In this document: positions 1 through 64,000 of the stretch, piece after piece | Layout of the letters: the number at the start of each line of letters is the position of its first letter | How positions within the stretch are numbered: position 1 is the stretch's first letter | Assembly (NCBI GenBank): GCA_030153605.1 | Contig: JASKLO010000003.1 | Span: forward strand, 1 to 64,000 | Source of the DNA: Thermosipho sp. (in: thermotogales) | GTDB lineage: Bacteria; Thermotogota; Thermotogae; Thermotogales; Fervidobacteriaceae | Direction of reading: 5' to 3' | Length of the DNA stretch: 64,000 bases | Made by a program: the position numbers and the translations under genes | Notes under the pieces: generated by a model | The model's database searches: none | What the model saw: only the letters and a program-made list of their open reading frames with translations | What the model was told of the DNA's origin: nothing

Positions 1-1
1 A

Positions 2-115
<114 letters not shown>

Positions 116-126
116 GTTGATTTTAA

Positions 127-149
127 AATTGGGGGAATTTCCCCCAATT
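127..149. terminator. Bidirectional hairpin between convergent SDR and ROK genes
   Basis: AATTGGGGG at 127-135 pairs with CCCCCAATT at 141-149 across a short AT loop. T-rich sequence follows on both sides (AATTATTT on plus, AATTTT on minus). It sits between two convergent stop codons, so it can end both transcripts. Confidence 0.7.
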
Positions 150-151
150 AT

Positions 152-1273
152 TTAAAATTTTGATGACAAGATATATTCTCTTATTGCATCTAACGCGGCT
201 CCAAATTCAATATTGTTTTTTAAACCCCTATAAGTAATTGGAACCGCAACTGAAGAGATTGATAAAATTTTTCTTTCTAAAACTTGAGAAAACCATTTTG
301 AAACACCTTCTCCTGACAAAATAATTTTTTCTGGGGCAAGTAATCTAAAAATGTTTGTAAGGAAAATTGCAAGATATTCAAAGGTAGTTTCATAGATTTT
401 TTTTGCCTCTTTTTCATTAATTTTATATAGATTTCTTAGTTCAGCTAAATCATTATCATATATTTCTTCATTAGAAATAAATTCTTCAATTTTTAGATTA
501 TAAAATTTAAATCTTTTTAAATTTGCATAGTCAGATGCAACAGTTTCAAGACATCCAAATGCTCCACAATAACATTTTTCTTTACTTCCGGCATAAAAGT
601 GACCTAGTTCTATTACTTTCCTTTCACTTTTTTCATAAATTCCATGTGATTCATAAAAACAAGCACCTATACCTGTACCATAATTTACAACTAATATTTT
701 CTTTCCGCCATGTTTTACAAATTCTTCTGTTGAAATAGCTTCAACATCATTAAGAACAGAAACAGTTGCATTTGGGAGTATGGATTTTACAATTGTACTT
801 GGGGAAAAATTTTCAAGATTAAGAATTTTAGAATTAACTTTACCTTTTTTAACATTTCCAGATAAAGCAATTCCAACTGCTTTTATTTTATCTAATGAAG
901 AGACTTTTTTAATAATTTTTTCAAGCATTAAAGAAATATTTTCATTGCCCATTTCATTTTTGGTTAATTTCATGGAAATTTTTTCTTCTTCTTCAAAATC
1001 ACCGTTAAAAACAGTTAAACTTATAGTTTCTCTACCGATTCTAATTCCTAAACTTTTCCAAAAATTTTTATTCATTTTAATTATTTGTTTAGGCCTTCCA
1101 GCTTTTTCAGTTTTGTTATGAGAAACTGTGATTAAATCTTTCTTTTTTAAATTTGTTAACAAGTAAGAAAGAGTCGATGGAGTTATTTTTAAAATATTTT
1201 CTAATTGTTTTCTGGTAACTTTTCCCTTAAAAAGTAAGTTTAATAAAAATTTTTTTTGGTTGTTTAATTTCAA
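152..1273 (-). CDS. ROK family transcriptional repressor, probable trehalose regulator
   Basis: The 373-residue protein has an N-terminal winged helix-turn-helix (about residues 1-65, with V-T-R-K-Q-L-E and T-P-S-T-L-S-Y) and a ROK sugar-kinase-like domain. The ROK part shows N-Y-G-T-G-I-G near residue 198, and the zinc motif C-Y-C-G-A-F-G-C-L-E near residue 235, typical of NagC/XylR repressors. The start is a TTG that overlaps the treT stop (TTGA), with AAGGAGG about 7 bases upstream. Co-transcription with treT and the duplicated operator in the divergent promoter region suggest it represses the trehalose genes and responds to a sugar. The effector is not visible. In Thermotogae, ROK repressors commonly sit beside the sugar cassettes they control. 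Confidence 0.9.
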   Translation of the reverse strand: MKLNNQKKFLLNLLFKGKVTRKQLENILKITPSTLSYLLTNLKKKDLITVSHNKTEKAGRPKQIIKMNKNFWKSLGIRIGRETISLTVFNGDFEEEEKISMKLTKNEMGNENISLMLEKIIKKVSSLDKIKAVGIALSGNVKKGKVNSKILNLENFSPSTIVKSILPNATVSVLNDVEAISTEEFVKHGGKKILVVNYGTGIGACFYESHGIYEKSERKVIELGHFYAGSKEKCYCGAFGCLETVASDYANLKRFKFYNLKIEEFISNEEIYDNDLAELRNLYKINEKEAKKIYETTFEYLAIFLTNIFRLLAPEKIILSGEGVSKWFSQVLERKILSISSVAVPITYRGLKNNIEFGAALDAIREYILSSKF

Positions 1274-2484
1274 TGAATAACCTCCTTAATAATCTTTAGA
1301 TATCTTTTCAAATGTGAGGTAGTTAGAAATTTTTCTTTTACAAGTTTTTTAGCGTTTTTTCCAAATTGATTTCTTAAATTTTCATCTTGAATTAGTTCAT
1401 AAACCGCATCAGATAATTCCATTATATCATTTCTTAAATATCCATTAAATCCGTCAATAATTTGAACTTTTACTCCACCAACAGGTCTTGCAACTACAGG
1501 ATTTTGTTTCCAAAGCATTTCAGAAATTACTAATCCGAATCCCTCTTTTGTTGCTGTATGCAAACCAATTGTTGAGATTGTTTGAAAAGCATTAACTTCC
1601 AAATGTCCAACACCTTTAAGGTCAGTTAGAAAATGAATGTCAGGATCAACACCGGCATATCGAAGTATATCTTCGAATAATATCCATCCTTCTGGATCAT
1701 CTTTAGCCATTGCCGAAACAATTAACAATTGAAGATCAACCTTTTCTTTAAGAATTCTATATACGTCAATAGCGCTTTTTAAATCTTTCCAAGGATCAAA
1801 TCTTGCTACAACTGTAATAATTGGTCGATTTAAATCAATATTATATTTTGATGCAATTTCAGTTAAAACTTCGCTTGGTAATTTTTTGTTTTTATCGCTT
1901 AACGGATCAATACTAGGTGGAAATTCAACAGCAATTTCTTTAAAAGGTTCCTGAATATATTCATTTAGATGAAATAAAGCTTTTGAATACTTAGAAGCAG
2001 CTTTAAAAGTGACTTTATTCCATATATCAAAGTTAGGATTTGAAGTATCAATATGACATCTCCAAATGAATTTACCATCTTTAAATAACGGAATATAAAA
2101 AGGTTGAGGGTCATGAATTATAATAACATCTCCATCTAAATTTAATTTATTAGAATTAAATTTGTTTACTTCTTCGAAAAGATCCAATTCATCATCAGAA
2201 AGCGAGATATTTGCTCCTTGAAAAGCATTATGAAGTTTTTTAGTAACATTAAAAAATTCATTTGGTGCTTCTAAAACTTCCCAAGTAGCGTTTAAACCTA
2301 AATCATTCATTAAAGGTACTAAAGTATATAATAGTTCTGCAACACCACCCCCATATGATGTTGCATTAACATGAACAACTTTAAGACCTTTTAATTCTTT
2401 AGAAATTTCTAAGAGCTCATCTACTTCTTCTTTAGCAACTACATTGTAATCTGAAATTTTTTTAATAGGTAGTTCAACAGTCAT
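1270..2484 (-). CDS. treT: Trehalose glycosyltransferring synthase (GT4 family)
   Basis: This 404-residue family GT4 glycosyltransferase is of the TreT type, which reversibly makes or splits trehalose using a nucleotide-diphosphate glucose and glucose. The early motif H-V-N-A-T-S-Y-G-G-G-V-A-E-L-L is the TreT nucleotide-sugar loop. E-G-F-G-L-V-I-S-E-M in the C-terminal half is the retaining GT4 E-x7-E signature. Length matches archaeal TreT (about 410). ATG is preceded by AAGGAGG. It is the first gene leftward from the divergent promoter, and the ROK repressor follows with a 4-base overlap. Linkage to a disaccharide importer suggests it handles imported trehalose. Trehalose phosphorylase of the same GT4 group is the main alternative. 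Confidence 0.88.
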   Translation of the reverse strand: MTVELPIKKISDYNVVAKEEVDELLEISKELKGLKVVHVNATSYGGGVAELLYTLVPLMNDLGLNATWEVLEAPNEFFNVTKKLHNAFQGANISLSDDELDLFEEVNKFNSNKLNLDGDVIIIHDPQPFYIPLFKDGKFIWRCHIDTSNPNFDIWNKVTFKAASKYSKALFHLNEYIQEPFKEIAVEFPPSIDPLSDKNKKLPSEVLTEIASKYNIDLNRPIITVVARFDPWKDLKSAIDVYRILKEKVDLQLLIVSAMAKDDPEGWILFEDILRYAGVDPDIHFLTDLKGVGHLEVNAFQTISTIGLHTATKEGFGLVISEMLWKQNPVVARPVGGVKVQIIDGFNGYLRNDIMELSDAVYELIQDENLRNQFGKNAKKLVKEKFLTTSHLKRYLKIIKEVIH

Positions 2485-2502
2485 TAGATTCGCCTCCTTT
2501 TA

Positions 2503-2515
2503 TTCGATTTTCGAA
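2503..2515 (-). promoter_or_regulatory. Operator copy 1 (treT side)
   Basis: Read on the minus strand this is TTCGAAAATCGAA, an inverted repeat TTCGA-N3-TCGAA. It lies just downstream of the predicted treT -10 box and just upstream of its Shine-Dalgarno. The same 13 bases occur on the plus strand at 2794-2806. Size and symmetry fit a winged-HTH dimer such as the adjacent ROK repressor. Confidence 0.75.
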
Positions 2516-2518
2516 AAA

Positions 2519-2546
2519 ATTATATCATAATAAATTTAAATGTAAA
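2519..2546 (-). promoter_or_regulatory. treT-ROK promoter
   Basis: On the minus strand, -35 TTTACA (2546-2541), a 16-base spacer and -10 TATAAT (2524-2519). Transcription would begin within or next to operator copy 1, so a bound repressor would block initiation. Confidence 0.65.
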
Positions 2547-2764
2547 AATGAAAAAATAAAAAGAATAATAAGCATTTTAATTTTTTTTTGGACATATGTA
2601 ATTAGTAGGGAGCGATATTTAGAATTTTTGTAAATTTTTGTTGTAAATTAACATCAAATCTAAAAGATAAGACAAAAGTTTAAATATTTCATTTTCTTTG
2701 ATTATTCTAGATTAAAATTAATTAGAATCGAATAACAGAAAAAAATTCATTAAAAACATTTTTT
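2547..2764. other. Gene-free core of the divergent trehalose control region
   Basis: The 351-base gap between treT and the binding-protein gene holds two outward promoters with operators at its edges. The middle is AT-rich with T- and A-runs. I see no ORF with a ribosome binding site, no tRNA-like fold and no strong hairpin here. Confidence 0.6.
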
Positions 2765-2793
2765 TTGAATTTTGCTGAATATGATATTATTAA
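2765..2793 (+). promoter_or_regulatory. Promoter of the sugar ABC operon
   Basis: -35 TTGAAT at 2765-2770, 17-base spacer, -10 TATTAA at 2788-2793. Operator copy 2 starts at the next base. The arrangement mirrors the treT promoter on the other strand. Confidence 0.6.
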
Positions 2794-2806
2794 TTCGAAA
2801 ATCGAA
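2794..2806 (+). promoter_or_regulatory. Operator copy 2 (ABC transporter side)
   Basis: TTCGAAAATCGAA, identical to copy 1 read from the opposite strand. It sits directly after the -10 box and 29 bases before the start codon. Two exact copies in mirrored positions make chance unlikely. Confidence 0.78.
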
Positions 2807-2835
2807 AAAATCATTTCAAATAAGGAGGTGTAAGT

Positions 2836-4080
2836 ATGAAAAGGTTGTTAGTAGTACTTTCTTTACTATTAGTTGTAGCTTTATCATTTTCTGTTACAAC
2901 TATTACTATGACTTCAGGAGGAGTTGGAAAAGAGTTAGAGGTCTTATATACACAATTAAAAGAATTTATGAAAGAAAACCCAGATATAGTAGTTACTGTT
3001 ATACCAATGCCTGATTCTTCAACAGAAAGACATGATTTGTATGTTACTTATTTGGCAGCTGGAGAAAGTGATCCTGATGTATTAATGCTAGATGTTATTT
3101 GGCCACCTGAATTTGCTCCATTTTTAGAAGATTTAACAAAAGATTACGATTATTTTGAACTAGATAAATTTTTACCAGGTACAGTAAAATCAGTAACCGT
3201 AGATGGTAGAATTGTTGCTGTACCATGGTTTACAGATGCAGGGCTTTTATATTATAGAAAAGATTTATTAGAAAAATATGGATATGATCATCCACCTGAA
3301 ACATGGGATGAACTTGTAGAAATGGCCCAAAAAATTTCAAAAGCAGAAGGAATTGAAGGATTCGTATGGCAAGGTGCAAGGTATGAAGGTCTTGTGTGTG
3401 ACTTTATGGAATATGTTTGGTCATTTGGTACAGATGTTTTAGATGAAGATGGCAATGTAATAGTCAATAATCCTAAGGCAATAAGCGCTTTAAAATTTAT
3501 GGTAGATTTAATCTACACATATAAAATTTCTCCAGAGGGTGTTACCACTTACATGGAAGAAGATGCTAGGAGAATATTCCAAGCAGGAAATGCAGTATTT
3601 ATGAGAAATTGGCCATATGCATGGTCACTAGCTAATAGTGATGATTCTCCAATAAAAGGAAAAGTAGGAGTTGCACCACTTCCAAAAGGTCCTGGCCCAG
3701 ATGGAAGACATGCGGCTACATTAGGTGGTTGGAATCTTGGTATTAATATATTCTCTTCACCAAAGGAAAAAGAAGCAGCTAAAAAACTTATAAAATTCTT
3801 AACAAGCTCAGATCAGCAACTTTATAAGGCAGTAAATGCTGGCCAAAACCCAACAAGAAAAGAAGTTTATGATAAACCTGAATTAAAAGAAGCAAATCCA
3901 TTTATGGTTGAATTATTTGATGTGTTTATTAATGCGCTTCCAAGGCCAAGAACTGCTAGCTATGCTGAAGTATCAGATGTAATTCAGAGATACGTTCATG
4001 CTGCTTTAACAAGAGAATTAACTCCAGAAGAAGCAATTTCTAAACTTGAAAAAGAATTAAAAATGTTACTTGGAAAATAA
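2836..4080 (+). CDS. Sugar ABC transporter substrate-binding protein (trehalose/maltose type)
   Basis: This 414-residue protein has a signal peptide (M-K-R, then a Leu/Val-rich core ending A-L-S-F-S). The mature part is of the family 1 solute-binding type (MalE class): E-L-Y/E-V-L-Y-T-Q-L-K-E-F near the start, D-V-L-M-L-D-V-I-W-P-P-E, V-P-W-F-T-D-A-G-L-L-Y-Y-R-K-D-L-L-E-K-Y-G and P-P-E-T-W-D-E-L. These match Thermococcus/Thermotoga trehalose-maltose binding proteins. ATG follows AAGGAGGTGTAAGT. It delivers sugar to the two downstream permeases. Trehalose is inferred from linkage to treT; maltose, sucrose or other alpha-glucosides are possible. Confidence 0.9.
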   Translation: MKRLLVVLSLLLVVALSFSVTTITMTSGGVGKELEVLYTQLKEFMKENPDIVVTVIPMPDSSTERHDLYVTYLAAGESDPDVLMLDVIWPPEFAPFLEDLTKDYDYFELDKFLPGTVKSVTVDGRIVAVPWFTDAGLLYYRKDLLEKYGYDHPPETWDELVEMAQKISKAEGIEGFVWQGARYEGLVCDFMEYVWSFGTDVLDEDGNVIVNNPKAISALKFMVDLIYTYKISPEGVTTYMEEDARRIFQAGNAVFMRNWPYAWSLANSDDSPIKGKVGVAPLPKGPGPDGRHAATLGGWNLGINIFSSPKEKEAAKKLIKFLTSSDQQLYKAVNAGQNPTRKEVYDKPELKEANPFMVELFDVFINALPRPRTASYAEVSDVIQRYVHAALTRELTPEEAISKLEKELKMLLGK

Positions 4081-4093
4081 TTTAAATAATATA

Positions 4094-4117
4094 TTGGGGG
4101 CTTTAGCCCCCAATTTT
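4094..4117 (+). terminator. Intra-operon hairpin after the binding-protein gene
   Basis: TTGGGGGC (4094-4101), loop TTTA, GCCCCCAA (4106-4113), then TTTTA. Only a short T-run follows and the permease genes continue downstream. It probably acts as a leaky terminator or a 3' mRNA stabiliser that keeps binding protein in excess over permease. Confidence 0.7.
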
Positions 4118-4133
4118 ATGTTGAGGTGAGATT

Positions 4134-5015
4134 ATGCAAAAAAAGGAGCCCAGAATTGCTTTTTGGATGATTTTGCCAGCGATATTGGTTATTTCAGTAA
4201 TAGCTTTTTTCCCTCTTTTTAAAACTTTTTATGATAGTTTTTTTTCTTTTAGTTTGAATCCAAGATTTCCAAGAGAATTTGTAGGATTTGGTAATTATAT
4301 TAAACTTTTTAATGATTCTAGATTTTGGGATGCATTAAAAACTACTATCATATTTACTGTTATATCAGTTTCATTAGAAACGATTTTGGGATTAATGATA
4401 GCTTTAGTAGTACATCAGGACTTCAAATTTCGAGGGGCAGTTAGAGCTGCTATGTTAATACCATGGGCAATTCCTACGGCTATATCTTCTCAGATGTGGA
4501 GATGGATGTTTAATGATCAATTTGGTATAATGTCTAGATTTTATGAAGCTTTACATATAATTGAACCTGGAACTCCAATACTTGGAAGACCTGGTTTGGC
4601 ACTTTGGGCCATTATTCAAGTTGATGTTTGGAAGACAACACCTTTTATGGCGTTATTAATTCTTGCAGGCTTGCAATTAATTCCTGAACAATTATATGAA
4701 GCTGCAAAAATCGATGGGGCTAATATGATACAAAGATTTTTTAAAATTACATTACCTCAATTGACTCCTACTATTGCTGTTGCTTTGATTTTCAGGACGT
4801 TAGATGCATTAAGAGTTTTTGACGTTGTGTATGTTATGACTCGTGGAAGCGTAGGTACTGAGACTTTATCTGTTTATAACAGAGTTTTGCTTATGGATAG
4901 AGCTTTTACAAGTGCTTCATTTGGTTATGGTTCAGCTTTGTCTGTGGTAATTTTTCTATTGATTTCTATTTTTGCAATAATATATATAAAAACTTTGAAA
5001 CTCCAGTTTGATTAA
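4134..5015 (+). CDS. Sugar ABC transporter permease (MalF-like)
   Basis: The 293-residue integral membrane protein has about six hydrophobic segments, beginning near residue 13. The cytoplasmic coupling (EAA) loop reads E-A-A-K-I-D-G-A-N-M-I-Q-R-F-F-K-I-T-L-P, which contacts the ATPase. It would form the channel with the next gene product. ATG at 4134 follows GAGGTGAGATT. No ATPase gene (MalK/MsmX type) occurs in the cluster, so an ATPase encoded elsewhere must drive it. Confidence 0.92.
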   Translation: MQKKEPRIAFWMILPAILVISVIAFFPLFKTFYDSFFSFSLNPRFPREFVGFGNYIKLFNDSRFWDALKTTIIFTVISVSLETILGLMIALVVHQDFKFRGAVRAAMLIPWAIPTAISSQMWRWMFNDQFGIMSRFYEALHIIEPGTPILGRPGLALWAIIQVDVWKTTPFMALLILAGLQLIPEQLYEAAKIDGANMIQRFFKITLPQLTPTIAVALIFRTLDALRVFDVVYVMTRGSVGTETLSVYNRVLLMDRAFTSASFGYGSALSVVIFLLISIFAIIYIKTLKLQFD

Positions 5016-5029
5016 GGAGTGTGAAAATA

Positions 5030-5869
5030 ATGAATTCAAAAAAAATAATTTATAGATTTGTATTATACTTCTTAGTTGCAATTATACTAATATGGTGTAT
5101 TTTTCCATTTTATTGGGCTGTAGTTTCTTCTTTAAAACCCGATAAAGATTTATTTGAAATTAACCCTTCTTTATTTCCTAAAAGAATAACCTTTGAAAAC
5201 TATGTCAAGGTTTTTACAGAAAGACCATTTCATATTAATATTTGGAATAGTATTGTTGTAGCTGGTATAACAACAATAGTTTCACTTTTAATAGGATCTT
5301 TAGCAGCTTATGCAATTGCAAGATTGAAATTTAAAGGTAAAGTTGTTGTGATGTCTTTGATATTAGCTGTTAGTATGTTTCCACAAGTTTCAATTTTAGG
5401 ATCTCTTTTTGTTCTTTTGAGAAATTTTAAATTAATCAATACTTATCCAGGTTTGATATTACCATATGTCTCTATTACTTTGCCATTGACTACTTGGATT
5501 TTACAAAATTTCTTTAGAGAATTACCTAAAGAAGTAGAAGAATCAGCTGCTATTGATGGATGTTCAAGGATAAGAACATTATGGTCTATAGTTCTTCCAA
5601 TGGCTGCTCCTGGGTTAGTTGCAACTGGTTTATTAACTTTTATTTCTGCATGGAATGAGTTTTTATTTGCATTGACATTCATGCAACGTCCAGAAAAATA
5701 TACTGTTCCTGTTGCAATTGCCCTTTTTAAAGGTGCGTCACAATATGAAATTCCTTGGGGACAAATTATGGCAGCAGCAGTAATTGTAACAACACCATTG
5801 GTTATATTAGTGTTGATTTTCCAAAAAAAGATAATTGCCGGACTTTCTGCTGGTTCTGTTAAAGGATGA
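5030..5869 (+). CDS. Sugar ABC transporter permease (MalG-like)
   Basis: The 279-residue membrane protein has about six transmembrane segments and an EAA loop, E-E-S-A-A-I-D-G-C-S-R-I-R-T-L-W-S-I-V-L-P. It pairs with the MalF-like subunit. A GTG at 5021 is in frame but lies one base after AAGGAG. The ATG at 5030, about 10 bases after it, is the better start. The stop overlaps the ribosome binding site of the amidase gene, so the two are co-translated. Confidence 0.92.
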   Translation: MNSKKIIYRFVLYFLVAIILIWCIFPFYWAVVSSLKPDKDLFEINPSLFPKRITFENYVKVFTERPFHINIWNSIVVAGITTIVSLLIGSLAAYAIARLKFKGKVVVMSLILAVSMFPQVSILGSLFVLLRNFKLINTYPGLILPYVSITLPLTTWILQNFFRELPKEVEESAAIDGCSRIRTLWSIVLPMAAPGLVATGLLTFISAWNEFLFALTFMQRPEKYTVPVAIALFKGASQYEIPWGQIMAAAVIVTTPLVILVLIFQKKIIAGLSAGSVKG

Positions 5870-5873
5870 TACT

Positions 5874-7256
5874 TTGAAAAATTTATCTGTTAAAAAATTT
5901 AATGAATTGTATGAAAATGGAAAAATATCATCTGAAAAGCTTGTTGAATTTTATTTGGAACGTATTTCAAAAATTAGTTTAAATGCAATTCTTGAAATTA
6001 ATCCTGATGCTCTATTTATTGCTAGAGCATTAGATAATGAGCGGAAATGTGGAAAAAAAAGAAGCAATTTACATGGAATTCCCTTGGTAATAAAAGGGAA
6101 CATTGATACTGGAGACAAAATGCAGACAACAGCTGGAGCAAAAGCTTTAGAGGGTAATTATGTTAATGAAGATGCTTTTTTGGTAAAAAAATTAAGAGAA
6201 GCTGGTTGTGTAATTTTAGGTAAATCAAATTTAACTGAATTTGCAAATTTTGTTTCTTTTAAAATGCCTAATGGTTTTAGTAGATTAGGTGGTCAAACTA
6301 AAAATCCTTATGGAAATTTTGATACAGGTGGTTCAAGTTCCGGTTCTGCTGTAGCAATTGCCGCAGATTTTGCATTACTTTCAATTGGTACAGAAACATC
6401 TGGTTCTATTTTATCACCATCTAGTATGAATTTTTGTGTTGGTCTTAAACCGACTGTAGGTACAGTAAGTAGAACAGGTATTATCCCAATTTCTTTTACG
6501 CAGGATACTGCTGGTCCCATTACGAGAACAGTTGATGATGCTTTTGAATTGTTTAAAGTAATTTATGGATATGATTCAAGAGATTCAGCAACATTTTCAA
6601 TTAAAGATAGCAATTTCGACGACAAAATTGAAGAACTTCAAGATTATTATGGTATGAATTTTGGTTACAGTGAGCAAATTTTGAAGTGGTTAAAAAAAGA
6701 ACAATTAGATTTATTTTTTGAAACTTTAAAGAAAATTGAAAAATTGGGTGGAAAAATTAAAAAAATAGAATTTCATAATCTTGAAAAAATTAATAACATT
6801 GAAGTTTTGTATTATGAATTTAAATTAGGTATAGATTATTATCTTAAAGATAAAAATTTAAAAATTAAGTGCTTAGATGACATCATAGAATATAATTTTA
6901 GAAATCCTGATGCTATTCCGTATGGACAAAATATTTTGTTACACTCTGCTGCAAAAGATATGAATGATGGAAGATATATCAATTTTCTTTTGAATGACAA
7001 AAAATATGCAAAAGAAGAAATAGATAGAATTTTTATTGAAAATGATCTAATTGCACTACTTTTTCCAGCTAATTATGGAGCTCATATTACTGCAAAAGCT
7101 CAGTATCCATCAATTACAGTTCCGGCTGGCTATACTAAAAGTGGACCTTTTGGGATTACTTTTTCTGCACGTGCTTTTGAAGAAAGTAAGTTGTTTTCTT
7201 TGGCTTTATTATTTGAAAGAAAATTTCCTGTTAGAAAGCTTCCTGAAATAGACTAA
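5874..7256 (+). CDS. Amidase signature family enzyme
   Basis: The 460-residue protein is of the amidase signature family (GatA/AtzF-like). The catalytic lysine lies in G-I-P-L-V-I-K-G-N-I-D, and the Ser-cisSer part in G-G-S-S-S-G-S-A-V-A-I-A-A-D, followed by G-T-E-T-S-G-S-I. I chose TTG at 5874 because AAAGGATGA lies about 7 bases upstream and the frame before it overlaps malG. It is not a convincing GatA: no gatB or gatC is nearby, the C-terminal half diverges, and it belongs to the trehalose/ABC operon. The substrate, a carboxamide, is unknown. Confidence 0.85.
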   Translation: MKNLSVKKFNELYENGKISSEKLVEFYLERISKISLNAILEINPDALFIARALDNERKCGKKRSNLHGIPLVIKGNIDTGDKMQTTAGAKALEGNYVNEDAFLVKKLREAGCVILGKSNLTEFANFVSFKMPNGFSRLGGQTKNPYGNFDTGGSSSGSAVAIAADFALLSIGTETSGSILSPSSMNFCVGLKPTVGTVSRTGIIPISFTQDTAGPITRTVDDAFELFKVIYGYDSRDSATFSIKDSNFDDKIEELQDYYGMNFGYSEQILKWLKKEQLDLFFETLKKIEKLGGKIKKIEFHNLEKINNIEVLYYEFKLGIDYYLKDKNLKIKCLDDIIEYNFRNPDAIPYGQNILLHSAAKDMNDGRYINFLLNDKKYAKEEIDRIFIENDLIALLFPANYGAHITAKAQYPSITVPAGYTKSGPFGITFSARAFEESKLFSLALLFERKFPVRKLPEID

Positions 7257-7275
7257 AATATCAAATAAATATTTC

Positions 7276-7305
7276 CTTGCTCCATTTTTGGAGCAAGTTT
7301 TTTTT
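7276..7305 (+). terminator. Rho-independent terminator of the trehalose ABC operon
   Basis: CTTGCTCC (7276-7283), loop ATTTTT, GGAGCAAG (7290-7297), then eight T. A strong intrinsic terminator directly after the amidase gene. Confidence 0.92.
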
Positions 7306-7316
7306 ATAATTATGAT
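7288..7316 (+). promoter_or_regulatory. Candidate promoter of the reverse gyrase operon, overlapping the terminator
   Basis: -35 TTGGAG (7288-7293) lies in the 3' arm of the terminator. A 17-base spacer leads to -10 TATGAT (7311-7316). A TATAAT at 7305-7310 is an alternative -10. The leader to the ATG at 7351 would be about 30 bases. Confidence 0.45.
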
Positions 7317-7350
7317 ACACTTGATATGGAGAGAAGAAAGGGGGAAAAAT

Positions 7351-10300
7351 ATGCCATTAAATTCAAAATATTATTTTTCCTGTGTTAACTGTGAAGATGT
7401 CAATACAGATGAAAGAAATTTAAGAGGATTTCCTTGTGAAAAATGTTTACCAGAAATAAACGATGACTTCTATGAAATTTTAGAAAAAGAGAACAAACTT
7501 TATAAATTAAAGGAGTATAAAAAGTTTAATGAAGAACTAGAAGAATTTATTGGATTTTTTGAAAAAAAGATAAATTTTACAATAAATGGTTATCAAAAAA
7601 CTTGGGCAAGAAGAGTATTGCTGTCAAAAAGTTTTACCATGATTGCACCTACTGGAGTTGGTAAAACAACTTTTGGAATTTTAACAGCTATATGGATGTC
7701 TAAAAAAAATAAAAAATCAATTTTAATTTTTCCAACATTATCTATTGTTAAACAAGTTGTTGAAAGAATAAAAAAACTCGAAAAAAGTGTAAAAGTATTA
7801 TTTTACAGTTCAAATATGAAAAAATCAGAAAAAATAGATTTTGAAACTAATTTTAAAAATGAAAATTATGAAATTTTAATTGTTTCAACGCAATTTATTT
7901 CTAAGCATAGAGAAGATTTTAAAAATAAAAAGTTTGATTTTGTTTTTGTTGATGATGTTGATTCAATCCTCAAAGCTTCTAAAAATATAGAAACAATTAT
8001 AGCTTTAACTGGTGTGCCTGAAACTGTAATAGAAGATACTTTGAAAAAAATAATGAAAGGTCAAAAACCAGATTTAAAAGATATAAAGCATGGTGTTTTA
8101 GTAGTTTCTTCTGCAACTGCAAAACCCAAAGGAATTAGACCTTTATTATTTAGATATATTTTCAATTTTAATTTAGGAAAAGCCACTTTTCTATCTAGAA
8201 ATATCGAACATATAAGGTTTAAGGAGAAAAAATTTGAAAAATTACTTGAAGTTTTAAACGTTTTGAAAGATGGAATTATTATTTATGTTCCCAATGAAGA
8301 AGAAGGGAAAAAATTAAGAGAAAAACTAGAAAAAAGTGGAATTAAAGTAGGAGTAAGCTGGGAGAATTTTGAAGAAAGTTTTGAAAAGTTTAAATATGGA
8401 GAACTTAAAATTTTAATTGGTATTTCAAATTATTATGGAAAACTTGTAAGAGGAATAGATTTGCCTGAAAGAATAAAATTTGTAATTTTTTGGGGGTTAC
8501 CTAAATTTAGATTGGAAGAAGAAAATTTAGAAATTCCTGACTTTTATACTTATATTCAAGCAACGGGTAGGACTTCAAGATTATTATTTGGGAATTTAAT
8601 AAAAGGTTTAAGTATTGTTTTTGAAGAGGATGACCAACTTTTTGAAAAATTATCTACAAGGCTTATATGGGTTTCTGATGAGGAGTTTTTTGATCCTTCT
8701 GAAGTAGATTTAAAAAAATTAGTTGAGGAAGTTATAAAATCTAGAGAAAATATTAAAAAAGAGGGTTTCAAGGTACTATCTAAAATGATAGTAGTCGAAT
8801 CACCTACTAAGGCAGAAACTTTGGCAAAATTTTTTGGAATTTCCTCTATTAGACAATTTAACGGTCTTTTTGTTTTTGAGACTATAACAAAAGAAGGTTT
8901 GACACTTTTAACAGCTTCCCGAGGTCATACATATGATTTAGTAACCAAATCTGGATATCATGGTGTTGAAGTAAAAAATGGAAAGTTTGTTCCGGTTTAC
9001 AGTACAATAAAAAGATGTAAAAATTGTGGTTATCAGTTTGTTGATGAAAATGAAAAATGTCCGAAATGTGGTTCTACTGAAATTGACAATAAAATTCATG
9101 TTTTAAAAGGTTTAAAAGAATTAGCTTTAGAGATTGATGAAATTTTAATTGCTTCTGATCCAGATGTTGAAGGTGAAAAAATAGCATACGATATTGCACA
9201 GTATTTATTTCCCATCAATAAAAATATCAAACGAATAGAATTGCATGAAATAACTAGATCAGGTTTAAATAAAGGATTGACAGAAAAAAGAGAACTAAAT
9301 GAAAATTTAGTTAAATCTCAAGTTGTAAGGCGAATTGAAGATAGATGGATAGGTTTTGAACTTAGCCAGAAATTGCAGAAAAAATTCAAACGGATACTTT
9401 CAGCTGGAAGAGTTCAAAGTACAGTGTTAGGTTGGATTATTGAAAGAGAAGAAGAATATAAAAAAAGTGTTAAGAACTTTACAAATTTTACATTTAAAAG
9501 TGGATTAAAAGTTGAACTGGAAGGAATACATGAAAATGTTTCGATTAAAATTTTAAAAAAATATGAAGATAAAATAATGCCTCCACCACCATTTAGCACT
9601 TCAAGTTTACTTTCTGAGATTTCTAAAAAATATAAATTTTCAGTTGCTGAGATAATGAATATTTTACAAGATTTGTTTGAAAATGGATTTATTACTTATC
9701 ATAGAACAGATTCGATAAGAATATCACCTTTTGGGCAAAAAATAGCCGAAAAATATTTGAAAAATAAGGGCTTAGAGTATCTTTATCATCCGAGAAGCTG
9801 GAGTGAAGAAGGGGCTCATGAGGGTATAAGGCCTGTTAAACCTGTGGATCCAGATGAATTAAAAGAAATGCTTAAGGATAAAATAATTAATATTGGTAAA
9901 AAACATCTTTTAATATACAAAGAAATCTTTAACAGATTTTTAGCAAGCCAATCTAGAGAAGTAAAAGTACAAAAAGCAGTAATCGAAATATCATCTAAAA
10001 ATTTGAAAAATGAGCAAGAAATAATCACTCAAATTTTAGAAGATGGTTGGAACTTTTTTTTGCCAATAAAAGTCACATCAATAATGGAAAATGATGAAAT
10101 AGTAGATCGAAAGATATACAAAAAACATACTGTTCCACTGTTCACTCAGGCAAGTTTAATAGAAGAAATGAAATTAAAAAACATTGGAAGACCTTCCACC
10201 TATGCAAAAATTATTTCAATTTTATTTGAAAGGCGTTATATAATTGAAGATAGATTTAAAAGAGTTATGCCAACAAAATTGGGTAAAATGGTTTATGGAT

Positions 10301-10443
10301 TTTTATCAAAAAACTACAAACATTTTATTAGTGAAGAAACAACTAGAAATCTAGAAAAATTAATGGATGAAGTAGAAAATGGAAAAACGGATTTTGAAAA
10401 TGCTTTGCTTAATATTTATGAATCAGTAAAGGGGGTGGGATAA
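7351..10443 (+). CDS. rgy: Reverse gyrase
   Basis: Fusion of a helicase-like domain and a type IA topoisomerase that adds positive supercoils with ATP, a hallmark of hyperthermophiles and some thermophiles. Start ATG 7351 follows AAAGGGGGA and gives 1030 residues; upstream frame lies in the terminator. Zinc finger 1 has Cys 11, 14, 29 and 32. Walker A is A-P-T-G-V-G-K-T-T (Lys 105) and the DEAD-type box is V-D-D-V-D. The topoisomerase part starts near residue 478 ([11 protein letters not shown]), with zinc finger 2 (C-K-N-C and C-P-K-C), [14 protein letters not shown] and catalytic Tyr 783 in F-I-T-Y-H-R-T-D-S. The latch between helicase strands is reduced to about a dozen residues. The KaiC-like gene follows with a 1-base overlap (TAATG). 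Confidence 0.97.
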
Positions 10444-11147
10444 TGAAAAAAATTGAAACAGGAATTCCAGGAATGGATGAACTTTTAAACGGAGGAATAC
10501 CAGAAAAAAATGTCGTATTATTAAGCGGGGGACCTGGAACTGGAAAATCAATATTTTCTCAACAGTTTTTATGGCATGGTTTGCAAAAAAACGAACCTGG
10601 TATTTATGTTGCTTTAGAAGAACATCCAATACAAGTTAGGCAAAATATGCTTCAATTTGGATGGAATGTTAAACCTTATGAAGAAAAAGGAATTTTTGCT
10701 TTAGTTGATGCATTTACAGCTGGTGTTGGAAAATCAAAAGAATTTGAAAAATATATTGTCCTTGATCTTACTGATTTAAGAGATTTTATTGATGTTTTAA
10801 GACAAGCTATAAAAGATACTAATGCAAAAAGAGTTGTTGTAGATTCTGTCACAACCCTTTATTTGAATAAACCTGCTTTTGCAAGAAGTATAATTTTGCA
10901 ACTTAAAAGGGTGTTAGCTGGAACAGGATGCACATCGTTATTCGTGAGTCAGATAAGTGTTGATGAAAGAGGATTTGGAGGGCCAGGTGTTGAACACGGT
11001 GTAGATGGTATTATCAGATTGGATTTAGACGAAATAGACGGAGAATTGAAAAGATCATTAATTATTTGGAAAATGAGAGGGACAAGTCATTCGTTAAAAA
11101 GACATTATTTTGAAATTACAGATAAAGGGATAACAATTATAAAATAA
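10443..11147 (+). CDS. KaiC-like RecA-fold ATPase, single domain
   Basis: The 234-residue protein has one KaiC domain. Walker A is G-G-P-G-T-G-K-S (residues 29-36), the KaiC-type catalytic Glu pair is at 59-60 (A-L-E-E-H-P), and Walker B ends V-V-V-D-S (Asp 134). Cyanobacterial KaiC has two such domains and a phosphorylation tail. This short form resembles archaeal KaiC paralogues, which act as ATP-dependent sensory or regulatory proteins and are often hexameric. It starts inside the reverse gyrase stop (TAATG), so translation is coupled. A RadA-like recombinase role is less likely because the DNA-binding loops and N-terminal domain of RadA are absent. Its partner is probably the next gene product. 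The physiological role is unknown. Confidence 0.88.
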
Positions 11148-11162
11148 AAGGAGGTGGTATTT

Positions 11163-11591
11163 GTGATACCACTCAATCCAGTAGGTAGGCAAGAAATTCA
11201 CAAACTTGAAAGTATTCTTTTGTTTGCAACTCTTTTTAGGAAAGAGGTTTTAGATTTAATTAAGGATCCATCAGAAAGGTTGACTTGGGTAGATAGTTTA
11301 GCTGTTGCCGCAGGTGCTATTGCAAGAGAGAAAGCTGGTATGAGAGTTTCAGAAATTGCCGAAGAACTTGGTAGAACAGAGCAAACTATTAGAAAACATT
11401 TAAAAGGAGAAAGTAAAGCAGGTGAATTGGTAAGAGAAACTTATGATTTAATTAAAGAAGGAAAATTAGACGAATCTCAAGTTGATTTAAGTTTGATTTT
11501 AGAAGAAAACTCAAAGTTAAAAAGTGAAAATGAAAAGTTGAAAAGTTTACTTAAAGAAATTTATGAAAAAATAGGTGAATTTTTAGAATAA
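11163..11591 (+). CDS. KaiC-associated regulatory protein with HTH (near-KaiC domain)
   Basis: The 142-residue protein starts E-S-I-L-L-F-A-T-L-F-R-K-E-V-L-D-L and continues into D-P-S-E-R-L-T-W-V-D-S-L-A-V-A-A-G. This resembles the domain described as regularly encoded next to KaiC homologues (TIGR03879 type; recalled, not searched). A helix-turn-helix follows near residues 60-85 (M-R-V-S-E-I-A-E-E-L-G, then T-E-Q-T-I-R-K-H-L-K-G), then an acidic segment and a C-terminal coiled coil (about 115-142). GTG 11163 lies 7 bases after AGGAGGT; the GTG at 11154 overlaps that site. It probably binds DNA or the KaiC-like ATPase. Third gene of the reverse gyrase operon. Confidence 0.75.
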   Translation: MIPLNPVGRQEIHKLESILLFATLFRKEVLDLIKDPSERLTWVDSLAVAAGAIAREKAGMRVSEIAEELGRTEQTIRKHLKGESKAGELVRETYDLIKEGKLDESQVDLSLILEENSKLKSENEKLKSLLKEIYEKIGEFLE

Positions 11592-11603
11592 TATTAAACT
11601 ATG

Positions 11604-11628
11604 AAGGCAGGGTTTACCCCTGCCTTTT
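11604..11628 (+). terminator. Terminator of the reverse gyrase-KaiC operon
   Basis: AAGGCAGGG (11604-11612), loop TTTAC, CCCTGCCTT (11618-11626), ending in a T-run. The 9-bp stem lies 12 bases after the HTH gene stop. Confidence 0.88.
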
Positions 11629-11720
11629 ATAATTTTTAAGCATACTAATGTAAAAAATAGTATAAAGCAGTATAAAAAAGAATAAATAAGATAAAATATT
11701 TTAATTTATGAAAAAATTAG

Positions 11721-11749
11721 TTGATAAGTTTTATATTTTTAGTTATACT
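11721..11749 (+). promoter_or_regulatory. Promoter of the COG2403-ornithine carbamoyltransferase operon
   Basis: -35 TTGATA (11721-11726), 17-base spacer, -10 TATACT (11744-11749), 40 bases before the ATG at 11789. It excludes an upstream start for the COG2403 gene. Confidence 0.7.
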
Positions 11750-11788
11750 AAAAATAGGTCGAATCAAAAAAATACAGGAGGTGCGTTT

Positions 11789-13123
11789 ATGGCTAAGAAA
11801 AAAGTTATTATTATGGGTGCTGCAGGAAGGGATTTTCATAATTTTAACACTTATTTCAGAAATAATCCAAATTATGAGGTAGTGGCTTTTACTGCGACAC
11901 AAATTCCTGATATTGAAGGTAGAGTATATCCACCAGAACTAGCAGGAGAATTATATCCAAATGGAATTCCTATTGAACCAGAAGAAAAGCTTGTTGAATT
12001 AATTAAAGAACACAATGTTGATGAGGTTATTTTAGCGTATAGTGACCTTCCACATCAATATGTTATGGAAAAGGCTGAAATAGTTCTTGCTGCCGGTGCT
12101 GATTTTAAACTCATGGGTCCAAATAATACAATGATTAAGTCTACAAAACCAGTAATCTCAATTTGTGCAATTAGAACCGGATGTGGAAAGAGTCAAACAA
12201 CAAGAAGAGTTTTAGATATTTTAAGAAGTTTAGGTAAAAAGGTAATTTCTATCAGACACCCAATGCCATATGGAGATTTAGTAGCTCAAAAAGTTCAGAG
12301 ATTTGCAGATTATGCTGACCTTGATAAACACAAATGTACAATTGAAGAAAGAGAAGAATACGAGCCACATATTGACAGGAAGAGTGTAATCTATGCAGGA
12401 GTAGATTATGAAGCAATTCTAAGAGCTGCAGAAGCAGAAGATCCAGATATAATTCTTTGGGATGGTGGAAATAATGATTTCCCATTCTATAAAACAGACT
12501 TACTAATAACAGTTGTTGACCCTCACAGACCCGGTCATGAAATTTCATATTATCCTGGAATGGCTAATCTCTTAATGGCTGATGTGATAGTAATTAATAA
12601 AGAAGAAACTGCTGATTTAGAGGGTATTGAAATTGTAAGAAAGAATATTGAAAAATGGAATCCAAATGCATTAGTAGTTGATGCAGCATCACCAATTTTT
12701 GTAGAAAATGCTGAAATGATTAAGGGTAAAAGAGTATTAGTTGTTGAAGATGGTCCAACTCTAACCCATGGTGAAATGAGATATGGTGCAGGATATGTTG
12801 CTGCAAAGAAATTTGGTGCTAGTGAAATCATTGATCCAAGACCATTTGCTGTTGGATCAATAATTGATACCTATAAAAAATATTCACATTTAGACTCAAT
12901 ACTTCCAGCTATGGGATATGGAGAAAAACAAATGAAAGAATTAGAAGAAACAATTAATAATTCTGATGCTGATTTAGTTATAATTGGAACTCCAATTGAT
13001 TTAAGAAGAGTAACTAAACTCAATAAGCCTGCAGTTAGAGTAACTTATGAACTCCAAGAAATAGGTAAACCAAATCTTGAGGACATATTAAAAGAATTTT
13101 TGCAAAAGAAAGGCTTGTTATAA
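11789..13123 (+). CDS. COG2403 P-loop protein, cyclic 2,3-diphosphoglycerate synthetase-like
   Basis: The 444-residue protein has an N-terminal nucleotide-binding fold (K-K-V-I-I-M-G-A-A-G-R-D-F-H-N-F) and a central P-loop, I-R-T-G-C-G-K-S-Q-T-T (about residues 122-132). Later come L-W-D-G-G-N-N-D and V-V-D-P-H-R-P-G-H-E. This pattern is typical of the family annotated as predicted GTPase or cyclic 2,3-diphosphoglycerate synthetase. ATG 11789 follows AGGAGGTG. Ornithine carbamoyltransferase follows after a hairpin. The neighbour hints at a role in carbamoyl phosphate or arginine metabolism rather than cDPG production, but no activity can be assigned from sequence. Confidence 0.75.
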   Translation: MAKKKVIIMGAAGRDFHNFNTYFRNNPNYEVVAFTATQIPDIEGRVYPPELAGELYPNGIPIEPEEKLVELIKEHNVDEVILAYSDLPHQYVMEKAEIVLAAGADFKLMGPNNTMIKSTKPVISICAIRTGCGKSQTTRRVLDILRSLGKKVISIRHPMPYGDLVAQKVQRFADYADLDKHKCTIEEREEYEPHIDRKSVIYAGVDYEAILRAAEAEDPDIILWDGGNNDFPFYKTDLLITVVDPHRPGHEISYYPGMANLLMADVIVINKEETADLEGIEIVRKNIEKWNPNALVVDAASPIFVENAEMIKGKRVLVVEDGPTLTHGEMRYGAGYVAAKKFGASEIIDPRPFAVGSIIDTYKKYSHLDSILPAMGYGEKQMKELEETINNSDADLVIIGTPIDLRRVTKLNKPAVRVTYELQEIGKPNLEDILKEFLQKKGLL

Positions 13124-13127
13124 AGCT

Positions 13128-13149
13128 AGCGGGGATTTTCCCCGCTTAC
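13128..13149 (+). terminator. Hairpin between the COG2403 gene and argF
   Basis: AGCGGGGA (13128-13135), loop TTT, TCCCCGCT (13139-13146). No long T-run follows (ACTTTT) and the next ribosome binding site begins within 12 bases. It is probably a partial terminator or mRNA processing element inside the operon. Confidence 0.65.
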
Positions 13150-13169
13150 TTTTGGATAGGAGGGATTTT

Positions 13170-14108
13170 ATGGGAATGAATTTAAAAGGAAGATCTTTGT
13201 TAACATTACTAGATTATTCTCCAGACGAAATTAGATATTTACTTGAAATATCAAAAACCTGTAAAGCAGACAGTAGGTCAGGAATAGTTCATCAACGTTT
13301 TAAAGGAAAAACTCTTGCAATGATTTTTGAAAAAAGATCAACAAGAACAAGAGTTGCTTTTGAAACTGCTTTTGGTGAAGAAGGTGGGCATCCTTTATTT
13401 TTGTCTACACAAGATATCCAGCTTGGTGCTAAAGAATCAATAGAGGATACTGCTAGAGTCTTGGGTAGAATGGTAGATGCAATTATGTTTAGAGGTTTTA
13501 AACAAGAAACTGTTGAAATTCTTGCAAAATATTCAGGAGTACCTGTATATAACGCATTAACTGATTTGTATCATCCTACACAGGTTTTGGCTGATTTAAT
13601 GACAATAGAGGAGAACTTTGGAAAGCTTAAAGGAATCAAAATGGTATTCATGGGTGATGGGAGAAATAATATGGCAAACTCTTTAATGATTGGTTCTGCA
13701 AAAATGGGGCTTCATTATGTAATTTGTTCACCAAAGGAATTAAGGCCAAATGAAGATTTAGTTAATAAATGTATGGAAATTTCTAAAATAACTGGAGCAA
13801 AGATTGAATTTACTGAAAATGTTGATGAAGCCGTAAAAGGTGCAGATGTTATTTATACTGATGTTTGGGCTTCTATGGGTGAGGAAAGTAAAGCTGAAGA
13901 AAGAATAAAATTATTAAGTCCATATCAAGTGAATGAAGAAGTAATGAAAAAAACAGGAAAACCCGAAACAATTTTTATGCATTGTTTACCTGCTGTAAAG
14001 GGTCAGGAGGTTACTTCTGATGTAATTGAAGGTCCACAAAGCAAAGTATGGGATGAGGCAGAAAATAGAAAACATACAATTAAAGCATTGATGTTAGCAA
14101 CAATTTAG
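13170..14108 (+). CDS. argF: Ornithine carbamoyltransferase
   Basis: The 312-residue enzyme carries K-R-S-T-R-T-R-V-A-F-E (carbamoyl phosphate loop), Y-H-P-T-Q-V-L-A-D and M-H-C-L-P-A (ornithine/catalytic Cys loop). It interconverts carbamoyl phosphate plus ornithine with citrulline plus phosphate. ATG 13170 lies about 6 bases after AGGAGGG; the TTG at 13152 lies upstream of that site. No other arginine biosynthesis gene is nearby, and no carbamate kinase or arginine deiminase, so biosynthetic (ArgF) and catabolic (ArcB) roles cannot be told apart. Confidence 0.95.
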   Translation: MGMNLKGRSLLTLLDYSPDEIRYLLEISKTCKADSRSGIVHQRFKGKTLAMIFEKRSTRTRVAFETAFGEEGGHPLFLSTQDIQLGAKESIEDTARVLGRMVDAIMFRGFKQETVEILAKYSGVPVYNALTDLYHPTQVLADLMTIEENFGKLKGIKMVFMGDGRNNMANSLMIGSAKMGLHYVICSPKELRPNEDLVNKCMEISKITGAKIEFTENVDEAVKGADVIYTDVWASMGEESKAEERIKLLSPYQVNEEVMKKTGKPETIFMHCLPAVKGQEVTSDVIEGPQSKVWDEAENRKHTIKALMLATI

Positions 14109-14140
14109 TTTTTATAAAAACTTTTTTAAATAATATGTAA

Positions 14141-14172
14141 TTTGGCTTCGGTGAATCCGAAGCCAAATTTTT
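14141..14172 (+). terminator. Terminator after argF
   Basis: TTTGGCTTCGG (14141-14151), loop TGAAT, CCGAAGCCAAA (14157-14167), then five T. An 11-bp stem between convergent argF and the HAD gene. Confidence 0.93.
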
Positions 14173-14250
14173 ATTAAAATAATCTAGATAAAAAATTGTA
14201 TAATTTCTGTTATACAATGCAAATTAAATGGTTTAAAATTTTATTAAAAG

Positions 14251-14898
14251 TTATTCATTGTTATTAAAAAGATTCTCTGAAAATAACTTTTCCAATTCAT
14301 CGTTATTTTCAATATGTATAAATCTAATATTTGCTAATTCAGAAGCTTTATCAAAATCAGAATCACCTATCATGACACAATTTTCAGGTTGTAAATTCAA
14401 TTTTTCTAAAATTTCCTCAAAAAATTTTGGATTGGGTTTTGCAAAATGAGAATTTTCCATGTGAGAAACATATAAAAATTCATTTGGGGATAACCCAGCA
14501 AATTTTATTCTTTTTTCCACTGCAATTTTTGGAAATAAAGGATTAGAAGCAAAAATAAGTTTATGATTAGTATTTTTAATCTTTTTAATTATATTTTCTT
14601 TAGGAACAGTTACCTTTTTTATCTCATCAAATTCATTTTCATAAAAGCTAATAAAAAGATTAATCCAATAATTTTTATCTAAAGAGCTTTTAGAAGAAAT
14701 AATATCTAAAAATTTTTCAAATAAAGTGATTTCTTTATCATTATTTTTCAAAGTTTCATATACAGATTCCATAACTAACTTATGTATTACCTCAAATGGC
14801 AAATTTGATTTTTTACTTAAAAGTGAAAAATAAAGTTTATAAAACTCTTCGGACCTATCTTCAACTAATGTCCCATCGTAGTCTAAAAATATATACAT
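14251..14898 (-). CDS. HAD superfamily phosphatase
   Basis: The 215-residue haloacid dehalogenase-like hydrolase has motif I F-L-D-Y-D-G-T-L-V at residues 4-12 (nucleophile Asp 6), motif II F-A-S-N-P, and motif III/IV V-M-I-G-D-S-D-F-D-K-A. The helical segment after motif I indicates a C1-type cap. Such enzymes remove phosphate from small metabolites (phosphoglycolate, sugar phosphates); the substrate is unknown. ATG follows AAGGAGG. It lies 15 bases downstream of the nitroreductase gene, in the same transcript. Confidence 0.9.
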   Translation of the reverse strand: MYIFLDYDGTLVEDRSEEFYKLYFSLLSKKSNLPFEVIHKLVMESVYETLKNNDKEITLFEKFLDIISSKSSLDKNYWINLFISFYENEFDEIKKVTVPKENIIKKIKNTNHKLIFASNPLFPKIAVEKRIKFAGLSPNEFLYVSHMENSHFAKPNPKFFEEILEKLNLQPENCVMIGDSDFDKASELANIRFIHIENNDELEKLFSENLFNNNE

Positions 14899-14913
14899 TT
14901 AAAAAACCTCCTT

Positions 14914-15474
14914 TTAAAAATTGTTGAATGATACTATTTCATCAATATTTTTTCTTTTTTGTTTATTTTTTGATTCATTTGAATAACCAATTGGAAGAAT
15001 GACTTCAAGTTTATAATATTTAGGTGCATTTACAAGTTTTGAAATTTCTAGAGGGTTTGGAGGAGTATAGGTAACTGTTGATAAATTTTTTTCTTCTAGA
15101 GCTAAAAGTAAATAACCAATAGAAATCCAAGTGGATTCTTTTGAAAATGGAAAGCGAATGTCAGAAAACACTAATAATAAATAAGGAGCACTGTTTAAAA
15201 ACTCTTTTTCCCAACTAATATTGTTCGTTATTAAAAATTCTTTTAATTTTCCTTTGGCTTTTTCGAAAAAAGTTTTTTCAGCTTTTTCAGCAATAATTTT
15301 AATTTTTCTTTTAATTTGAGGGTCATCAATTATCAAAAAATGCCACGGCTGAGAATTCATGCCAGAAGGAGCTTCTTTAGCAACTTTAATCGTATAAAGA
15401 ATATCATCAATGTTAGGAACGTCAGATTTGAATTTTCGAACAGTTTTCCGATTTTTTGCTAATTTGTAAATCAC
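14914..15474 (-). CDS. Nitroreductase family FMN oxidoreductase
   Basis: The 186-residue protein has the classical N-terminus N-R-K-T-V-R-K-F and A-P-S-G-M-N-S-Q-P-W-H-F, which bind FMN phosphate, plus S-I-G-Y-L-L-L-A-L-E in the dimer helix. It would reduce nitro or quinone compounds with NAD(P)H. GTG 15474 is chosen because AGAGGTGG lies 7 bases upstream; the more distal GTG at 15498 lies before that site. The physiological substrate is unknown. Confidence 0.9.
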   Translation of the reverse strand: MIYKLAKNRKTVRKFKSDVPNIDDILYTIKVAKEAPSGMNSQPWHFLIIDDPQIKRKIKIIAEKAEKTFFEKAKGKLKEFLITNNISWEKEFLNSAPYLLLVFSDIRFPFSKESTWISIGYLLLALEEKNLSTVTYTPPNPLEISKLVNAPKYYKLEVILPIGYSNESKNKQKRKNIDEIVSFNNF

Positions 15475-15506
15475 AGGTAAACCACCTCTTTTATTCACTT
15501 TTAGAT

Positions 15507-15539
15507 ATTATAGCATATGTAAGTATTTTGTAGTATAAT
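15507..15539. promoter_or_regulatory. Divergent promoters: nitroreductase (minus) and PAS/GAF-like gene (plus)
   Basis: On the minus strand an extended -10, TGC-TATAAT, lies at 15515-15507. On the plus strand TATAAT lies at 15534-15539, nine bases before the ribosome binding site of the next gene. Neither has a clear TTGACA-like -35. Confidence 0.5.
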
Positions 15540-15561
15540 TTAAATACAGGAGGTGATTTTT

Positions 15562-16389
15562 ATTTTTGAAAAATTACTTTATAAACTTTCTGATATTGTT
15601 GTTTTAGAAAAAAGTAATGGATTTAAGATTTTGGATACAAAATATATTAAAGAAACTTCCAAGAAAATTTTTAAATTATTCTTAGCTGAAATTGGTCATA
15701 AAACTATTGGTAAAGAGAGCTTTGAAATTGAATATGAATATAAAAATAAAATTTTCAAAGTCGTGGCTATTGAAACAGAAGAAAATAGTAGGATTTACTC
15801 ATTCCAAGAAATTTCAAAACTAAAAGAATTTGAAATGTACAAAAATATGCTTGAGTTTATTAACCAAATTCAAAAAAATTTTGTAGAAAAAATTTTTACA
15901 GGAAATTTTTCTAAAAAAGATTGGAAAGTTTTTTTGAGAAAATTTGTTAAAATTTTTCCTAATATCGATTTTGCAAGTTTAATATTAAAAGATAAAAATG
16001 GAGACTTTAAATACGTAAGTGTTTACAATCATGACTTTGAAGGATTGAAAAATTTGAGATTAAAAAAAGAAGATTTTGTACCTGAAAGATTTGAAAAGGT
16101 TACAGTAATTAAGCTTGATGAAGTTTTAGAAGAGTATCATTTTTCGGGAAAAAGAAGAAAACAAATTTTAGAAAAACTTCATAAGTATGGAAATTTAACA
16201 AGGATTAAATCGCTTGTTTCTATACCTATTTTTATTGAAAATGAATGTATAGGTTTTGTTGTTGCTGATAATTGGGAAAGAGAAGATGCATTTGATAACA
16301 AAGTTTTCAAAGATTTTTCAAAAATGCTTTCCGAGATTTTATCGAAAGTTTTTCAACATTCAAATTTATATGAAAAAAGCATATTGTGA
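15562..16389 (+). CDS. Putative cytosolic sensor with GAF-like C-terminal domain
   Basis: About 275 residues. The N-terminal third looks like a PAS/GAF-type segment followed by a helix-rich linker. The C-terminal part (about 125-270) resembles GAF: L-V-S-I-P-I-F-I-E-N-E-C-I-G-F-V-V-A-D-N is the typical GAF beta-strand. No output domain (kinase, GGDEF, HTH) is fused. The start is unusual: the only good ribosome binding site, AGGAGGTGAT at 15548-15557, is 8 bases before an ATT codon at 15562. The in-frame GTG at 15553 lies inside it, and no ATG, GTG or TTG follows for over 20 codons. The function is unknown. Confidence 0.6.
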   Translation: MFEKLLYKLSDIVVLEKSNGFKILDTKYIKETSKKIFKLFLAEIGHKTIGKESFEIEYEYKNKIFKVVAIETEENSRIYSFQEISKLKEFEMYKNMLEFINQIQKNFVEKIFTGNFSKKDWKVFLRKFVKIFPNIDFASLILKDKNGDFKYVSVYNHDFEGLKNLRLKKEDFVPERFEKVTVIKLDEVLEEYHFSGKRRKQILEKLHKYGNLTRIKSLVSIPIFIENECIGFVVADNWEREDAFDNKVFKDFSKMLSEILSKVFQHSNLYEKSIL

Positions 16390-16417
16390 TTTAAAAAAAA
16401 AGGAATTAATTTAAAAT

Positions 16418-16449
16418 TTTCTCTACTGAATTTTATAGAGAAATTTTTT
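16418..16449 (+). terminator. Probable terminator after the GAF-like gene
   Basis: TTTCTCTA (16418-16425) pairs with TAGAGAAA (16436-16443), followed by TTTTTT. The stem is AT-rich but the T-run is good. Confidence 0.65.
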
Positions 16450-16603
16450 GTGATATTACATTATTAAGCGAAAAAAGGTTTTTGATTAGTGAGAAGTTTT
16501 TTAATTACATTTTATAAATTAAAAGAGAAAATTTTCTTTTTTTGTAGTGTTTATGTGTTTTATTTAATAAAAACAAAATCAAAATATAAAAGGAGAGAAA
16601 TTT

Positions 16604-19069
16604 ATGAAAAAGATTTCAATTATATTGCTAATATTTTTGATATCAATATTTATTTTTGCAAATTGGCAAGATAAAGTTATTTATTTCATAATGATTGATC
16701 GTTTTAATGATGGCAATCCTTTAAACAATGACCAAGGATTTAATGAATATAGTAGTTATGACGGAGCAAAATTCAGTGGAGGAGATTTGGCTGGAATTAT
16801 TCAGAAAATTGATTATATTAAAAATTTGGGAGTTGATGGAATCTGGATAACGCCTCCTGTTGCAAATCAATGGTGGGATCCTTGGGTCAATTATGGTGGA
16901 TATCATGGATATTGGGCAAGAAATTTCAAACAAGTAGATGAACATTTTGGAAATTTAGAAGATTATAAAACCTTATCAAAGGTTTTACATGAAAACAATA
17001 TGGTATTAATTCAAGATATAGTAGTTAATCATGTTGGAAATTATTTTAGGTTTAATAATGGGAAATTTGAAATTAATGTTGGTAGTGTCCCCACAAAAGC
17101 ACCAACTCAATATCCTTTTAATTTAAATGATTTTAATGATCCCAGTCAAAGGGAAATGAATATTTATCATTGGACTGAAGATATAAAAGATTATAAAGAT
17201 CCAGTTCAAAAATTAAACAATCAACTTTCAGGATTGGATGATCTTAACACTGAAAATCAAATTGTTAGAGAAGTACTTAAAGAATCTTACATTTATTGGA
17301 TTAAAGAAGTAGATATAGATGGTTTTAGAGTAGACACAGCAATGTATGTTCCAAAAGATTTTTGGAAAGATTTCTTTTTAGGTAAAAATGGCATTTATTC
17401 TCAAAAAAGTAATTTTATTTCTTTTGGAGAAGTTTGGCTTACATCAAAACCTTTAAAAGATGATGCTGAAAAAGAAATAGAGACTTATTTTGATAGTGGC
17501 TTTAATTCTATGCTTGATTTTCCTTTGAATGAAGAAATTAAAAGAGTTATTAAAGGAGGGCAACCCACTAAATACCTTGCATATAGGCTTGAAAGAAGAA
17601 ATGAACTTTTAAATAAAGGTGTTTTGGTAACGTTTATTGATAATCATGATATGGAAAGATTTTTAAAGGGCACACAACCTGTAGTTTTAAAACAAGCTCT
17701 ATTATTCTTAATGACTATACCTGGAATGCCAGTGATTTACTATGGCACAGAGCAATATTTTACAGAAACTAGAGCTTCAATGTTTAAAAATGGCTGGGGT
17801 TCAAATCGAAAAGATCATTTTAATGAAGAAAGTGAAATTTATAGTTTTATAAGAGATATTATTAGTTTTAGAAAACAACATCCTGCCACTAGATATGGAA
17901 ATGTAAAAGCTATTTATTCAGAAGATTCATCTGGATTATTGGTTTTTATATTGGATAGCAGCGAAGAAAAATTGTTAGTTGTTATGAATACATCAGATAT
18001 TAAAAAAATAGCTAATATGAAAACTGATTTGAATGAGGGAACAATTTTAAAATCTGTATATAATTTTAGAGGAAACTCATTCGACATAACTGTAAAGAAA
18101 AATGGATATATACCAATTACGGTTCCTGAAAGAAGTTTAATGGTTTATGAAATCACTGAAGACAAAGTGAAAGTAAGAGATATAAAATTTGATTTTAAAG
18201 TGAACATAAAAAATAATCTGACAATACAAAAAGAGTTTGTTGTTGAAGGCGAAACAAATGCAAAATATGTTTATTTTTATATTGACGGAAATTATTTTTC
18301 TGAAACAAAATTAAATGTGGTAGATGGTAAATTTTCTTTTGTAATTGATCCATATAAATTTGATCCAGGAGAACATAAGATCCTATTTAAACTAAGAGGG
18401 AAAAATGTTAAAGAGACACAATATTTAGAAGAAATAAGTTTTAATATAGATCTTCAAAAAAAAGAATTAGCCTTTGCACTTGATCCTATTGGTGATGATA
18501 AAGGTCCTAATGGAACATATTTATATCCCACCGACCCTTCATTTAAAAGGCAAATGGATATTATCTCAGCTAAAGTTGAAAAAATTGGTTCTACTTTAAT
18601 AATATATATTAAACCTAGAGATTTAACGACAAGTTGGAATCCTCCTTACGGATTTGATCACGTTACTTATCAAATTTTTATTGATGATCCTTCTAAAAAA
18701 GGTGCGAAATATCTTCCATATCAAAATCATGAAATAGATGATTGGGACTTTGAAATTTTTGTTACAGGTTGGTCATCTGCTTTATATTCTTCTGAAGGCG
18801 CAAGTAAAAACAGTTTTGGAAATCAAATTTTATCTCCTGATGTTTTAATTGAAAATGGTTGGATTAAAATCATAATTAAAGGTTATGCATTGAGAAATCC
18901 TGAGACATTTGATAACTGGAAAATTTATATTACTTCGTGGGATTATGATGGCGTTGAATCAAAATTTAGGCCAATTAATAAAGAACCAAAAGCCTATGTT
19001 ATAGGTGGAGGAGACGAATTTGATCCATATATTATGGATGATTTAACATTAATTTTGAAGGATAAATAA
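16604..19069 (+). CDS. Secreted alpha-amylase family (GH13) enzyme with C-terminal accessory domains
   Basis: The 821-residue protein has an N-terminal signal peptide ending near F-I-F-A-N. The GH13 barrel begins at once (D-K-V-I-Y-F-I-M-I-D-R-F-N-D-G). Catalytic residues are Asp 244 (D-G-F-R-V-D-T-A), Glu 276 (F-G-E-V-W) and Asp 349 (I-D-N-H-D). After about residue 510 come a beta-sandwich segment (P-G-E-H-K-I-L-F-K-L-R-G) and a C-terminal region of about 200 residues (D-P-x-G-D-D-x-G-x-G-T-Y, Y-P-T-D) resembling the glucodextranase/amylopullulanase C-terminal domain. It should hydrolyse starch-like glucans outside the cytoplasm. Amylase versus pullulanase specificity is not resolved. Confidence 0.92.
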   Translation: MKKISIILLIFLISIFIFANWQDKVIYFIMIDRFNDGNPLNNDQGFNEYSSYDGAKFSGGDLAGIIQKIDYIKNLGVDGIWITPPVANQWWDPWVNYGGYHGYWARNFKQVDEHFGNLEDYKTLSKVLHENNMVLIQDIVVNHVGNYFRFNNGKFEINVGSVPTKAPTQYPFNLNDFNDPSQREMNIYHWTEDIKDYKDPVQKLNNQLSGLDDLNTENQIVREVLKESYIYWIKEVDIDGFRVDTAMYVPKDFWKDFFLGKNGIYSQKSNFISFGEVWLTSKPLKDDAEKEIETYFDSGFNSMLDFPLNEEIKRVIKGGQPTKYLAYRLERRNELLNKGVLVTFIDNHDMERFLKGTQPVVLKQALLFLMTIPGMPVIYYGTEQYFTETRASMFKNGWGSNRKDHFNEESEIYSFIRDIISFRKQHPATRYGNVKAIYSEDSSGLLVFILDSSEEKLLVVMNTSDIKKIANMKTDLNEGTILKSVYNFRGNSFDITVKKNGYIPITVPERSLMVYEITEDKVKVRDIKFDFKVNIKNNLTIQKEFVVEGETNAKYVYFYIDGNYFSETKLNVVDGKFSFVIDPYKFDPGEHKILFKLRGKNVKETQYLEEISFNIDLQKKELAFALDPIGDDKGPNGTYLYPTDPSFKRQMDIISAKVEKIGSTLIIYIKPRDLTTSWNPPYGFDHVTYQIFIDDPSKKGAKYLPYQNHEIDDWDFEIFVTGWSSALYSSEGASKNSFGNQILSPDVLIENGWIKIIIKGYALRNPETFDNWKIYITSWDYDGVESKFRPINKEPKAYVIGGGDEFDPYIMDDLTLILKDK

Positions 19070-19137
19070 GTAATTAATTTTCATTTTATGTTATGGAATT
19101 TTTATATGTTTTTAGAAATGCTTAGGAGGTGAAAAAT

Positions 19138-19605
19138 ATGATTGATAAAAAGGCACCAAATTTTTGCCTATACGATAAAGACGAAAGAAAAGTATGTTTG
19201 GATGATTTTAAAGGGAAATGGGTTGTACTTTATTTTTATCCTAAGGATAATACTCCCGGTTGTACAAGAGAAGCTTTAGATTTTTCCGAATATAAAGAGG
19301 AATTTGAAAAAGAATCAGCTGTAATTATTGGTATAAGTAAAGATTCACCAGAAAAACATAAAAAATTTATTGAGAAGCATAACCTTAAAATTTTATTATT
19401 AAGTGACGAAAATCATGAAGTACATGAATTGTATGGTGCCTGGGGTAAAAAGAAAAACTATGGTAGGGAATATTTTGGAACTATAAGAACAACAATATTA
19501 ATTGATCCTGATGGTAATATAAAATATGTTTGGAATAATGTAAAAGTTAATGGGCATGTAAAAAAGGTTTTGGATAAATTAAAAGAAATTAAAAACGCTT
19601 CATAG
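19138..19605 (+). CDS. bcp: Peroxiredoxin, Bcp/PrxQ family
   Basis: The 155-residue thioredoxin-fold peroxidase has the active-site stretch Y-P-K-D-N-T-P-G-C-T-R-E-A, whose Cys is peroxidatic. The resolving Cys usual five residues later in PrxQ is replaced by Leu. Two other cysteines lie near the N-terminus (F-C-L-Y-D and V-C-L-D-D), so it may use another resolving Cys or work as a 1-Cys enzyme. ATG 19138 follows AGGAGGTG; the GTG at 19129 is part of that site. Confidence 0.93.
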   Translation: MIDKKAPNFCLYDKDERKVCLDDFKGKWVVLYFYPKDNTPGCTREALDFSEYKEEFEKESAVIIGISKDSPEKHKKFIEKHNLKILLLSDENHEVHELYGAWGKKKNYGREYFGTIRTTILIDPDGNIKYVWNNVKVNGHVKKVLDKLKEIKNAS

Positions 19606-19663
19606 ATTGATGATAAAGAAAAACTAGCTTTTAATTTTGGTATTAAAAAGAAATTTTTAGGGA

Positions 19664-20305
19664 GTGGTTAAAATAAAAAAACTTAGAAAATTATTAGAAG
19701 ATATAAATAGCATATTAGATATTGCTAAAAATCAAGTTGAAAAAAGATGGGAAGAATTTAAAAAAATAGGTAAACAAGGAAGTGAAGAAGATTTATTTGT
19801 TGAACTTTCTTTTTGTGTGTTAACAGCAAATTGGTCTGCAAAAGGTGGTATTAAAGCCCAAGAAGAGATAGGTAAAGGTTTTATTACTTATTCATTAGAT
19901 GAACTTGAATTAGCTTTAAGAAAAGTAGGCCATAGATTTCCAAAAGCAAGAGCTAAGTATATTTTTCAAAATAGGTGGGTTATTGGAAATCTCAAAAAGA
20001 TTATTACATTAAATGTTGACGAATCAAGAGAATATTTGGTTAAGAATATTAAAGGAATAGGCTGGAAGGAATCTTCACATTTTTTGAGAAATGTTGGAAT
20101 TTGTGACGTAGCAATTTTAGATAAGCATATTTTGAGAATTTTAAAAGAGTATGAATTAATCGAACAAATTCCAAAAAGTTGGTCTAAAAATCGATATTTA
20201 GAAATAGAAAAAATTTTTAAAAAAGTTTCGAAGATGTTTGAGGAATGTCCTGGAAAATTTGATTTGTATTTATGGTATTATTTAAAAGGCGTTGTTGAAA
20301 AATAA
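19664..20305 (+). CDS. 8-oxoguanine DNA glycosylase/AP lyase, Ogg2 type
   Basis: This helix-hairpin-helix glycosylase of the archaeal/Thermotoga Ogg2 group excises 8-oxoguanine. Its HhH is N-I-K-G-I-G-W-K-E-S-S-H-F-L, with the Schiff-base Lys, and the catalytic Asp lies in A-I-L-D-K-H-I-L-R. F-C-V-L-T-A-N-W-S-A-K-G-G and K-F-D-L-Y-L-W-Y are family signatures. Length (up to 213 residues) fits. The start is uncertain: GTG 19664 overlaps the AGGGAG site at 19659-19664, and an ATA at 19673 has better spacing. No canonical start follows nearby. Confidence 0.93.
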   Translation: MVKIKKLRKLLEDINSILDIAKNQVEKRWEEFKKIGKQGSEEDLFVELSFCVLTANWSAKGGIKAQEEIGKGFITYSLDELELALRKVGHRFPKARAKYIFQNRWVIGNLKKIITLNVDESREYLVKNIKGIGWKESSHFLRNVGICDVAILDKHILRILKEYELIEQIPKSWSKNRYLEIEKIFKKVSKMFEECPGKFDLYLWYYLKGVVEK

Positions 20306-20323
20306 AGGTGTGGAGGGATTAAA

Positions 20324-21103
20324 TTGAAAACTATTTCTCAAAAGCTTTATGAAGCATCATTAAATTATTTAAATGATTCTAAAATAGAAGACTTTGTAAT
20401 AGGCATTGGATTAACAGCTGTCCGTTTAAATGACGGAAGAACAGGTGTTTGTTATACTAATAAAGGAGATACTTTAGGACGTTGTGAAGAATTTTACACC
20501 TGTACAGGTGATAGCGGTAATCCACAAACTAAGGTTAATTTAGGGATGAAAACTGATGAATTGCTCAAAATAGGATTGTTTTCTGGTGATCCTTTATTAA
20601 GATCTGTTGCGTATGCAGCTCTAAATGCTGTTTTTTCTGTTCCTGAAATTGAAAAAAATTATAAAAAGGGAGATATTAGTAAGTTTTTGGAAGTTAGTTT
20701 TGATGATATTGTTGGCATGATTGGTGAAATAACACCTCTAATTAATTTATGGGAGCCTTTGGTATGGGATATATTAATTTTTGATCGAAATAGAAGAAAT
20801 GAAAAAGTTTTTCCTGATTGGGCAATAGTTGACTTTCTTCCAAAATGTTCAATTGTTGTTATAACTGGTTCATCTGTAGCAAATGGAACAATAGATTGGA
20901 TATTAAATTATGTAAATACGGATAGAGTTGCTATTATAGGTCCTTCAACGCCTTTGGTTCCAGGAGTTTTTGGAGTAAAAGTTTTGGCTGGAGTAAAAGT
21001 TGTTAATAGTGAAAAACTGTTTGATTTAATTTCCAAAGGAGCAGGAACTAAAAAAATTGTTGCAGAAAAAGTTGTTGAAAAGGTTGTATTAATAGATGAC
21101 TAA
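20324..21103 (+). CDS. DUF4213/DUF364 protein, putative heavy-metal chelation family
   Basis: The 259-residue protein has an N-terminal DUF4213-like part (V-I-G-I-G-L-T-A-V-R-L-N, C-Y-T-N-K-G-D) and a C-terminal Rossmann-like DUF364 part (V-V-I-T-G-S-S-V-A-N-G-T-I, then I-I-G-P-S-T-P-L-V-P). The family is sometimes described as metal-chelate related because homologues sit beside metal transporters; no transporter is nearby here. TTG 20324 follows GGAGGG. It ends at a strong terminator. The role is unproven. Confidence 0.8.
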   Translation: MKTISQKLYEASLNYLNDSKIEDFVIGIGLTAVRLNDGRTGVCYTNKGDTLGRCEEFYTCTGDSGNPQTKVNLGMKTDELLKIGLFSGDPLLRSVAYAALNAVFSVPEIEKNYKKGDISKFLEVSFDDIVGMIGEITPLINLWEPLVWDILIFDRNRRNEKVFPDWAIVDFLPKCSIVVITGSSVANGTIDWILNYVNTDRVAIIGPSTPLVPGVFGVKVLAGVKVVNSEKLFDLISKGAGTKKIVAEKVVEKVVLIDD

Positions 21104-21115
21104 TTTTCTAAAATA

Positions 21116-21152
21116 AAAAAGAGCGCTTATACATTTTGAAAGCGCTCTTTTT
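21116..21152. terminator. Bidirectional terminator between the DUF364 and lepB genes
   Basis: AAAAAGAGCGCTT (21116-21128) pairs with AAGCGCTCTTTTT (21140-21152). The A-run on one side and T-run on the other serve both strands, between convergent genes. Confidence 0.93.
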
Positions 21153-21168
21153 ATTTTTTGACTTTTTA

Positions 21169-22035
21169 TTAAAATTTAGGTAATGGCTGAACAGGTCCAA
21201 AGTTGCTAATTGGCCAAATCCTAAGTATTGGCCTTCCAATTACAGCATTTTTAGGAACAAATCCAAAATATCTACTATCCAAACTTTCTGGAGAATTATC
21301 ACCCATGAAAAAGTAAAAACCTTTAGGAATTTTGATAAAAACTTGATTGTTTTCAGTCCAAATATAATCTTCAAATTTTATATTGTTAGGAGTAATATAT
21401 TTGTCTACATATTCATTATATGGAATACCATATGGTACAGGATCCATACCTCCAATAATACTAAAAATAATATTTGCAAGTTCAGAACCATATTTAAGAG
21501 CAATTGTGTAAAGATAATCTCTATATTTTTGTTGGTCACTCCTTAATCTACTTGCTTCATCAAGGTATTTCCAAAGATTTGGATATTTGAAAACTCCATC
21601 TGGCTCGTAATTAATGTTTTTAAGATTTTCAGGAATTTTACCATTAACAAAAAGTTTCCAATTCCCGTCAACCTTCTTTAAAGTTAAAATATCCCCTTCT
21701 TTACCTACAAGACGTTTAACATATTTCACATGCCCTTTAAATTCCCTAGGTGAAAATAAATCCATTAATTTATCAAAGGCCCTAAGCATTCTTTCTGCCC
21801 TTTCATCACGGAAAGGCGTCCAAAATACAACAATTTCTCCAATTTCAGGTTCGCTAGCTTGGTAAGTTATTTTTTCAATAAAAAGTCGGTCCCCAACATT
21901 TATTGTTGGAATCATAGATCCAGTGGGGACCAACATTGTTTCAAAAACAAATAATCGAATAATCGTTGCTGCTACAAATGCATATACAAGAGTGATAATT
22001 ACTTCTCTAAAGATTTGAGAAGGAGTTTTTTTCAT
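21169..22035 (-). CDS. lepB: Signal peptidase I
   Basis: The 288-residue membrane protease has a membrane anchor near residues 10-30. The catalytic Ser is in M-L-V-P-T-G-S-M-I-P-T-I and the general-base Lys in V-K-R-L-V-G-K-E-G-D. F-M-G-D-N-S-P-E-S-L-D-S-R is the conserved box E. It cleaves signal peptides outside the membrane. An insert of about 90 residues between the catalytic Lys and box E makes it longer than minimal enzymes. It is the last gene of the ffh-rplS operon, 5 bases after rplS. Confidence 0.95.
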   Translation of the reverse strand: MKKTPSQIFREVIITLVYAFVAATIIRLFVFETMLVPTGSMIPTINVGDRLFIEKITYQASEPEIGEIVVFWTPFRDERAERMLRAFDKLMDLFSPREFKGHVKYVKRLVGKEGDILTLKKVDGNWKLFVNGKIPENLKNINYEPDGVFKYPNLWKYLDEASRLRSDQQKYRDYLYTIALKYGSELANIIFSIIGGMDPVPYGIPYNEYVDKYITPNNIKFEDYIWTENNQVFIKIPKGFYFFMGDNSPESLDSRYFGFVPKNAVIGRPILRIWPISNFGPVQPLPKF

Positions 22036-22040
22036 AAAGA

Positions 22041-22388
22041 TTACCTTCTCTCCTTAATTTTCACCTTTCCGCGAATATCTCTTAGATAATAAAGTTTTGC
22101 TCTTCTTACTTTACCTTTGCGTACAACTTCAATTTTTTGAATTACAGGTGCATAAAGTGGGAAAATTCTTTCAACACCAACACCATTTGCTCCAATTCTT
22201 CTAACAGTAAAGGTTTTGTTTACACCGGAGCCTCTTAAAGAAATTACAATACCTTCAAAGGCTTGTGTTCTTTCTTTGTTTCCTTCTTTAAATTTTACGT
22301 ATACTCTAACTGTATCTCCGGGTCTGAAATCTGGAACTTCTTTAATTTGGTCCTTTTCAATAATTCTAATGAGATTATCCATACTCAT
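22041..22388 (-). CDS. rplS: 50S ribosomal protein L19
   Basis: 115 residues, normal for L19. [12 protein letters not shown] and [10 protein letters not shown] are diagnostic, followed by [13 protein letters not shown]. It lies at the 30S-50S interface. ATG 22388 follows GGAGGGATTTAC. Its place after trmD is the common bacterial order. Confidence 0.98.
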
Positions 22389-22401
22389 GTAAATCCCTCC
22401 T

Positions 22402-23694
<1,293 letters not shown>

Positions 23695-23698
<4 letters not shown>

Positions 23699-24231
23699 TC
23701 TAACCACTCCGGGAGTTTAACAATAATTTTTTTGTTAGATTTGTCGATAGATAAAATATAATCATTAATAACAGGAATTAAAATTTCATTTTCAGTATCT
23801 TTATTTAAAACTAAAACATCGTTACTTCCTGTCTGAATGATTTCATCAACTCTTCCCACAAGATTTCCATCTTCATCAAAAACATCAGAATTAATAATTT
23901 CAAAGAAATAATATTCATCATTTTTTATGGGAGGTAATTCATTTTTATCAATAAAAACTTTACTCCCGGAAAGTTTTTTTGCATTTTCTACATTTTCAAT
24001 TCCTTGTACTTTAATAAGATAAACCCCATTACCTAGTCTCATATTAACAATTTTTGCTAATAAAAATACTTTGTTTTTTTCATTATATAAAATCACTTCA
24101 GTTAAAGATTCAATTATTTCCGGGACATTTGTAAAAGGATGAAGCTTCAACTCTCCTTCAAGCCCGTGTGTTTTACCAATTATTCCCACTGCTATTTTAT
24201 CTTTTAAGAGCTCTTGGAGAGTTTTTATCAT
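23695..24231 (-). CDS. rimM: 16S rRNA processing protein RimM
   Basis: 178 residues, typical of the family. The N-terminal barrel has V-G-I-I-G-K-T-H-G-L-E-G-E-L-K, and the PRC-barrel C-terminal half has F-E-I-I-N-S-D-V-F-D-E-D-G. It assists 30S head assembly with S19. Its start overlaps the khpA stop by 4 bases, and its stop overlaps the trmD start. Confidence 0.96.
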
Positions 24232-24452
24232 CTTACCACCTTCAAAATAAAGTCATTTTCATCTGTAATTGAAGAAAGTAAAATTTTGATTGATTTAATT
24301 GTTCTACCATCTTTACCAATCACTTGTCCAACATCTTCTGAATTAACAGAAATTTCGAAGACTTTTTTACCATCTTCATCAAATTCCAACACAACAACGT
24401 CATCGGGATTTTTCACAATTCCCTTGAGTATGTACTCAAGGAGTTCCTTCAT
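24228..24452 (-). CDS. khpA: KH-domain RNA-binding protein
   Basis: The 74-residue single KH domain has the RNA-binding loop [10 protein letters not shown] (G-x-x-G type). It is encoded between rpsP and rimM, the standard place for KhpA/YlqC. It overlaps its neighbours by 4 bases at both ends, which indicates coupled translation. It may be a small RNA chaperone; note that hfq is also present in this window. Confidence 0.92.
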
Positions 24453-24733
24453 TGATTAGCCTCCTTTTTTTGTGCCTTAATTTCGTTTACTTTTTTAAAT
24501 ACACCAGCTTTGCTTAAGAGATTTCTAACTGTTTCACTTGGTTGAGCACCCTTTAATATCCATTCAACTGCTCTTTCAACATCAACGTTTAATATAAATG
24601 GATCTTTAACAGGATCATAATAGCCTAAACTTTCAATATAAGCACCATCTCTTCTTTTTCTTTGATCAACTACAACTATTCTGTAGAAAGGTTGTTTTTT
24701 CTTTCCCATACGGGTAAGTCTAATCCTAACCAC
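24449..24733 (-). CDS. rpsP: 30S ribosomal protein S16
   Basis: 94 residues. [20 protein letters not shown] and Y-D-P-V-K-D-P are diagnostic of S16, an early 30S assembly protein. Start GTG 24733 lies 7 bases after GGAGGTG. It is second in the ffh operon. Confidence 0.98.
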
Positions 24734-24763
24734 GCTAACACCTCCGTTTTTATTTTAGATTTG

Positions 24764-26071
24764 CTAAAATTTTAATCCTCTTAAACCAAAAGGAATTTTT
24801 CCTTTTTTAAACATTTTCATCATTTTTTTCATTTCTTCATAATTTTTCAAAAGTTTATTTATATCTTGAACATTTGTACCACTGCCTTTAGCAATTCTTC
24901 TTTTCCTACTTGCATTAAGAATTTTTGGATTCTTTCTTTCTTCTGGCGTCATTGAATTAATAATTGCTTCTATAGTTTTAAGTTCTTTTTCACCGGTATT
25001 AGGATCTACTTTAGGAGCACCTGGAATCATCTCTAAAATTTTTGACAATGAACCAAGTTTTTTAATTTCTTTAAGTTGTTCTTGGAAATCTTCTAAAGTG
25101 AAATCAGCTTCAATCATTTTTTTGCCTAATTTTTGCATTTTTTCTTTATCTAATTCTTGCTCTGCTTTTTCAATTAAGCTTAAAACATCACCTAAACCTA
25201 ATATTCTATTAGCAATTCTATCAGGATAGAAATCTTCAAAATCATCAATTTTTTCACCGACTCCAATAAATTTAATAGGTTTATTAGTAATATAACGTAT
25301 TGATAATACAACTCCTCCACGTGCGTCTCCATCCATTTTAGTGACTACAAAACCAGATACGTCTAATCTGTCGTTGAATATTTTAGCTGAATTTACCGCA
25401 TCTTGACCCGCCATTGCGTCAATAACCATTAAAATTTCATCAGGATTTACTTTTTCTTTTATTTGTTCAAGCTCTACCATCATTTCATCGTCAATGTGTA
25501 ATCTACCAGCAGTATCTAAAATTGCAACATTGTATCCACTATCTTTAATTTCCTTCATTGCAGCATCTACTATTTTTAAAGGATTTTTCCTGTCTCCTGT
25601 TATAACAGGTACTTCTATTTTCTTTCCAAGTGTAATTAGCTGATCAATAGCTGCAGGTCTGTAAGTATCGGCCGCTATAAGAACAGGATTTTTACCTTTC
25701 TTTTTTAGAAAATTTGCTAACTTTGCTGCAGTTGTAGTTTTACCACTTCCTTGAAGACCTACAAGCATAATAAATGCAGGTGTATGAACAAGATTTAAAG
25801 GGGCTTTTTCGCCCATTAATTTTATTAATTCGTCTCTTAAAATTTTAATAAACATTTGATCTGGAGTAAGTGATTTAAGAACGTTCTCACCTAAAGCCTT
25901 ATTTTTAACATCTTCAATAAAGTTTTTTACAACTTTATAATTAACATCAGCTTCCAGTAAAGAAAGTTTTACGATTTTTATGGCTTCCTGAATGTTTTTT
26001 TCAGTTATTTTCCCTTTGCCTGCTAAAGATTTAAGTGCTTTAGTTAATTTTTCTTGCAAATTTTCAAACAA
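24764..26071 (-). CDS. ffh: Signal recognition particle protein Ffh (SRP54)
   Basis: The 435-residue SRP GTPase binds 4.5S RNA and signal sequences for co-translational membrane targeting. The G domain has G-L-Q-G-S-G-K-T-T-T-A-A-K-L (P-loop), D-T-A-G-R-L-H and T-K-M-D-G-D-A-R-G-G. The Met-rich M domain at the end includes R-I-A-K-G-S-G-T and M-K-K-M-M-K-M-F. TTG 26071 (M-F-E-N-L-Q-E-K-L) has AGAGGGG 8 bases upstream. It is the first gene of the eight-gene operon ffh to lepB. Confidence 0.97.
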   Translation of the reverse strand: MFENLQEKLTKALKSLAGKGKITEKNIQEAIKIVKLSLLEADVNYKVVKNFIEDVKNKALGENVLKSLTPDQMFIKILRDELIKLMGEKAPLNLVHTPAFIMLVGLQGSGKTTTAAKLANFLKKKGKNPVLIAADTYRPAAIDQLITLGKKIEVPVITGDRKNPLKIVDAAMKEIKDSGYNVAILDTAGRLHIDDEMMVELEQIKEKVNPDEILMVIDAMAGQDAVNSAKIFNDRLDVSGFVVTKMDGDARGGVVLSIRYITNKPIKFIGVGEKIDDFEDFYPDRIANRILGLGDVLSLIEKAEQELDKEKMQKLGKKMIEADFTLEDFQEQLKEIKKLGSLSKILEMIPGAPKVDPNTGEKELKTIEAIINSMTPEERKNPKILNASRKRRIAKGSGTNVQDINKLLKNYEEMKKMMKMFKKGKIPFGLRGLKF

Positions 26072-26101
26072 ATAAATCACCCCTCTGAATCTCTAAGTTA
26101 A

Positions 26102-26129
26102 AGTATATTACAGTTTAGGATTTTTTCAA
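26102..26129 (-). promoter_or_regulatory. Promoter of the ffh-lepB operon
   Basis: Minus-strand -35 TTGAAA (26129-26124), 16-base spacer, -10 TATACT (26107-26102), about 30 bases before the ffh start. Confidence 0.65.
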
Positions 26130-26359
26130 TTAATTTAAATTCACAATTGATAATATCAAGAAAATTAAATGTAACAAAAACATTACGACTGTTATTTGTG
26201 TTAACTTAACTGAGGTGTTTAATGTAACTAAAATTTAACAATCAACAAAGTGGTGTGTTTTGTTATACTCAATATATTTAGATTCTTTTGAATAGAAAAT
26301 CGAATATGAATTATCGGCTGTGAGTATAAGGTATTTGCATAATTTTATTATATCTTTAG
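26130..26359. other. Gene-free stretch between the ffh and thiamine promoters
   Basis: The divergent gap between ffh and the thiamine genes is about 490 bases. Besides the two promoters and the riboswitch, this 230-base part has no ORF with a ribosome binding site. It contains AATGT-N7-ACATT at 26168-26184 (a 5-bp inverted repeat). AATGTAAC occurs twice, at about 26168 and 26221. I assign no function. Confidence 0.4.
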
Positions 26360-26388
26360 TTGAATTTTTTAAGAAGAAGGTGTATAAT
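26360..26388 (+). promoter_or_regulatory. Promoter of the thiamine transporter operon
   Basis: -35 TTGAAT (26360-26365), 17-base spacer, -10 TATAAT (26383-26388). Transcription would start near 26395, just ahead of the riboswitch. Confidence 0.8.
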
Positions 26389-26412
26389 AAATTTGAAAGT
26401 TAATATTTTTTT

Positions 26413-26505
26413 CCCAAGGGGAGCTCCTTAAACCGGGGCTGAGAGGAAGGTGGAAACCTTCGACCCTTAGAACCTGAACCGGGTAATGCCGGCGGAGGGA
26501 TTGGG
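26413..26505 (+). ncRNA. TPP riboswitch (THI element)
   Basis: Conserved aptamer parts are visible: CTGAGAGG near 26439, and ACCTGAACC followed by GGGTAATGCCGGCGGAGGGA (26481-26500). The closing helix P1 is CCCAA (26413-26417) with TTGGG (26501-26505). The segment is far more G+C-rich than its surroundings. It binds thiamine pyrophosphate and controls the thiamine transport genes downstream. Confidence 0.96.
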
Positions 26506-26519
26506 TAATATTCTAAAAT

Positions 26520-26546
26520 TCCCTCCATTTGGAGGGATTATTTTTT
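26520..26546 (+). terminator. Expression-platform terminator of the TPP riboswitch
   Basis: TCCCTCC (26520-26526), loop ATTT, GGAGGGA (26531-26537), then TTATTTTTT. The same TCCCTCC can also pair with GGAGGGA in the aptamer 3' end (26494-26500) or around the ribosome binding site (26550-26556), so ligand binding can switch between the forms. Confidence 0.85.
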
Positions 26547-26560
26547 AAAGGAGGGAGATT

Positions 26561-27535
26561 ATGAAAAAAGTTCTTATTTTAATATTTGTATTAGTAATCA
26601 TATTAATTTTTTCCAATGAGATAACTATTTATACCTATGATAGTTTTGTTTCAGGAATTGGTCAAAAGGTGATACCTATATTTGAAAAAATGTATGGATG
26701 TAAAGTTAATTTACTTTCTTTTGGGGATGCTGGAGCAGTTTTATCAAGACTAATTTTAGAAAAACAAGAACCTAAAGCTGATGTTGTAATAGGTTTAGAT
26801 CAAGCTTTATTAGAGAAAGCCATAGATTATGATATTTTAGAAAAATACACACCTATTAATATAAATTTATTAAAATATAAAGAATTGTATAATGAGTATG
26901 GAACTCCGTATGATTATGGTTCTATTGCAATAGTATATAACAAAGAAGTTGTAAAAAATCCTCCAAAATCCTTTGAAGATTTGTTGAAGCCAGAATATAA
27001 AGGGAAAATTGTAGTCGAAGATCCAAGAACATCAAGTACAGGATTAAGTTTTTTACTATGGACAATAGCTGTTTACAAGGAAAAATACCTAGATTTTTGG
27101 AAAAAATTTAAGAACAATATTTTAAGTATAACACCAGGTTGGGATGAAGCTTTTGAAATGCTTGAATCTGGCGAGGCTGATATAATGGTTAGTTATGCAA
27201 CAGATGGGGCATATAGTTTTTATTACTATAATTCAATTAAATATGTTCCTATAATTTTATCAGAGGGAGCATTTGTACAAGTAGAATATGCTTCGATTAT
27301 CAAAAACACTAAAAATAAAGAATTGGCAAAAAGATTTTTAGAGTTTTTATTAATGGATTTCTTTCAAAAGGAAGTTCCTTTAAATCAGTGGATGTTTCCT
27401 GTTACTAATGTGGAACTTCCAGAGGCTTTTAAATATGTTCCTGAAATTGATAAAATTTTAGAAATTGATGCTTCTATTTATGAAGACTTAGAGAGGATTT
27501 TAAAAGAATGGGCAAAAGTAGTTATTGGTGGATAA
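26561..27535 (+). CDS. tbpA: Thiamine ABC transporter substrate-binding protein
   Basis: The 324-residue periplasmic protein has a hydrophobic signal peptide (residues 1-19). The mature start I-T-I-Y-T-Y-D-S-F matches TbpA, as do F-G-D-A-G-A-V-L-S-R, A-D-V-V-I-G-L-D-Q-A-L and Y-D-Y-G-S-I-A-I-V-Y-N-K. The upstream TPP riboswitch supports thiamine (or TPP) as ligand. ATG follows AAAGGAGGGAGATT, part of the riboswitch platform. It overlaps the permease gene by 28 bases. Confidence 0.93.
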   Translation: MKKVLILIFVLVIILIFSNEITIYTYDSFVSGIGQKVIPIFEKMYGCKVNLLSFGDAGAVLSRLILEKQEPKADVVIGLDQALLEKAIDYDILEKYTPININLLKYKELYNEYGTPYDYGSIAIVYNKEVVKNPPKSFEDLLKPEYKGKIVVEDPRTSSTGLSFLLWTIAVYKEKYLDFWKKFKNNILSITPGWDEAFEMLESGEADIMVSYATDGAYSFYYYNSIKYVPIILSEGAFVQVEYASIIKNTKNKELAKRFLEFLLMDFFQKEVPLNQWMFPVTNVELPEAFKYVPEIDKILEIDASIYEDLERILKEWAKVVIGG

Positions 27536-29055
27536 TTCCAATAATTTTTATAGTTTTGGGGGTTTTTTATCCCCTTTTTAATCTGTTAGTATTTTCTGGA
27601 GGAATTAATTTTAATGTACTTAGTGAAAATAAAAATATAATTATTTTCACTATTAAACAAGCATTTATATCTTCTTTTTTAACAATGATTTTTGGACTAC
27701 CTGGTGCTTATTTAGTTGCTAGGACAAGAATGAATAAGTTTTTTAAATCAATATTTAGAGTTTTATCGTCAGTTCCTTTTGTTTTACCTGGAATTACTGT
27801 AAGTATGGGTTTCTTGCTTGCGTTTGGTAAAAATGGACTTTTAACAAATTTATTGAGTTTTTTTGGATATAAAGAAAGGATATTATTTACTTTTACTGCT
27901 GTTATTCTAGGCCACGTTTTTTACAATTTTCCTTTATTTATTCGAATTGTAGGAGAAACTTGGGAAAAGATTGATGGTTCAATAATTGAAGCAGGGAAAA
28001 TAGATGGTGCAAATAATTTAAAAATTCTTTTTTTACTTGAGCTCCCTAATTTGTTGCCATCTATATTAAAGGCTTTTTCTCTAACCTATGTTTATACATT
28101 TACAAGCTTTTCAATTGTTTTAATTTTAGGAGGTATTAAGTATTCTACAATAGAAGTTTCTATTTATATGTATACAAGAATTTTATTTGATTTTAAAAGT
28201 GCTCTTACTTTGGCAATTTTTCAAATGCTTTTGATTTCTATTTTTGCTTATTTTGTTAATTTCAGAAAACAAGATTTTCAAAGTGGAAAAACAATTAAGG
28301 AAAAATTTCCAATGTGGGGATTTATTTATTTGATTTTAGTAATCTTGTTTGTTTTCGTCCCTCTTTCATATTCACTTTTTTCAGGTTTTTTGACTTATGG
28401 TGGAGGATTTGGATTGGATAATTTCAAAAGGTTGTATTCTTTGAAATTAAGTCAATTTATAGGTACTGACATTAAATCTTTAATTTATTATTCTTTGCTG
28501 CTTCCAGCAATTTCTACGTTTATTGTAATTTTTCTTTCGACAATAGCCTCTTATTATTCAGTTAAAGGGAAAAGGCTTGATTATATACTTATAATTCCTG
28601 CCGCTGTTTCACCAGTTACAATAGCATTTTCATATATTTTAATGAGATTTTCTCCGTTAAATTCCCTTATTTTAATTTATTCTTTAATTTCACTGCCAAT
28701 AGTTTATAGTTTTATTGAAAGTGGTTGGAGAACTCTCAATCATGAATTAGAGGAAGCAGCTTTATTAGATGGTGCTAATTTTTGGAAATTGAACATGAAG
28801 ATTAGATTTCCATTAATAAAATATCATTTATTTACAGCTGCCGTTTATGCATTTACAATTGTGCTTGGAGAAATGTCGGCAACTATTACAATTTCTGAAC
28901 CACCAATATCTACTTTTTCAATTGCAATATACAGATTGTTAAGTTCAAGAAGAATTCCTGAAGCTAGAGCTTTAAATACAATATACAGCTTTATTGTATT
29001 TCTTCTTTTTGGATTTATAGAATATTTAAGAAATTTAAATGAAAAGAGAATATAA
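27508..29055 (+). CDS. thiP: Thiamine ABC transporter permease
   Basis: The 515-residue membrane protein is a fusion of two permease halves, as in ThiP. It has about 12 hydrophobic segments and two EAA loops, E-A-G-K-I-D-G-A-N-N-L-K-I and E-E-A-A-L-L-D-G-A-N-F-W-K. ATG 27508 lies inside tbpA. No ThiQ ATPase gene follows; the next gene is convergent glgP after 12 bases, with no obvious terminator. Confidence 0.93.
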   Translation: MGKSSYWWIIPIIFIVLGVFYPLFNLLVFSGGINFNVLSENKNIIIFTIKQAFISSFLTMIFGLPGAYLVARTRMNKFFKSIFRVLSSVPFVLPGITVSMGFLLAFGKNGLLTNLLSFFGYKERILFTFTAVILGHVFYNFPLFIRIVGETWEKIDGSIIEAGKIDGANNLKILFLLELPNLLPSILKAFSLTYVYTFTSFSIVLILGGIKYSTIEVSIYMYTRILFDFKSALTLAIFQMLLISIFAYFVNFRKQDFQSGKTIKEKFPMWGFIYLILVILFVFVPLSYSLFSGFLTYGGGFGLDNFKRLYSLKLSQFIGTDIKSLIYYSLLLPAISTFIVIFLSTIASYYSVKGKRLDYILIIPAAVSPVTIAFSYILMRFSPLNSLILIYSLISLPIVYSFIESGWRTLNHELEEAALLDGANFWKLNMKIRFPLIKYHLFTAAVYAFTIVLGEMSATITISEPPISTFSIAIYRLLSSRRIPEARALNTIYSFIVFLLFGFIEYLRNLNEKRI

Positions 29056-29067
29056 AGTATTCTTTAA

Positions 29068-31545
29068 TTATAACTTCCAGATATCTTCTGCATATTCTTT
29101 GATAGTTCTATCACTTGAAAAAATTCCGACTCTTGCCACATTTAAAAGTGCTTTTTTATTCCATGCTATTTTATTTCTGTATAGTTTATCAATTTCTTTG
29201 TGTTTAGTTTTATAGCTGTCAAAATCAGCTAAATGCATGTACTGATCTGGTTCACTTCCATTTAATCCAAATAACAAAGAATGAAAAATATCAGTAAATA
29301 GATGAGGATTATCTTTATTAAAATATCCAGAATTAATTGCATCTAAAATTTTTCTTAAGTTTTCATTTTTTAAATATATTTCATATGGATTGTATAATCT
29401 AGATTCTTTAAGTCTGATAACTTGATCTGCATTTAAACCAAAAATAAATATGTTATCTTCTCCAACACATTCTTTAATTTCTATGTTTGCGCCATCCAAA
29501 GTTCCAATTGTCAAAGCACCATTCAAAGCAAATTTCATATTTCCAGTACCAGATGCTTCTTTGCCAGCTGTCGATATTTGTTCACTAACATTAGCTGCTG
29601 GTATAATTAATTCAGCTAATGAAACATTATAATTTGGAATAAAAACAACTTTCAATTTGTTGCCAATATCTTTATCGTTATTAATAACATCAGCTATACT
29701 ATTTATGAGTTTAATAATCAATTTTGCCATTCTATATCCTGGTGCTGCTTTTCCGCCAAATACAAAAGTTCTTGGAACCATATCATGATTTGGATTTTCT
29801 TTTAATATAAAATAAAGATGAATAATATGCATAGCATTTAAAAGCTGCCTTTTGTATTCATGAATTCTTTTAACTTGAATATCAAAAATTGATTCTGGAT
29901 CTACTTTGATATCTAAATTTTTGAAAATATAATTAGATAATTTAGTTTTATTACTCTGTTTTACTTTATAGAATTTTTCTAAAAAGCTGGAATCACTTGA
30001 AAACCTCTCTAAATTTTGTAGATGATTTAAATCAATTATCCATTTGTCTCCGATAGTTTCTGTAATTAGTTGTGAGAGTTCAGGATTAGATTCTAATAAC
30101 CATCTCCTCTGAGTAATACCATTAGTTTTATTATTGAATTTTTCTGGCCAAATATCGTAAAAATCCTTGAAAACTTTATTTTTCAAAATTTCAGTATGGA
30201 GTTTAGAAACACCATTTACTGAAAAAGAACCAACTATAGATAAATTAGCCATTCTTATTTGCTTTGTATTTCCTTCTTCGAAGATTGAAACATTTCTTAT
30301 TTTTTGAATATTATTTGGAAATTTTTTAGAAACTGAATCTAAAAATCTAGCATTAATTTCATAAAGAATTTCTAAATGTCTAGGTAATAATTTTTCAAAT
30401 AGATGAACTTCCCATTTTTCCAATGCTTCAGGCATAACTGTATGATTTGTATAAGCAAAAGTTTTTTTGGTAATATTCCAAGCCTTTTCCCAACTTAAAA
30501 ATTCTTCATCTAATAGTATTCTCATAAGTTCAGGAACTGCAAGAGCAGGATGGGTATCATTTAATTGAATTACATTCTTTTCAGGAAAATGTTCAAAATT
30601 TCTTCCAAATTGTGATTTGTATCTTCTAATAATATCTTGAAGAGAAGCTGATACAAAGAAAAATTCTTGTTTTAATCTTAATTCTCTACCAGCATAAAAG
30701 GAGTCATTAGGATATAAAACTTTGGAAATACTTTCGGAAAGTATTTTTGATTCGGAGGCCTTTAAATAATTTCCTTTTTGAAAATTATCAAAATCAAATT
30801 CATTAATTGGTTTTGCTGACCACAATCTTAAAGTATTAACCACATTGTTACCATAACCAACTATTGGAATATCATATGGCACGGCTAAAACTTCATAAGT
30901 ATCAATCCATCTAAATCTTAAATTACCGTTATCGTCTTTGTATGATTCTGATCTTCCGAAAAATTTTACTTTAACGGTTCTATCTTTTCTCTCAATTTCC
31001 CACGGATATCCATTTTTAAGCCAATCATCAGGAAGCTCTTTTTGGAAACCATTTTCAAACACCTGTTTAAAAATTCCATAATCGTATCTTATCCCATAAC
31101 CATAACCAGGATAACCCAATGTAGCAATAGAATCAAGAAAACATGCTGCAAGTCTTCCTAAACCACCATTTCCTAATCCTGCATCGGGTTCAATTTCAGA
31201 TAATTCTTCTAAAGATAAACCAATTTCTTCCATCGCTTTTTTTATTTCATTATCAATTTTCAAATTTAAAATGTTGTTATAAAGGAGTCTTCCAATTAAA
31301 AATTCAATTGATAAGTAATATACTCTTTTAATATTATTATTATTATAATATTTCTTTTGAGTTTCTAACCACTTTTCAACAACTTTATCTTTAACTATTA
31401 ATGAAAGAGCATGAAATTTATCATATAAGGATGCATTTTTAAAGTCTTTTCCAATCGTTAAATTGAGATGATCAATAAAGTTCTGTTGAATTAATTCAGG
31501 ATTTAATGATGTTCTTATTCTATGATTTTTGTAATTTTGTTGCAT
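29068..31545 (-). CDS. glgP: Glycogen/maltodextrin phosphorylase
   Basis: The 825-residue GT35 phosphorylase releases glucose-1-phosphate from alpha-1,4-glucans. The pyridoxal phosphate Lys is in E-A-S-G-T-G-N-M-K-F-A-L-N-G. G-L-G-N-G-G-L-G-R-L-A-A-C-F is the active-site glycine loop, and Q-V-K-R-I-H-E-Y-K-R-Q is also conserved. Length is normal. ATG 31545 follows GGAGGT. It may use glycogen or maltodextrins from the amylase pathway. An inverted repeat lies directly before its ribosome binding site. Confidence 0.97.
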   Translation of the reverse strand: MQQNYKNHRIRTSLNPELIQQNFIDHLNLTIGKDFKNASLYDKFHALSLIVKDKVVEKWLETQKKYYNNNNIKRVYYLSIEFLIGRLLYNNILNLKIDNEIKKAMEEIGLSLEELSEIEPDAGLGNGGLGRLAACFLDSIATLGYPGYGYGIRYDYGIFKQVFENGFQKELPDDWLKNGYPWEIERKDRTVKVKFFGRSESYKDDNGNLRFRWIDTYEVLAVPYDIPIVGYGNNVVNTLRLWSAKPINEFDFDNFQKGNYLKASESKILSESISKVLYPNDSFYAGRELRLKQEFFFVSASLQDIIRRYKSQFGRNFEHFPEKNVIQLNDTHPALAVPELMRILLDEEFLSWEKAWNITKKTFAYTNHTVMPEALEKWEVHLFEKLLPRHLEILYEINARFLDSVSKKFPNNIQKIRNVSIFEEGNTKQIRMANLSIVGSFSVNGVSKLHTEILKNKVFKDFYDIWPEKFNNKTNGITQRRWLLESNPELSQLITETIGDKWIIDLNHLQNLERFSSDSSFLEKFYKVKQSNKTKLSNYIFKNLDIKVDPESIFDIQVKRIHEYKRQLLNAMHIIHLYFILKENPNHDMVPRTFVFGGKAAPGYRMAKLIIKLINSIADVINNDKDIGNKLKVVFIPNYNVSLAELIIPAANVSEQISTAGKEASGTGNMKFALNGALTIGTLDGANIEIKECVGEDNIFIFGLNADQVIRLKESRLYNPYEIYLKNENLRKILDAINSGYFNKDNPHLFTDIFHSLLFGLNGSEPDQYMHLADFDSYKTKHKEIDKLYRNKIAWNKKALLNVARVGIFSSDRTIKEYAEDIWKL

Positions 31546-31556
31546 AGTATACCTCC

Positions 31557-31570
31557 AATCGGAAACGATT
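31557..31570 (-). promoter_or_regulatory. Inverted repeat before glgP: operator or leader hairpin
   Basis: AATCG-GAAA-CGATT on the plus strand is a perfect 5-bp inverted repeat touching the glgP Shine-Dalgarno. The overlapping GGAAACGATTCC has a central CG like LacI-family operators. It lies downstream of the predicted promoter, so it could be a repressor site or a small RNA hairpin controlling translation. Confidence 0.5.
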
Positions 31571-31600
31571 CCAATTTTTTTTAATCAAAATCCCGAATTA

Positions 31601-31629
31601 ATTTTACATTTTTTAAGCTAAAAAGTCAA
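31601..31629 (-). promoter_or_regulatory. glgP promoter
   Basis: Minus-strand -35 TTGACT (31629-31624), 17-base spacer, -10 TAAAAT (31606-31601). Confidence 0.65.
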
Positions 31630-31710
31630 GAAAATTCAAGAAATGTTGAGAAATATAAAATTATTTATCGTTGATCAAATTAAAATGAACAAAAACGTTT
31701 AATTTAAGAA

Positions 31711-31734
31711 AAAACCCGGCTCAAGCCGGGTTTT
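31711..31734 (-). terminator. Terminator of the rubredoxin gene
   Basis: CCCGGC (31715-31720) and GCCGGG (31725-31730) with a TCAA loop, flanked by AAAA and TTTT that extend the stem. Read on the minus strand a T-run follows, 18 bases after the rubredoxin stop. Confidence 0.88.
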
Positions 31735-31751
31735 TAGTTTAAAAGTATTTT

Positions 31752-31910
31752 TTATTCAATTGGTTCAAACATACTCTTATCAACACCACATACTGGACAA
31801 ACCCAATCTTCAGGTAAGTCTTCAAATTGTGTTCCGGGATTAATTCCATTATCTGGATCCCCTTCTTCAGGATCATAAATATATCCACACACGGTACATC
31901 TGTATTTCAT
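31752..31910 (-). CDS. Rubredoxin
   Basis: A 52-residue electron carrier with one iron held by four cysteines: [11 protein letters not shown] (Cys 5 and 8) and [10 protein letters not shown] (Cys 38 and 41). [11 protein letters not shown] is also typical. Length is exactly that of classic rubredoxins. ATG 31910 follows AAAGGAGGG. It has its own promoter and terminator. In anaerobes such proteins pass electrons to oxygen- or peroxide-reducing enzymes. Confidence 0.97.
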
Positions 31911-31937
31911 AATATCCCTCCTTTATTTACTGTGTTT

Positions 31938-31966
31938 ATATTATAACAAATAATTTTTTAATATCC
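31938..31966 (-). promoter_or_regulatory. Rubredoxin promoter
   Basis: Minus-strand -35 TTGGAT (31966-31961), 17-base spacer, extended -10 TGT-TATAAT (TATAAT at 31943-31938). The -35 box lies inside the last codons of htrA. Confidence 0.7.
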
Positions 31967-33319
31967 AAATGAGAAAATTCCTGTAGCTCCTTTATAATAG
32001 TAGAAAATTGCTACATAATCACCCTTTTTTATGTTTCCAACTACATTATTCCAATCTGTTAAATTTTCTATATCGTAAGTTTTTCCATTTATTGCAATTC
32101 TAAAAATAACATATCCTTTTGAAATGTAATTATTAGTACTTTCTTTTACAATTACTCCTTTTATTTTTTCTGGAATTTGATAAGTTTCTCTATCACTATC
32201 TGAAATTTCATCTACTTTGATACCTACAAATTCTTTAGCTTGTATGTTATCCTCATTATTTTCAGTTGCTTCACCTAAAATTACTTCAATTTCGTGAATT
32301 TTACCCTTTCTATCAAACTTTATTTTTATTTTAGAACCAGGTGTATAGTTATGAATTATTGAAGCAAGTTCGCTTGCGGAAGTTACTGAAAGACCTTCAA
32401 CCTCAATTATTACATCTCCTTCTTTCAATCCTGCTTTTTCTGCTGGAGAGTTTTCAATAACTTGGGCAATATAAACACCTTTATTAACTTTTAAACCAAG
32501 TGCTTTTTGGAGTTCTGGAGTAACAGTTTGCATATAAATACCTAAAAAAGCTTTTATTGCTTTCCCAGTGGTAATAATACTTTCAATAAATCTTTTTGCT
32601 GTGTTTATTGGAATAGCAAAACCAATATTCATTGCTTCAGAAGGAGCAATGATTGCTGTGTTAATACCGATTACTTGTCCGTGTATATTCAATAATGGGC
32701 CACCACTATTTCCAGGGTTTATGGCAGCATCAGTTTGAATTAGATTTGTGTAATATCCAGAACCATCTGGTTTTGGAATTTTTCTACCAGTAGCAGAGAT
32801 TACACCTAATGTTACTGTATGTTGAAAACCTAAAGGATTTCCAATTGCAATAGCCCATTCTCCAATTTTCAAATTGTCTGAATCCCCAAATTCTAATATT
32901 GGAAGTTCTTTATCTTTTGGATCAATTTTTATTATTGCTATATCAAGTTCTTCATCACCACCAATGTATTCCGCTTCAAACTCACTGCCATCGAGTAGTG
33001 TGACTTTTATATCTTCAGCTTTTTCAACAACATGATAGTTTGTTAATATATATCCTTTTTTATCAAAAATAAATCCAGAACCTAAACTGGTACCTTTTTG
33101 CTGGTATTGTTTTGGAATATCTCCAAACCATCTCTTGAAAAATTCTTGAATGAATGGATCAATGTATGTAGATGAATAAACAGAAGCTTCAATTTTAACA
33201 ACAGCAGGTGCAGCTTCATCAACAACGTTAACTACAGGACTCACATAATTTGGGTTTACATATGCAAAAATAATTAAACTAAATAACATAACAAACATAA
33301 CAAAACTCAACCTTCTCAT
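31958..33319 (-). CDS. htrA: HtrA/DegP-type periplasmic serine protease
   Basis: The 453-residue protein has a signal sequence or anchor at residues 3-19. The trypsin-like domain has His in L-T-N-Y-H-V-V, Asp in L-D-I-A-I-I-K-I-D and Ser in I-N-P-G-N-S-G-G-P-L. One clear PDZ domain follows (V-I-E-N-S-P-A-E-K-A-G-L-K-E-G-D-V-I), then a second, degenerate PDZ-like region. It degrades or refolds envelope proteins under heat stress. ATG follows AAAGGAGGTG. Confidence 0.96.
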   Translation of the reverse strand: MRRLSFVMFVMLFSLIIFAYVNPNYVSPVVNVVDEAAPAVVKIEASVYSSTYIDPFIQEFFKRWFGDIPKQYQQKGTSLGSGFIFDKKGYILTNYHVVEKAEDIKVTLLDGSEFEAEYIGGDEELDIAIIKIDPKDKELPILEFGDSDNLKIGEWAIAIGNPLGFQHTVTLGVISATGRKIPKPDGSGYYTNLIQTDAAINPGNSGGPLLNIHGQVIGINTAIIAPSEAMNIGFAIPINTAKRFIESIITTGKAIKAFLGIYMQTVTPELQKALGLKVNKGVYIAQVIENSPAEKAGLKEGDVIIEVEGLSVTSASELASIIHNYTPGSKIKIKFDRKGKIHEIEVILGEATENNEDNIQAKEFVGIKVDEISDSDRETYQIPEKIKGVIVKESTNNYISKGYVIFRIAINGKTYDIENLTDWNNVVGNIKKGDYVAIFYYYKGATGIFSFGY

Positions 33320-33412
33320 TTAAACACCTCCTTTAAATTAAATAAATCCTAAAATATAAAGTTTTTTCATAGTATTTGACATTAAAAAGGCCTTTAGAGT
33401 TCTAAATTAAAG

Positions 33413-33441
33413 TTTTCAATTTTTACATATTATGATATAAT
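33413..33441 (+). promoter_or_regulatory. Promoter of the TPR-pilD operon
   Basis: -35 TTTTCA (33413-33418), 17-base spacer, extended -10 TGA-TATAAT (TATAAT 33436-33441), 39 bases before the ATG. Confidence 0.65.
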
Positions 33442-33480
33442 GTAAATGAAAGGTAACAAATATTTTTGGGGGTGATTACT

Positions 33481-34545
33481 ATGAAGGTTGAAATGATAGT
33501 AAAAAATAAAATTATAAACATTACAGATGAAACTCCTTTTTTTATTATGTTAAGAGATTTATTTTATGGCGGCGACTGGGAAAAATTGAAAAAAGATTTT
33601 GTTGAAGAAAATTTTAAAATGCATATTGATTCTTTGGAATTTTTGGAAAAAAATGTAGTTATTTTAGATGAAAGTTTTTATGACCCTGTAGTTTGGTCAG
33701 AGTTAGTTTCATTTCTTAATGAGAACAATATCAAACCAAAAAGGTTTGAACATGCAACTGTTGATGGGCTTTATGATTTAGCAATTGAATATGCTGATAA
33801 GTCATTGATTGGAGATGCAAAAAATATTTTAGAGTTTGCAATTAAGATTGACAAAAATTACGCCCCTGCATATGAATTTTTGGGTAGTTTATTAGTAGAA
33901 CAAGGGCAAACTGAAGAAGCAATAAAATATTTAAAAAGGGCGATTGAAATAGATCCATGGTTAGTACAAGGTTATTCAAGTCTAGGTGAATTATATTACA
34001 ATTTGGGCAAATACGATATTGCTGTGCAATATTGGGAAAAAGAAATTGAATATGCTCCAAATGATTTGTTTACTTATTTTATGTTGGCAGATGCCTATAC
34101 TCGTATGGAAAATTATCAGAAAGCTATAGAAACCTTAAGTAAATTGTTAGAATATGATAGAGATAATATTATTGCTATGTATGAATTGGCAGAATTATAT
34201 AGAAAAATTGGTAAGGAAGCTGAAGCAAGAACAGTTGAAGAAGAAATTTTAAGATCAAAACCAATAGACGCAAATGGAATTGAAATTTGGGCAAAAATTC
34301 AAATGAAATATGGAAGATATGAAGAAATTATTAATGTAATTGAACCTATGTTAGAAAGTAAATACAATGCAGTAGATTTAAAAACTTTGTTGATAGTCCC
34401 ATATATGAAATTAGGAGAAATTGAAAAGGCTAGAAAGTTATTTGAAGAAGTTAAACAAAATGATTTTTGGTATGCATATAGTAAAAAAGAAATATTTGAT
34501 CAATTTTTAACCGAAAGGGAGAAAGAGCTTTGTGGTATATATTAA
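33481..34545 (+). CDS. Tetratricopeptide repeat protein
   Basis: The 354-residue protein has no signal peptide. The first 85 or so residues are not repeat-like. From about residue 95 there are at least four TPR units, for example A-Y-E-F-L-G-S-L-L-V-E-Q-G-Q-T-E-E-A-I-K-Y and A-I-E-I-D-P-W-L-V-Q-G-Y-S-S-L-G-E-L-Y. ATG 33481 follows GGGGGTGATT. TPRs mediate protein-protein contacts, here of unknown partner. It heads the long plus-strand run and overlaps the prepilin peptidase gene by 16 bases. Confidence 0.88.
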   Translation: MKVEMIVKNKIINITDETPFFIMLRDLFYGGDWEKLKKDFVEENFKMHIDSLEFLEKNVVILDESFYDPVVWSELVSFLNENNIKPKRFEHATVDGLYDLAIEYADKSLIGDAKNILEFAIKIDKNYAPAYEFLGSLLVEQGQTEEAIKYLKRAIEIDPWLVQGYSSLGELYYNLGKYDIAVQYWEKEIEYAPNDLFTYFMLADAYTRMENYQKAIETLSKLLEYDRDNIIAMYELAELYRKIGKEAEARTVEEEILRSKPIDANGIEIWAKIQMKYGRYEEIINVIEPMLESKYNAVDLKTLLIVPYMKLGEIEKARKLFEEVKQNDFWYAYSKKEIFDQFLTEREKELCGIY

Positions 34546-35231
34546 ATTTCATAATTGGTTCTATTTTTGGTAGTTTTTTAAATGTAATTATTTATAGGGG
34601 CGTGGAGGGTTTAAGCATTAAAAATCCTCCACGCTCTTTTTGCCCTAACTGTAAAACATCGCTTAAATGGTATGATAATATACCAATTTTAAGTTATTTA
34701 TTTTTAAGGGGAAAATGTAGATATTGTGGTTCAAAAATTTCTCCCAGGTATTTAATTGTTGAATTGATCCTTGCACTAGGATTTACTTTACATTTTATAT
34801 TTTTTCCAATACCCATTGCATTTATGCTAGATTCATTGCTTTTTATTACCTTAGCTGTATTTTACATAGATTTTAAAATAATGATGATTCCTGACTTTGC
34901 ATGGATTGTAGTAGGTTTGGTTGCTGTATTTGATACTTTTTTGCACGGTGAACTATTTTTACGGGTTATATCCTTTTCATTTGTTTTGTTAATACTGATT
35001 ATTTTAAAAGTTTTATATAAAGAGGGCTTAGGATCAGGAGATATTTATTTAATGTCAGCATTTTCTTTCTTGTTATCATTACCTTTATCCTTTTATATGA
35101 TGATTATATCTTCAGTATTAGGTATACTTTATGCTATTTTACGTAAATCAAAGGTTATTCCATTTGGCCCTTTTATCGTATTATCTGGTTATTTTCTTTT
35201 CATGATAAATGTTTTAATATACTATGAATAA
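34530..35231 (+). CDS. pilD: Prepilin peptidase (type IV leader peptidase)
   Basis: The 233-residue polytopic aspartyl protease has an N-terminal G-S-F-L-N-V-I-I-Y-R and a four-Cys zinc loop (C-P-N-C at about 38-41 and C-R-Y-C at about 63-66). The catalytic Asp are in F-Y-I-D-F-K-I-M-M-I-P-D and G-S-G-D. It cleaves and N-methylates type IV pilins and pseudopilins at the inner membrane. Start TTG 34530 lies within the TPR gene. Pilin genes are not in this window. Confidence 0.95.
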   Translation: MWYILNFIIGSIFGSFLNVIIYRGVEGLSIKNPPRSFCPNCKTSLKWYDNIPILSYLFLRGKCRYCGSKISPRYLIVELILALGFTLHFIFFPIPIAFMLDSLLFITLAVFYIDFKIMMIPDFAWIVVGLVAVFDTFLHGELFLRVISFSFVLLILIILKVLYKEGLGSGDIYLMSAFSFLLSLPLSFYMMIISSVLGILYAILRKSKVIPFGPFIVLSGYFLFMINVLIYYE

Positions 35232-35254
35232 TCAAACAATATGAGGTGTAAGTG

Positions 35255-35737
35255 TTGAGAGTATTGTTAATCTTAATAAATTCATTCTTATTGTTAACTT
35301 TGTTTTATTTTTCACAGTTATTTCCTGTGAAATTTTTTCATATGATAAACTCAGATAAATTTGATAAATTACTGATACTGAGCATTATAAAAGTGGAAAG
35401 TAATTTTAATCCTTATGCTGAATCACATGTTGGTGCATATGGTTTGATGCAAATTTTACCTTCGACTGCTCAATGGTTAAATGAAAAATTTGGTTTGAAT
35501 TTGGATTATAAAGTTCCAGAAGACAATTTAAAATTAGGGATTTTTTATTTAGATTATTTATACAACAATACTAAAGATTTAGAAGAAGCTTTAGTTTTTT
35601 ATAATACTGGTCCAAATGCATCTGAAGAAATAAAAAAATATTCTGGAGAAAGGTATTTGAAGAAAATTAAAAATGCTTATTTAATTTACAAATTATTATA
35701 TTGGAGTGATCAATATGAAAGTAGTTACTTCAAGTGA
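35255..35737 (+). CDS. Lytic transglycosylase, SLT domain
   Basis: The 160-residue protein has an N-terminal signal/anchor and a single SLT domain. The catalytic Glu is in I-I-K-V-E-S-N-F-N-P, followed by G-A-Y-G-L-M-Q-I-L-P-S-T-A and A-L-V-F-Y-N-T-G-P. It cuts peptidoglycan with formation of 1,6-anhydro ends. Start TTG 35255 suits GAGGTG better than GTG 35252. It overlaps the next gene by 23 bases. The small size and the neighbouring pilD suggest local wall opening for envelope assembly. Confidence 0.92.
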   Translation: MRVLLILINSFLLLTLFYFSQLFPVKFFHMINSDKFDKLLILSIIKVESNFNPYAESHVGAYGLMQILPSTAQWLNEKFGLNLDYKVPEDNLKLGIFYLDYLYNNTKDLEEALVFYNTGPNASEEIKKYSGERYLKKIKNAYLIYKLLYWSDQYESSYFK

Positions 35738-37253
35738 AATAAAAAAATTGGATCAAATTACGATTGAAAAGTATGGTATTAATTCTCTTGTTTTAATGGA
35801 AAGAGCTGGCTTATCAGTTGTGGAAAAAGTTAAAGAAAATATAACAGATTTATATAGTAAAAAAGTAACCGTTGTTTGTGGGAAAGAAAATAATGGTGGA
35901 GATGGATTAGTTGTTGCAAGAGAATTATTAAATTATGCTAACAAAGTATGTGTTCTAATGCTTGAAAAACCTCATACAGTTGAGAATAAAATTAACTTTA
36001 ATGCTTATATAAATTCTGGAGGAAATGTATTTTGGTTTGAGTCATTGTCTAAAGATGAAGTAATAGAATTAATTGAAAAAAGTGACGTAGTAGTTGACTC
36101 ATTATTTGGAGTAGGATTAAAAAAGACTGTTAAAGGAAAATACTTTGAAATAATTGACATGATAAATAAATATTCAAAATTTGTAATTTCAATTGATATT
36201 CCTTCTGGGTTATCAGCAGATAACGGTAAAGTAATGGGAATTTCTGTTAAAGCAGATTTAACCATAACATTTGAGTTTCCTAAAGTAGGGCATTTAGTTT
36301 TTCCTGGTCGAGAGTTAACTGGAAAATTAGAAGTTGTTAAAATAGGTTTTCCTAAAAAATTAATTGATGAAACCGAATTTGATAAATATTTGATAAATTC
36401 TAATTTAGTTAATATTCCACAAAGAAAAAAAGATTCAAATAAAGGAACATATGGAAAAGTTGTAGTAGTGGGAGGTTCAAAAAATTATTTTGGTGCACCT
36501 CTCCTGAGTGCTTTGGGAGCTATAAGATCAGGAGCTGGAAAAGTATATATTTCTTCATTAAAAAATGTTGTATTGAATGCAGTCAATTATGAACCAGGAA
36601 TAATTCCTTTAATTTTGGAAGGTGATTATTTTACAATAAAACATTTAAAAAAGATTTTTTCTGTTGAAGATGAAAAAACTGTATATGTTTTAGGCCCTGG
36701 AATTGGAAATGAGCCTGAAACAATACAATTTACTAAAGAATTTATTGAAAATACAAATCAACCAGTAATTGTTGATGCAGATGCTATTATAAACCTTACC
36801 AATAATTTGGATGCCATAAAAGGAAAGAGCAATCTTATTTTTACACCACATCCAGGAGAATTTTCAAAATTATTTAAACTTTCTATTAGTGAAGTAAAGT
36901 ACAATTTAGAAATATTAAAAAATAAGTCTAGAGAATTAGGAAATATCATTGTGTTAAAAGATTCGACCACTTTGATTTCTGATGGAAATAAGATTTATTT
37001 TAATATTTCAGGAAATTCTTCTCTTGCAAAAGGTGGTAGCGGTGATATTTTATCTGGATTGATTGCTGGTTTTATTGCACAAGGTGAAGAATTACTAAGT
37101 AGTGCGATTTCGTCAGTTTATATTTTGGGAATTACTTCGGAACTTATTAGCCCGGAAGGTCGAAATTTGATTTCAGAGATTATTGATTTAATTCCGAAAG
37201 CTATAGATAAAATTTTGAAAGAAAAGGTGATAAGAAATGGAGCTTTTTCCTGA
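35715..37253 (+). CDS. nnr: Bifunctional NAD(P)HX epimerase/ADP-dependent dehydratase
   Basis: The 512-residue fusion repairs hydrated NADH and NADPH. The N-terminal YjeF_N epimerase (about 1-210) has V-C-G-K-E-N-N-G-G-D-G-L-V-V-A-R. The C-terminal ribokinase-like dehydratase (about 230-505) has P-G-I-G-N-E-P, T-P-H-P-G-E-F and L-A-K-G-G-S-G-D-I-L-S-G-L. ATG 35715 follows GGAGTGATCA. Heat makes NAD(P)H hydration frequent, so the enzyme suits a thermophile. It overlaps trmB by 17 bases. Confidence 0.96.
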   Translation: MKVVTSSEIKKLDQITIEKYGINSLVLMERAGLSVVEKVKENITDLYSKKVTVVCGKENNGGDGLVVARELLNYANKVCVLMLEKPHTVENKINFNAYINSGGNVFWFESLSKDEVIELIEKSDVVVDSLFGVGLKKTVKGKYFEIIDMINKYSKFVISIDIPSGLSADNGKVMGISVKADLTITFEFPKVGHLVFPGRELTGKLEVVKIGFPKKLIDETEFDKYLINSNLVNIPQRKKDSNKGTYGKVVVVGGSKNYFGAPLLSALGAIRSGAGKVYISSLKNVVLNAVNYEPGIIPLILEGDYFTIKHLKKIFSVEDEKTVYVLGPGIGNEPETIQFTKEFIENTNQPVIVDADAIINLTNNLDAIKGKSNLIFTPHPGEFSKLFKLSISEVKYNLEILKNKSRELGNIIVLKDSTTLISDGNKIYFNISGNSSLAKGGSGDILSGLIAGFIAQGEELLSSAISSVYILGITSELISPEGRNLISEIIDLIPKAIDKILKEKVIRNGAFS

Positions 37254-38169
37254 GTATGAATTCAAACCTCAAAATTTTAATAAATTTCCTTTAGATTGGT
37301 CAAAAATATTTGGAAATAATAATCCTATTCATGTTGAAATAGGTTTTGGTAATGGAGAATTTGCTTCTTATTATTGTAAATCGAACCCTGAAATTAATTA
37401 TGTTGGTTTTGAATTATCCATTACTTCAATGGTTAAGGCTCAAAAAAAGTTAAAAAATAATAATATAAAAAATGCAAAATTAATTTTGGTTGATGGTAAG
37501 TTCGGATTAAAAGAATTTTTTAACGATGAATCAGTTGAAAAGGTAATTATGAATTTTCCTATTCCGTGGTATAAAAATTCACATTCACATCGTAGATTAG
37601 TCTTAAGGGATTTTTTTGAAATTTTATCTGTGGTTTTAAAGAAAAACGGTTATTTTGAATTATTGAGTGACCAAGAATGGTATGTAGTTGAAGCAAAAGA
37701 AAACGCAGAAATAAGTGGCTTTTTTAAAATATTTCCAATTGAAAAAAATCCCAAAAGATCTTTTCTAACTAGATACGAGAAAAAATGGATAAAATTTGGA
37801 AGAAATATTTATAGATTAAAAATTCAAAAAATTTCTTCAGGAAAGATTGAAAGATTAATTGGAGGTGAACATGAAATGCCTCATGCAAAAGGCAAAATTG
37901 ATATTAAAAAAATTGATACGATTAATGAGAAAGTCTTCAAGGATGAAAATAAAATATTTATTGTAAAGGGAGTTTTTAAAAATACAAATAAAGATAATGA
38001 ATATCTAATTAAAATAATATCATCAGATAAAGATTTTGTTCAACATTATTTTTTGGTTCTCTATGAAAAAGGAAGTGAATGGATTTTAAAATTAGATAGT
38101 GAATCTAATCCCTATCGAACGCCTGCAGTAAAATGGTCGGTTAAAAAGTTAATGGAGGTGCTAAGTTGA
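37237..38169 (+). CDS. trmB: tRNA (guanine-N7-)-methyltransferase with C-terminal extension
   Basis: The 310-residue class I methyltransferase has H-V-E-I-G-F-G-N-G-E-F (SAM loop), Y-V-G-F-E-L-S, and the substrate loop M-N-F-P-I-P-W-Y-K-N-S-H-S-H-R-R. It methylates G46 of tRNA. About 100 residues after the enzyme core (from M-P-H-A-K-G-K-I) form an extra domain. Some thermophile TrmB proteins, such as that of Aquifex, also carry a C-terminal extension. The stop lies one base before gpsA. Confidence 0.92.
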   Translation: MELFPEYEFKPQNFNKFPLDWSKIFGNNNPIHVEIGFGNGEFASYYCKSNPEINYVGFELSITSMVKAQKKLKNNNIKNAKLILVDGKFGLKEFFNDESVEKVIMNFPIPWYKNSHSHRRLVLRDFFEILSVVLKKNGYFELLSDQEWYVVEAKENAEISGFFKIFPIEKNPKRSFLTRYEKKWIKFGRNIYRLKIQKISSGKIERLIGGEHEMPHAKGKIDIKKIDTINEKVFKDENKIFIVKGVFKNTNKDNEYLIKIISSDKDFVQHYFLVLYEKGSEWILKLDSESNPYRTPAVKWSVKKLMEVLS

Positions 38170-39144
38170 ATGAAGATAGGGATTCTTGGAGCAGGAAGTT
38201 GGGGAATTTCTTTTGGTAATTTGTTGATTGATAATTCTCATGAAGTATTGATTTGGGGAAGGCGTAAGGAATATGTTGAAGAAGTTAATAAAACTAAACA
38301 AACACCTTATTTAGAAAATGTTGAAGTAAAATCTAAATTAACAAATGATTTAAAAGAAATTCTAGATTTTTCTGAAATTTTAGTTATTGCAATTCCAGTC
38401 CAATTTATTAGAAATGTTTTGAAAGAAATTGCAAAATATGATTATAGATTTTCATTAATTTTAAATTTATCAAAGGGTATCGAAATAGAAAGCTTAAAAA
38501 GAGTATCTGAAATCGTAAGAGAATATTTTAATATACCTTATGCAGTTTTATCTGGACCGTCTCACGCTGAAGAAGTTGCAAAAAAGATTCCTACAGCTGT
38601 AACAGTTGCAGGTAGTAATTATAATTTATTGCAGAAGATATTAAGCAATGATTATTTTAGAGTATATTCTTCTAAAGATATTGTTGGAGTAGAAATTGCT
38701 GGAGCATTAAAAAATGTAATGGCAATAGCTGCGGGTATCTTGGATGGACTCGGAGGATGGGATAATTCTAAGGCTGCTTTAATGACAAGATCTCTATTTG
38801 AAATGATGAAATTCGGAAAAATGTTAGGTGCAAAAGAAGAAACTTTTTTTGGTTTGGCGGGTGTCGGTGATTTAATTGTAACTTGTAGTAGTAAATATAG
38901 CAGAAATAGAAAATTAGGTGAGCTAATTGGCAAAGGAATGTCTTTAAAAGAAGTTTTAAGAACAACAAATATGGTGGCTGAGGGTATGTATACTGTTCAG
39001 GCAGTTGTTAATTTTTCGCGTACAAGAAACATTGATATGCCGATTTCTAAAGAAGTTTATGATATTTTATTTAATGGAAAAGATCCAAAAACTTCAATGA
39101 TTGAATTAATGAGAAGGCCATTGAAAAGTGAGTGGTATGTATGA
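38170..39144 (+). CDS. gpsA: Glycerol-3-phosphate dehydrogenase [NAD(P)+]
   Basis: The 324-residue enzyme makes sn-glycerol-3-phosphate for lipids. Signatures are I-G-I-L-G-A-G-S-W-G-I-S-F-G (dinucleotide loop), L-S-G-P-S-H-A-E-E-V and G-L-A-G-V-G-D-L-I-V-T-C. ATG follows GGAGGTG by 9 bases. It overlaps the antiporter gene mnhE by 4 bases (ATGA). Confidence 0.97.
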   Translation: MKIGILGAGSWGISFGNLLIDNSHEVLIWGRRKEYVEEVNKTKQTPYLENVEVKSKLTNDLKEILDFSEILVIAIPVQFIRNVLKEIAKYDYRFSLILNLSKGIEIESLKRVSEIVREYFNIPYAVLSGPSHAEEVAKKIPTAVTVAGSNYNLLQKILSNDYFRVYSSKDIVGVEIAGALKNVMAIAAGILDGLGGWDNSKAALMTRSLFEMMKFGKMLGAKEETFFGLAGVGDLIVTCSSKYSRNRKLGELIGKGMSLKEVLRTTNMVAEGMYTVQAVVNFSRTRNIDMPISKEVYDILFNGKDPKTSMIELMRRPLKSEWYV

Positions 39145-39485
39145 TTTATATAAGTACTAATTTTTTGTTAGGTCTTTTGTTTTTATTAGCATTTTTTGGA
39201 GTGGAGAAATTTTGGTATAGTTTTTTTATTTCTTTACTTATTAGTATATTTATTTCTTTAAATAAATATAATTTTTTGCAATTAGTTTTGGATGTTTTAA
39301 TACTAATTCCAAGAGTCGTTTATGAAGCTATACTACTGGTTTTTTTCAAGAAAGAAGCAATTGAAGTTTTAGAATATAAAGATAATTTTGAAATGTTGAG
39401 AAAAATAATAAAAATTACTTTAACCCCTAAAACTATTGTTTTTGATCATGATGAAAAAAATATCTATATACATAAAATAGAATGA
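39141..39485 (+). CDS. mnhE: Mrp/Mnh antiporter subunit E-like protein
   Basis: The 114-residue membrane protein has two or three hydrophobic segments, then L-D-V-L-I-L-I-P-R-V-V-Y-E-A-I and a short cytosolic tail with I-T-L-T-P-K-T-I-V. This pattern matches MnhE (PF01899 type). In Mrp complexes subunit E helps assemble a Na+/H+ antiporter. Start ATG 39141 overlaps the gpsA stop. It is followed by F- and G-like genes, each overlapping or touching. Confidence 0.85.
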   Translation: MIYISTNFLLGLLFLLAFFGVEKFWYSFFISLLISIFISLNKYNFLQLVLDVLILIPRVVYEAILLVFFKKEAIEVLEYKDNFEMLRKIIKITLTPKTIVFDHDEKNIYIHKIE

Positions 39486-39493
39486 GGGATAAT

Positions 39494-39742
39494 ATGTTAA
39501 TTGGAGCTATTGGAATCACTTTTTCAATTTTAATTTCTATAATATTTGTTGTAAAAAGCAAAAATATTTATGAAAGATTAATACCATTGTTGTCTATTTC
39601 AACAAAGATGTCTTTGTTGTTAATGGTTTTATCATATATTTATAATTTGCAATTTATATTTGAAGTAGGAATATTTTATTTATTGTTATCAATAGGTGGT
39701 TCGTTTATTATTGCTTCATTTATTTCAAGGAGTGATTTTTAA
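39494..39742 (+). CDS. mnhF: Mrp/Mnh antiporter subunit F-like protein
   Basis: The 82-residue protein has three hydrophobic helices and a short polar link (K-S-K-N-I-Y-E-R-L), the size and pattern of MnhF. I chose ATG 39494 because GAGGGAT lies just upstream; ATG 39482, overlapping the mnhE stop, is possible. The last base of its stop is the first of mnhG. Confidence 0.78.
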   Translation: MLIGAIGITFSILISIIFVVKSKNIYERLIPLLSISTKMSLLLMVLSYIYNLQFIFEVGIFYLLLSIGGSFIIASFISRSDF

Positions 39743-40023
39743 TGTCAATTATACAAATATCCTTAATTTATTTTGGAGTAACTTTGATGATTTTAAATAA
39801 CGTATTTGCTTTAAAATCAAAAAATCTTTTGAAAAAAATTCATTTTATTAGTGCAGGTGATACTGCAGGAGGAATATTAATTTTAATATCCTTAATGTTT
39901 TCGAAATTATATTTTTCCAAATCATTGATTGCGCTTTTAATTTTACTAATTGGTTCTCCATCAGTAACATATTTTATTGCTTATGCAATTACAAAGAGAG
40001 GGAAAAAGATTGGTAATAGTTAG
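39742..40023 (+). CDS. mnhG: Mrp/Mnh antiporter subunit G-like protein
   Basis: The 93-residue protein has three predicted helices with I-H-F-I-S-A-G-D-T-A-G-G and G-S-P-S-V-T-Y-F-I-A-Y-A, the conserved MnhG pattern (PF03334 type). It overlaps the next gene by 14 bases. Confidence 0.85.
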   Translation: MSIIQISLIYFGVTLMILNNVFALKSKNLLKKIHFISAGDTAGGILILISLMFSKLYFSKSLIALLILLIGSPSVTYFIAYAITKRGKKIGNS

Positions 40024-40672
40024 ATATATTTTATTACTTTTAACTATTTTATTATCTGGATTTGCAATATTTTCTAAAAAAGCTTTTAATGCATTTGTTT
40101 ATAGGACAATACTAAGTATTTTAGTTGTTGGATTGTATATCACCTATTTTGCTCCAGACGTTGCTCTTGCCGAAGCAATGTTAGGTGCTCTTTTAACAAC
40201 TTTTATCTACTTGTTAGCATTTAAAATTCATTCAGAAATAAAAATAGGTATATTAATTTTACCTGTTTTGTGTGAAAAGTATCAGGAATATTATAAAGGA
40301 ATAATTCCTGAAATATTAGAAGAATTTTCAAAAAAGTATAATTATAAAATTAAATTTATTGAATTAAAAGACTTTGATGAAATAATGAATTATTTAAGTG
40401 ATGTTAAAATTGATATTGGTATTTGCTATAATGGAGATTTTAAAATTTTAGAGGTACCTGTATATCAATATAAAGGTGAAGAAAAAAATTTTTTTGAAAT
40501 ACAAGAAATTTTAAAAAACGAGAGCAATTTGAATTCATTAAAAAAATCTAAAAACTATACTCTTTCTTTTTGTTTTTCAGACAAAAATTCTATATTATAT
40601 GAAGAGTTCAAAGATTTTTATACACAATTCGATTTGGAAAAAGTTTTAATAAAACATTTAAGGAGGTATTGA
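40010..40672 (+). CDS. DUF4040/MbhD-like membrane protein fused to a binding-protein-like domain
   Basis: The N-terminal 80 residues hold three hydrophobic helices with T-Y-F-A-P-D-V-A-L-A-E-A-M-L-G-A, the DUF4040 signature of MbhD and of part of MnhB/MrpA in Mrp and Mbh complexes. About 135 residues follow, beginning G-I-L-I-L-P-V-L-C-E-K-Y, with P-E-I-L-E-E-F-S-K-K-Y-N-Y-K-I-K-F and V-K-I-D-I-G-I-C-Y-N-G-D-F. That pattern recalls a family 3 solute-binding lobe. I know of no such tail on this subunit. TTG 40010 has GAGAGGG 7 bases upstream. M42 peptidase follows after one base. Confidence 0.72.
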   Translation: MVIVRYILLLLTILLSGFAIFSKKAFNAFVYRTILSILVVGLYITYFAPDVALAEAMLGALLTTFIYLLAFKIHSEIKIGILILPVLCEKYQEYYKGIIPEILEEFSKKYNYKIKFIELKDFDEIMNYLSDVKIDIGICYNGDFKILEVPVYQYKGEEKNFFEIQEILKNESNLNSLKKSKNYTLSFCFSDKNSILYEEFKDFYTQFDLEKVLIKHLRRY

Positions 40673-40673
40673 T

Positions 40674-41708
40674 ATGTCATATGTTCAATTTAGCATTCAA
40701 AAAATACTTGATTTATGTTCAATTCCTAGTCCTACTGGTTTTACTCATAGGGCCATAAAATATTTAGTAGAAGAATTTAAAAAATTGGGATTTAGCTACA
40801 CTTTGACCAAAAAAAATAATTTATTAGTTGATTTAGGACATGGTGAAAGTGATGCTATAATGTTTGTTGCCCATGTTGATACATTAGGTGCTATGGTAAA
40901 ACACATAAAAAACAATGGTAGATTAAGCATCAGTAAAATAGGTTCGTTCCCATTTAATCATGTTGAAAATGAAAATTGCATTATTCACACAAGAGATGGT
41001 AAAGAATATACTGGAACTATATATTTAACAAAACCATCTGTACATGTTTATAAAGAAGTAGGAACTTTAGAAAGAAATGATGAAAATATAGAAGTGGTTT
41101 TAGATCAAAAAGTTTCAAACGAACAAGATGTAAAAGATCTAGGTATTATGCCAGGAGATTATATATCTTTTGAACCAAGAACAATTTTAACTAAAACAGG
41201 TTTTATTAAAAGTAGACATTTGGATGATAAAGCCGGAGTTGGTATTTTATTAGGTCTTGCAAAATCTATAAGAGATTATGCTGTTCAACCAAAAAGAAAA
41301 GTATATATGATGTTTACAAGCTATGAGGAAGTAGGTCATGGAGCAGCTAGTTCGATTCCTGAAGATGTTTCTGAAGTTATTTCTGTAGATATGGGAGCTG
41401 TAGGTGAGGGCCTCAATTCAAATGTTTATTCTGTATCAATATGCGCAAAAGATTCAGGCGGACCATATGATTATGAAACGGTTTCAAAACTTATTAAAGC
41501 AGCTAATATTGCTGAAGTTAATTATACCGTTGATATTTATCCGTATTATGGTTCTGATGTTGAAAGTAGTTTAAGAGCTGGCTATGATATAAGACACGGT
41601 CTAATAGGTCCAGGAGTATATGCTTCACATGGATATGAGAGAACACACATCGATGCAATTGAAGCAACTTTGAAGTTGTTGCAAGTATATGTAGAAATAG
41701 ATGAATAA
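40674..41708 (+). CDS. M42 family metalloaminopeptidase
   Basis: The 344-residue dinuclear metal peptidase (FrvX/glutamyl aminopeptidase/TET type) has metal ligands in V-A-H-V-D-T-L-G, R-H-L-D-D-K-A-G-V-G, S-Y-E-E-V-G-H-G and D-M-G-A-V-G, and the last His in E-R-T-H-I-D-A. Members form large tetrahedral complexes that trim peptides in the cytosol. ATG follows AGGAGGTATTGAT. Co-transcription with the antiporter piece looks incidental. Confidence 0.93.
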   Translation: MSYVQFSIQKILDLCSIPSPTGFTHRAIKYLVEEFKKLGFSYTLTKKNNLLVDLGHGESDAIMFVAHVDTLGAMVKHIKNNGRLSISKIGSFPFNHVENENCIIHTRDGKEYTGTIYLTKPSVHVYKEVGTLERNDENIEVVLDQKVSNEQDVKDLGIMPGDYISFEPRTILTKTGFIKSRHLDDKAGVGILLGLAKSIRDYAVQPKRKVYMMFTSYEEVGHGAASSIPEDVSEVISVDMGAVGEGLNSNVYSVSICAKDSGGPYDYETVSKLIKAANIAEVNYTVDIYPYYGSDVESSLRAGYDIRHGLIGPGVYASHGYERTHIDAIEATLKLLQVYVEIDE

Positions 41709-41719
41709 TCAATTTGTTG

Positions 41720-41728
41720 TGATATAAT
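41720..41728 (+). promoter_or_regulatory. Extended -10 before the DtxR-like gene
   Basis: TG-A-TATAAT, with no good -35, 39 bases before the start codon in the 58-base gap after the M42 gene. Confidence 0.5.
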
Positions 41729-41766
41729 TAAATTAGTATAGTCTTATTTAAGGAGGTAATTAAAAA

Positions 41767-42261
41767 ATGCCCGAAGAATGTAATTTGACTTCTGCTGAAA
41801 GAAAGTATCTTTTAATTGTTTTTTTGACTTTAAATGAAATGGGTTGGACTAGGTTAAAAAAAGTATCTGATTTTGCGAAAGTGAAAATGCCTTCTGCTAA
41901 ACAATCATTAGATTCTTTAGCCAAAAAAGGTTTAATTTTTTACGAAAGAAGAGGTGCAATTACATTAACTAAGCTTGGAAAAGAAATTGCAATTAAAGAA
42001 AATGAAAATATTCAAGCTGTTAGAAAGTTTTTTACTGAAATTATGTTAATTGAACCTGAAAAAGCAAATGAAGCTTCTTGGAAAATTTATTTCGATATGT
42101 CTGAAGAGATAGTTGAAAAATTTGTTTTGTTTGCTAAGTTTATGAACCAGTGCCCTCTTGAAAAGCCAGTTTTTATTGGTCATTTTAAAGAATTTATTAA
42201 AAAAGGGAATTTAGGATCTGAGTGTCCTTTTATAAATAAAGAAATTCAAAGGAGAGATTAA
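41767..42261 (+). CDS. DtxR/MntR-like transcriptional regulator, probable loss of metal sites
   Basis: The 164-residue protein has a winged HTH (about residues 8-75: L-T-S-A-E-R-K-Y, A-K-V-K-M-P-S-A-K-Q-S-L-D-S-L, T-L-T-K-L-G-K-E-I-A) and a helical dimerisation domain, as in MntR. Aligned by eye to MntR, the metal ligands (Asp 8, Glu 11, His 77, Glu 99, Glu 102, His 103) are not kept. It has cysteines in E-E-C-N, N-Q-C-P-L-E-K-P and S-E-C-P-F-I-N, so it may sense a different metal, an iron-sulfur cluster or redox state. ATG follows AAGGAGG. First gene of a tight six-gene run. Confidence 0.78.
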   Translation: MPEECNLTSAERKYLLIVFLTLNEMGWTRLKKVSDFAKVKMPSAKQSLDSLAKKGLIFYERRGAITLTKLGKEIAIKENENIQAVRKFFTEIMLIEPEKANEASWKIYFDMSEEIVEKFVLFAKFMNQCPLEKPVFIGHFKEFIKKGNLGSECPFINKEIQRRD

Positions 42262-42262
42262 T

Positions 42263-42493
42263 TTGGAAAAAGACATTTTAATAAAAATTGATAAAGAAAA
42301 AGTCCATATTCTAAGTTATATACTAGAATCAGAAGATAATTTAGTAAATGTTAGGAAATATGAGAATGGTATTTTGAGAATAATTGTACCTAATGATTTA
42401 GTTGAAAAACTTTTAATTTTACTTGAAGACTTGAAAAATAAAATTGGTTTTGAAATTATAGAAATAAAGGAAAACTCTGGAAGTGCTGATTGA
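42263..42493 (+). CDS. Small DUF4911-like protein
   Basis: The 76-residue protein starts at TTG 42263 one base after the regulator stop. The pattern I-D-K-E-K-V-H-I-L-S-Y-I-L-E-S-E-D-N-L-V-N-V-R and a C-terminal helix with I-G-F-E-I-I-E-I resemble DUF4911, a small ferredoxin-like fold whose members sit beside DNA or metabolism genes in Thermotogales and Clostridia. No function is assigned. Confidence 0.7.
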   Translation: MEKDILIKIDKEKVHILSYILESEDNLVNVRKYENGILRIIVPNDLVEKLLILLEDLKNKIGFEIIEIKENSGSAD

Positions 42494-43341
42494 TGAAAAA
42501 ATTCTTTATTTTTCTTTTATTGATTATTTTTTATAGTCTAATCTTTTCTCACTCTGTTTATATGAAAATTGAAGACAAAGTCTTAATAAAAGGACTATCT
42601 GAAAATTTTAAATTTAATTATCCAGATTTTTCAGATGGTTTTATTGTTGCAATTTATGGAGACAGTAGATGGGGAGCAAAAATACATAAAAAAATCGTTG
42701 GAATGATTTCTGAATTTTCTCCTGATGTAGTGGTACATTTAGGTGATATGGTAAATAAAGGAAACAATTTAAAAGATTGGGAATTATTTTTTGATATAAC
42801 ACTACCTTTGAGGAAAAATTCTTACTTCCAAGTTGTAAAAGGAAATCACGAAAATCCGGATGAATTTTTCATTCAATTTTTTGGTGTTGATAATTACTAT
42901 TCGGATTTTTTAAATTATAGATTTATTTATTTGGATGTTGATACAGGATTAGAAAATATTAAAAAGTTTTTAATTGAAAATGTTTCTAAGAATACAATTG
43001 TCTTTATTCATTATCCAATTTTCACTGTAGGAGGATATTGTAAAAATCCCACTATAAAATCTATGAATTCATTGCATGATCTTTTTAGAAGTTTAGGTAT
43101 AAAATTGGTCTTTTCTGCCCATGATCATAATTATCAAAGATTTATGGTTGATGGTATAAACTATGTAATTACTGGTGGTGGAGGAGCATCTCTTTATTCT
43201 AAAAAGTGTGATAATGATTTTTTAGTTAAATTTTATAAAGAATATAATTTCGTAATTTTAAATATAACAAATAGCATTATTAAATTGACAACATATGATA
43301 TCAATAAAAGAATCATTGATAGTTTAGAGATAAAATTTTAA
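42493..43341 (+). CDS. Exported calcineurin-like metallophosphoesterase
   Basis: The 282-residue protein has a signal peptide (residues 1-19). The dimetal site is A-I-Y-G-D-S-R-W-G, H-L-G-D-M-V-N-K-G, K-G-N-H-E-N, F-I-H-Y-P and S-A-H-D-H-N-Y-Q. The G-D-S-R in place of the usual D-x-H makes the first motif atypical (Ser-Arg for His); purple acid phosphatase-like proteins show similar changes. I-T-G-G-G-G-A-S-L-Y resembles the C-terminal motif of that group. ATG overlaps the previous stop. It probably works outside the membrane on phosphoesters; the substrate is unknown. Confidence 0.87.
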   Translation: MKKFFIFLLLIIFYSLIFSHSVYMKIEDKVLIKGLSENFKFNYPDFSDGFIVAIYGDSRWGAKIHKKIVGMISEFSPDVVVHLGDMVNKGNNLKDWELFFDITLPLRKNSYFQVVKGNHENPDEFFIQFFGVDNYYSDFLNYRFIYLDVDTGLENIKKFLIENVSKNTIVFIHYPIFTVGGYCKNPTIKSMNSLHDLFRSLGIKLVFSAHDHNYQRFMVDGINYVITGGGGASLYSKKCDNDFLVKFYKEYNFVILNITNSIIKLTTYDINKRIIDSLEIKF

Positions 43342-43362
43342 ATAAAGTAAGGAAGTGAAAAA

Positions 43363-43992
43363 ATGAAAAAATTTGTAATTATTGTTATTTCAATAATTTT
43401 ATTTTTATTTCCATATATTTTTTATTTGATCGATAAGTATCAAGTTATTAGCAACTTTAATACTTATAAAAAAATTTTGGAAAATAATATTGAAAATTAT
43501 GATACCTTAATTAAAGAACTTATTAATATTAAAAGTCCTGATGGTTATGTTGTCGAAAATGATAAATTGTATTACAAAGGAACAATATTAGAAATTAAAA
43601 ATGTATTTGAAGGATATAATGTAATAAATTTATCAAACAATAAATATGAGTTATTTTATATTATAAATTCTAAAATTTACAAAATTCCTAAAATAAAATC
43701 AAACTTTATTATATTCGATTCAAATAATCGGATAATTTCTGAAAGTGACTTTGCCAAAGATGTAAGTGAAATTTTTCCAAATGTTTATCAAAACATAACT
43801 TTTTTTAGAGGCAAAAAAGTTTATTATGAAAAAATTTCATTTGAAAAAGGTTTAAATGCAATAGTTTATGTAAAAATTCCTAATCAACATTTGCTTTTGT
43901 ATCTGCTCTTCATTCCATTGGGTTTTTTGCTTTTATTAGAATTTGAAATTATTAAAGCGGTAAAGATTAGTAAAAAGAAGGGGGATCAATAA
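43363..43992 (+). CDS. Hypothetical membrane protein with two anchors
   Basis: I do not recognise this 209-residue protein. It has one transmembrane helix at residues 4-24 and one near 175-195 (L-L-Y-L-L-F-I-P-L-G-F-L-L-L-L), then a basic tail. The 150 residues between are probably extracytoplasmic and mixed alpha/beta, a layout seen in small sensor or scaffold proteins. ATG follows AAGGAAGTG. It overlaps the cobalamin adenosyltransferase start by one base. Confidence 0.7.
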   Translation: MKKFVIIVISIILFLFPYIFYLIDKYQVISNFNTYKKILENNIENYDTLIKELINIKSPDGYVVENDKLYYKGTILEIKNVFEGYNVINLSNNKYELFYIINSKIYKIPKIKSNFIIFDSNNRIISESDFAKDVSEIFPNVYQNITFFRGKKVYYEKISFEKGLNAIVYVKIPNQHLLLYLLFIPLGFLLLLEFEIIKAVKISKKKGDQ

Positions 43993-44513
43993 TGATTACT
44001 ACTAAAACAGGGGATAATGGGAAAACGTATTTAGCAAATGGTGAAAGAGTGTATAAAGATGATATCAGAGTAGAAGCTTATGGAACATTGGATGAATTAA
44101 ATTCTTACTTAGGTTTAATAAAAAATTATTTAGAAGCTAATGAAAAAGATACTATTGAAAAAATTCAAAAACAAATTTTTCGAATTTCATCAGAATTAGC
44201 TAAAGGTGAAAAATTTATAGAATTAATAAGTAAAAAAGAAATTGAAGAACTAACACTGTTAGTTGCTGAATATGAGAAAAATGTAAGTTTAAAAGGATTT
44301 GTTTTACCAGGTTCAAATAAAGTCAGCGCACTTTTAGATATTGCAAGAACAATAGCTAGAAGAGCTGAAAGAAGAATAGTTAGCCTTTCTAAAAAAGAAA
44401 AAGTTAGAAAAGAGATTATAGCTTATATTAATAGATTATCAGATTTTTTATTTATTCTGGCTAGAAATAGTGAAAAAGATAAAATAAAATATGTAGATTT
44501 TAAAAAGGAGTGA
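43992..44513 (+). CDS. Cob(I)alamin adenosyltransferase, PduO type
   Basis: The 173-residue protein forms the helical bundle of PduO/MMAB enzymes. T-K-T-G-D-N-G-K-T-Y is the ATP-binding N-terminus, then Y-G-T-L-D-E-L-N-S-Y-L-G, R-T-I-A-R-R-A-E-R-R and Y-I-N-R-L-S-D-F-L-F-I-L-A-R. It makes adenosylcobalamin from cob(I)alamin and ATP. The consumer enzyme is not visible in this window. Confidence 0.95.
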   Translation: MITTKTGDNGKTYLANGERVYKDDIRVEAYGTLDELNSYLGLIKNYLEANEKDTIEKIQKQIFRISSELAKGEKFIELISKKEIEELTLLVAEYEKNVSLKGFVLPGSNKVSALLDIARTIARRAERRIVSLSKKEKVRKEIIAYINRLSDFLFILARNSEKDKIKYVDFKKE

Positions 44514-44520
44514 TTTAACT

Positions 44521-46002
44521 TTGGTTAACATTAATGGAAATAATCTTAGAATAGTTGATGTTCATAGTGTTGCTCGAAAAAATGAAAAAGTAGTTTTAGA
44601 TAAAGAGTCAAAAAGAAAAATGGAAGAATCAAGAAAAGAAATTGAAAAAATTTTAAAAATTGGCAAGCCAGTATATGGAGTCAATACAGGTTTTGGAGCA
44701 TTAGTAAATGTTAGAATTTCTAAAGAGCAATTAGAAGAACTGCAAAGAAATATTGTTTTGTCGCATTCCGCTGCTATTGGTAAACCTTTGGATATTGATA
44801 TTGTCCGTGCGATGATGCTTTTAAGAGCTAATTCGTTAGCTAAAGGATATTCAGGAGTAAGACCGCTAGTAGTTGAAAAGATAATAGAATTTTTAAATAA
44901 TGATGTAATTCCATATGTTCCAGATAAAGGTAGTGTTGGTGCAAGTGGAGATTTGGCTCCGCTTGCACACATTGCTATGTCTCTTATTGGAGAAGGTTAT
45001 GTTATTGAATCTGGAAAAAAGTTAAAAACTAGTGAGGTTTTAAGAAAAAAGGGCATTGAGCCCCTCAAATTAAAAGAAAAAGAGGGTTTAAGTTTACTAA
45101 ATGGTACTCAGTATATTTCGTCAATATTATCTTTGGTAATTTATGATGCTCTAAATTTATTACAAGTTGCTACAATAATTGCAGCAGGTTCCGTTGATGC
45201 ATTATTAGGTTCTCCTTCTGCTTTTGATCTTAGATTGCAAAAAGTTAGAAATCATATAGGACAGCAAGTAATTGCAGAAATATTATTGGAATATCTTGAT
45301 GGTAGTCAGATAAGAGAATCTCATAAAAATTGCCAAAAAATACAGGATGCTTATTCTCTAAGAGCTATTCCTCAAGTTTATGGAGCAGTTTATGATACTT
45401 TAGTATATGCTTCACAAGTGGTAGAAAATGAAATTAATGCTTCTACTGATAATCCTTTGGTATTTGATGGAGATGTAATTAGTGGAGGAAATTTTCACGG
45501 CGAACCTGTGGCATTAATTGCTGACTTTGTAGCAATTGCTTTAACAGATTTAGGTAATATGATTGAAAGAAGAATAGATAGATTAATTAATCCATTAATA
45601 AATGAAAATTTACCACCTTTCTTATCTTCGGGCACGGAAGGGTTAAATTCAGGATATATGATTTGGCAGTATACTGCTGCTTCTCTTTGTAATGAAAATA
45701 AGGTTTTATCTTATCCTGCATCTGTTGATACAATTCCAACTTCAGCATATCAAGAAGATCATGTAAGTATGGGAGCGACATCTGCTAGGAAATTGTTAAC
45801 CATTTTGGATAATGTGCTTTCTTTGGTTTCTATAGAAGCAATGTTAACGAAAGTCGCATTAGAATTTCGTAAACCATTAAAGTCATCAAAAAAAATTGAA
45901 GATTTTTTCTCGAATTTTAATATAGAACTTTCAGGTGATAGATATTTTGGTGAAGATTTTGAAAAAGTAAAGATCTTTTTAAAATCAGAAATAAGAAAAT
46001 AG
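44521..46002 (+). CDS. hutH: Histidine ammonia-lyase
   Basis: The 493-residue lyase of the MIO family converts histidine to urocanate and ammonia. The MIO-forming Ala-Ser-Gly lies in G-S-V-G-A-S-G-D-L-A-P-L-A-H. G-V-N-T-G-F-G-A-L carries the catalytic Tyr loop (Y-G-V-N-T-G-F-G). Q-E-D-H-V-S-M-G and N-P-L are also conserved. TTG 44521 follows AAAAGGAGTGA. No hutU, hutI or formiminoglutamate gene is nearby, so urocanate disposal must be elsewhere, or the enzyme is a related aromatic ammonia-lyase or aminomutase. Confidence 0.9.
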   Translation: MVNINGNNLRIVDVHSVARKNEKVVLDKESKRKMEESRKEIEKILKIGKPVYGVNTGFGALVNVRISKEQLEELQRNIVLSHSAAIGKPLDIDIVRAMMLLRANSLAKGYSGVRPLVVEKIIEFLNNDVIPYVPDKGSVGASGDLAPLAHIAMSLIGEGYVIESGKKLKTSEVLRKKGIEPLKLKEKEGLSLLNGTQYISSILSLVIYDALNLLQVATIIAAGSVDALLGSPSAFDLRLQKVRNHIGQQVIAEILLEYLDGSQIRESHKNCQKIQDAYSLRAIPQVYGAVYDTLVYASQVVENEINASTDNPLVFDGDVISGGNFHGEPVALIADFVAIALTDLGNMIERRIDRLINPLINENLPPFLSSGTEGLNSGYMIWQYTAASLCNENKVLSYPASVDTIPTSAYQEDHVSMGATSARKLLTILDNVLSLVSIEAMLTKVALEFRKPLKSSKKIEDFFSNFNIELSGDRYFGEDFEKVKIFLKSEIRK

Positions 46003-46055
46003 TTAAGTGTTATATCTAATTAATAAACGAAACTTAAATAAATTAATAATAATAG

Positions 46056-46079
46056 AGGAGTGTTCCGGCGCTCCTTTTT
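46056..46079 (+). terminator. Terminator after hutH
   Basis: AGGAGTG (46056-46062), loop TTCCGG, CGCTCCT (46069-46075, one T-G pair), then TTTT. Confidence 0.78.
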
Positions 46080-46140
46080 AATTTTATCTTTTAAGCATAT
46101 TCTTAATTCACTCATTATTTTTAACATTTTTGGAGGAAAT

Positions 46141-47313
46141 ATGAATTATTATTTGCTGATGAAGAAAAATGTTACTAGAGAGTATATTTATTCATTTTTA
46201 AATAATTTTAATTTATTAAGTACTGTTTGGATGCTTTATTTAGCTTACAAGGGCATGAGCTTAACACAAATAGGATTATTAGAAGGTATATTTCATTTAA
46301 CCTCTTTTTTAATGGAAATACCTACTGGTTCAATAGCTGATGTTTTTGGAAGAAAATTAAGTAGAATTTTAGGAAGGTTTTTTTGGATTATTTCAAGTAT
46401 TACAATGTTGTTTGGAACTAATTTTTTTCACTTTTCTATTGCTATGTCTTTAATGGCATTATCTTATAATTTAGAATCTGGAGCAGGACAAGCTCTGTTA
46501 TATGATTCGTTAAAAGCAACAAATAGTGAAGATGAATATATGAAAATTGCAGGTAAAATTGAACTTTTGACACAGATAGGTATGATTAGTGGGTATTTAT
46601 TAGGTGGTTATATTGCTAAAATTAAATATGAATATGTTTTTATTTATTCTTCTTTATTAGGTTTAATAGCTTTATTGCAATCCCTTACTTTTAAAGAACC
46701 TAAAATTTTTGAAGAAAAAGAAAAAACTACTTTTAAAGATGTTTTTATTAATGCATTTATAAGTTTTGTGTTTTTAAAGAAAAAGAAAGATGTATTATAT
46801 CTAATTTTCTTTTCCGAGGGTATTTTAGTTGTTGGAACAATTTTTTTCTTTTATTTGCAAAATTACTTTTTATCATTAGGTATTAATCAATTTCAAATAG
46901 GTATTATAATGGCATTTTCTGGAATTTTTAGTGCTATTATGTCATATTTCACACACAGAGTTGAGAAAAAACTTGGTTTAAAGAGATTGCTGATTTTTAT
47001 TCCGTTTTCTTATTCATTATTATCTTTAGGTTTATTATCAAATATTCCATATGTTTTTAATATGTTGTTAAGTGGATTAATTGGGGTGCTATACATTGTG
47101 TATATTGATTATGTAAATAAAAAAATACCTAGCGAAAAAAGAGCAACAATATTATCAATGTGCTCTATGGTTTATAGTTTATATATGATTGTTTTTTTTC
47201 CGCTGTTTGGAAAAATTGCAGATGAGTTTTCTTTCAAAGTTTCTTTTATATTTATATCTGTGATATTGATGATATTTAGTATAATCAACGGTATTTTGTT
47301 GATTAAGAAATAA
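46141..47313 (+). CDS. Major facilitator superfamily transporter
   Basis: The 390-residue protein has about 12 hydrophobic segments. The loop between helices 2 and 3 reads E-I-P-T-G-S-I-A-D-V-F-G-R-K-L-S-R, the MFS signature A form. A central polar linker (F-K-E-P-K-I-F-E-E-K-E-K-T) divides the halves. ATG 46141 follows TGGAGGAAAT; the in-frame extension upstream crosses the hutH terminator. The subgroup resembles small-molecule or drug exporters; the substrate is unknown. Confidence 0.9.
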   Translation: MNYYLLMKKNVTREYIYSFLNNFNLLSTVWMLYLAYKGMSLTQIGLLEGIFHLTSFLMEIPTGSIADVFGRKLSRILGRFFWIISSITMLFGTNFFHFSIAMSLMALSYNLESGAGQALLYDSLKATNSEDEYMKIAGKIELLTQIGMISGYLLGGYIAKIKYEYVFIYSSLLGLIALLQSLTFKEPKIFEEKEKTTFKDVFINAFISFVFLKKKKDVLYLIFFSEGILVVGTIFFFYLQNYFLSLGINQFQIGIIMAFSGIFSAIMSYFTHRVEKKLGLKRLLIFIPFSYSLLSLGLLSNIPYVFNMLLSGLIGVLYIVYIDYVNKKIPSEKRATILSMCSMVYSLYMIVFFPLFGKIADEFSFKVSFIFISVILMIFSIINGILLIKK

Positions 47314-47328
47314 ATACTTTAGGATATT

Positions 47329-47358
47329 AAAAAATGGCTCCACATGGGAGCCATTTTT
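47329..47358. terminator. Bidirectional terminator between the MFS gene and the rpsT operon
   Basis: AAAATGGCTCC (47331-47341), loop ACATG, GGAGCCATTTT (47347-47357), with A- and T-runs on both sides. It ends the minus-strand operon that starts at ahcY. Confidence 0.93.
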
Positions 47359-47364
47359 CTTTAT

Positions 47365-47775
47365 CTATTCTTCGTCATCTAAATCATCGTTATAATCTAA
47401 AAAATCTTCCAAATCTTCATCTATAGGTATTTCATCTTCTTCATCCAAGCTTTCAATTGTTCTTTCGACAATTTCCTCTTTAGAATGACCAAAAGGACTT
47501 TTAGGATCTAGAACACCATTAAAAATTTCAATTTTAGATTTCCCATCAATTAAATATGCTTTAGCCTTTACTGCTCCTTTTAAAGTAGACAAAATTTTTT
47601 TTACTAATTCTTCATCTAAATCTTGATTTTCTGCACAGACTAATACTAATTTGTTGTCAACATAATCTAAAGTAGTATTATTTTTTTCAGCAAGTTCTTT
47701 AATGTTAGGATTCTCTACAATATTTTTTGCTTTAGTTTTATCTACAAATATTTCAATTGTGTAATGAAAAGGCAT
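47365..47775 (-). CDS. Hypothetical acidic-tailed protein
   Basis: I do not recognise this 136-residue protein. Residues 1-80 look like a compact alpha/beta domain (F-H-Y-T-I-E-I-F-V-D-K; L-V-L-V-C-A-E-N). The last 30 residues are very acidic (E-D-E-I-P-I-D-E-D-L-E-D-F-L). Its start shares a base with the rpsT stop, so its translation is coupled to S20. It is the last gene of the long minus operon. It may be lineage-specific. Confidence 0.75.
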   Translation of the reverse strand: MPFHYTIEIFVDKTKAKNIVENPNIKELAEKNNTTLDYVDNKLVLVCAENQDLDEELVKKILSTLKGAVKAKAYLIDGKSKIEIFNGVLDPKSPFGHSKEEIVERTIESLDEEDEIPIDEDLEDFLDYNDDLDDEE

Positions 47776-48068
47776 TATTGCACCTCCGACTGTTTCTCCT
47801 TAGATAAATAATCATTAACAAGTTTCATTAATCTAGATTTTCTTCTTGATGCTTCATTTTTATGTATTGCACCAATTTTAGCAGCTTTGTCTATAAAACT
47901 TTGTGCTTCTTTAGCGAGTGTTAAAATTTCATCGTGAGACTTACCATCTTCAATAGCTTTTACAACTTTTTTAATAGAATTTTTCATTCTAGTTTTATAT
48001 GCTTTGTTAATTAATCTATTTCTTTCAGAAACTTTTACTCTTTTTTTGGCAGATTTTATATTTGGCAT
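47775..48068 (-). CDS. rpsT: 30S ribosomal protein S20
   Basis: 97 residues. [20 protein letters not shown] and [19 protein letters not shown] are diagnostic of S20, a basic helical protein of the 30S body. It follows metK by 18 bases with AGGAGGTTGAATAG as ribosome binding site. Confidence 0.98.
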
Positions 48069-48086
48069 ATCTATTCAACCTCCTAT

Positions 48087-49274
48087 TTATAATAATTTTT
48101 TTAATTCATTAACCATGTCTAATTTTTCCCATGTGAATTCTGGTTCATTTCTTCCAAAATGGCCATATGCTGCTGTTTTTCTATAAATTGGTCTAAGCAA
48201 ATCAAGCTTTTTAATAATAGCACCAGGCCTAAAGTCAAATAATTCTAAAATAGCCTTTTGAATTTTTTCTTCATCAATTTTTGCAGTTCCAAAAGTGTTA
48301 ATCATTATTGAAACAGGTTTTGCCATACCTATTGCATAAGCAATTTGAATCATAAATTTATCTGCTAATCCGGCAGCTACAACGTTTTTAGCAACGTATC
48401 GTGCGAAATAATGAGCTGATCTATCAACCTTAGTTGGATCTTTTCCACTAAATGCTCCTCCACCATGAGGAATAGCTCCACCATATGTATCGACAATAAT
48501 TTTTCTTCCAGTTAAACCAGTATCAGCAGAAGGTCCTCCAAGTACAAACCTACCTGTTGGATTAACAATAATTTTCATTTTTTCGTCTCTAAGGTTTTCA
48601 GGTATTATAGGATCGATAACGTATTTTATCAAAGCTTCTTTTATTTCTGCAATAGTAACATCAGGTTCGTGTTGAGTTGATATTAGAACAGTATCAACCC
48701 TAACAGGTTTGTCATTTTCATCATATTCAATTGTTACTTGTGTTTTTCCATCTGGTCTTAAGAATGGAATAGTTTTGTTTTTTCTGACTTCACTTAATTT
48801 CATAGCAAGCTTATGAGCTAACATAATTGATAGAGGCATATATTCTTCGGTTTCGTTGGTAGCATATCCAAACATCATTCCTTGGTCTCCTGCTCCAACT
48901 TTGTCTAAATCATCCTCTGCTTTTAATTCTCCTTCTTTGGCTTCATATGCGTTATCAACACCTAAAGCAATGTCTGGAGATTGACTATGGATAGAAGAAA
49001 TAACAGAACAAGATTCTCCGTCAAATCCAAACTTAGCACGAGTATATCCAATATCTAAAATAGTTTTTCTTACAATATCTTGAACATCAACATATGCTCG
49101 TGTAGTAACTTCTCCAGAAACAAATGCTAAACCTGTTGTTACTAATGTTTCAACAGCAACCCTTGACTTAGGGTCTTGTTCCAAAATCGCGTCCAAGATG
49201 GCATCACTAATTTGATCTGCCACCTTGTCAGGATGACCTTCTGTTACACTTTCACTAGTGAAAAGTCTTTTCAT
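48087..49274 (-). CDS. metK: S-adenosylmethionine synthetase
   Basis: The 395-residue enzyme makes SAM from methionine and ATP. Signatures are [24 protein letters not shown] and [16 protein letters not shown]. The start overlaps the preceding gene by 4 bases. It shares the transcript with ahcY, so synthesis of SAM and removal of its product SAH are linked. Confidence 0.98.
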
Positions 49275-49591
49275 CCTTTACCCTCCTTTTCAAAATCTTC
49301 TTTGGTGATAAATTTACCACCTTGTATTTCAAAACTTACTGGTTTATATGAACCAGTAAATTGAGCTTTAAGTTCTATTTTATTAGGGCATTTTGAACCT
49401 ACATATACTTTTTCAATCATAAAAGGAACATTGGGATTATCATAGTTTACTATAAAATCATAACCTTTTCTTAAATGGCTTCTGAAAACTTCACCGCATT
49501 TTTCGCATTTTAAATAAACAACTAAATTATTTCCTTCTTTATAAAATGGATTAATACTTAAATTTTTCTTACGCTTTTTGAAAAAAAACAT
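49271..49591 (-). CDS. Hypothetical zinc-ribbon-like protein
   Basis: I do not recognise this 106-residue protein. It opens with a basic stretch (F-F-F-K-K-R-K-K-N), then [13 protein letters not shown] and, further on, G-S-K-C-P-N-K-I. Cys-x2-Cys plus a later Cys suggests a metal site, but the fourth ligand is not clear. It lies between the M23 peptidase gene and metK with a 4-base overlap to metK. Confidence 0.72.
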
Positions 49592-49592
49592 A

Positions 49593-50558
49593 TTAATTAC
49601 CCCTTTTTAAATTAAAATTAAAAATTTCTTTTCTATTCCAAAAGTCAATTAGTTCTATAGACACAGGGAAAAAATCCAAATTTTGATTAAAAGTTGGAAA
49701 GTTATTTTGTTTGACTGAATAACCAATTGTTTCAGGATACAATTTATAATAAGCTTTGTAAATATAACCTGCTGCAATAGAATCATCTGTGTAAACTGTA
49801 AATGGTTTATTCATTTCTTCAATTGGTAATTCATCGAACATTATATGATACACTAATTTATTTGAAAAATAAAGTTTTAATTCTTTCAATCCTATTATAT
49901 TTTTGTTAACTTGAAGAAAAGCGTTAATGGCAATGTGGGGGAAATTATTTTGGAATTCATATGTTTGTCCCTCTACAAAATCAAATTTTTTCCCATCAAT
50001 AACAATTTCTTTAATTACTATTTCACCATTTAAAGGTTCAGCATTGATGAAATTAAGAGGGTCAAATAACATTGTTTCATTAGAATTTCTAATTTCAATG
50101 TGAATATGTGGTTTGATAGCTTCACCTGTTTTTCCACTATAACCAACAATTTCTCCTTGAGAAAAACTTATCTCATTTTCAGGAAAATTCACTTCAATTT
50201 TATTATTTCCAAACTCACTTATTAAATCATCTACAATTGATTGAATTTTTTTAGGGAACATACTTAAGTGAGCGTATAAAGATTTATATCCATTTGGATG
50301 CTGAATTACAACAACATTACCATAAATTTCATCATTAATCTCTATACGGGAAAGATTTCCCTCATAAACTGCTTTAATAGGAATTCCTTCTTTTAAAAAA
50401 GTACTGAAATCAACTCCACCATGAAAATGAGGGGTATCTCCTGTACTTCTAAATTCCAAAAATGAAGAAGTAATGTAACTATCATCAACAGGAGGAATAA
50501 AGTTTGAAAAAGCGATAAAAACTATTAAAAATAAAAAAATTATCAAAAATTTCTTCAT
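49593..50558 (-). CDS. M23 family (LytM) peptidase or domain protein
   Basis: The 321-residue protein has a signal peptide (residues 1-18). The LytM domain holds H-F-H-G-G-V-D-F-S, L-Y-A-H-L-S and H-I-H-I-E-I-R. Motifs H-x3-D and H-x-H fit an active zinc endopeptidase that cuts peptidoglycan cross-links. The C-terminal 130 residues are beta-rich and unassigned. It overlaps hflX by 4 bases. Confidence 0.9.
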   Translation of the reverse strand: MKKFLIIFLFLIVFIAFSNFIPPVDDSYITSSFLEFRSTGDTPHFHGGVDFSTFLKEGIPIKAVYEGNLSRIEINDEIYGNVVVIQHPNGYKSLYAHLSMFPKKIQSIVDDLISEFGNNKIEVNFPENEISFSQGEIVGYSGKTGEAIKPHIHIEIRNSNETMLFDPLNFINAEPLNGEIVIKEIVIDGKKFDFVEGQTYEFQNNFPHIAINAFLQVNKNIIGLKELKLYFSNKLVYHIMFDELPIEEMNKPFTVYTDDSIAAGYIYKAYYKLYPETIGYSVKQNNFPTFNQNLDFFPVSIELIDFWNRKEIFNFNLKRGN

Positions 50559-51796
50559 CGGTTTGCCTCCTTTGTTATTTTGGTAATTAAATTTTCTGGG
50601 CCTGATAATTTAACTAAAACATTTTCATTTTGAATATCTAAAATTTTAAAGTTTATAAAATGTTTGTATTTATACAAAATATGCAAATATTTATTTTTAA
50701 TTTCTATTGTCACCTGCTTTGTTATTTTATCAATTAATTTATCAACTTGCAAGAGTAATTTGTCAATATTTAAATTTTTGTAAGCTGAAATAAAAACAGC
50801 TTCAGAAAATCTAGTTTTTAGAAAATTCAAATGTTCATTAGGAATTAAATCAATTTTATTGAAGACCATAAAATAAGGTTTTTCATAAGGAACTATACTT
50901 TCAAGAGTATTTAAAACAGTTTCTAGTTTCTTTTCGAATTCGATATCAGAGCTATCAAGCAAAATTAAAATAATATCTGAATACTTAATTTCTTCTAATG
51001 TTGAATGAAATGCTTCAATTATCTTGGGATGTAAATTTCGAATAAATCCAACTGTGTCAGTGAAAATTGCAATTCTACCTGAAGGTAATTTAACTTTTCT
51101 AGATAAAGTAGAAAGGGTAGTAAACATCTCATTTTTCGATTTTATTTTTTCACCAGTTAGTTTTGAAAGTAATGTTGATTTACCAGCATTTGTATAGCCA
51201 ACAATTGAAATTTTAATAGTGTCACTTTTAAACCTTTTTTTTCTAATTATTTCTCTGTTATTTTCGAGCTTTTTTAAATTGTTTTTCAAAATTTTAATCC
51301 TATTTTTGATGTATCTTTTAGAATACTCTAACTCTTTTTCACCTGGTCCTCTAGTACCTACTCCACCACCAAGTCTTGATAACTCTTTTCCTTTGCCTAG
51401 AAGATAAGGGAGCAAATAATTTAATCTTGCAATTTCAACTTGTAATTTTCCTTCCTTTGTATGAGCATGTTTAGAAAAAATTTCTAAAATAATTTCAGTA
51501 CGATCATAAACTTTAATATTTAGAAATTTTTCAATATTTTTTCTTTGTAAAGGACTTAAATCATCATTAATTACTAAACAATTTATCTGCGAATTTTCAA
51601 TTAAAGAATTTATTTTCTCTAATTTCCCTATTCCAATATAATATTTAGGATCAGGCTTTAGTCTTTTTTGAAAAATTTTGTCAACCACTTCAAAATTTAA
51701 AGTCTTACATAATTGTTCTAATTCTTCAAAAATCTCTAAAAAACTGTTTGAAGGGCCAGAAATACTTAAAAGTAAACATTTATTCTTCATTATCAT
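50555..51796 (-). CDS. hflX: GTPase HflX
   Basis: The 413-residue ribosome-associated GTPase has an N-terminal HflX domain (Y-I-G-I-G-K-L-E-K-I, then L-S-P-L-Q-R-K-N-I-E), the signature G-G-G-V-G-T-R-G-P-G-E-K-E-L-E, the P-loop G-Y-T-N-A-G-K-S-T-L-L, D-T-V-G-F-I and N-K-I-D. It splits stalled or heat-damaged ribosomes. It overlaps hfq by 17 bases; hfq-hflX is a widespread gene pair. Confidence 0.96.
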   Translation of the reverse strand: MIMKNKCLLLSISGPSNSFLEIFEELEQLCKTLNFEVVDKIFQKRLKPDPKYYIGIGKLEKINSLIENSQINCLVINDDLSPLQRKNIEKFLNIKVYDRTEIILEIFSKHAHTKEGKLQVEIARLNYLLPYLLGKGKELSRLGGGVGTRGPGEKELEYSKRYIKNRIKILKNNLKKLENNREIIRKKRFKSDTIKISIVGYTNAGKSTLLSKLTGEKIKSKNEMFTTLSTLSRKVKLPSGRIAIFTDTVGFIRNLHPKIIEAFHSTLEEIKYSDIILILLDSSDIEFEKKLETVLNTLESIVPYEKPYFMVFNKIDLIPNEHLNFLKTRFSEAVFISAYKNLNIDKLLLQVDKLIDKITKQVTIEIKNKYLHILYKYKHFINFKILDIQNENVLVKLSGPENLITKITKEANR

Positions 51797-52058
51797 CTTT
51801 ATTATCTATTTTATTTTCTTCATCCTCCTCAGATTGTGTTTTTATTAGTTTTACAAAACTTTCTGGCATAATAGTGCTCACAGCATGTTTGTAAATAAGA
51901 TTTTGTTGTGTCCCATTTTCAAGCAACATAGTAAAACTATCAAAAGAACGGATAATACCTTTTGTTTGGAAACCATTAACTAAATAAACTTTCACAGGAA
52001 TTTTATTTGTTCTTAGAATATTTAAAAACCTGTCTTGTAAGTTAAATTTTTCAGCCAT
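51780..52058 (-). CDS. hfq: RNA chaperone Hfq
   Basis: 92 residues. The Sm1 motif has V-K-V-Y-L-V-N-G-F-Q-T-K-G-I-I-R-S-F-D and Sm2 has Y-K-H-A-V-S-T-I, the conserved Hfq Y-K-H-A. N-terminal Q-D-R-F-L-N contacts RNA. The last 20 residues are strongly acidic (E-D-E-E-N-K-I-D-N-K-D-D-N-E-E). It forms hexamers that bind small RNAs and mRNAs. Confidence 0.97.
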   Translation of the reverse strand: MAEKFNLQDRFLNILRTNKIPVKVYLVNGFQTKGIIRSFDSFTMLLENGTQQNLIYKHAVSTIMPESFVKLIKTQSEEDEENKIDNKDDNEE

Positions 52059-52069
52059 AAACTTCCCCC

Positions 52070-52492
52070 CTAATTTGGAATTTTATATAAATCTTTAGGA
52101 AATGAAAAATAAATATTTATGTATTTAACTAAAAGATTTGTTTGTTTTCCATCTAATAAAATATAAATTCTATCTATGCCATTGATATTATCAAATAATG
52201 TATAAAGTACCTGCAACAAGAACAGAACTTCTTGTTCTGCAGAATAATCTTGAATAAGTGATGAATTGAAATCTAAAATAAGAGCTGTATCGACAAAATA
52301 GTAAGCTATCAAGATGTTTTTAGGAACAAATGAATTTTCATATGAACTCAAAATATTAAAAAGAGCTTCAACTGTTACTTCATTTATGTGTACCTCTGAG
52401 AAAATTATATCATTATTTTCGACTAATGCAATTTTTTGAGAAAACATATAAAAACTTATTAAAACAAACACAAAAATCAATACTCTTTTCAT
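52070..52492 (-). CDS. GerMN-domain-like exported protein
   Basis: The 140-residue protein has a signal peptide (residues 1-18). The remaining domain resembles GerMN: A-L-I-L-D-F-N-S-S-L, then E-Q-E-V-L-F-L-L-Q-V-L-Y-T-L-F, then I-L-L-D-G-K-Q-T. GerMN domains bind or organise peptidoglycan enzymes and are found outside spore formers. It overlaps the preceding gene by 4 bases and is 11 bases ahead of hfq. It is probably an envelope protein. Confidence 0.7.
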   Translation of the reverse strand: MKRVLIFVFVLISFYMFSQKIALVENNDIIFSEVHINEVTVEALFNILSSYENSFVPKNILIAYYFVDTALILDFNSSLIQDYSAEQEVLFLLQVLYTLFDNINGIDRIYILLDGKQTNLLVKYINIYFSFPKDLYKIPN

Positions 52493-53391
52493 TTGATCTC
52501 ACCTTCTATGATTTTTTTGATTTCTTCCCAATTATCATTTGAAGTAAATATAACTATTCCCGGTGCATCTAAAGGTAATTGAATAAATGGTATATAATAA
52601 ATTTTAAAATTGAATTTTGAACTAATCTTTTTAGCTATACTTGTTGATAAAGAGAATCTTTGCCAGTCATTGCCATTAAAGTCTGGTGAATAATTTCTTA
52701 CAAAAATTAAATTAGATTCAGAATTATTAAATATTACGACTAAGGTGTTTGGATCATAACCTATTACCTTTTCGCTAAATGAATAAAATTTAATATTTGA
52801 AATTTTATACGTTTGAATTAATTGAATTATTATCCTGTTTGGAAGATCGTTAAAAGCTATGTCAATTGTATTTTGAATTTTTTTTGTGAAAATTACTTCA
52901 TTTGGTAAGTATATTTTTTCGTTAAAATATACGTATTTTAACGAAATTATATAGAAATTATCATTATCAATAATGGTCGAAATTGAATTTTTACCTAAGT
53001 AGTCAATTTGAAAATAACTTCCAAAATCTTTTAAATCATTAATAACCATGGTTGCAAGATAATAAGTCCCATTATCATCTTTAAAATAATTTATTTCAAA
53101 GAAATCTAGAACATCGTCTATAAAAATATTTTGTTGAGCACTATCATTTAGTACTACCACTTCATTTGAAAATGCAACAAGTTTGTCATGCCATTCTATA
53201 TAACTAAAGGAACCCAAACTTCCAAAATTAATTTTTTCATCGTTTAAGAATGATGAATAGGTTTCTAGAATTTTTTTAACAACTGAAAAATTAACTTCGG
53301 AAGCTTCAATTGTTATATCATCAATTATAATGTTGAAAGAAAAAATAAAAACTTGAATGAAAATAAATAGTATAAAAAAATATTTTTTCAA
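52489..53391 (-). CDS. Hypothetical exported protein
   Basis: I do not recognise this 300-residue protein. A signal peptide (residues 1-18) is followed by beta-rich sequence with few charged clusters. Near residues 100-110 is I-N-Y-F-K-D-D-N-G-T-Y-Y-L, and the end has P-G-I-V-I-F-T-S-N-D-N-W. It overlaps both neighbours by 4 bases, so it is translated with the GerMN-like protein. A cell-wall role is inferred only from that pairing. Confidence 0.72.
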   Translation of the reverse strand: MKKYFFILFIFIQVFIFSFNIIIDDITIEASEVNFSVVKKILETYSSFLNDEKINFGSLGSFSYIEWHDKLVAFSNEVVVLNDSAQQNIFIDDVLDFFEINYFKDDNGTYYLATMVINDLKDFGSYFQIDYLGKNSISTIIDNDNFYIISLKYVYFNEKIYLPNEVIFTKKIQNTIDIAFNDLPNRIIIQLIQTYKISNIKFYSFSEKVIGYDPNTLVVIFNNSESNLIFVRNYSPDFNGNDWQRFSLSTSIAKKISSKFNFKIYYIPFIQLPLDAPGIVIFTSNDNWEEIKKIIEGEIK

Positions 53392-55064
53392 TATTTGAAC
53401 ACACTCCTTCCTATGAATTCTCTAATGATAGAGGTTCTTGGAATGTCCTCTAAATTTGTAATAGGCAAGAAATAGTCGAGAATTTTAAGTAATCTTGTGG
53501 CTTCAGATGTTTCAGGGACATTATCAGGAACTGTGATTAAAAGTTGTTCAGCAAAAATTTTAAGAACAGGCAATTCATAAACCAAAGCACTATTAAACAT
53601 AATATCTGCATTTTCTTGATAAGGAAAAATATTTTTTTCTTCACCTAATCTTACGTTAGGCCACATTTTAAGTGTATGATATGCATTATGATTTCTAAAT
53701 TTGCTATCTCTTACGATTCTTCTCAGCAAGCGGGTATCAGTAGTATGTATTCTATTTGTATTATCTAAATTTATTTGAGTTAATGCACTAGCATAAATTT
53801 TAAATTTTAGTTCTTCAGGTATAAGAGGAGTTAAATTGGGATTTAAGCCGTGTATTCCTTCAATGATTATTGGTTGGTCTTTATCAATTTTCAAATAAAT
53901 TCCTTTAGATTTTCTTTTCCCGACTGTAAAATCAAATTTTGGTATTTCAACTTCTTTACCACTGAAAAGATCAATAAGGTTTTTATTGAACAACTCAATA
54001 TCAATAGCTTCTAAAGCTTCGAAATCATATTCTCCTTTTTCATTTTTAGGGGTTTTTTCTCTATCAACAAAATAGTCATCTAAAGAAATAGTTACTGGTC
54101 TTAATCCACTTGCTCTGAGTTGGACCATTAGACGTTTAGAAAATGTAGTTTTACCACTTGAGGAAGGTCCCGCAATAAGAATTAATCTAACATTTTTGCG
54201 TTTCTTTATTTCTTCAGCAATAAATGCTATACGTTTTTCATGTAGAGCTTCAGACATAATTATTAAATCAGTTACATCTTTTTCTCCTTTTGCTATTAAA
54301 TCGTTTAAATCTCCTACACTATCAATATCCATTATTTCTAACCATTTTTGATACTCCAAAAATACAGCTGAAAGTTTCGGGAGAGGCTTAAAATTTAAAA
54401 CAGGTTTTTTATTTTTAAATTCAGGAAGAACCAAAACAAAACCATCTGAATAATTTTTCAAATCATAATATTTTAAAATACCTGTGCTTGGTGGCATATA
54501 ACCATAAAAATAATCATAAAATTCATCTAATTGATAAATTTTAACGGTTTTTTTCTTTCTGTATTTTAACAAGTTAACTTTATCATAGTATCCAAATTTT
54601 CGAAAAAGTTCCATTGCTTCAGATTTTAAAAGTTCATATTTTTTAAACGGAATATCTTTTGAAATAAGCTTGTTCATTTCAGATTTTATTTTATTAATTT
54701 CTTCACTAGATAAAAGTTTTTTCGAATCATCATTTTTTAATTCACAATAGATTGCTTTTCCAATACTATGTGAAACTTTCAAAGAATATTCTGGAAATAA
54801 TTTTTTTAAAGTGATTTTTAAAACAAATAATAAGCCACGTTGATAAATTCTAAAGCCATCTACTGAATTGATATCCAAAAATTCAATAGTTCCACTACGC
54901 TCCAAGGGCCTAAATAACTCAATAATTGAATTATTAATCTTTGCAGCAACTATAGGAGAATCATAATATTTTTTGAATTGATCAACAATTTTTAACAAAT
55001 TTTCTCCATATTTTAAAACAATTTTCTCATTAGTTTTTTCAAATATTAATTCAATTTTTTTCAA
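53388..55064 (-). CDS. Uridine kinase-like protein fused to a TGS/threonyl-tRNA-synthetase-like N-terminus
   Basis: The 558-residue protein has a TGS-like start (K-I-E-L-I-F, D-S-P-I-V-A-A-K-I-N-N) and an SAD-like editing part similar to ThrRS (S-H-S-I-G-K-A-I-Y). A phosphoribulokinase/uridine kinase domain follows from about residue 285 (L-I-A-G-P-S-S-S-G-K-T-T-F-S-K-R-L, S-L-D-D-Y-F-V-D-R, E-G-I-H-G-L-N). This fusion occurs in Thermotoga and Firmicutes and is annotated as uridine kinase or nucleoside kinase. TTG 55064 follows AAGGGGGG. The true substrate is not certain. Confidence 0.9.
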   Translation of the reverse strand: MKKIELIFEKTNEKIVLKYGENLLKIVDQFKKYYDSPIVAAKINNSIIELFRPLERSGTIEFLDINSVDGFRIYQRGLLFVLKITLKKLFPEYSLKVSHSIGKAIYCELKNDDSKKLLSSEEINKIKSEMNKLISKDIPFKKYELLKSEAMELFRKFGYYDKVNLLKYRKKKTVKIYQLDEFYDYFYGYMPPSTGILKYYDLKNYSDGFVLVLPEFKNKKPVLNFKPLPKLSAVFLEYQKWLEIMDIDSVGDLNDLIAKGEKDVTDLIIMSEALHEKRIAFIAEEIKKRKNVRLILIAGPSSSGKTTFSKRLMVQLRASGLRPVTISLDDYFVDREKTPKNEKGEYDFEALEAIDIELFNKNLIDLFSGKEVEIPKFDFTVGKRKSKGIYLKIDKDQPIIIEGIHGLNPNLTPLIPEELKFKIYASALTQINLDNTNRIHTTDTRLLRRIVRDSKFRNHNAYHTLKMWPNVRLGEEKNIFPYQENADIMFNSALVYELPVLKIFAEQLLITVPDNVPETSEATRLLKILDYFLPITNLEDIPRTSIIREFIGRSVFKY

Positions 55065-55084
55065 AAGAATTTCCCCCCTTATAT

Positions 55085-56485
55085 TTAAATTTTCCAAGTT
55101 AATTCAAAGGTTTTAGGGTCATGATAAGTGTAGTGTATATGTGTCTCTAAATTATATAATTTTTTTATTTCATCTTTGTTTATTTTTCCTTTTAGACTGG
55201 GATGAACTTTTATTATAACTTCTTTAGCATTTTCTGGTTTGTTATTTAATTCGTGATAAATTTCTTTTATTAAAGTTTTTGGCGATAAAATTAATCCTGT
55301 ACCATTACAGACTGGACATCTTGTAGTCGATATATCGAAAAAAGATTTCACAGTTCGTTTTCGGGATAATTCTAAAAGACCTAATCTTGTGAAACCAAAA
55401 ATTTCTATTTTACTTTTATCTTTTTTGGTTTCTTCATTTACCTTTTCGAGAATTTTTTTTCTGTCAGCATCATCGTTCATATCAATAAAATCAATAATAA
55501 TAATTCCACCAATATTTCTTAACCGTAATTGTCTAAAAATTTCTTCAACTGCTTCAAGATTTGTAATTAATGCGGTTTCTTGCTGATTTAGTGTAGAAGT
55601 TAAATGTTTAGAATTTACATCAATAACTGTTAACGCTTCGGTTTTATCAATTATAATTTCTCCACCTGATGGAAGATTTATTTTTCTTTTAAATAATTCT
55701 TTGTACATGTTGTATATATTTTTATAATCAAAGGGATCAGAATCTATAATTTCAATTTTAGGTTTTTTTGGAAAGTTTTTTATATATTTACTTATAAACT
55801 GAACATGTTCAGTGTTGTTAGTAATAATTAAAGATACATCTTTCGTTAATTTTTCTCTTAAAATATAATCAATGGAACTTTCTTCATGATGCAACAATTT
55901 AGCTTTCTTTCCACGTTTAAATTTAGTATAAATTTGATTCCACTTTTCAATAAGGTTCTCAGCTTCTTCAAAAAGATAACTTTCGTCTACTCCTTCAGAA
56001 GCAGTTCTAATAATGACTCCTATACCGTATTTTTCCAAAATTTGAGAAGCTATTTTGTATAATCTCTCTTTCTCAGTTTGAGTTTCAATTTTTTTTGAAA
56101 CACCTGTAACGTCAGTGAAAGGAAAAACTACAAGAAAACGACCGGCCAAACTAATATTTGCAGTCAATTGAGGCCCTTTATTCGCTACCGGATCTTTTTT
56201 TACTTGTACTAGAATTTTGGATTTTGGTTTGAAAATATCATAATTTACTAAATCTAAAAACTTTTGAGGAATATCTTTTTTTCTTAAGAAACCGTTTTTA
56301 TTTTCACCAATATTCACAAATAAAGCATCCAATGCATTTACAACTCTATCTACTCTTCCAAGATAAATATTTCCAGTAAGTTTTTCATCTTCATCTGAAA
56401 ACATTTCAACAAGTCTATTATTTTCAATTATTGCACAGTGCAAACTATCATTTTTAACGCTTTTTAAAATAATAGTTTTATCCAT
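55085..56485 (-). CDS. rng: Ribonuclease G/E family endonuclease
   Basis: The 466-residue enzyme has an S1 domain with N-I-Y-L-G-R-V-D-R-V and V-N-I-G-E-N-K-N-G-F-L. The catalytic metal Asp are in V-I-D-V-N-S and I-I-I-D-F-I-D-M-N. The zinc-link is R-C-P-V-C-N-G-T-G. No RNase E-like scaffold tail follows, so RNase G is the better name. It processes rRNA 5' ends and starts mRNA decay. It starts 4 bases after ahcY. Confidence 0.95.
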   Translation of the reverse strand: MDKTIILKSVKNDSLHCAIIENNRLVEMFSDEDEKLTGNIYLGRVDRVVNALDALFVNIGENKNGFLRKKDIPQKFLDLVNYDIFKPKSKILVQVKKDPVANKGPQLTANISLAGRFLVVFPFTDVTGVSKKIETQTEKERLYKIASQILEKYGIGVIIRTASEGVDESYLFEEAENLIEKWNQIYTKFKRGKKAKLLHHEESSIDYILREKLTKDVSLIITNNTEHVQFISKYIKNFPKKPKIEIIDSDPFDYKNIYNMYKELFKRKINLPSGGEIIIDKTEALTVIDVNSKHLTSTLNQQETALITNLEAVEEIFRQLRLRNIGGIIIIDFIDMNDDADRKKILEKVNEETKKDKSKIEIFGFTRLGLLELSRKRTVKSFFDISTTRCPVCNGTGLILSPKTLIKEIYHELNNKPENAKEVIIKVHPSLKGKINKDEIKKLYNLETHIHYTYHDPKTFELTWKI

Positions 56486-56489
56486 GCTC

Positions 56490-57692
56490 TCAGAATCCTT
56501 TCAAATAATTCTTTTGTTCACTAGTTAGTTTATCAATTTTTATTCCAAGAGATTTAAGTTTTAATTCAGCTACTTTATTATCTAAAAATTCAGGATAATC
56601 ATATACTTTAGCTTTCATTTTTAAGTAATTATTTGAAAGATGAATTAGAGACAAAACTTGTAAGGCAAAAGAAATATCCATAATTTCAATAGGATGTCCG
56701 TCTGCAGCTGCTAAATTTACTAATCTTCCCTCACCAATAACAAAAATTTTTTTGTTATTAAGAATGTAGCATGTTATATTTTTTCTGATTTGGTATTTTT
56801 TAGTGGAATGTCTTTCAATTTCATCAATTGGGATTTCAACATTAAAATGACCAGCGTTTGCTAGAACAACTCCGTTTTTCATTTTTTGAATATCTTTTAA
56901 AGAAATCACATTTTTTGATCCGGTTGAAGTGATTACAAAATCTGCTATTTTAGAAGCCTCACTAATTTTCATCACTTTATATCCATCCATATGAGCTTCT
57001 AAAGCTCTAATGGGATCAACTTCTGTAACAATTACATTAGCACCTAAGCCTTTTGCTCTAAGTGCAATTCCACGCCCAACCCAACCATATCCAGCAACAA
57101 CTACATTTTTTCCAGCTATTAATAAATTTGTATTTCTCATAATTGAATCCCAAGTAGATTGACCAGTTCCGTATCTATTATCAAACATGTGTTTCATTTT
57201 AGCATTGTTAACAGCTATAACTGGGACTTTTAATATTTTTTGTTTTTCTAAGTTCTTAATCCTTCTTACTCCAGTGGTAGTTTCTTCTGAAATTCCTTTT
57301 AAGTTTTTAAGAGCATCCTTTCTTTGAATATGTACTAAAACACTTAGATCTGCTCCATCATCTAATATTAGATCTGGGTTGTGATCCAAAACTTTATTTA
57401 AAAAAGAAAAATATTCTTTTTCACTATGAGTTCTTTTGGCATATACTTTAATACCATAATCTTTTAAAGCCTCTGCCACGTCATCTTGCGTTGAAAGTGG
57501 ATTGCAACCAGTTAAAATAACTTCTGCACCTAATTTTTTTAGAATAATTGCTAGATAAGCGGTTTTTGCTTCAAGATGAATGGACATACCAATTTTTAAA
57601 TTTTTTAAAGTGTCTTTATATTCGGTTGATAATAAATTAAGTAAAGGCATGAAATTTGAAACCCATTCGATTTTTTCTTTACCACTTTTCAA
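56490..57692 (-). CDS. ahcY: S-adenosylhomocysteine hydrolase
   Basis: The 400-residue enzyme splits SAH into adenosine and homocysteine with bound NAD. Signatures are H-L-E-A-K-T-A-Y-L, G-C-N-P-L-S-T-Q-D-D-V-A-E, E-E-T-T-T-G-V-R-R, D-N-R-Y-G-T-G-Q-S-T and G-Y-G-W-V-G-R-G. The protein is of the short Thermotoga/archaeal form (about 400 residues, lacking an insert of larger bacterial enzymes). TTG 57692 has AAGGAGGG about 7 bases upstream; the longer frame before it has no such site. First gene of the 12-gene minus operon. Confidence 0.96.
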   Translation of the reverse strand: MKSGKEKIEWVSNFMPLLNLLSTEYKDTLKNLKIGMSIHLEAKTAYLAIILKKLGAEVILTGCNPLSTQDDVAEALKDYGIKVYAKRTHSEKEYFSFLNKVLDHNPDLILDDGADLSVLVHIQRKDALKNLKGISEETTTGVRRIKNLEKQKILKVPVIAVNNAKMKHMFDNRYGTGQSTWDSIMRNTNLLIAGKNVVVAGYGWVGRGIALRAKGLGANVIVTEVDPIRALEAHMDGYKVMKISEASKIADFVITSTGSKNVISLKDIQKMKNGVVLANAGHFNVEIPIDEIERHSTKKYQIRKNITCYILNNKKIFVIGEGRLVNLAAADGHPIEIMDISFALQVLSLIHLSNNYLKMKAKVYDYPEFLDNKVAELKLKSLGIKIDKLTSEQKNYLKGF

Positions 57693-57862
57693 TAATTTTC
57701 CCTCCTTAATTACAATTTTATCATAACATACTGAGAATAGAAGTGTATTTTTCCTTTTTTTAGATAAAAACATATTTTATTGTGTTAAACTAAATATAGA
57801 GTAATTTGCATTTATTGTTGAATATATTAAAATTTAATTGTTAAGAATGTAGAGGTGATTAA

Positions 57863-58360
57863 ATGGAACTAAAAAAATATTTAGATAGTTTAGAAATTAA
57901 ATTTGGCCCTGATAATAGAGAAAAGTGGGATGAATATTTTGCAAAAATAGCTTTATTAATTGCTTCTCGTTCAACTTGTTTTCACAGAAAAGTTGGTGCT
58001 GTGATTGTTAAAAATAAAAGAATTTTAGCTACCGGTTACAATCAACCTCCATCGGGATTTCCGCATTGTGACTCAATAGGATGTATTAGAGACGATCTAA
58101 AAATTGAATCTGGTAAAAATCAGGAAGTTTGTTATGCATTACATGCTGAGCAAAATGCTTTGATGCAAGCTGCTAGATTTGGCATTTCAACTGAAAATTC
58201 AACAATTTATGTTACTCATAAACCATGTTCTGTTTGTGCTAGATTAATAATTAATTCTGGTATAAAAAGAGTAATTTATCTGGAGGATTATCCCGATCCA
58301 TTAACAGATTTTTTGTTTAAAGTCTCAAAAATAGAAACAAAATTGTTGGAGGTGAAGTAG
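57863..58360 (+). CDS. Deoxycytidylate deaminase family protein
   Basis: The 165-residue zinc deaminase (dCMP deaminase/ComEB type) has H-A-E-Q-N-A-L and P-C-S-V-C-A-R-L-I-I, which hold the catalytic zinc, and S-R-S-T-C-F-H-R-K-V-G-A-V-I. F-P-H-C-D and G-C-I-R-D may bind a second zinc. It supplies dUMP for thymidylate. ATG follows AGAGGTGATTAA. Its TAG stop touches the korB start. Confidence 0.93.
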   Translation: MELKKYLDSLEIKFGPDNREKWDEYFAKIALLIASRSTCFHRKVGAVIVKNKRILATGYNQPPSGFPHCDSIGCIRDDLKIESGKNQEVCYALHAEQNALMQAARFGISTENSTIYVTHKPCSVCARLIINSGIKRVIYLEDYPDPLTDFLFKVSKIETKLLEVK

Positions 58361-59179
58361 TTGAAAAGAGATAAATTAATAAATTATTTACGAGTAGATA
58401 GATGGCCTACTGTATGGTGCCCCGGATGTGGTAATGGAATAATTTTAAAAGCATTTATTGAGGCAGTTGATCAATTAAAACTTGAAAAAGATAGAGTTGC
58501 TGTTGTATCAGGTATTGGATGTTCTTCACGTGCTACTGGATATCTTGATTTTAATACTATGCATACCTTGCATGGTAGGGCTATAGCTTTCGCTACTGGA
58601 GTAAAGTTGGCACGGCCAGATTTCAAAGTAATAGTTTTAGGTGGAGATGGTGACTTAACCGCAATAGGAGGTAATCATTTTTTGCACGCAGCTAGAAGAA
58701 ATTTAGATCTAACAGTAATTTTATTCAATAATATGATTTATGGAATGACTGGAGGGCAACACTCGCCTACTACTCCGCATGAAAAATTTGCAAGTACGAT
58801 GCCTTATGGAAACATTGAAAATTCTTTTGATGTTGTTAACTTAGCAATTTCTGCAGGTGCAACATATGTTGCAAGATCTACAATTTATCATTATCCATTA
58901 ATTGTAAAATTTATTAAGAACGGAATTCAGCATCGAGGATTTAGTGTTATTGAAGTTTTTACAAATTGTCACACATATTTTGGAAGATATAATGGAATGA
59001 AGAATTCTTGGGATATTTTAGAATATTTCAAAGAAAATGTTGTTCTAAAAGAAAAGGCAGAATCACTCAAGCCTGAAGAATTGAAAAACAAAATTATAAT
59101 TGGTGAATTTATTAAAGAAGATCGTCCAGATTTTTATCAAAAATATAAAGAAATTTTCTACAAATCTTCGGAGGTGTAA
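58361..59179 (+). CDS. korB: 2-oxoacid:ferredoxin oxidoreductase beta subunit
   Basis: The 272-residue thiamine-pyrophosphate subunit has W-C-P-G-C-G-N-G-I (TPP/cluster loop), G-I-G-C-S-S-R, H-T-L-H-G-R-A and V-L-G-G-D-G-D-L-T-A-I-G-G-N-H (TPP/Mg loop). It decarboxylates a 2-oxoacid (2-oxoglutarate type by similarity) to the acyl-CoA and reduces ferredoxin. TTG 58361 follows GGAGGTGAAGTAG. The gamma gene follows, but no alpha or ferredoxin-like delta gene precedes it. Confidence 0.93.
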   Translation: MKRDKLINYLRVDRWPTVWCPGCGNGIILKAFIEAVDQLKLEKDRVAVVSGIGCSSRATGYLDFNTMHTLHGRAIAFATGVKLARPDFKVIVLGGDGDLTAIGGNHFLHAARRNLDLTVILFNNMIYGMTGGQHSPTTPHEKFASTMPYGNIENSFDVVNLAISAGATYVARSTIYHYPLIVKFIKNGIQHRGFSVIEVFTNCHTYFGRYNGMKNSWDILEYFKENVVLKEKAESLKPEELKNKIIIGEFIKEDRPDFYQKYKEIFYKSSEV

Positions 59180-59182
59180 TTA

Positions 59183-59785
59183 ATGAATATTTCAAGGCCA
59201 TTTTCTATAAGAATTGCAGGTTTAGGAGGCCAAGGAAATATAATTACTGGACTTGTACTTGCAAAAGCGCTAGTTGATGCGGGAAAGTATGTTATTCAAA
59301 CGCAAAATTATACTGCTCAAGTAAGAGGTGGCCCAAGTTATTGTGATCTTTTGGTATCAGATGAACCTATTTATTTTCCTAAAGCTACCATTTTTGATAT
59401 TTTAATGATTCTTCATCCTTCAATGCTCAATCAGTGTAAATATGTGAAAAATAATGGTATAATAATTATTGATGATACATATATTAAAGATTTACCACAT
59501 AACGTTTATAGAATGACTAAAAGAGTTATTCATATTCCAGCCTCAAAAATTTCTTATGAAAAATTTAATTCAGAAATCTATGCAAACATGATTATGCTTG
59601 GAGTAATGATAAAAGCAACTTCTTTGGTAAAACTTGAAAATGTAATAAAATCTTTAAAAGAGAATATAAATCCACGACATTTAGAAAATAATATTGAGGC
59701 GGTGAAATATGGTACAACACTCACAGAAAAAGTATATAAACCAAGAATTGAACGAAAGCCCAAAAGAACAATTGGGTTCGAGTAA
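59183..59785 (+). CDS. korC: 2-oxoacid:ferredoxin oxidoreductase gamma subunit
   Basis: The 200-residue protein has I-A-G-L-G-G-Q-G-N-I-I-T-G and T-A-Q-V-R-G-G-P-S-Y-C-D-L-L-V-S, the CoA-domain signatures of the gamma family. ATG follows CGGAGGTGTAATTA. It assembles with the beta subunit and an alpha subunit that must be encoded elsewhere. Its last 77 bases overlap the next gene in another frame. Confidence 0.93.
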   Translation: MNISRPFSIRIAGLGGQGNIITGLVLAKALVDAGKYVIQTQNYTAQVRGGPSYCDLLVSDEPIYFPKATIFDILMILHPSMLNQCKYVKNNGIIIIDDTYIKDLPHNVYRMTKRVIHIPASKISYEKFNSEIYANMIMLGVMIKATSLVKLENVIKSLKENINPRHLENNIEAVKYGTTLTEKVYKPRIERKPKRTIGFE

Positions 59786-60251
59786 TTTAAAAGAATCTTT
59801 TACACATGCTATTGATGGGATAATATTTTCTATTATTCAGGAAAGAAATTTGAGAATACATTTTGGTATTGGCTTTGCGGTACTTTTACTATCACTTTTT
59901 TTGCCAATAGATAAAAACGATTATATTTGGCTTTTTTTTGCTGTATTTTTTGTGATTTTATCAGAATTAATTAATACTTTGATTGAAAATCTGTTAGATT
60001 TGTTTATATTAGATTTTCATCCTGTTGTAAAAATAATTAAGGATATCAGTTCAGGAATTGTTTTATGGTCTTCTCTTTTTTCTGTCATTGTTGGTATTGC
60101 AATTTTGGGTGAATATTTATTTTCATGGAATATTTATTATGCAAAATTTTTAGCTGTAATTGTTCTTGCATTTTTTCCTGTGATATCTTTTGTTTTTGGT
60201 TTTAAAAGATGGAAAAAAATTCTTGAAAATCATAAAAGAAACTATAAATAA
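59709..60251 (+). CDS. Diacylglycerol/undecaprenol kinase family membrane protein
   Basis: The 180-residue protein has a polar N-terminus of about 30 residues, then the DgkA core: F-S-I-I-Q-E-R-N-L-R-I-H-F, S-E-L-I-N-T-L-I-E-N-L-L-D-L and K-I-I-K-D-I-S-S-G-I-V-L. A fourth hydrophobic segment lies near the C-terminus. It phosphorylates diacylglycerol or undecaprenol in the membrane. ATG 59709 has GGCGGTG upstream and lies 77 bases inside korC; no later start has a ribosome binding site. Confidence 0.9.
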   Translation: MVQHSQKKYINQELNESPKEQLGSSNLKESFTHAIDGIIFSIIQERNLRIHFGIGFAVLLLSLFLPIDKNDYIWLFFAVFFVILSELINTLIENLLDLFILDFHPVVKIIKDISSGIVLWSSLFSVIVGIAILGEYLFSWNIYYAKFLAVIVLAFFPVISFVFGFKRWKKILENHKRNYK

Positions 60252-60280
60252 TTTACTTTAAAATTTTAGGAGGTGTAAGT

Positions 60281-61378
60281 ATGAAGAAATTAGTTTTAAT
60301 TGTTTTTTTAGTAGTATCTATTTTGTCTTTTGCATCATTTAATGATGTTCCTGTTAACCACTGGGCTTATGATGCTATAAATGAGCTTTCTAAACTTGGT
60401 ATAGTTAGTGGAATGCCAGACGGAACTTTTCAGGGCAATCAACCGATGACAAGATATCAAGTAGCAGTTGCCCTTTATAGATTATTACAAAACATCCAAG
60501 ATAGAATTGATGAAGCAATTTCAGGCTCTTCAAATGTTGAAAAAATAAGGGAGCAAGTTTTAACTCTTTCGGATTTGGTGAGCACAGCTTTAAACAAAAT
60601 AGATGCTTTAAGTTCGTTAAATGATTCAGTACAAGTTTTGTCCAATGATGTAAGTGAATTAAAAACTTCATTGGTTAATTTAAAAGAAGATATGAAAAAT
60701 GTTACCTTCGAATTTACTCAAATTAAAAATTTATCAAATAATAATGCAGAAAAAATTTCCGAATTAGAAAACAAATTATCTGATTTGACAGAATTAAACG
60801 AATTGAAGTCTGAAATTTCTGCAATTAATTCAAAAATTTCTGTTATCGATGAATTGAATAATAACTTAAGTGAACTCAAAAATAAAGTTGATTCTTTAAG
60901 TGGAGATTTAAGCGTTTTAAAAACAGATTTTGATAATAATAAAGATATGATTTCAACTTTGCAAAAAGTTTTGGATGATACAACTTTGAAATTATCATCT
61001 TTAGAAGAATTTATAGCTTCTAATAATAAAACTTTAGACTCAAGAATTTCAGCATTATCTGGTGATTTTTCACAATTAAAGGTTGATTATCAATCATATG
61101 CTGCAAATACTAATAAAATAATTGAAAATTTGACAAAATCTATTAATCAAATTGAAGAAAAATTAAATACTTATGATGCTGCATTAGCTAATTATGATTC
61201 TCTAAAAAATGATTACACCACATTTAAGACCAGTACAGAAGAAAATATTAACGAAATTAGTAAAAAAGTACAAAGTTTAGAAGAATCAACCTCAAATCCT
61301 GATGTTTTGACTATTGTTTCGTTAATACTTTCAGTATTAGCTGCAGGTATTTCAGCTTATGTATTAACTCGTCCATGA
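60281..61378 (+). CDS. SLH-domain, coiled-coil envelope protein (Omp-alpha-like)
   Basis: The 365-residue protein has a signal peptide (residues 1-18), one SLH domain (about 20-75: F-N-D-V-P-V-N-H-W-A-Y-D-A-I and G-M-P-D-G-T-F-Q-G-N-Q-P-M-T-R-Y), and a long heptad-rich coiled coil (about 85-340). A C-terminal hydrophobic helix (about 344-363) ends L-T-R-P. This is the plan of Thermotoga Omp-alpha, a rod that spans the periplasm and tethers the toga to the wall. ATG follows AGGAGGTGTAAGT. Confidence 0.93.
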   Translation: MKKLVLIVFLVVSILSFASFNDVPVNHWAYDAINELSKLGIVSGMPDGTFQGNQPMTRYQVAVALYRLLQNIQDRIDEAISGSSNVEKIREQVLTLSDLVSTALNKIDALSSLNDSVQVLSNDVSELKTSLVNLKEDMKNVTFEFTQIKNLSNNNAEKISELENKLSDLTELNELKSEISAINSKISVIDELNNNLSELKNKVDSLSGDLSVLKTDFDNNKDMISTLQKVLDDTTLKLSSLEEFIASNNKTLDSRISALSGDFSQLKVDYQSYAANTNKIIENLTKSINQIEEKLNTYDAALANYDSLKNDYTTFKTSTEENINEISKKVQSLEESTSNPDVLTIVSLILSVLAAGISAYVLTRP

Positions 61379-61395
61379 TAAAGAAAGTCATTATA

Positions 61396-61423
61396 AAAAA
61401 AGGGAGCAAATGCTCCCTTTTTT
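61396..61423. terminator. Bidirectional terminator between the Omp-alpha-like and transketolase genes
   Basis: AAAAAGGGAGC (to 61407), loop AAAT, GCTCCCTTTTTT (61412 on). A- and T-runs serve both strands, between convergent genes. It just reaches the transketolase stop codon. Confidence 0.93.
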
Positions 61424-63290
61424 AATTATCTTCAAGCAGGAAATTTATGTTTCTTATTATTCCTTCCTTGTCAAGACCAAAAATTTTGAATAGATATTTA
61501 TAATTACCAGAAACAGGAAATCTATCAATGCCTACTTTTAGAAATTTTTCCGGTATAATTTTCATTTCAAAAAGTTTTGATTCAATCATTTTCCCTAGCC
61601 CGTTAAATATGTTGTGATCTTCAAGAACTAGTATTTTTGACCTTGAATATCTTGATAAAATTTCTTCGTCAAGATCTAAAGGACATGAGACATTTAATAA
61701 GGCAATATCTTTTCCTTGTTTTCTTAATTCATCAACAGCTTCTATTGCATTTGGTACCACAGAACCCATGGTTATAACTATTAAATCATTTCCATCTCTT
61801 AGAACATCAATTTTTCCGTACTCAAAATTATAATGTTCATCATAGTAAAGTGTACCGTCTTCCTTTTTAATAGGATTTAGTTTGCTTCTTCCCATAGCAA
61901 TTACAAAATTTCCATATTTTGTCGCAACATATCTAACAACTTTATCAGTTTGATTAGGATCAGCAGGTACAATTACTTTATAGCCATACCAGGCAGTTGG
62001 AGCAGAAACATAATTTAAAGCATGATGTGTTTTACCATCTTCACCAACATCTATTCCACAATGAGTTACAACTACTTTTAAATTTGTATGGTTTATTGCA
62101 TTTAACCTATGTTGGTTAAAAGTTTCATCAATTCCAAATACTCCAAAATCGGCAAAGAATGTAACAAAACCTTCGACACTTAAAGCCCCAGAAAGAGCAG
62201 CAGCATTATGTTCCTGAACACCTAATTCAATTAACCTATCTGGTCTTTCACGGTCTAAGATATCTAATTTTACTGAACTTTTCAAATCACAATCAACCGC
62301 GACAATGTTATTGTTTAAAAGTGCTAAATCAGTTATTGCTCTTCCCAAAGCAGTACGATTATCAATTTTATCAGTATAAATTCTTGGTGTGCCAGTATCA
62401 ATTTTGACTTCATATTCGAGTTTAACTTTTTTGTGTTCAATTATGGGTAATTCATTTCTCATTTTAATATATTTTTCAGTATCATTTTCAATATTTAATT
62501 CTTTTAATGCTTTTTCTAATTCATCGCTGTTTAGGGGTTTTCCATGATAATCTGGCTTATCTTCCATAAAAGAAACACCTTTTCCTATAATTGTGTGTGC
62601 AATTATTACTGTGGGATGATTATCATTTTTTGCAATAGTTAAGGCTGATAAAATTTGTTCATAATCATGGCCATTTATTTCAATAACTTTCCAACCAGCT
62701 GCTTCATATTCAGCTTTAATATTTACATACATAATTTCTCTAGCACGACCACTAATTTGAATGTCATTATAATCAACTAAAACAGTTAGATTATCCAACT
62801 TATATTTAACAGCGGTTCTTCTAGCTTCAGCAACTTGTCCTTTAGCACTTTCACCATCACTCATTAAAACATATACATGGTAATCAGCATTTTTGAGTTT
62901 AGCAGCAAGAGCCATTCCTACACCAGCAGATAAACCTTGACCTAAATTTCCAGTTGTCCATTCGATTCCTGGAATTCCTCTAGTAATGTGACCTTCAAAA
63001 ATGCTAGAAGGATGTCTAAAACCAGATATTACTTTATCTCTTTCAACAAAGCCAAAAGCAGCTAAAGTACTATAGACTGCCGGTGAAATATGCCCATGAC
63101 TAATAATAATCCTATCCCTTTTTTCATTCCACGGGTCATTAGGAAATACATTTGCAAAAGAGTATAGAGAAACTAACAAGTCGATGGAAGAAAGTGAGCC
63201 TCCTGGATGGCCTGAATTAGCAACATAAGTCATTTTTAAAATATCACCTCTACAATTTCTTGCCATTTCTTTGATATTTTCAATAGTCAA
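61422..63290 (-). CDS. tkt: Transketolase
   Basis: The 622-residue TPP enzyme of the pentose phosphate pathway has N-S-G-H-P-G-G-S-L-S-S near the start, T-G-N-L-G-Q-G-L-S-A-G-V-G, the TPP/Mg loop M-S-D-G-E-S-A-K-G, and D-G-K-T-H-H in the pyrimidine domain. Both halves are in one chain. The length is nearer to the shorter archaeal/animal-like form than to the E. coli enzyme (663). TTG 63290 has AGGAGGTG 6 bases upstream. It supplies pentoses and erythrose-4-phosphate. Confidence 0.95.
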   Translation of the reverse strand: MTIENIKEMARNCRGDILKMTYVANSGHPGGSLSSIDLLVSLYSFANVFPNDPWNEKRDRIIISHGHISPAVYSTLAAFGFVERDKVISGFRHPSSIFEGHITRGIPGIEWTTGNLGQGLSAGVGMALAAKLKNADYHVYVLMSDGESAKGQVAEARRTAVKYKLDNLTVLVDYNDIQISGRAREIMYVNIKAEYEAAGWKVIEINGHDYEQILSALTIAKNDNHPTVIIAHTIIGKGVSFMEDKPDYHGKPLNSDELEKALKELNIENDTEKYIKMRNELPIIEHKKVKLEYEVKIDTGTPRIYTDKIDNRTALGRAITDLALLNNNIVAVDCDLKSSVKLDILDRERPDRLIELGVQEHNAAALSGALSVEGFVTFFADFGVFGIDETFNQHRLNAINHTNLKVVVTHCGIDVGEDGKTHHALNYVSAPTAWYGYKVIVPADPNQTDKVVRYVATKYGNFVIAMGRSKLNPIKKEDGTLYYDEHYNFEYGKIDVLRDGNDLIVITMGSVVPNAIEAVDELRKQGKDIALLNVSCPLDLDEEILSRYSRSKILVLEDHNIFNGLGKMIESKLFEMKIIPEKFLKVGIDRFPVSGNYKYLFKIFGLDKEGIIRNINFLLEDN

Positions 63291-63382
63291 GATACACACC
63301 TCCTAGATGATTATTGGCTTCACTTTAATATTATATCATTATCTGTAAAAGTAAAGTTCTTGAATTTTTTTTTATCAAGCTA

Positions 63383-63391
63383 TGATATAAT
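63383..63391 (+). promoter_or_regulatory. Extended -10 before the flavin reductase gene
   Basis: TG-A-TATAAT at 63383-63391. A TTGAAT at 63360-63365 is a poorly spaced -35. The leader is very short, with GAGGTG 9 bases before the ATG. Confidence 0.55.
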
Positions 63392-63408
63392 AATTTTGAG
63401 GTGAAACT

Positions 63409-63867
63409 ATGGACGCAATTGGAAAATTATATTCTTCAGTTGTCGTTGTTACAATGAATTATAATAATACTATTAATGGAATTACTGTAGCCTGGATTAC
63501 AAGAGTTTCAATTAATCCAAAATTAATAGCTATTTCAATTGGAAAGACAAGGTTTAGTCACGAATTATTGAATAAGTCAAAATATTTTGGAGTTTGTGTA
63601 TTGAAAAAAAATCAAAAAAACATTGCAGAATTATTTGGAACACGATCTGGCAAAAATTATAATAAATTTGAAAATGTAGATTTTATTTTTTCTGAAAGAA
63701 ACTTACCTATAATAAAGAATTCTTTAGCATATATCGAATGTGAAATAATTGATAGTTTTGATGCCGGAGATCATACTTTATTTGTTGGAAAAGTTTTAGA
63801 AGAAAAATTATTTGATGATGATAGCCCTTTATTATTTGGTGATCATAGAATTTTGGAGGGAAAATGA
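63409..63867 (+). CDS. Flavin reductase-like FMN-binding protein
   Basis: The 152-residue protein is of the flavin reductase/split-barrel FMN family: V-V-V-V-T-M, N-G-I-T-V-A-W-I-T-R-V-S-I-N-P-K-L-I-A-I-S-I, and G-D-H-T-L-F-V-G-K-V near the end. It reduces FMN with NAD(P)H or carries FMN as a redox protein. In anaerobes relatives pass electrons from rubredoxin-type partners; that link is only inferred. ATG follows GAGGTGAAACT. Confidence 0.9.
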   Translation: MDAIGKLYSSVVVVTMNYNNTINGITVAWITRVSINPKLIAISIGKTRFSHELLNKSKYFGVCVLKKNQKNIAELFGTRSGKNYNKFENVDFIFSERNLPIIKNSLAYIECEIIDSFDAGDHTLFVGKVLEEKLFDDDSPLLFGDHRILEGK

Positions 63868-64000
63868 ATGTTTGAGCATTATTATTCAGAAGAACCATCC
63901 AGCAAGCTGAAAATCAAAGAAATTGAATTAGCTTTGTTTAATGGTCATATTTATAAATTTAAAACCCCTTCTGGTGTTTACTCTTTCGGAAAAGTAGATA
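63868..64000 (+). CDS. RsmC-like methyltransferase, N-terminal part (cut by window end)
   Basis: 44 codons are present. H-Y-Y-S-E-E-P-S-S and F-K-T-P-S-G-V-Y-S-F-G-K-V-D match the N-terminus of small RsmC/RlmG-type SAM methyltransferases (H-Y-Y near the start, then G-V-F-S-x-x-x-x-D). ATG lies directly after the flavin reductase stop, with GGAGGG upstream. The SAM-binding part lies beyond the window. Confidence 0.78.
   Translation, partial: MFEHYYSEEPSSKLKIKEIELALFNGHIYKFKTPSGVYSFGKVD

Follow-up and report, generated by a model that had tools for sequence, protein, structure and literature searches.

Paired candidate TreR operators between divergent trehalose operons of the Thermotogales, with a conserved spacing that may reflect DNA looping

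A regulon of the ROK-family regulator TreR in Thermotoga maritima and other Thermotogales was reportedly described by Kazanov et al. in NAR in 2013. In the excerpted text of Rodionov et al. 2013 (PMC3750489), the ROK-family TreR of the Thermotogales co-regulates treEFG and treT, trehalose induces treTR, and all Thermotogales studied except Petrotoga mobilis have the TreR regulon. Another ROK repressor, NagC, controls most of its operons through two sites and looping, both of which are needed according to the excerpts of PMC5401889. The TreR regulon is therefore already published; the operator geometry was not found in print, and literature searches on Thermosipho TreR, Fervidobacterium trehalose repression and ROK looping brought up no other account of the sites or of a TreR loop.

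The locus considered here, from a heat-loving Thermosipho-type bacterium, lies in a window of 64,000 nt, i.e., the whole stretch of DNA that was analyzed, and consists of two operons pointing away from each other, treR-treT to the left and treEFG to the right. On the reverse strand, treT (1270..2484) encodes a glycosyltransferring trehalose synthase (Pfam TreT_GT1, N-terminal domain), and its end is overlapped by treR (152..1273), which encodes a ROK-family regulator, the candidate binder of both operators. On the forward strand, treE (2836..4080) encodes the solute-binding protein of a sugar ABC transporter, and treF (4134..5015) and treG (5021..5869) encode ABC permeases. Further along the window, a long ORF (7288-10443) seems, by eye, to combine a part resembling a helicase with one resembling a topoisomerase, the combination known from reverse gyrase.

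The 351-bp gap between treT and treE contains two copies of the exact 13-mer TTCGAAAATCGAA, one on each strand, as originally predicted. The first, O(treT), occupies 2503..2515 of the reverse strand and reads toward treT, i.e., 2515-2503; the second, O(treE), occupies 2794..2806 of the forward strand and reads toward treE. There are no further copies in the window. The separation of 278 bp (spacer 2516..2793, the proposed loop) is confirmed, and corresponds to 291 bp from start to start. The description of the pair as mirror images is loosely worded; what is present is an inverted pair of near-palindromes. The pattern TTCGANNNTCGAA is found twice in the window, compared with a mean of 0.02 in dinucleotide shuffles, and none of 100 shuffles reached two. 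Across the whole genome (1.69 Mb) it is confined to the two tre sites. Allowing one mismatch adds 32 places, but 30 of these are within ORFs and the 2 outside have no start within 250 bp; a wider regulon was rejected on this basis.

The product of treR is a ROK protein. It scores 93.6 bits against Pfam ROK (cut-off 22.9) and 22.6 bits against MarR_2, below the cut-off of 27 for that family, and GntR is absent among its domain and family matches. Its N-terminal region aligns with Listeria Lmo0178 from residue 10 (E 1.3e-24). What we take to be the kinase ATP motif, DxGxT, is degenerate, reading GRET, GREE and similar at that position in the rows listed in the alignment, and the presumed zinc motif CxCGxxGCxE is intact in all rows listed. 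Judged by these features, TreR is a ROK regulator and not a sugar kinase. A search of the genome with the ROK profile returned two genes above the cut-off and three further matches below it. In the second gene, the kinase domain fills the whole 327-residue frame; that is, treR is the only above-cut-off ROK gene in the genome with an N-terminal DNA-binding region. Together with the regulation of the same genes by the published TreR (PMC3750489, in excerpt), this supports the choice of the adjacent ROK protein as the natural candidate. The two 13-bp near-palindromes are very probably operators of the ROK repressor TreR.

Both candidate operators sit immediately behind a predicted promoter. For treT, the extended -10 element TGATATAAT (2519..2527, reverse strand; hexamer 2524-2519) ends 3 nt before the operator, and a -35-like TTTACA (2546-2541) lies 16 nt upstream of the -10. 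For treE, the extended -10 element TGATATTAT (2782..2790, forward strand; hexamer 2785-2790) likewise ends 3 nt before the operator, so that the predicted position of each 13-mer directly after a -10 box is borne out on both sides. A promoter scan returned no promoter-like site for treE, and its total of sites did not exceed the shuffled count. The ribosome site of treT begins 4 nt past the operator and that of treE 17 nt past it; the expectation that each copy lies just before a ribosome site is therefore a good description of the treT side, but only a loose one of the treE side. Two other genomes, G010 (L089) and G014 (L088), have a treE operator that ends 4 nt before the ribosome site, where bound TreR would lie nearly on the ribosome-site DNA.

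Among the 20 genomes of the family (f1), the 3-nt offset on the treE side is invariant. On the treT side it is found in 11/11 genomes outside g3, but in all nine g3 genomes the operator lies 14-16 nt behind the likely -10, so that the operator directly follows the -10 of treT only outside this group. Transcription usually starts about 7 nt after the -10, and with an offset of 3 nt the operator would cover the start point. We propose that a TreR dimer binds each near-palindrome, and that each operator overlies the expected start of one of the divergent operons, treT-treR or treEFG. As each would cover the expected start of its operon, bound TreR would block initiation at both promoters, and treR, being part of the treT-treR operon, would repress itself. 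By analogy with the published TreR of the Thermotogales, trehalose would release the repressor. A combined pattern of extended -10, 3 nt and operator, TGNTANNNTNNNTTYGANNNTCRAA, occurs without mismatch 27 times across the 20 genomes. As 26 of these occurrences are at tre and a single one lies elsewhere (G015:C3:192873), the operator appears to serve the tre locus alone. An exact match at tre is found in 19 of the genomes, the exception being G002, which has one-mismatch matches only; the reversed control of the pattern, with up to one mismatch, gives 0 to 4 matches per strand and genome.

The divergent tre layout is present in all 20 family genomes. Upstream of the orthologous treT and ABC transporter genes, where the original prediction had staked itself on the presence of the motif, two sites lie between treT and treE in every one of the 20, each within one mismatch of TTYGANNNTCRAA. 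Of these 40 sites, 32 match TTYGANNNTCRAA exactly and 8 are one base off, a fit that is partly by construction, as the consensus was drawn from the same sites; neither the strict form nor the genome-wide count has this bias. When these intergenic regions are resampled (first-order), two sites appear in 0.46 genomes on average and in no more than 4. The inverted repeat TTCGA-N3-TCGAA of the original prediction describes the sites of this genome, but this strict form fits both sites in only 4/20 family genomes; it was dropped as the family consensus and broadened to TTYGANNNTCRAA, which fits better. Across the order, the strict motif matches in 55/61 genomes, and most of the listed matches are spread around the genomes. 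Its mere presence is thus uninformative, and only a place beside treT counts.

A chance repeat, or one kept for a reason other than regulation, such as a methylase target, has to be weighed against these counts. TTCGAA is a 6-bp palindrome and a possible restriction or methylation site. However, the number expected by chance in the window is only 0.02, the sites recur at the same place in every family genome, and the offset from the treE -10 is everywhere the same. This explanation is refuted as far as sequence can refute it, and we consider it hardly credible.

A few features of individual genomes were noted in the course of this comparison. In G017 (L093, ~6468-7499), the treE operator and the treE ribosome site are separated by about 1 kb of additional DNA and a 344-residue ORF on the reverse strand. 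This resembles an insertion, and as such would disconnect treE from its operator. In G016, the last 4350 bases of the single contig (G016:C1:2262000-2266349, L191) repeat ~40211-44561 (L096) at 99.98%, probably an untrimmed circular-assembly overlap, and the second treE match in this genome is due to that repeat. Two distant aminotransferase-like frames, at G012:C4:23009-24058 and G010:C1:905227-906270, have one in-frame TGA each.

Outside the family, the picture is different. In genus g7 of family f3, presumably a Thermotoga-type genus, and in family f2, TTAATTYANGTTACGA comes after the -10 that precedes treT or the tre operon (L063, L065-L071 and L109-L111 carry it in the operator position). 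It occurs in 13/41 non-f1 genomes, as a single copy in each, and in 1/20 f1 genomes, away from tre; this last match, in G016, was taken as chance, because inspection of the ORFs alongside revealed none that is tre-like. The exchange of TTAATTYANGTTACGA for the family operator is a case of operator turnover, in which the outer TTC-N7-GAA frame is similar. Thus, the motif expected upstream of tre genes in the Thermotogales is found throughout the family, but related families have a different sequence at the same place. In two genomes, G039 and G041, which have treEFG-treT but no treR next to these genes, such a site is also missing before treE.

The TreR recognition helix of f2 and f3 also differs in sequence from that of f1. 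The recognition helix varies along with the operator from family to family, which favors TreR as the binder, and bears on the alternative that the sites are bound by a regulator from some other family whose gene lies elsewhere, and that treR has other targets. We infer the binding of TreR to the sites, and our genome survey covered ROK proteins, which leaves some room for a regulator of, for example, the LacI or GntR family. Against it, in addition to the joint variation of helix and operator, the genome has no further promoter-like exact copy of the operator, and the published TreR controls the same genes (PMC3750489, in excerpt). We regard another regulator as improbable.

With TreR as the likely binder, we turn to the distance between its operators. 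From start to start, this is 291, 290, 277 and 291 bp in g1, 271, 279, 271 and 280 bp in g5, 300 bp in g4, 185 bp in both g2 genomes, and in g3 185 bp once and 196-198 bp in the other 8/9 genomes. The intervening DNA is poorly conserved. Aligned g3 spacers are 40-66% identical, with one pair at 91%, and the ungapped identity of their central 100 bp is 0.36, compared with 0.31 for shuffled spacers (7/9 g3 genomes, leaving out G005 and one of the near-identical pair). The middle of the g3 spacers shows no block of conservation, and a shared central activator is not favored for that reason.

To put the spacing in perspective, its rate of change was compared with that of control lengths, using independent contrasts on a tree of two unlinked proteins. 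In g2 and g3 (n=11), the length from operator to treT start evolves 4.3 times faster than the spacing (p 0.016), the treE-treF gap 5.1 times (p 0.008), the treR-treT gap 25 times, and the AGT divergent intergenic region 24 times (p 1e-5); the DisA gap (n=10) evolves 41 times faster (p 1e-6). In g1, g4 and g5 (n=9), the factors are 4.4 for treE-treF, 57 for treR-treT and 7.9 for AGT (p 0.004), but the treT leader of 17-22 bp is slower than the spacing (0.1 times), which counts against a loop. These factors are subject to the way in which the controls were delimited: the treE-treF and treR-treT gaps are taken from ORF starts, so that the choice of start codon adds noise, and for AGT and DisA the gaps were obtained by extrapolation from alignments, of which some begin inside the protein (at residue 121 for the AGT neighbor in G013). 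DisA was left out for g1, g4 and g5, where its neighbor gene was not found, as was the PPDK pair throughout, whose neighbor is present in only 8/20 genomes. Because the spacing changes more slowly than the controls while the spacer sequence is near random, the comparison indicates that the length of the spacer is under selection, and its sequence is not. The suggestion that the separation would permit looping thereby gains independent support.

The spacings may also share a helical register. With the spacings grouped by hand into seven clusters, a Rayleigh test for a period of 10.5 bp gives R=0.715 (p=0.021 by Monte Carlo; p 0.004 to 0.066 when one cluster is left out), and among periods from 6 to 20 the strongest is 10.4. 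The spacing of G002 (277 bp) is about a quarter turn out of phase. This is suggestive, but no proof, of operators that are helically phased. We propose that two bound TreR dimers hold each other across the spacer and thereby form a DNA loop, in the manner of NagC at nagE-nagB. The chances of such a repressor-held loop appear to us evenly balanced. The more specific idea that a rigid looped complex sets the spacing, so that 185 to 300 bp are kept in one helical register, is more tentative; under it, length would change across the family mainly by about whole helical turns, with the sequence drifting freely.

The alternative is that TreR acts at each operator independently, with no loop, and that the spacing reflects some other promoter constraint, such as a geometry of two RNA polymerases or the wrapping of DNA. 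Each operator alone already sits on a start point, and in g2 and g3 the strictest distance is not that between the operators: the chosen -10 of treT lies 182 nt from the treE operator in 10/11 genomes and 170 nt in G005. The constraint may therefore concern the promoters and not a loop. The figure of 182 nt depends on the chosen -10, which is not the top-scoring hexamer in 6/9 g3 genomes; the operator-to-operator distances are unaffected. Conversely, the middle of the spacer lacks a conserved motif that would suggest a shared activator, and the spacings step near whole helical turns, not by 2 to 7 bp, though the events are few. We give independent action somewhat less than even chances. Taken as a whole, the explanation by TreR operators together with a loop is a likely one.

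As the regulon is already known, the discovery of the operators alone would add little. If the loop is real, however, comparison of genomes alone would read out a DNA loop, and the in vivo helical repeat, in heat-loving bacteria. A kept length with a near-random sequence would be a comparative signature of looping, testable in any locus with paired operators, and the natural variants of 185, 197, 271, 280, 291 and 300 bp would offer a series in which to study loop geometry with a heat-stable ROK repressor.

Among the known systems, the TreR of Bacillus subtilis has only its name and the trehalose theme in common with the regulator described here; it is a GntR-family protein, unrelated to the ROK TreR. 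The closest solved relative of the latter is the Listeria ROK protein Lmo0178 (5f7p, 5f7q, 5f7r), which is distant in sequence. E. coli NagC at nagE-nagBACD is alike in being a ROK repressor with two operators at divergent promoters (PMC5401889, in excerpt; Plumbridge and Kolb), and the features in common with this locus are the operators over divergent promoters and the constrained operator spacing. NagC differs in its sugar and in its operator sequence, and the NagC loop is needed for regulation (same excerpts), whereas the loop here is read from the spacing alone. The TreR regulon of T. maritima and the Thermotogales, in the excerpts of PMC3750489, is alike in having a trehalose-responsive ROK repressor beside treT that controls treT/treR and treEFG; a treT-linked ROK regulator is found here also, as are candidate operators ahead of treT and of treEFG. 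The g7 and f2 genomes carry TTAATTYANGTTACGA in place of the f1 operator. T. maritima differs in that treEFG does not adjoin treTR and carries a GluR site in addition (same excerpts), whereas here the operons are divergent and their operators paired. In kind, then, these are ordinary TreR operators of a published regulon, an assignment that is well supported; it is the looping signature between them that is unusual.

Follow-up and report, generated by a model that had tools for sequence, protein, structure and literature searches.

A predicted Group 3-type Mrp antiporter of Thermotogota with one family 3 binding-protein lobe on its MbhD subunit, a putative cytoplasmic cap

Introduction

An open reading frame in the genome of Thermosipho sp. 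(GCA_030153605.1) raises the question of what a soluble domain resembling a solute-binding protein (SBP) might do on a membrane subunit of an ion-transport complex. The frame lies in the window analyzed here, a stretch of 64,000 nucleotides at the start of contig JASKLO010000003.1. In the initial annotation, made from the letters alone, the product was read as an MbhD/DUF4040 subunit with a tail recalling one lobe of a family 3 binding protein, and a ligand-sensing or gating role was proposed for the tail.

Results

The gene is located on the forward strand at positions 40010–40672. It starts with a TTG codon at 40010, ends with the stop codon at 40670–40672 and encodes a protein of 220 amino acids; its 5′ end overlaps mrpG by 14 bases. 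The protein is an MbhD/DUF4040 subunit, as had been annotated: residues 11–72 match the Pfam MbhD model with an E-value of 5e-12 and 46.2 bits against a cut-off of 27.2, and three membrane helices followed by an alpha/beta domain are seen in the full-length AlphaFold model (pLDDT 81). The helices cover residues 2–21, 25–47 and 51–73, and the membrane domain which they form is encoded at 40010–40228 (forward strand). Its PDB matches, 6u8y_D and 6cfw_D, are weak. The closest named relative of the protein, with 72% identity, comes from a Thermosipho MAG. Glu55 in the third helix is conserved in at least 90% of the 24 aligned family members. Helices 17–21 of MrpA share the Nqo10/NuoJ/ND6 fold, and a glutamate located in this region (E706 of MrpA, E69 of MbhD) coordinates the cation (PMC7419157). 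We infer from its position, rather than from structure superposition, that Glu55 is the counterpart of this cation-site glutamate.

The soluble tail comprises about 145 residues (76–220), slightly more than the roughly 135 first estimated. The match of the window tail to the Pfam model SBP_bac_3 is weak (0.0012–0.0026) and lies below the Pfam cut-off. The same model is matched by 19 of the 24 aligned homologs, the best at 2.5e-8, and its cut-off is passed by three orthologs, from genomes G058 (64.6 bits), G101 (33.3 bits) and G090 (30.3 bits). The likeness of the tail to SBPs is therefore not due to chance. The tail alone, modeled with AlphaFold from 20 sequences, gave a pLDDT of 94 and a pTM of 0.86. 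When this model was compared with the PDB using Foldseek, the best 50 matches listed were nearly throughout family 3 SBPs or their relatives, with a best E-value of 3.5e-6 and TM-scores of up to 0.71, which supports an SBP fold. The tail profile also matches SBPs by sequence, 6h30 at 1.8e-10. Its alignment to AncQR covers residues 29–78 and continues at residues 193–233, skipping the middle.

The alignment of the tails with true SBPs of Thermotogota explains this gap. The first part of the tail (residues 76–140; 40235–40429, forward strand) corresponds, in the alignment and in the strands and helices of the model, to the N-terminal half of SBP lobe 1, and the Thermotogota tails retain the region of the motifs that read PFEF, GFDxDLAKEIA, FDGLIPSLL and KIDV in SBPs. 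The last part (residues 177–220; 40538–40669, forward strand) corresponds in both to the C-terminal strand and two helices of lobe 1, which are likewise retained in the Thermotogota tails. Between them, a connector of residues 141–176 (40430–40537, forward strand) stands in place of the TxTxxR carboxylate loop and lobe 2. Lobe 2 is absent from all 21 Thermotogota tails aligned with true SBPs. The carboxylate loop, MTITEERKK..FSDPY in SBPs, is intact in none of the 21 and is either absent or degenerate; the tail from G058 (L101) keeps a trace of it, GLIILDEKKYKYLFSKSY, with Lys replacing Arg. In GlnBP-type proteins, the Thr and Arg of this loop hold the carboxylate of the ligand. In other families the conserved Asp is followed by a CGG segment, which Thermosipho has lost as well. 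The "one lobe" of the initial annotation is thus to be taken literally: the tail is a single SBP lobe 1, in which the N-terminal part is joined to the C-terminal part and lobe 2 is deleted. Since lobe 2 is missing and no carboxylate loop is intact, the classic SBP ligand site is, as judged from the aligned sequences, gone. The lobe-1 fold and sequence motifs are what the tail has in common with family 3 SBPs such as GlnBP, ArgBP and the GluR0 core. It differs from them in lacking lobe 2 and the TxTxxR loop, and in being joined to a pump subunit and probably cytoplasmic instead of exported.

The side of the membrane on which the tail lies was predicted from the distribution of charges. In the 24 family members, Lys and Arg residues together average 2.7 in the loop linking the first two helices, 0.04 in the next loop and 2.8 past the third helix. 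In the MBS complex of P. furiosus, the peripheral arm of the partner complex is where the C-terminal extension of MbsD docks (PMC7684303). By the positive-inside rule, and from the position established for the homologous MbsD C-terminus, the tail is predicted to be cytoplasmic; it follows immediately on the helix with the putative cation-site glutamate.

The same fusion was found throughout the phylum. A profile of the full-length protein matches 90 of 103 Thermotogota genomes, many of these matches being tail-less MbhD proteins. The tailed form was counted by hand, taking uninterrupted frames of 180 amino acids or more whose match begins in the membrane part and extends at least to around residue 118; it is present in at least 68 of the 103 genomes and in all 11 families. 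A recent fusion peculiar to this genome is thereby excluded, and so is an assembly artefact, because the same continuous reading frame recurs in many genomes. The tail is not universal, since Acetoanaerobium has a short DUF4040 protein without it; the canonical Mrp cluster of the window genome (contig C13) also encodes a separate, tail-less MbhD of 79 residues. In five pairs, the dN/dS of the tail is 0.09–0.34, which corresponds to purifying selection, and in each of them divergence is faster in the tail than in the membrane part. As selection keeps it, the tail is unlikely to be junk.

Several further candidates were inspected. The long DUF4040 proteins of haloarchaea were rejected as examples of the same fusion; their extension resembles, by eye, the membrane sequence of MbhE. 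No relatives were found on viral contigs, and the search of plasmids yielded one, of cyanobacterial origin. A region in another genome (G012:C23:79579-79953, L033) matches the tailed protein weakly, with 32% identity over residues 6–130, and contains three stop codons. It may be a copy that has decayed, or the match may be fortuitous.

The genes upstream of the tailed gene encode further Mrp subunits on the same strand. An MrpE-like subunit of 117 amino acids (39132–39485) is strongly diverged, and its assignment draws on operon position and a phmmer match in relatives, the Pfam MNHE match of 0.019 being below the cut-off. The diverged MrpF-like subunit of 86 amino acids (39482–39742) was likewise assigned with the help of operon position, the matches to Pfam MrpF_PhaF (0.0044) and to the NCBIfam subunit F model (1.2e-5) both being below their cut-offs. 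The MrpG-like subunit of 93 amino acids (39742–40023) matches Pfam PhaG_MnhG_YufB above the cut-off (2.7e-9). Downstream, an M42-family peptidase gene (40674–41708, forward strand; Pfam Peptidase_M42, 3.6e-74) starts one base past the tailed gene. Its product is nearest to the M42 peptidase of the NCBIfam "osmoprotectant NAGGN system", scoring 312 bits against a cut-off of 398. This gene adjoins the tailed gene in a single family (f1), to which the window genome belongs, and is not part of the operon in the others. Its role as a functional partner is unsupported given this restricted linkage, and the peptidase is probably outside the complex.

Most families have a compact operon with the order C-antiporter-E-F-G-D(tail)-B or E-F-G-D(tail)-B-C-antiporter, D(tail) being the tailed gene. 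Family f1 has E-F-G-D(tail) beside the M42 gene, and the second Mrp set of the window genome is split over three loci, namely the window and contigs C29 and C52. The mrpB gene is on C29 (G000:C29:19192-19518, L043), and the antiporter and mrpC genes are on C52 (G000:C52, L035, 2521-4811) with a comB-like gene between them. In the antiporter tree, the C52 gene is nested among those of the tailed operons, the sets that contain it having values of 96/95 and 97/96; the MrpB tree agrees with this placement but is weak. One antiporter gene lies outside the canonical cluster of the window genome, and no mrpA was found for the tailed set in this genome (56 contigs, 98% complete). With a single antiporter subunit, no MrpA, and the subunits C, E, F, G and B, the tailed set fits a second, stand-alone Mrp of Group 3 type as defined in PMC8415708, and is predicted from its genes to be a Na+/H+ antiporter.

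Comparison with known systems

The stand-alone Group 3 Mrp of P. furiosus, mrpEFGBB′CD, likewise has one antiporter-like subunit, no MrpA and no redox module (PMC8415708). The published description has its MbhD joined to MbhE and mentions no binding-protein lobe (PMC8415708), whereas the MbhD of the tailed set bears the SBP lobe; the B subunit of this set seems, by eye, to begin with an MbhE-like part. The membrane arms of MBH and MBS also have a three-helix MbhD, with C, B and the antiporter subunit as its neighbors; in contrast to those complexes, the tailed Mrp set has no redox arm. MbsD carries a short docking C-terminal extension (PMC7684303), while that of the tailed protein is an entire folded SBP lobe.

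The initial annotation knew of no description of the fusion. No published description of the binding-protein origin of the tail was found in the open-access literature. The databases, on the other hand, contain the arrangement. All 24 family members are matched by the NCBIfam PRK07377 "hypothetical protein" models, which we take to be cyanobacterial, and in several of them the match reaches over the tail; the tail alone does not match these models. The scores, 26–39 bits for the window protein and up to 99 bits for four relatives, stay under the cut-offs of 149–397, so that these proteins are related to PRK07377 but do not belong to the same equivalog. On an Acaryochloris plasmid, a relative annotated as "DUF4040 domain-containing" is found in the order antiporter, C, D, E, F, G, DUF4040, B, where G is an unannotated reading frame; the order C-D-E-F-G-DUF4040-B is that of the Thermotogota tailed operons. 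Compared with the profile of the Thermotogota tails, the tail of this protein of 183 residues obtains 8.8 bits, a value reached by none of 3000 shuffled sequences. Unlike the Thermotogota tail, this one cyanobacterial sequence is shorter and has no C-terminal lobe-1 part, and its reading as an SBP lobe is weakly supported. The Acaryochloris MrpD (L088) groups with that of Thermotogota family f11 (L079; 100/98), which suggests either a transfer of the operon between the phyla or a shared old lineage. The Mrp of Aphanothece, with its odd gene order, has been reported to be functional as a Na+/H+ antiporter, and the cyanobacterial Group 3 Mrp (mrpCD1D2EFGAB) has an extra antiporter gene compared with the Thermotogota set (PMC5703873). 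Thus, from the PRK07377 models, the Acaryochloris operon and the Aphanothece Mrp, the combination of DUF4040 and a tail is already in the databases, close to a studied system.

Discussion

What was computed here is the fold of the tail, its reduction to a single lobe, the loss of the site, the conservation and the operon context. We propose that the tailed protein is the MbhD subunit, the counterpart of the C-terminal region of MrpA, in a Group 3-type Mrp that has no MrpA. Its tail, an SBP lobe 1 from which lobe 2 and the carboxylate loop are missing, would sit on the cytoplasmic face and serve as a docking or stabilizing cap within or between Mrp complexes rather than as an amino-acid sensor; it may affect gating indirectly. 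We favor the cap because the binding site is lost and the docking extension of MbsD provides a precedent, and give this reading as a whole, the possible regulatory effect included, a probability of about one half. The faster divergence of the tail relative to the membrane part in the five pairs speaks against it, as do the window protein's SBP match below the Pfam cut-off and the capacity that a lone lobe could still have for a ligand other than an amino acid.

The ligand-sensing role of the initial annotation finds no support in tails of which all 21 have lost lobe 2 and an intact TxTxxR loop. A cytoplasmic sensor could still be imagined if a small molecule or ion were held in the single lobe, or between the two lobes of a dimeric complex, and gated the antiporter. 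The descent of the tail from amino-acid-binding proteins and the purifying selection acting on it agree with such a sensor, and SBP-like domains do act as sensors in BvgS, EvgS and GluR0, all of which are among the matches of the tail. The same loss in every aligned tail, together with the missing CGG segment in Thermosipho, makes us consider it unlikely. With the other half and the amino-acid-holding residues lost, a docking or regulatory cap is more likely than a nutrient sensor. The tail might instead be an adapter that brings a soluble cytoplasmic enzyme or regulator to the antiporter. A folded domain of predicted cytoplasmic location, in which neither a catalytic nor a binding site is evident, would suit this role, and the MbsD extension does touch the peripheral arm (PMC7684303). 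We regard the adapter as rather improbable, as no extra gene is constant in the operons across the families, the M42 neighbor being confined to f1. The lost ligand site, the greater variability of the tail and the shorter form of the sole cyanobacterial tail examined, which has no C-terminal part, would also be expected of an evolutionary remnant with little function. The complete and confidently modeled lobe kept in all 11 Thermotogota families, and its low dN/dS, leave this explanation little credit.

A bolder and quite speculative extension of the cap proposal is that the lobe is a regulatory or energy-coupling module of the MrpA-less Mrp. It would pair with a ligand, a second lobe or a partner in the cytoplasm and control Na+/H+ exchange through the adjoining helix of the putative cation-site glutamate. 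To our knowledge, no such control is known in any relative of complex I. For the stand-alone Group 3 Mrp of P. furiosus, the driving force is described as unknown (PMC8415708). A soluble domain that recurs across the phylum on the subunit beside the predicted cation site offers a handle on this question, and the tail can be removed without touching the membrane part. The Thermotogota tails would also represent a binding-protein lobe that was reused after the loss of its binding site, probably on the opposite side of the membrane from its ancestors.
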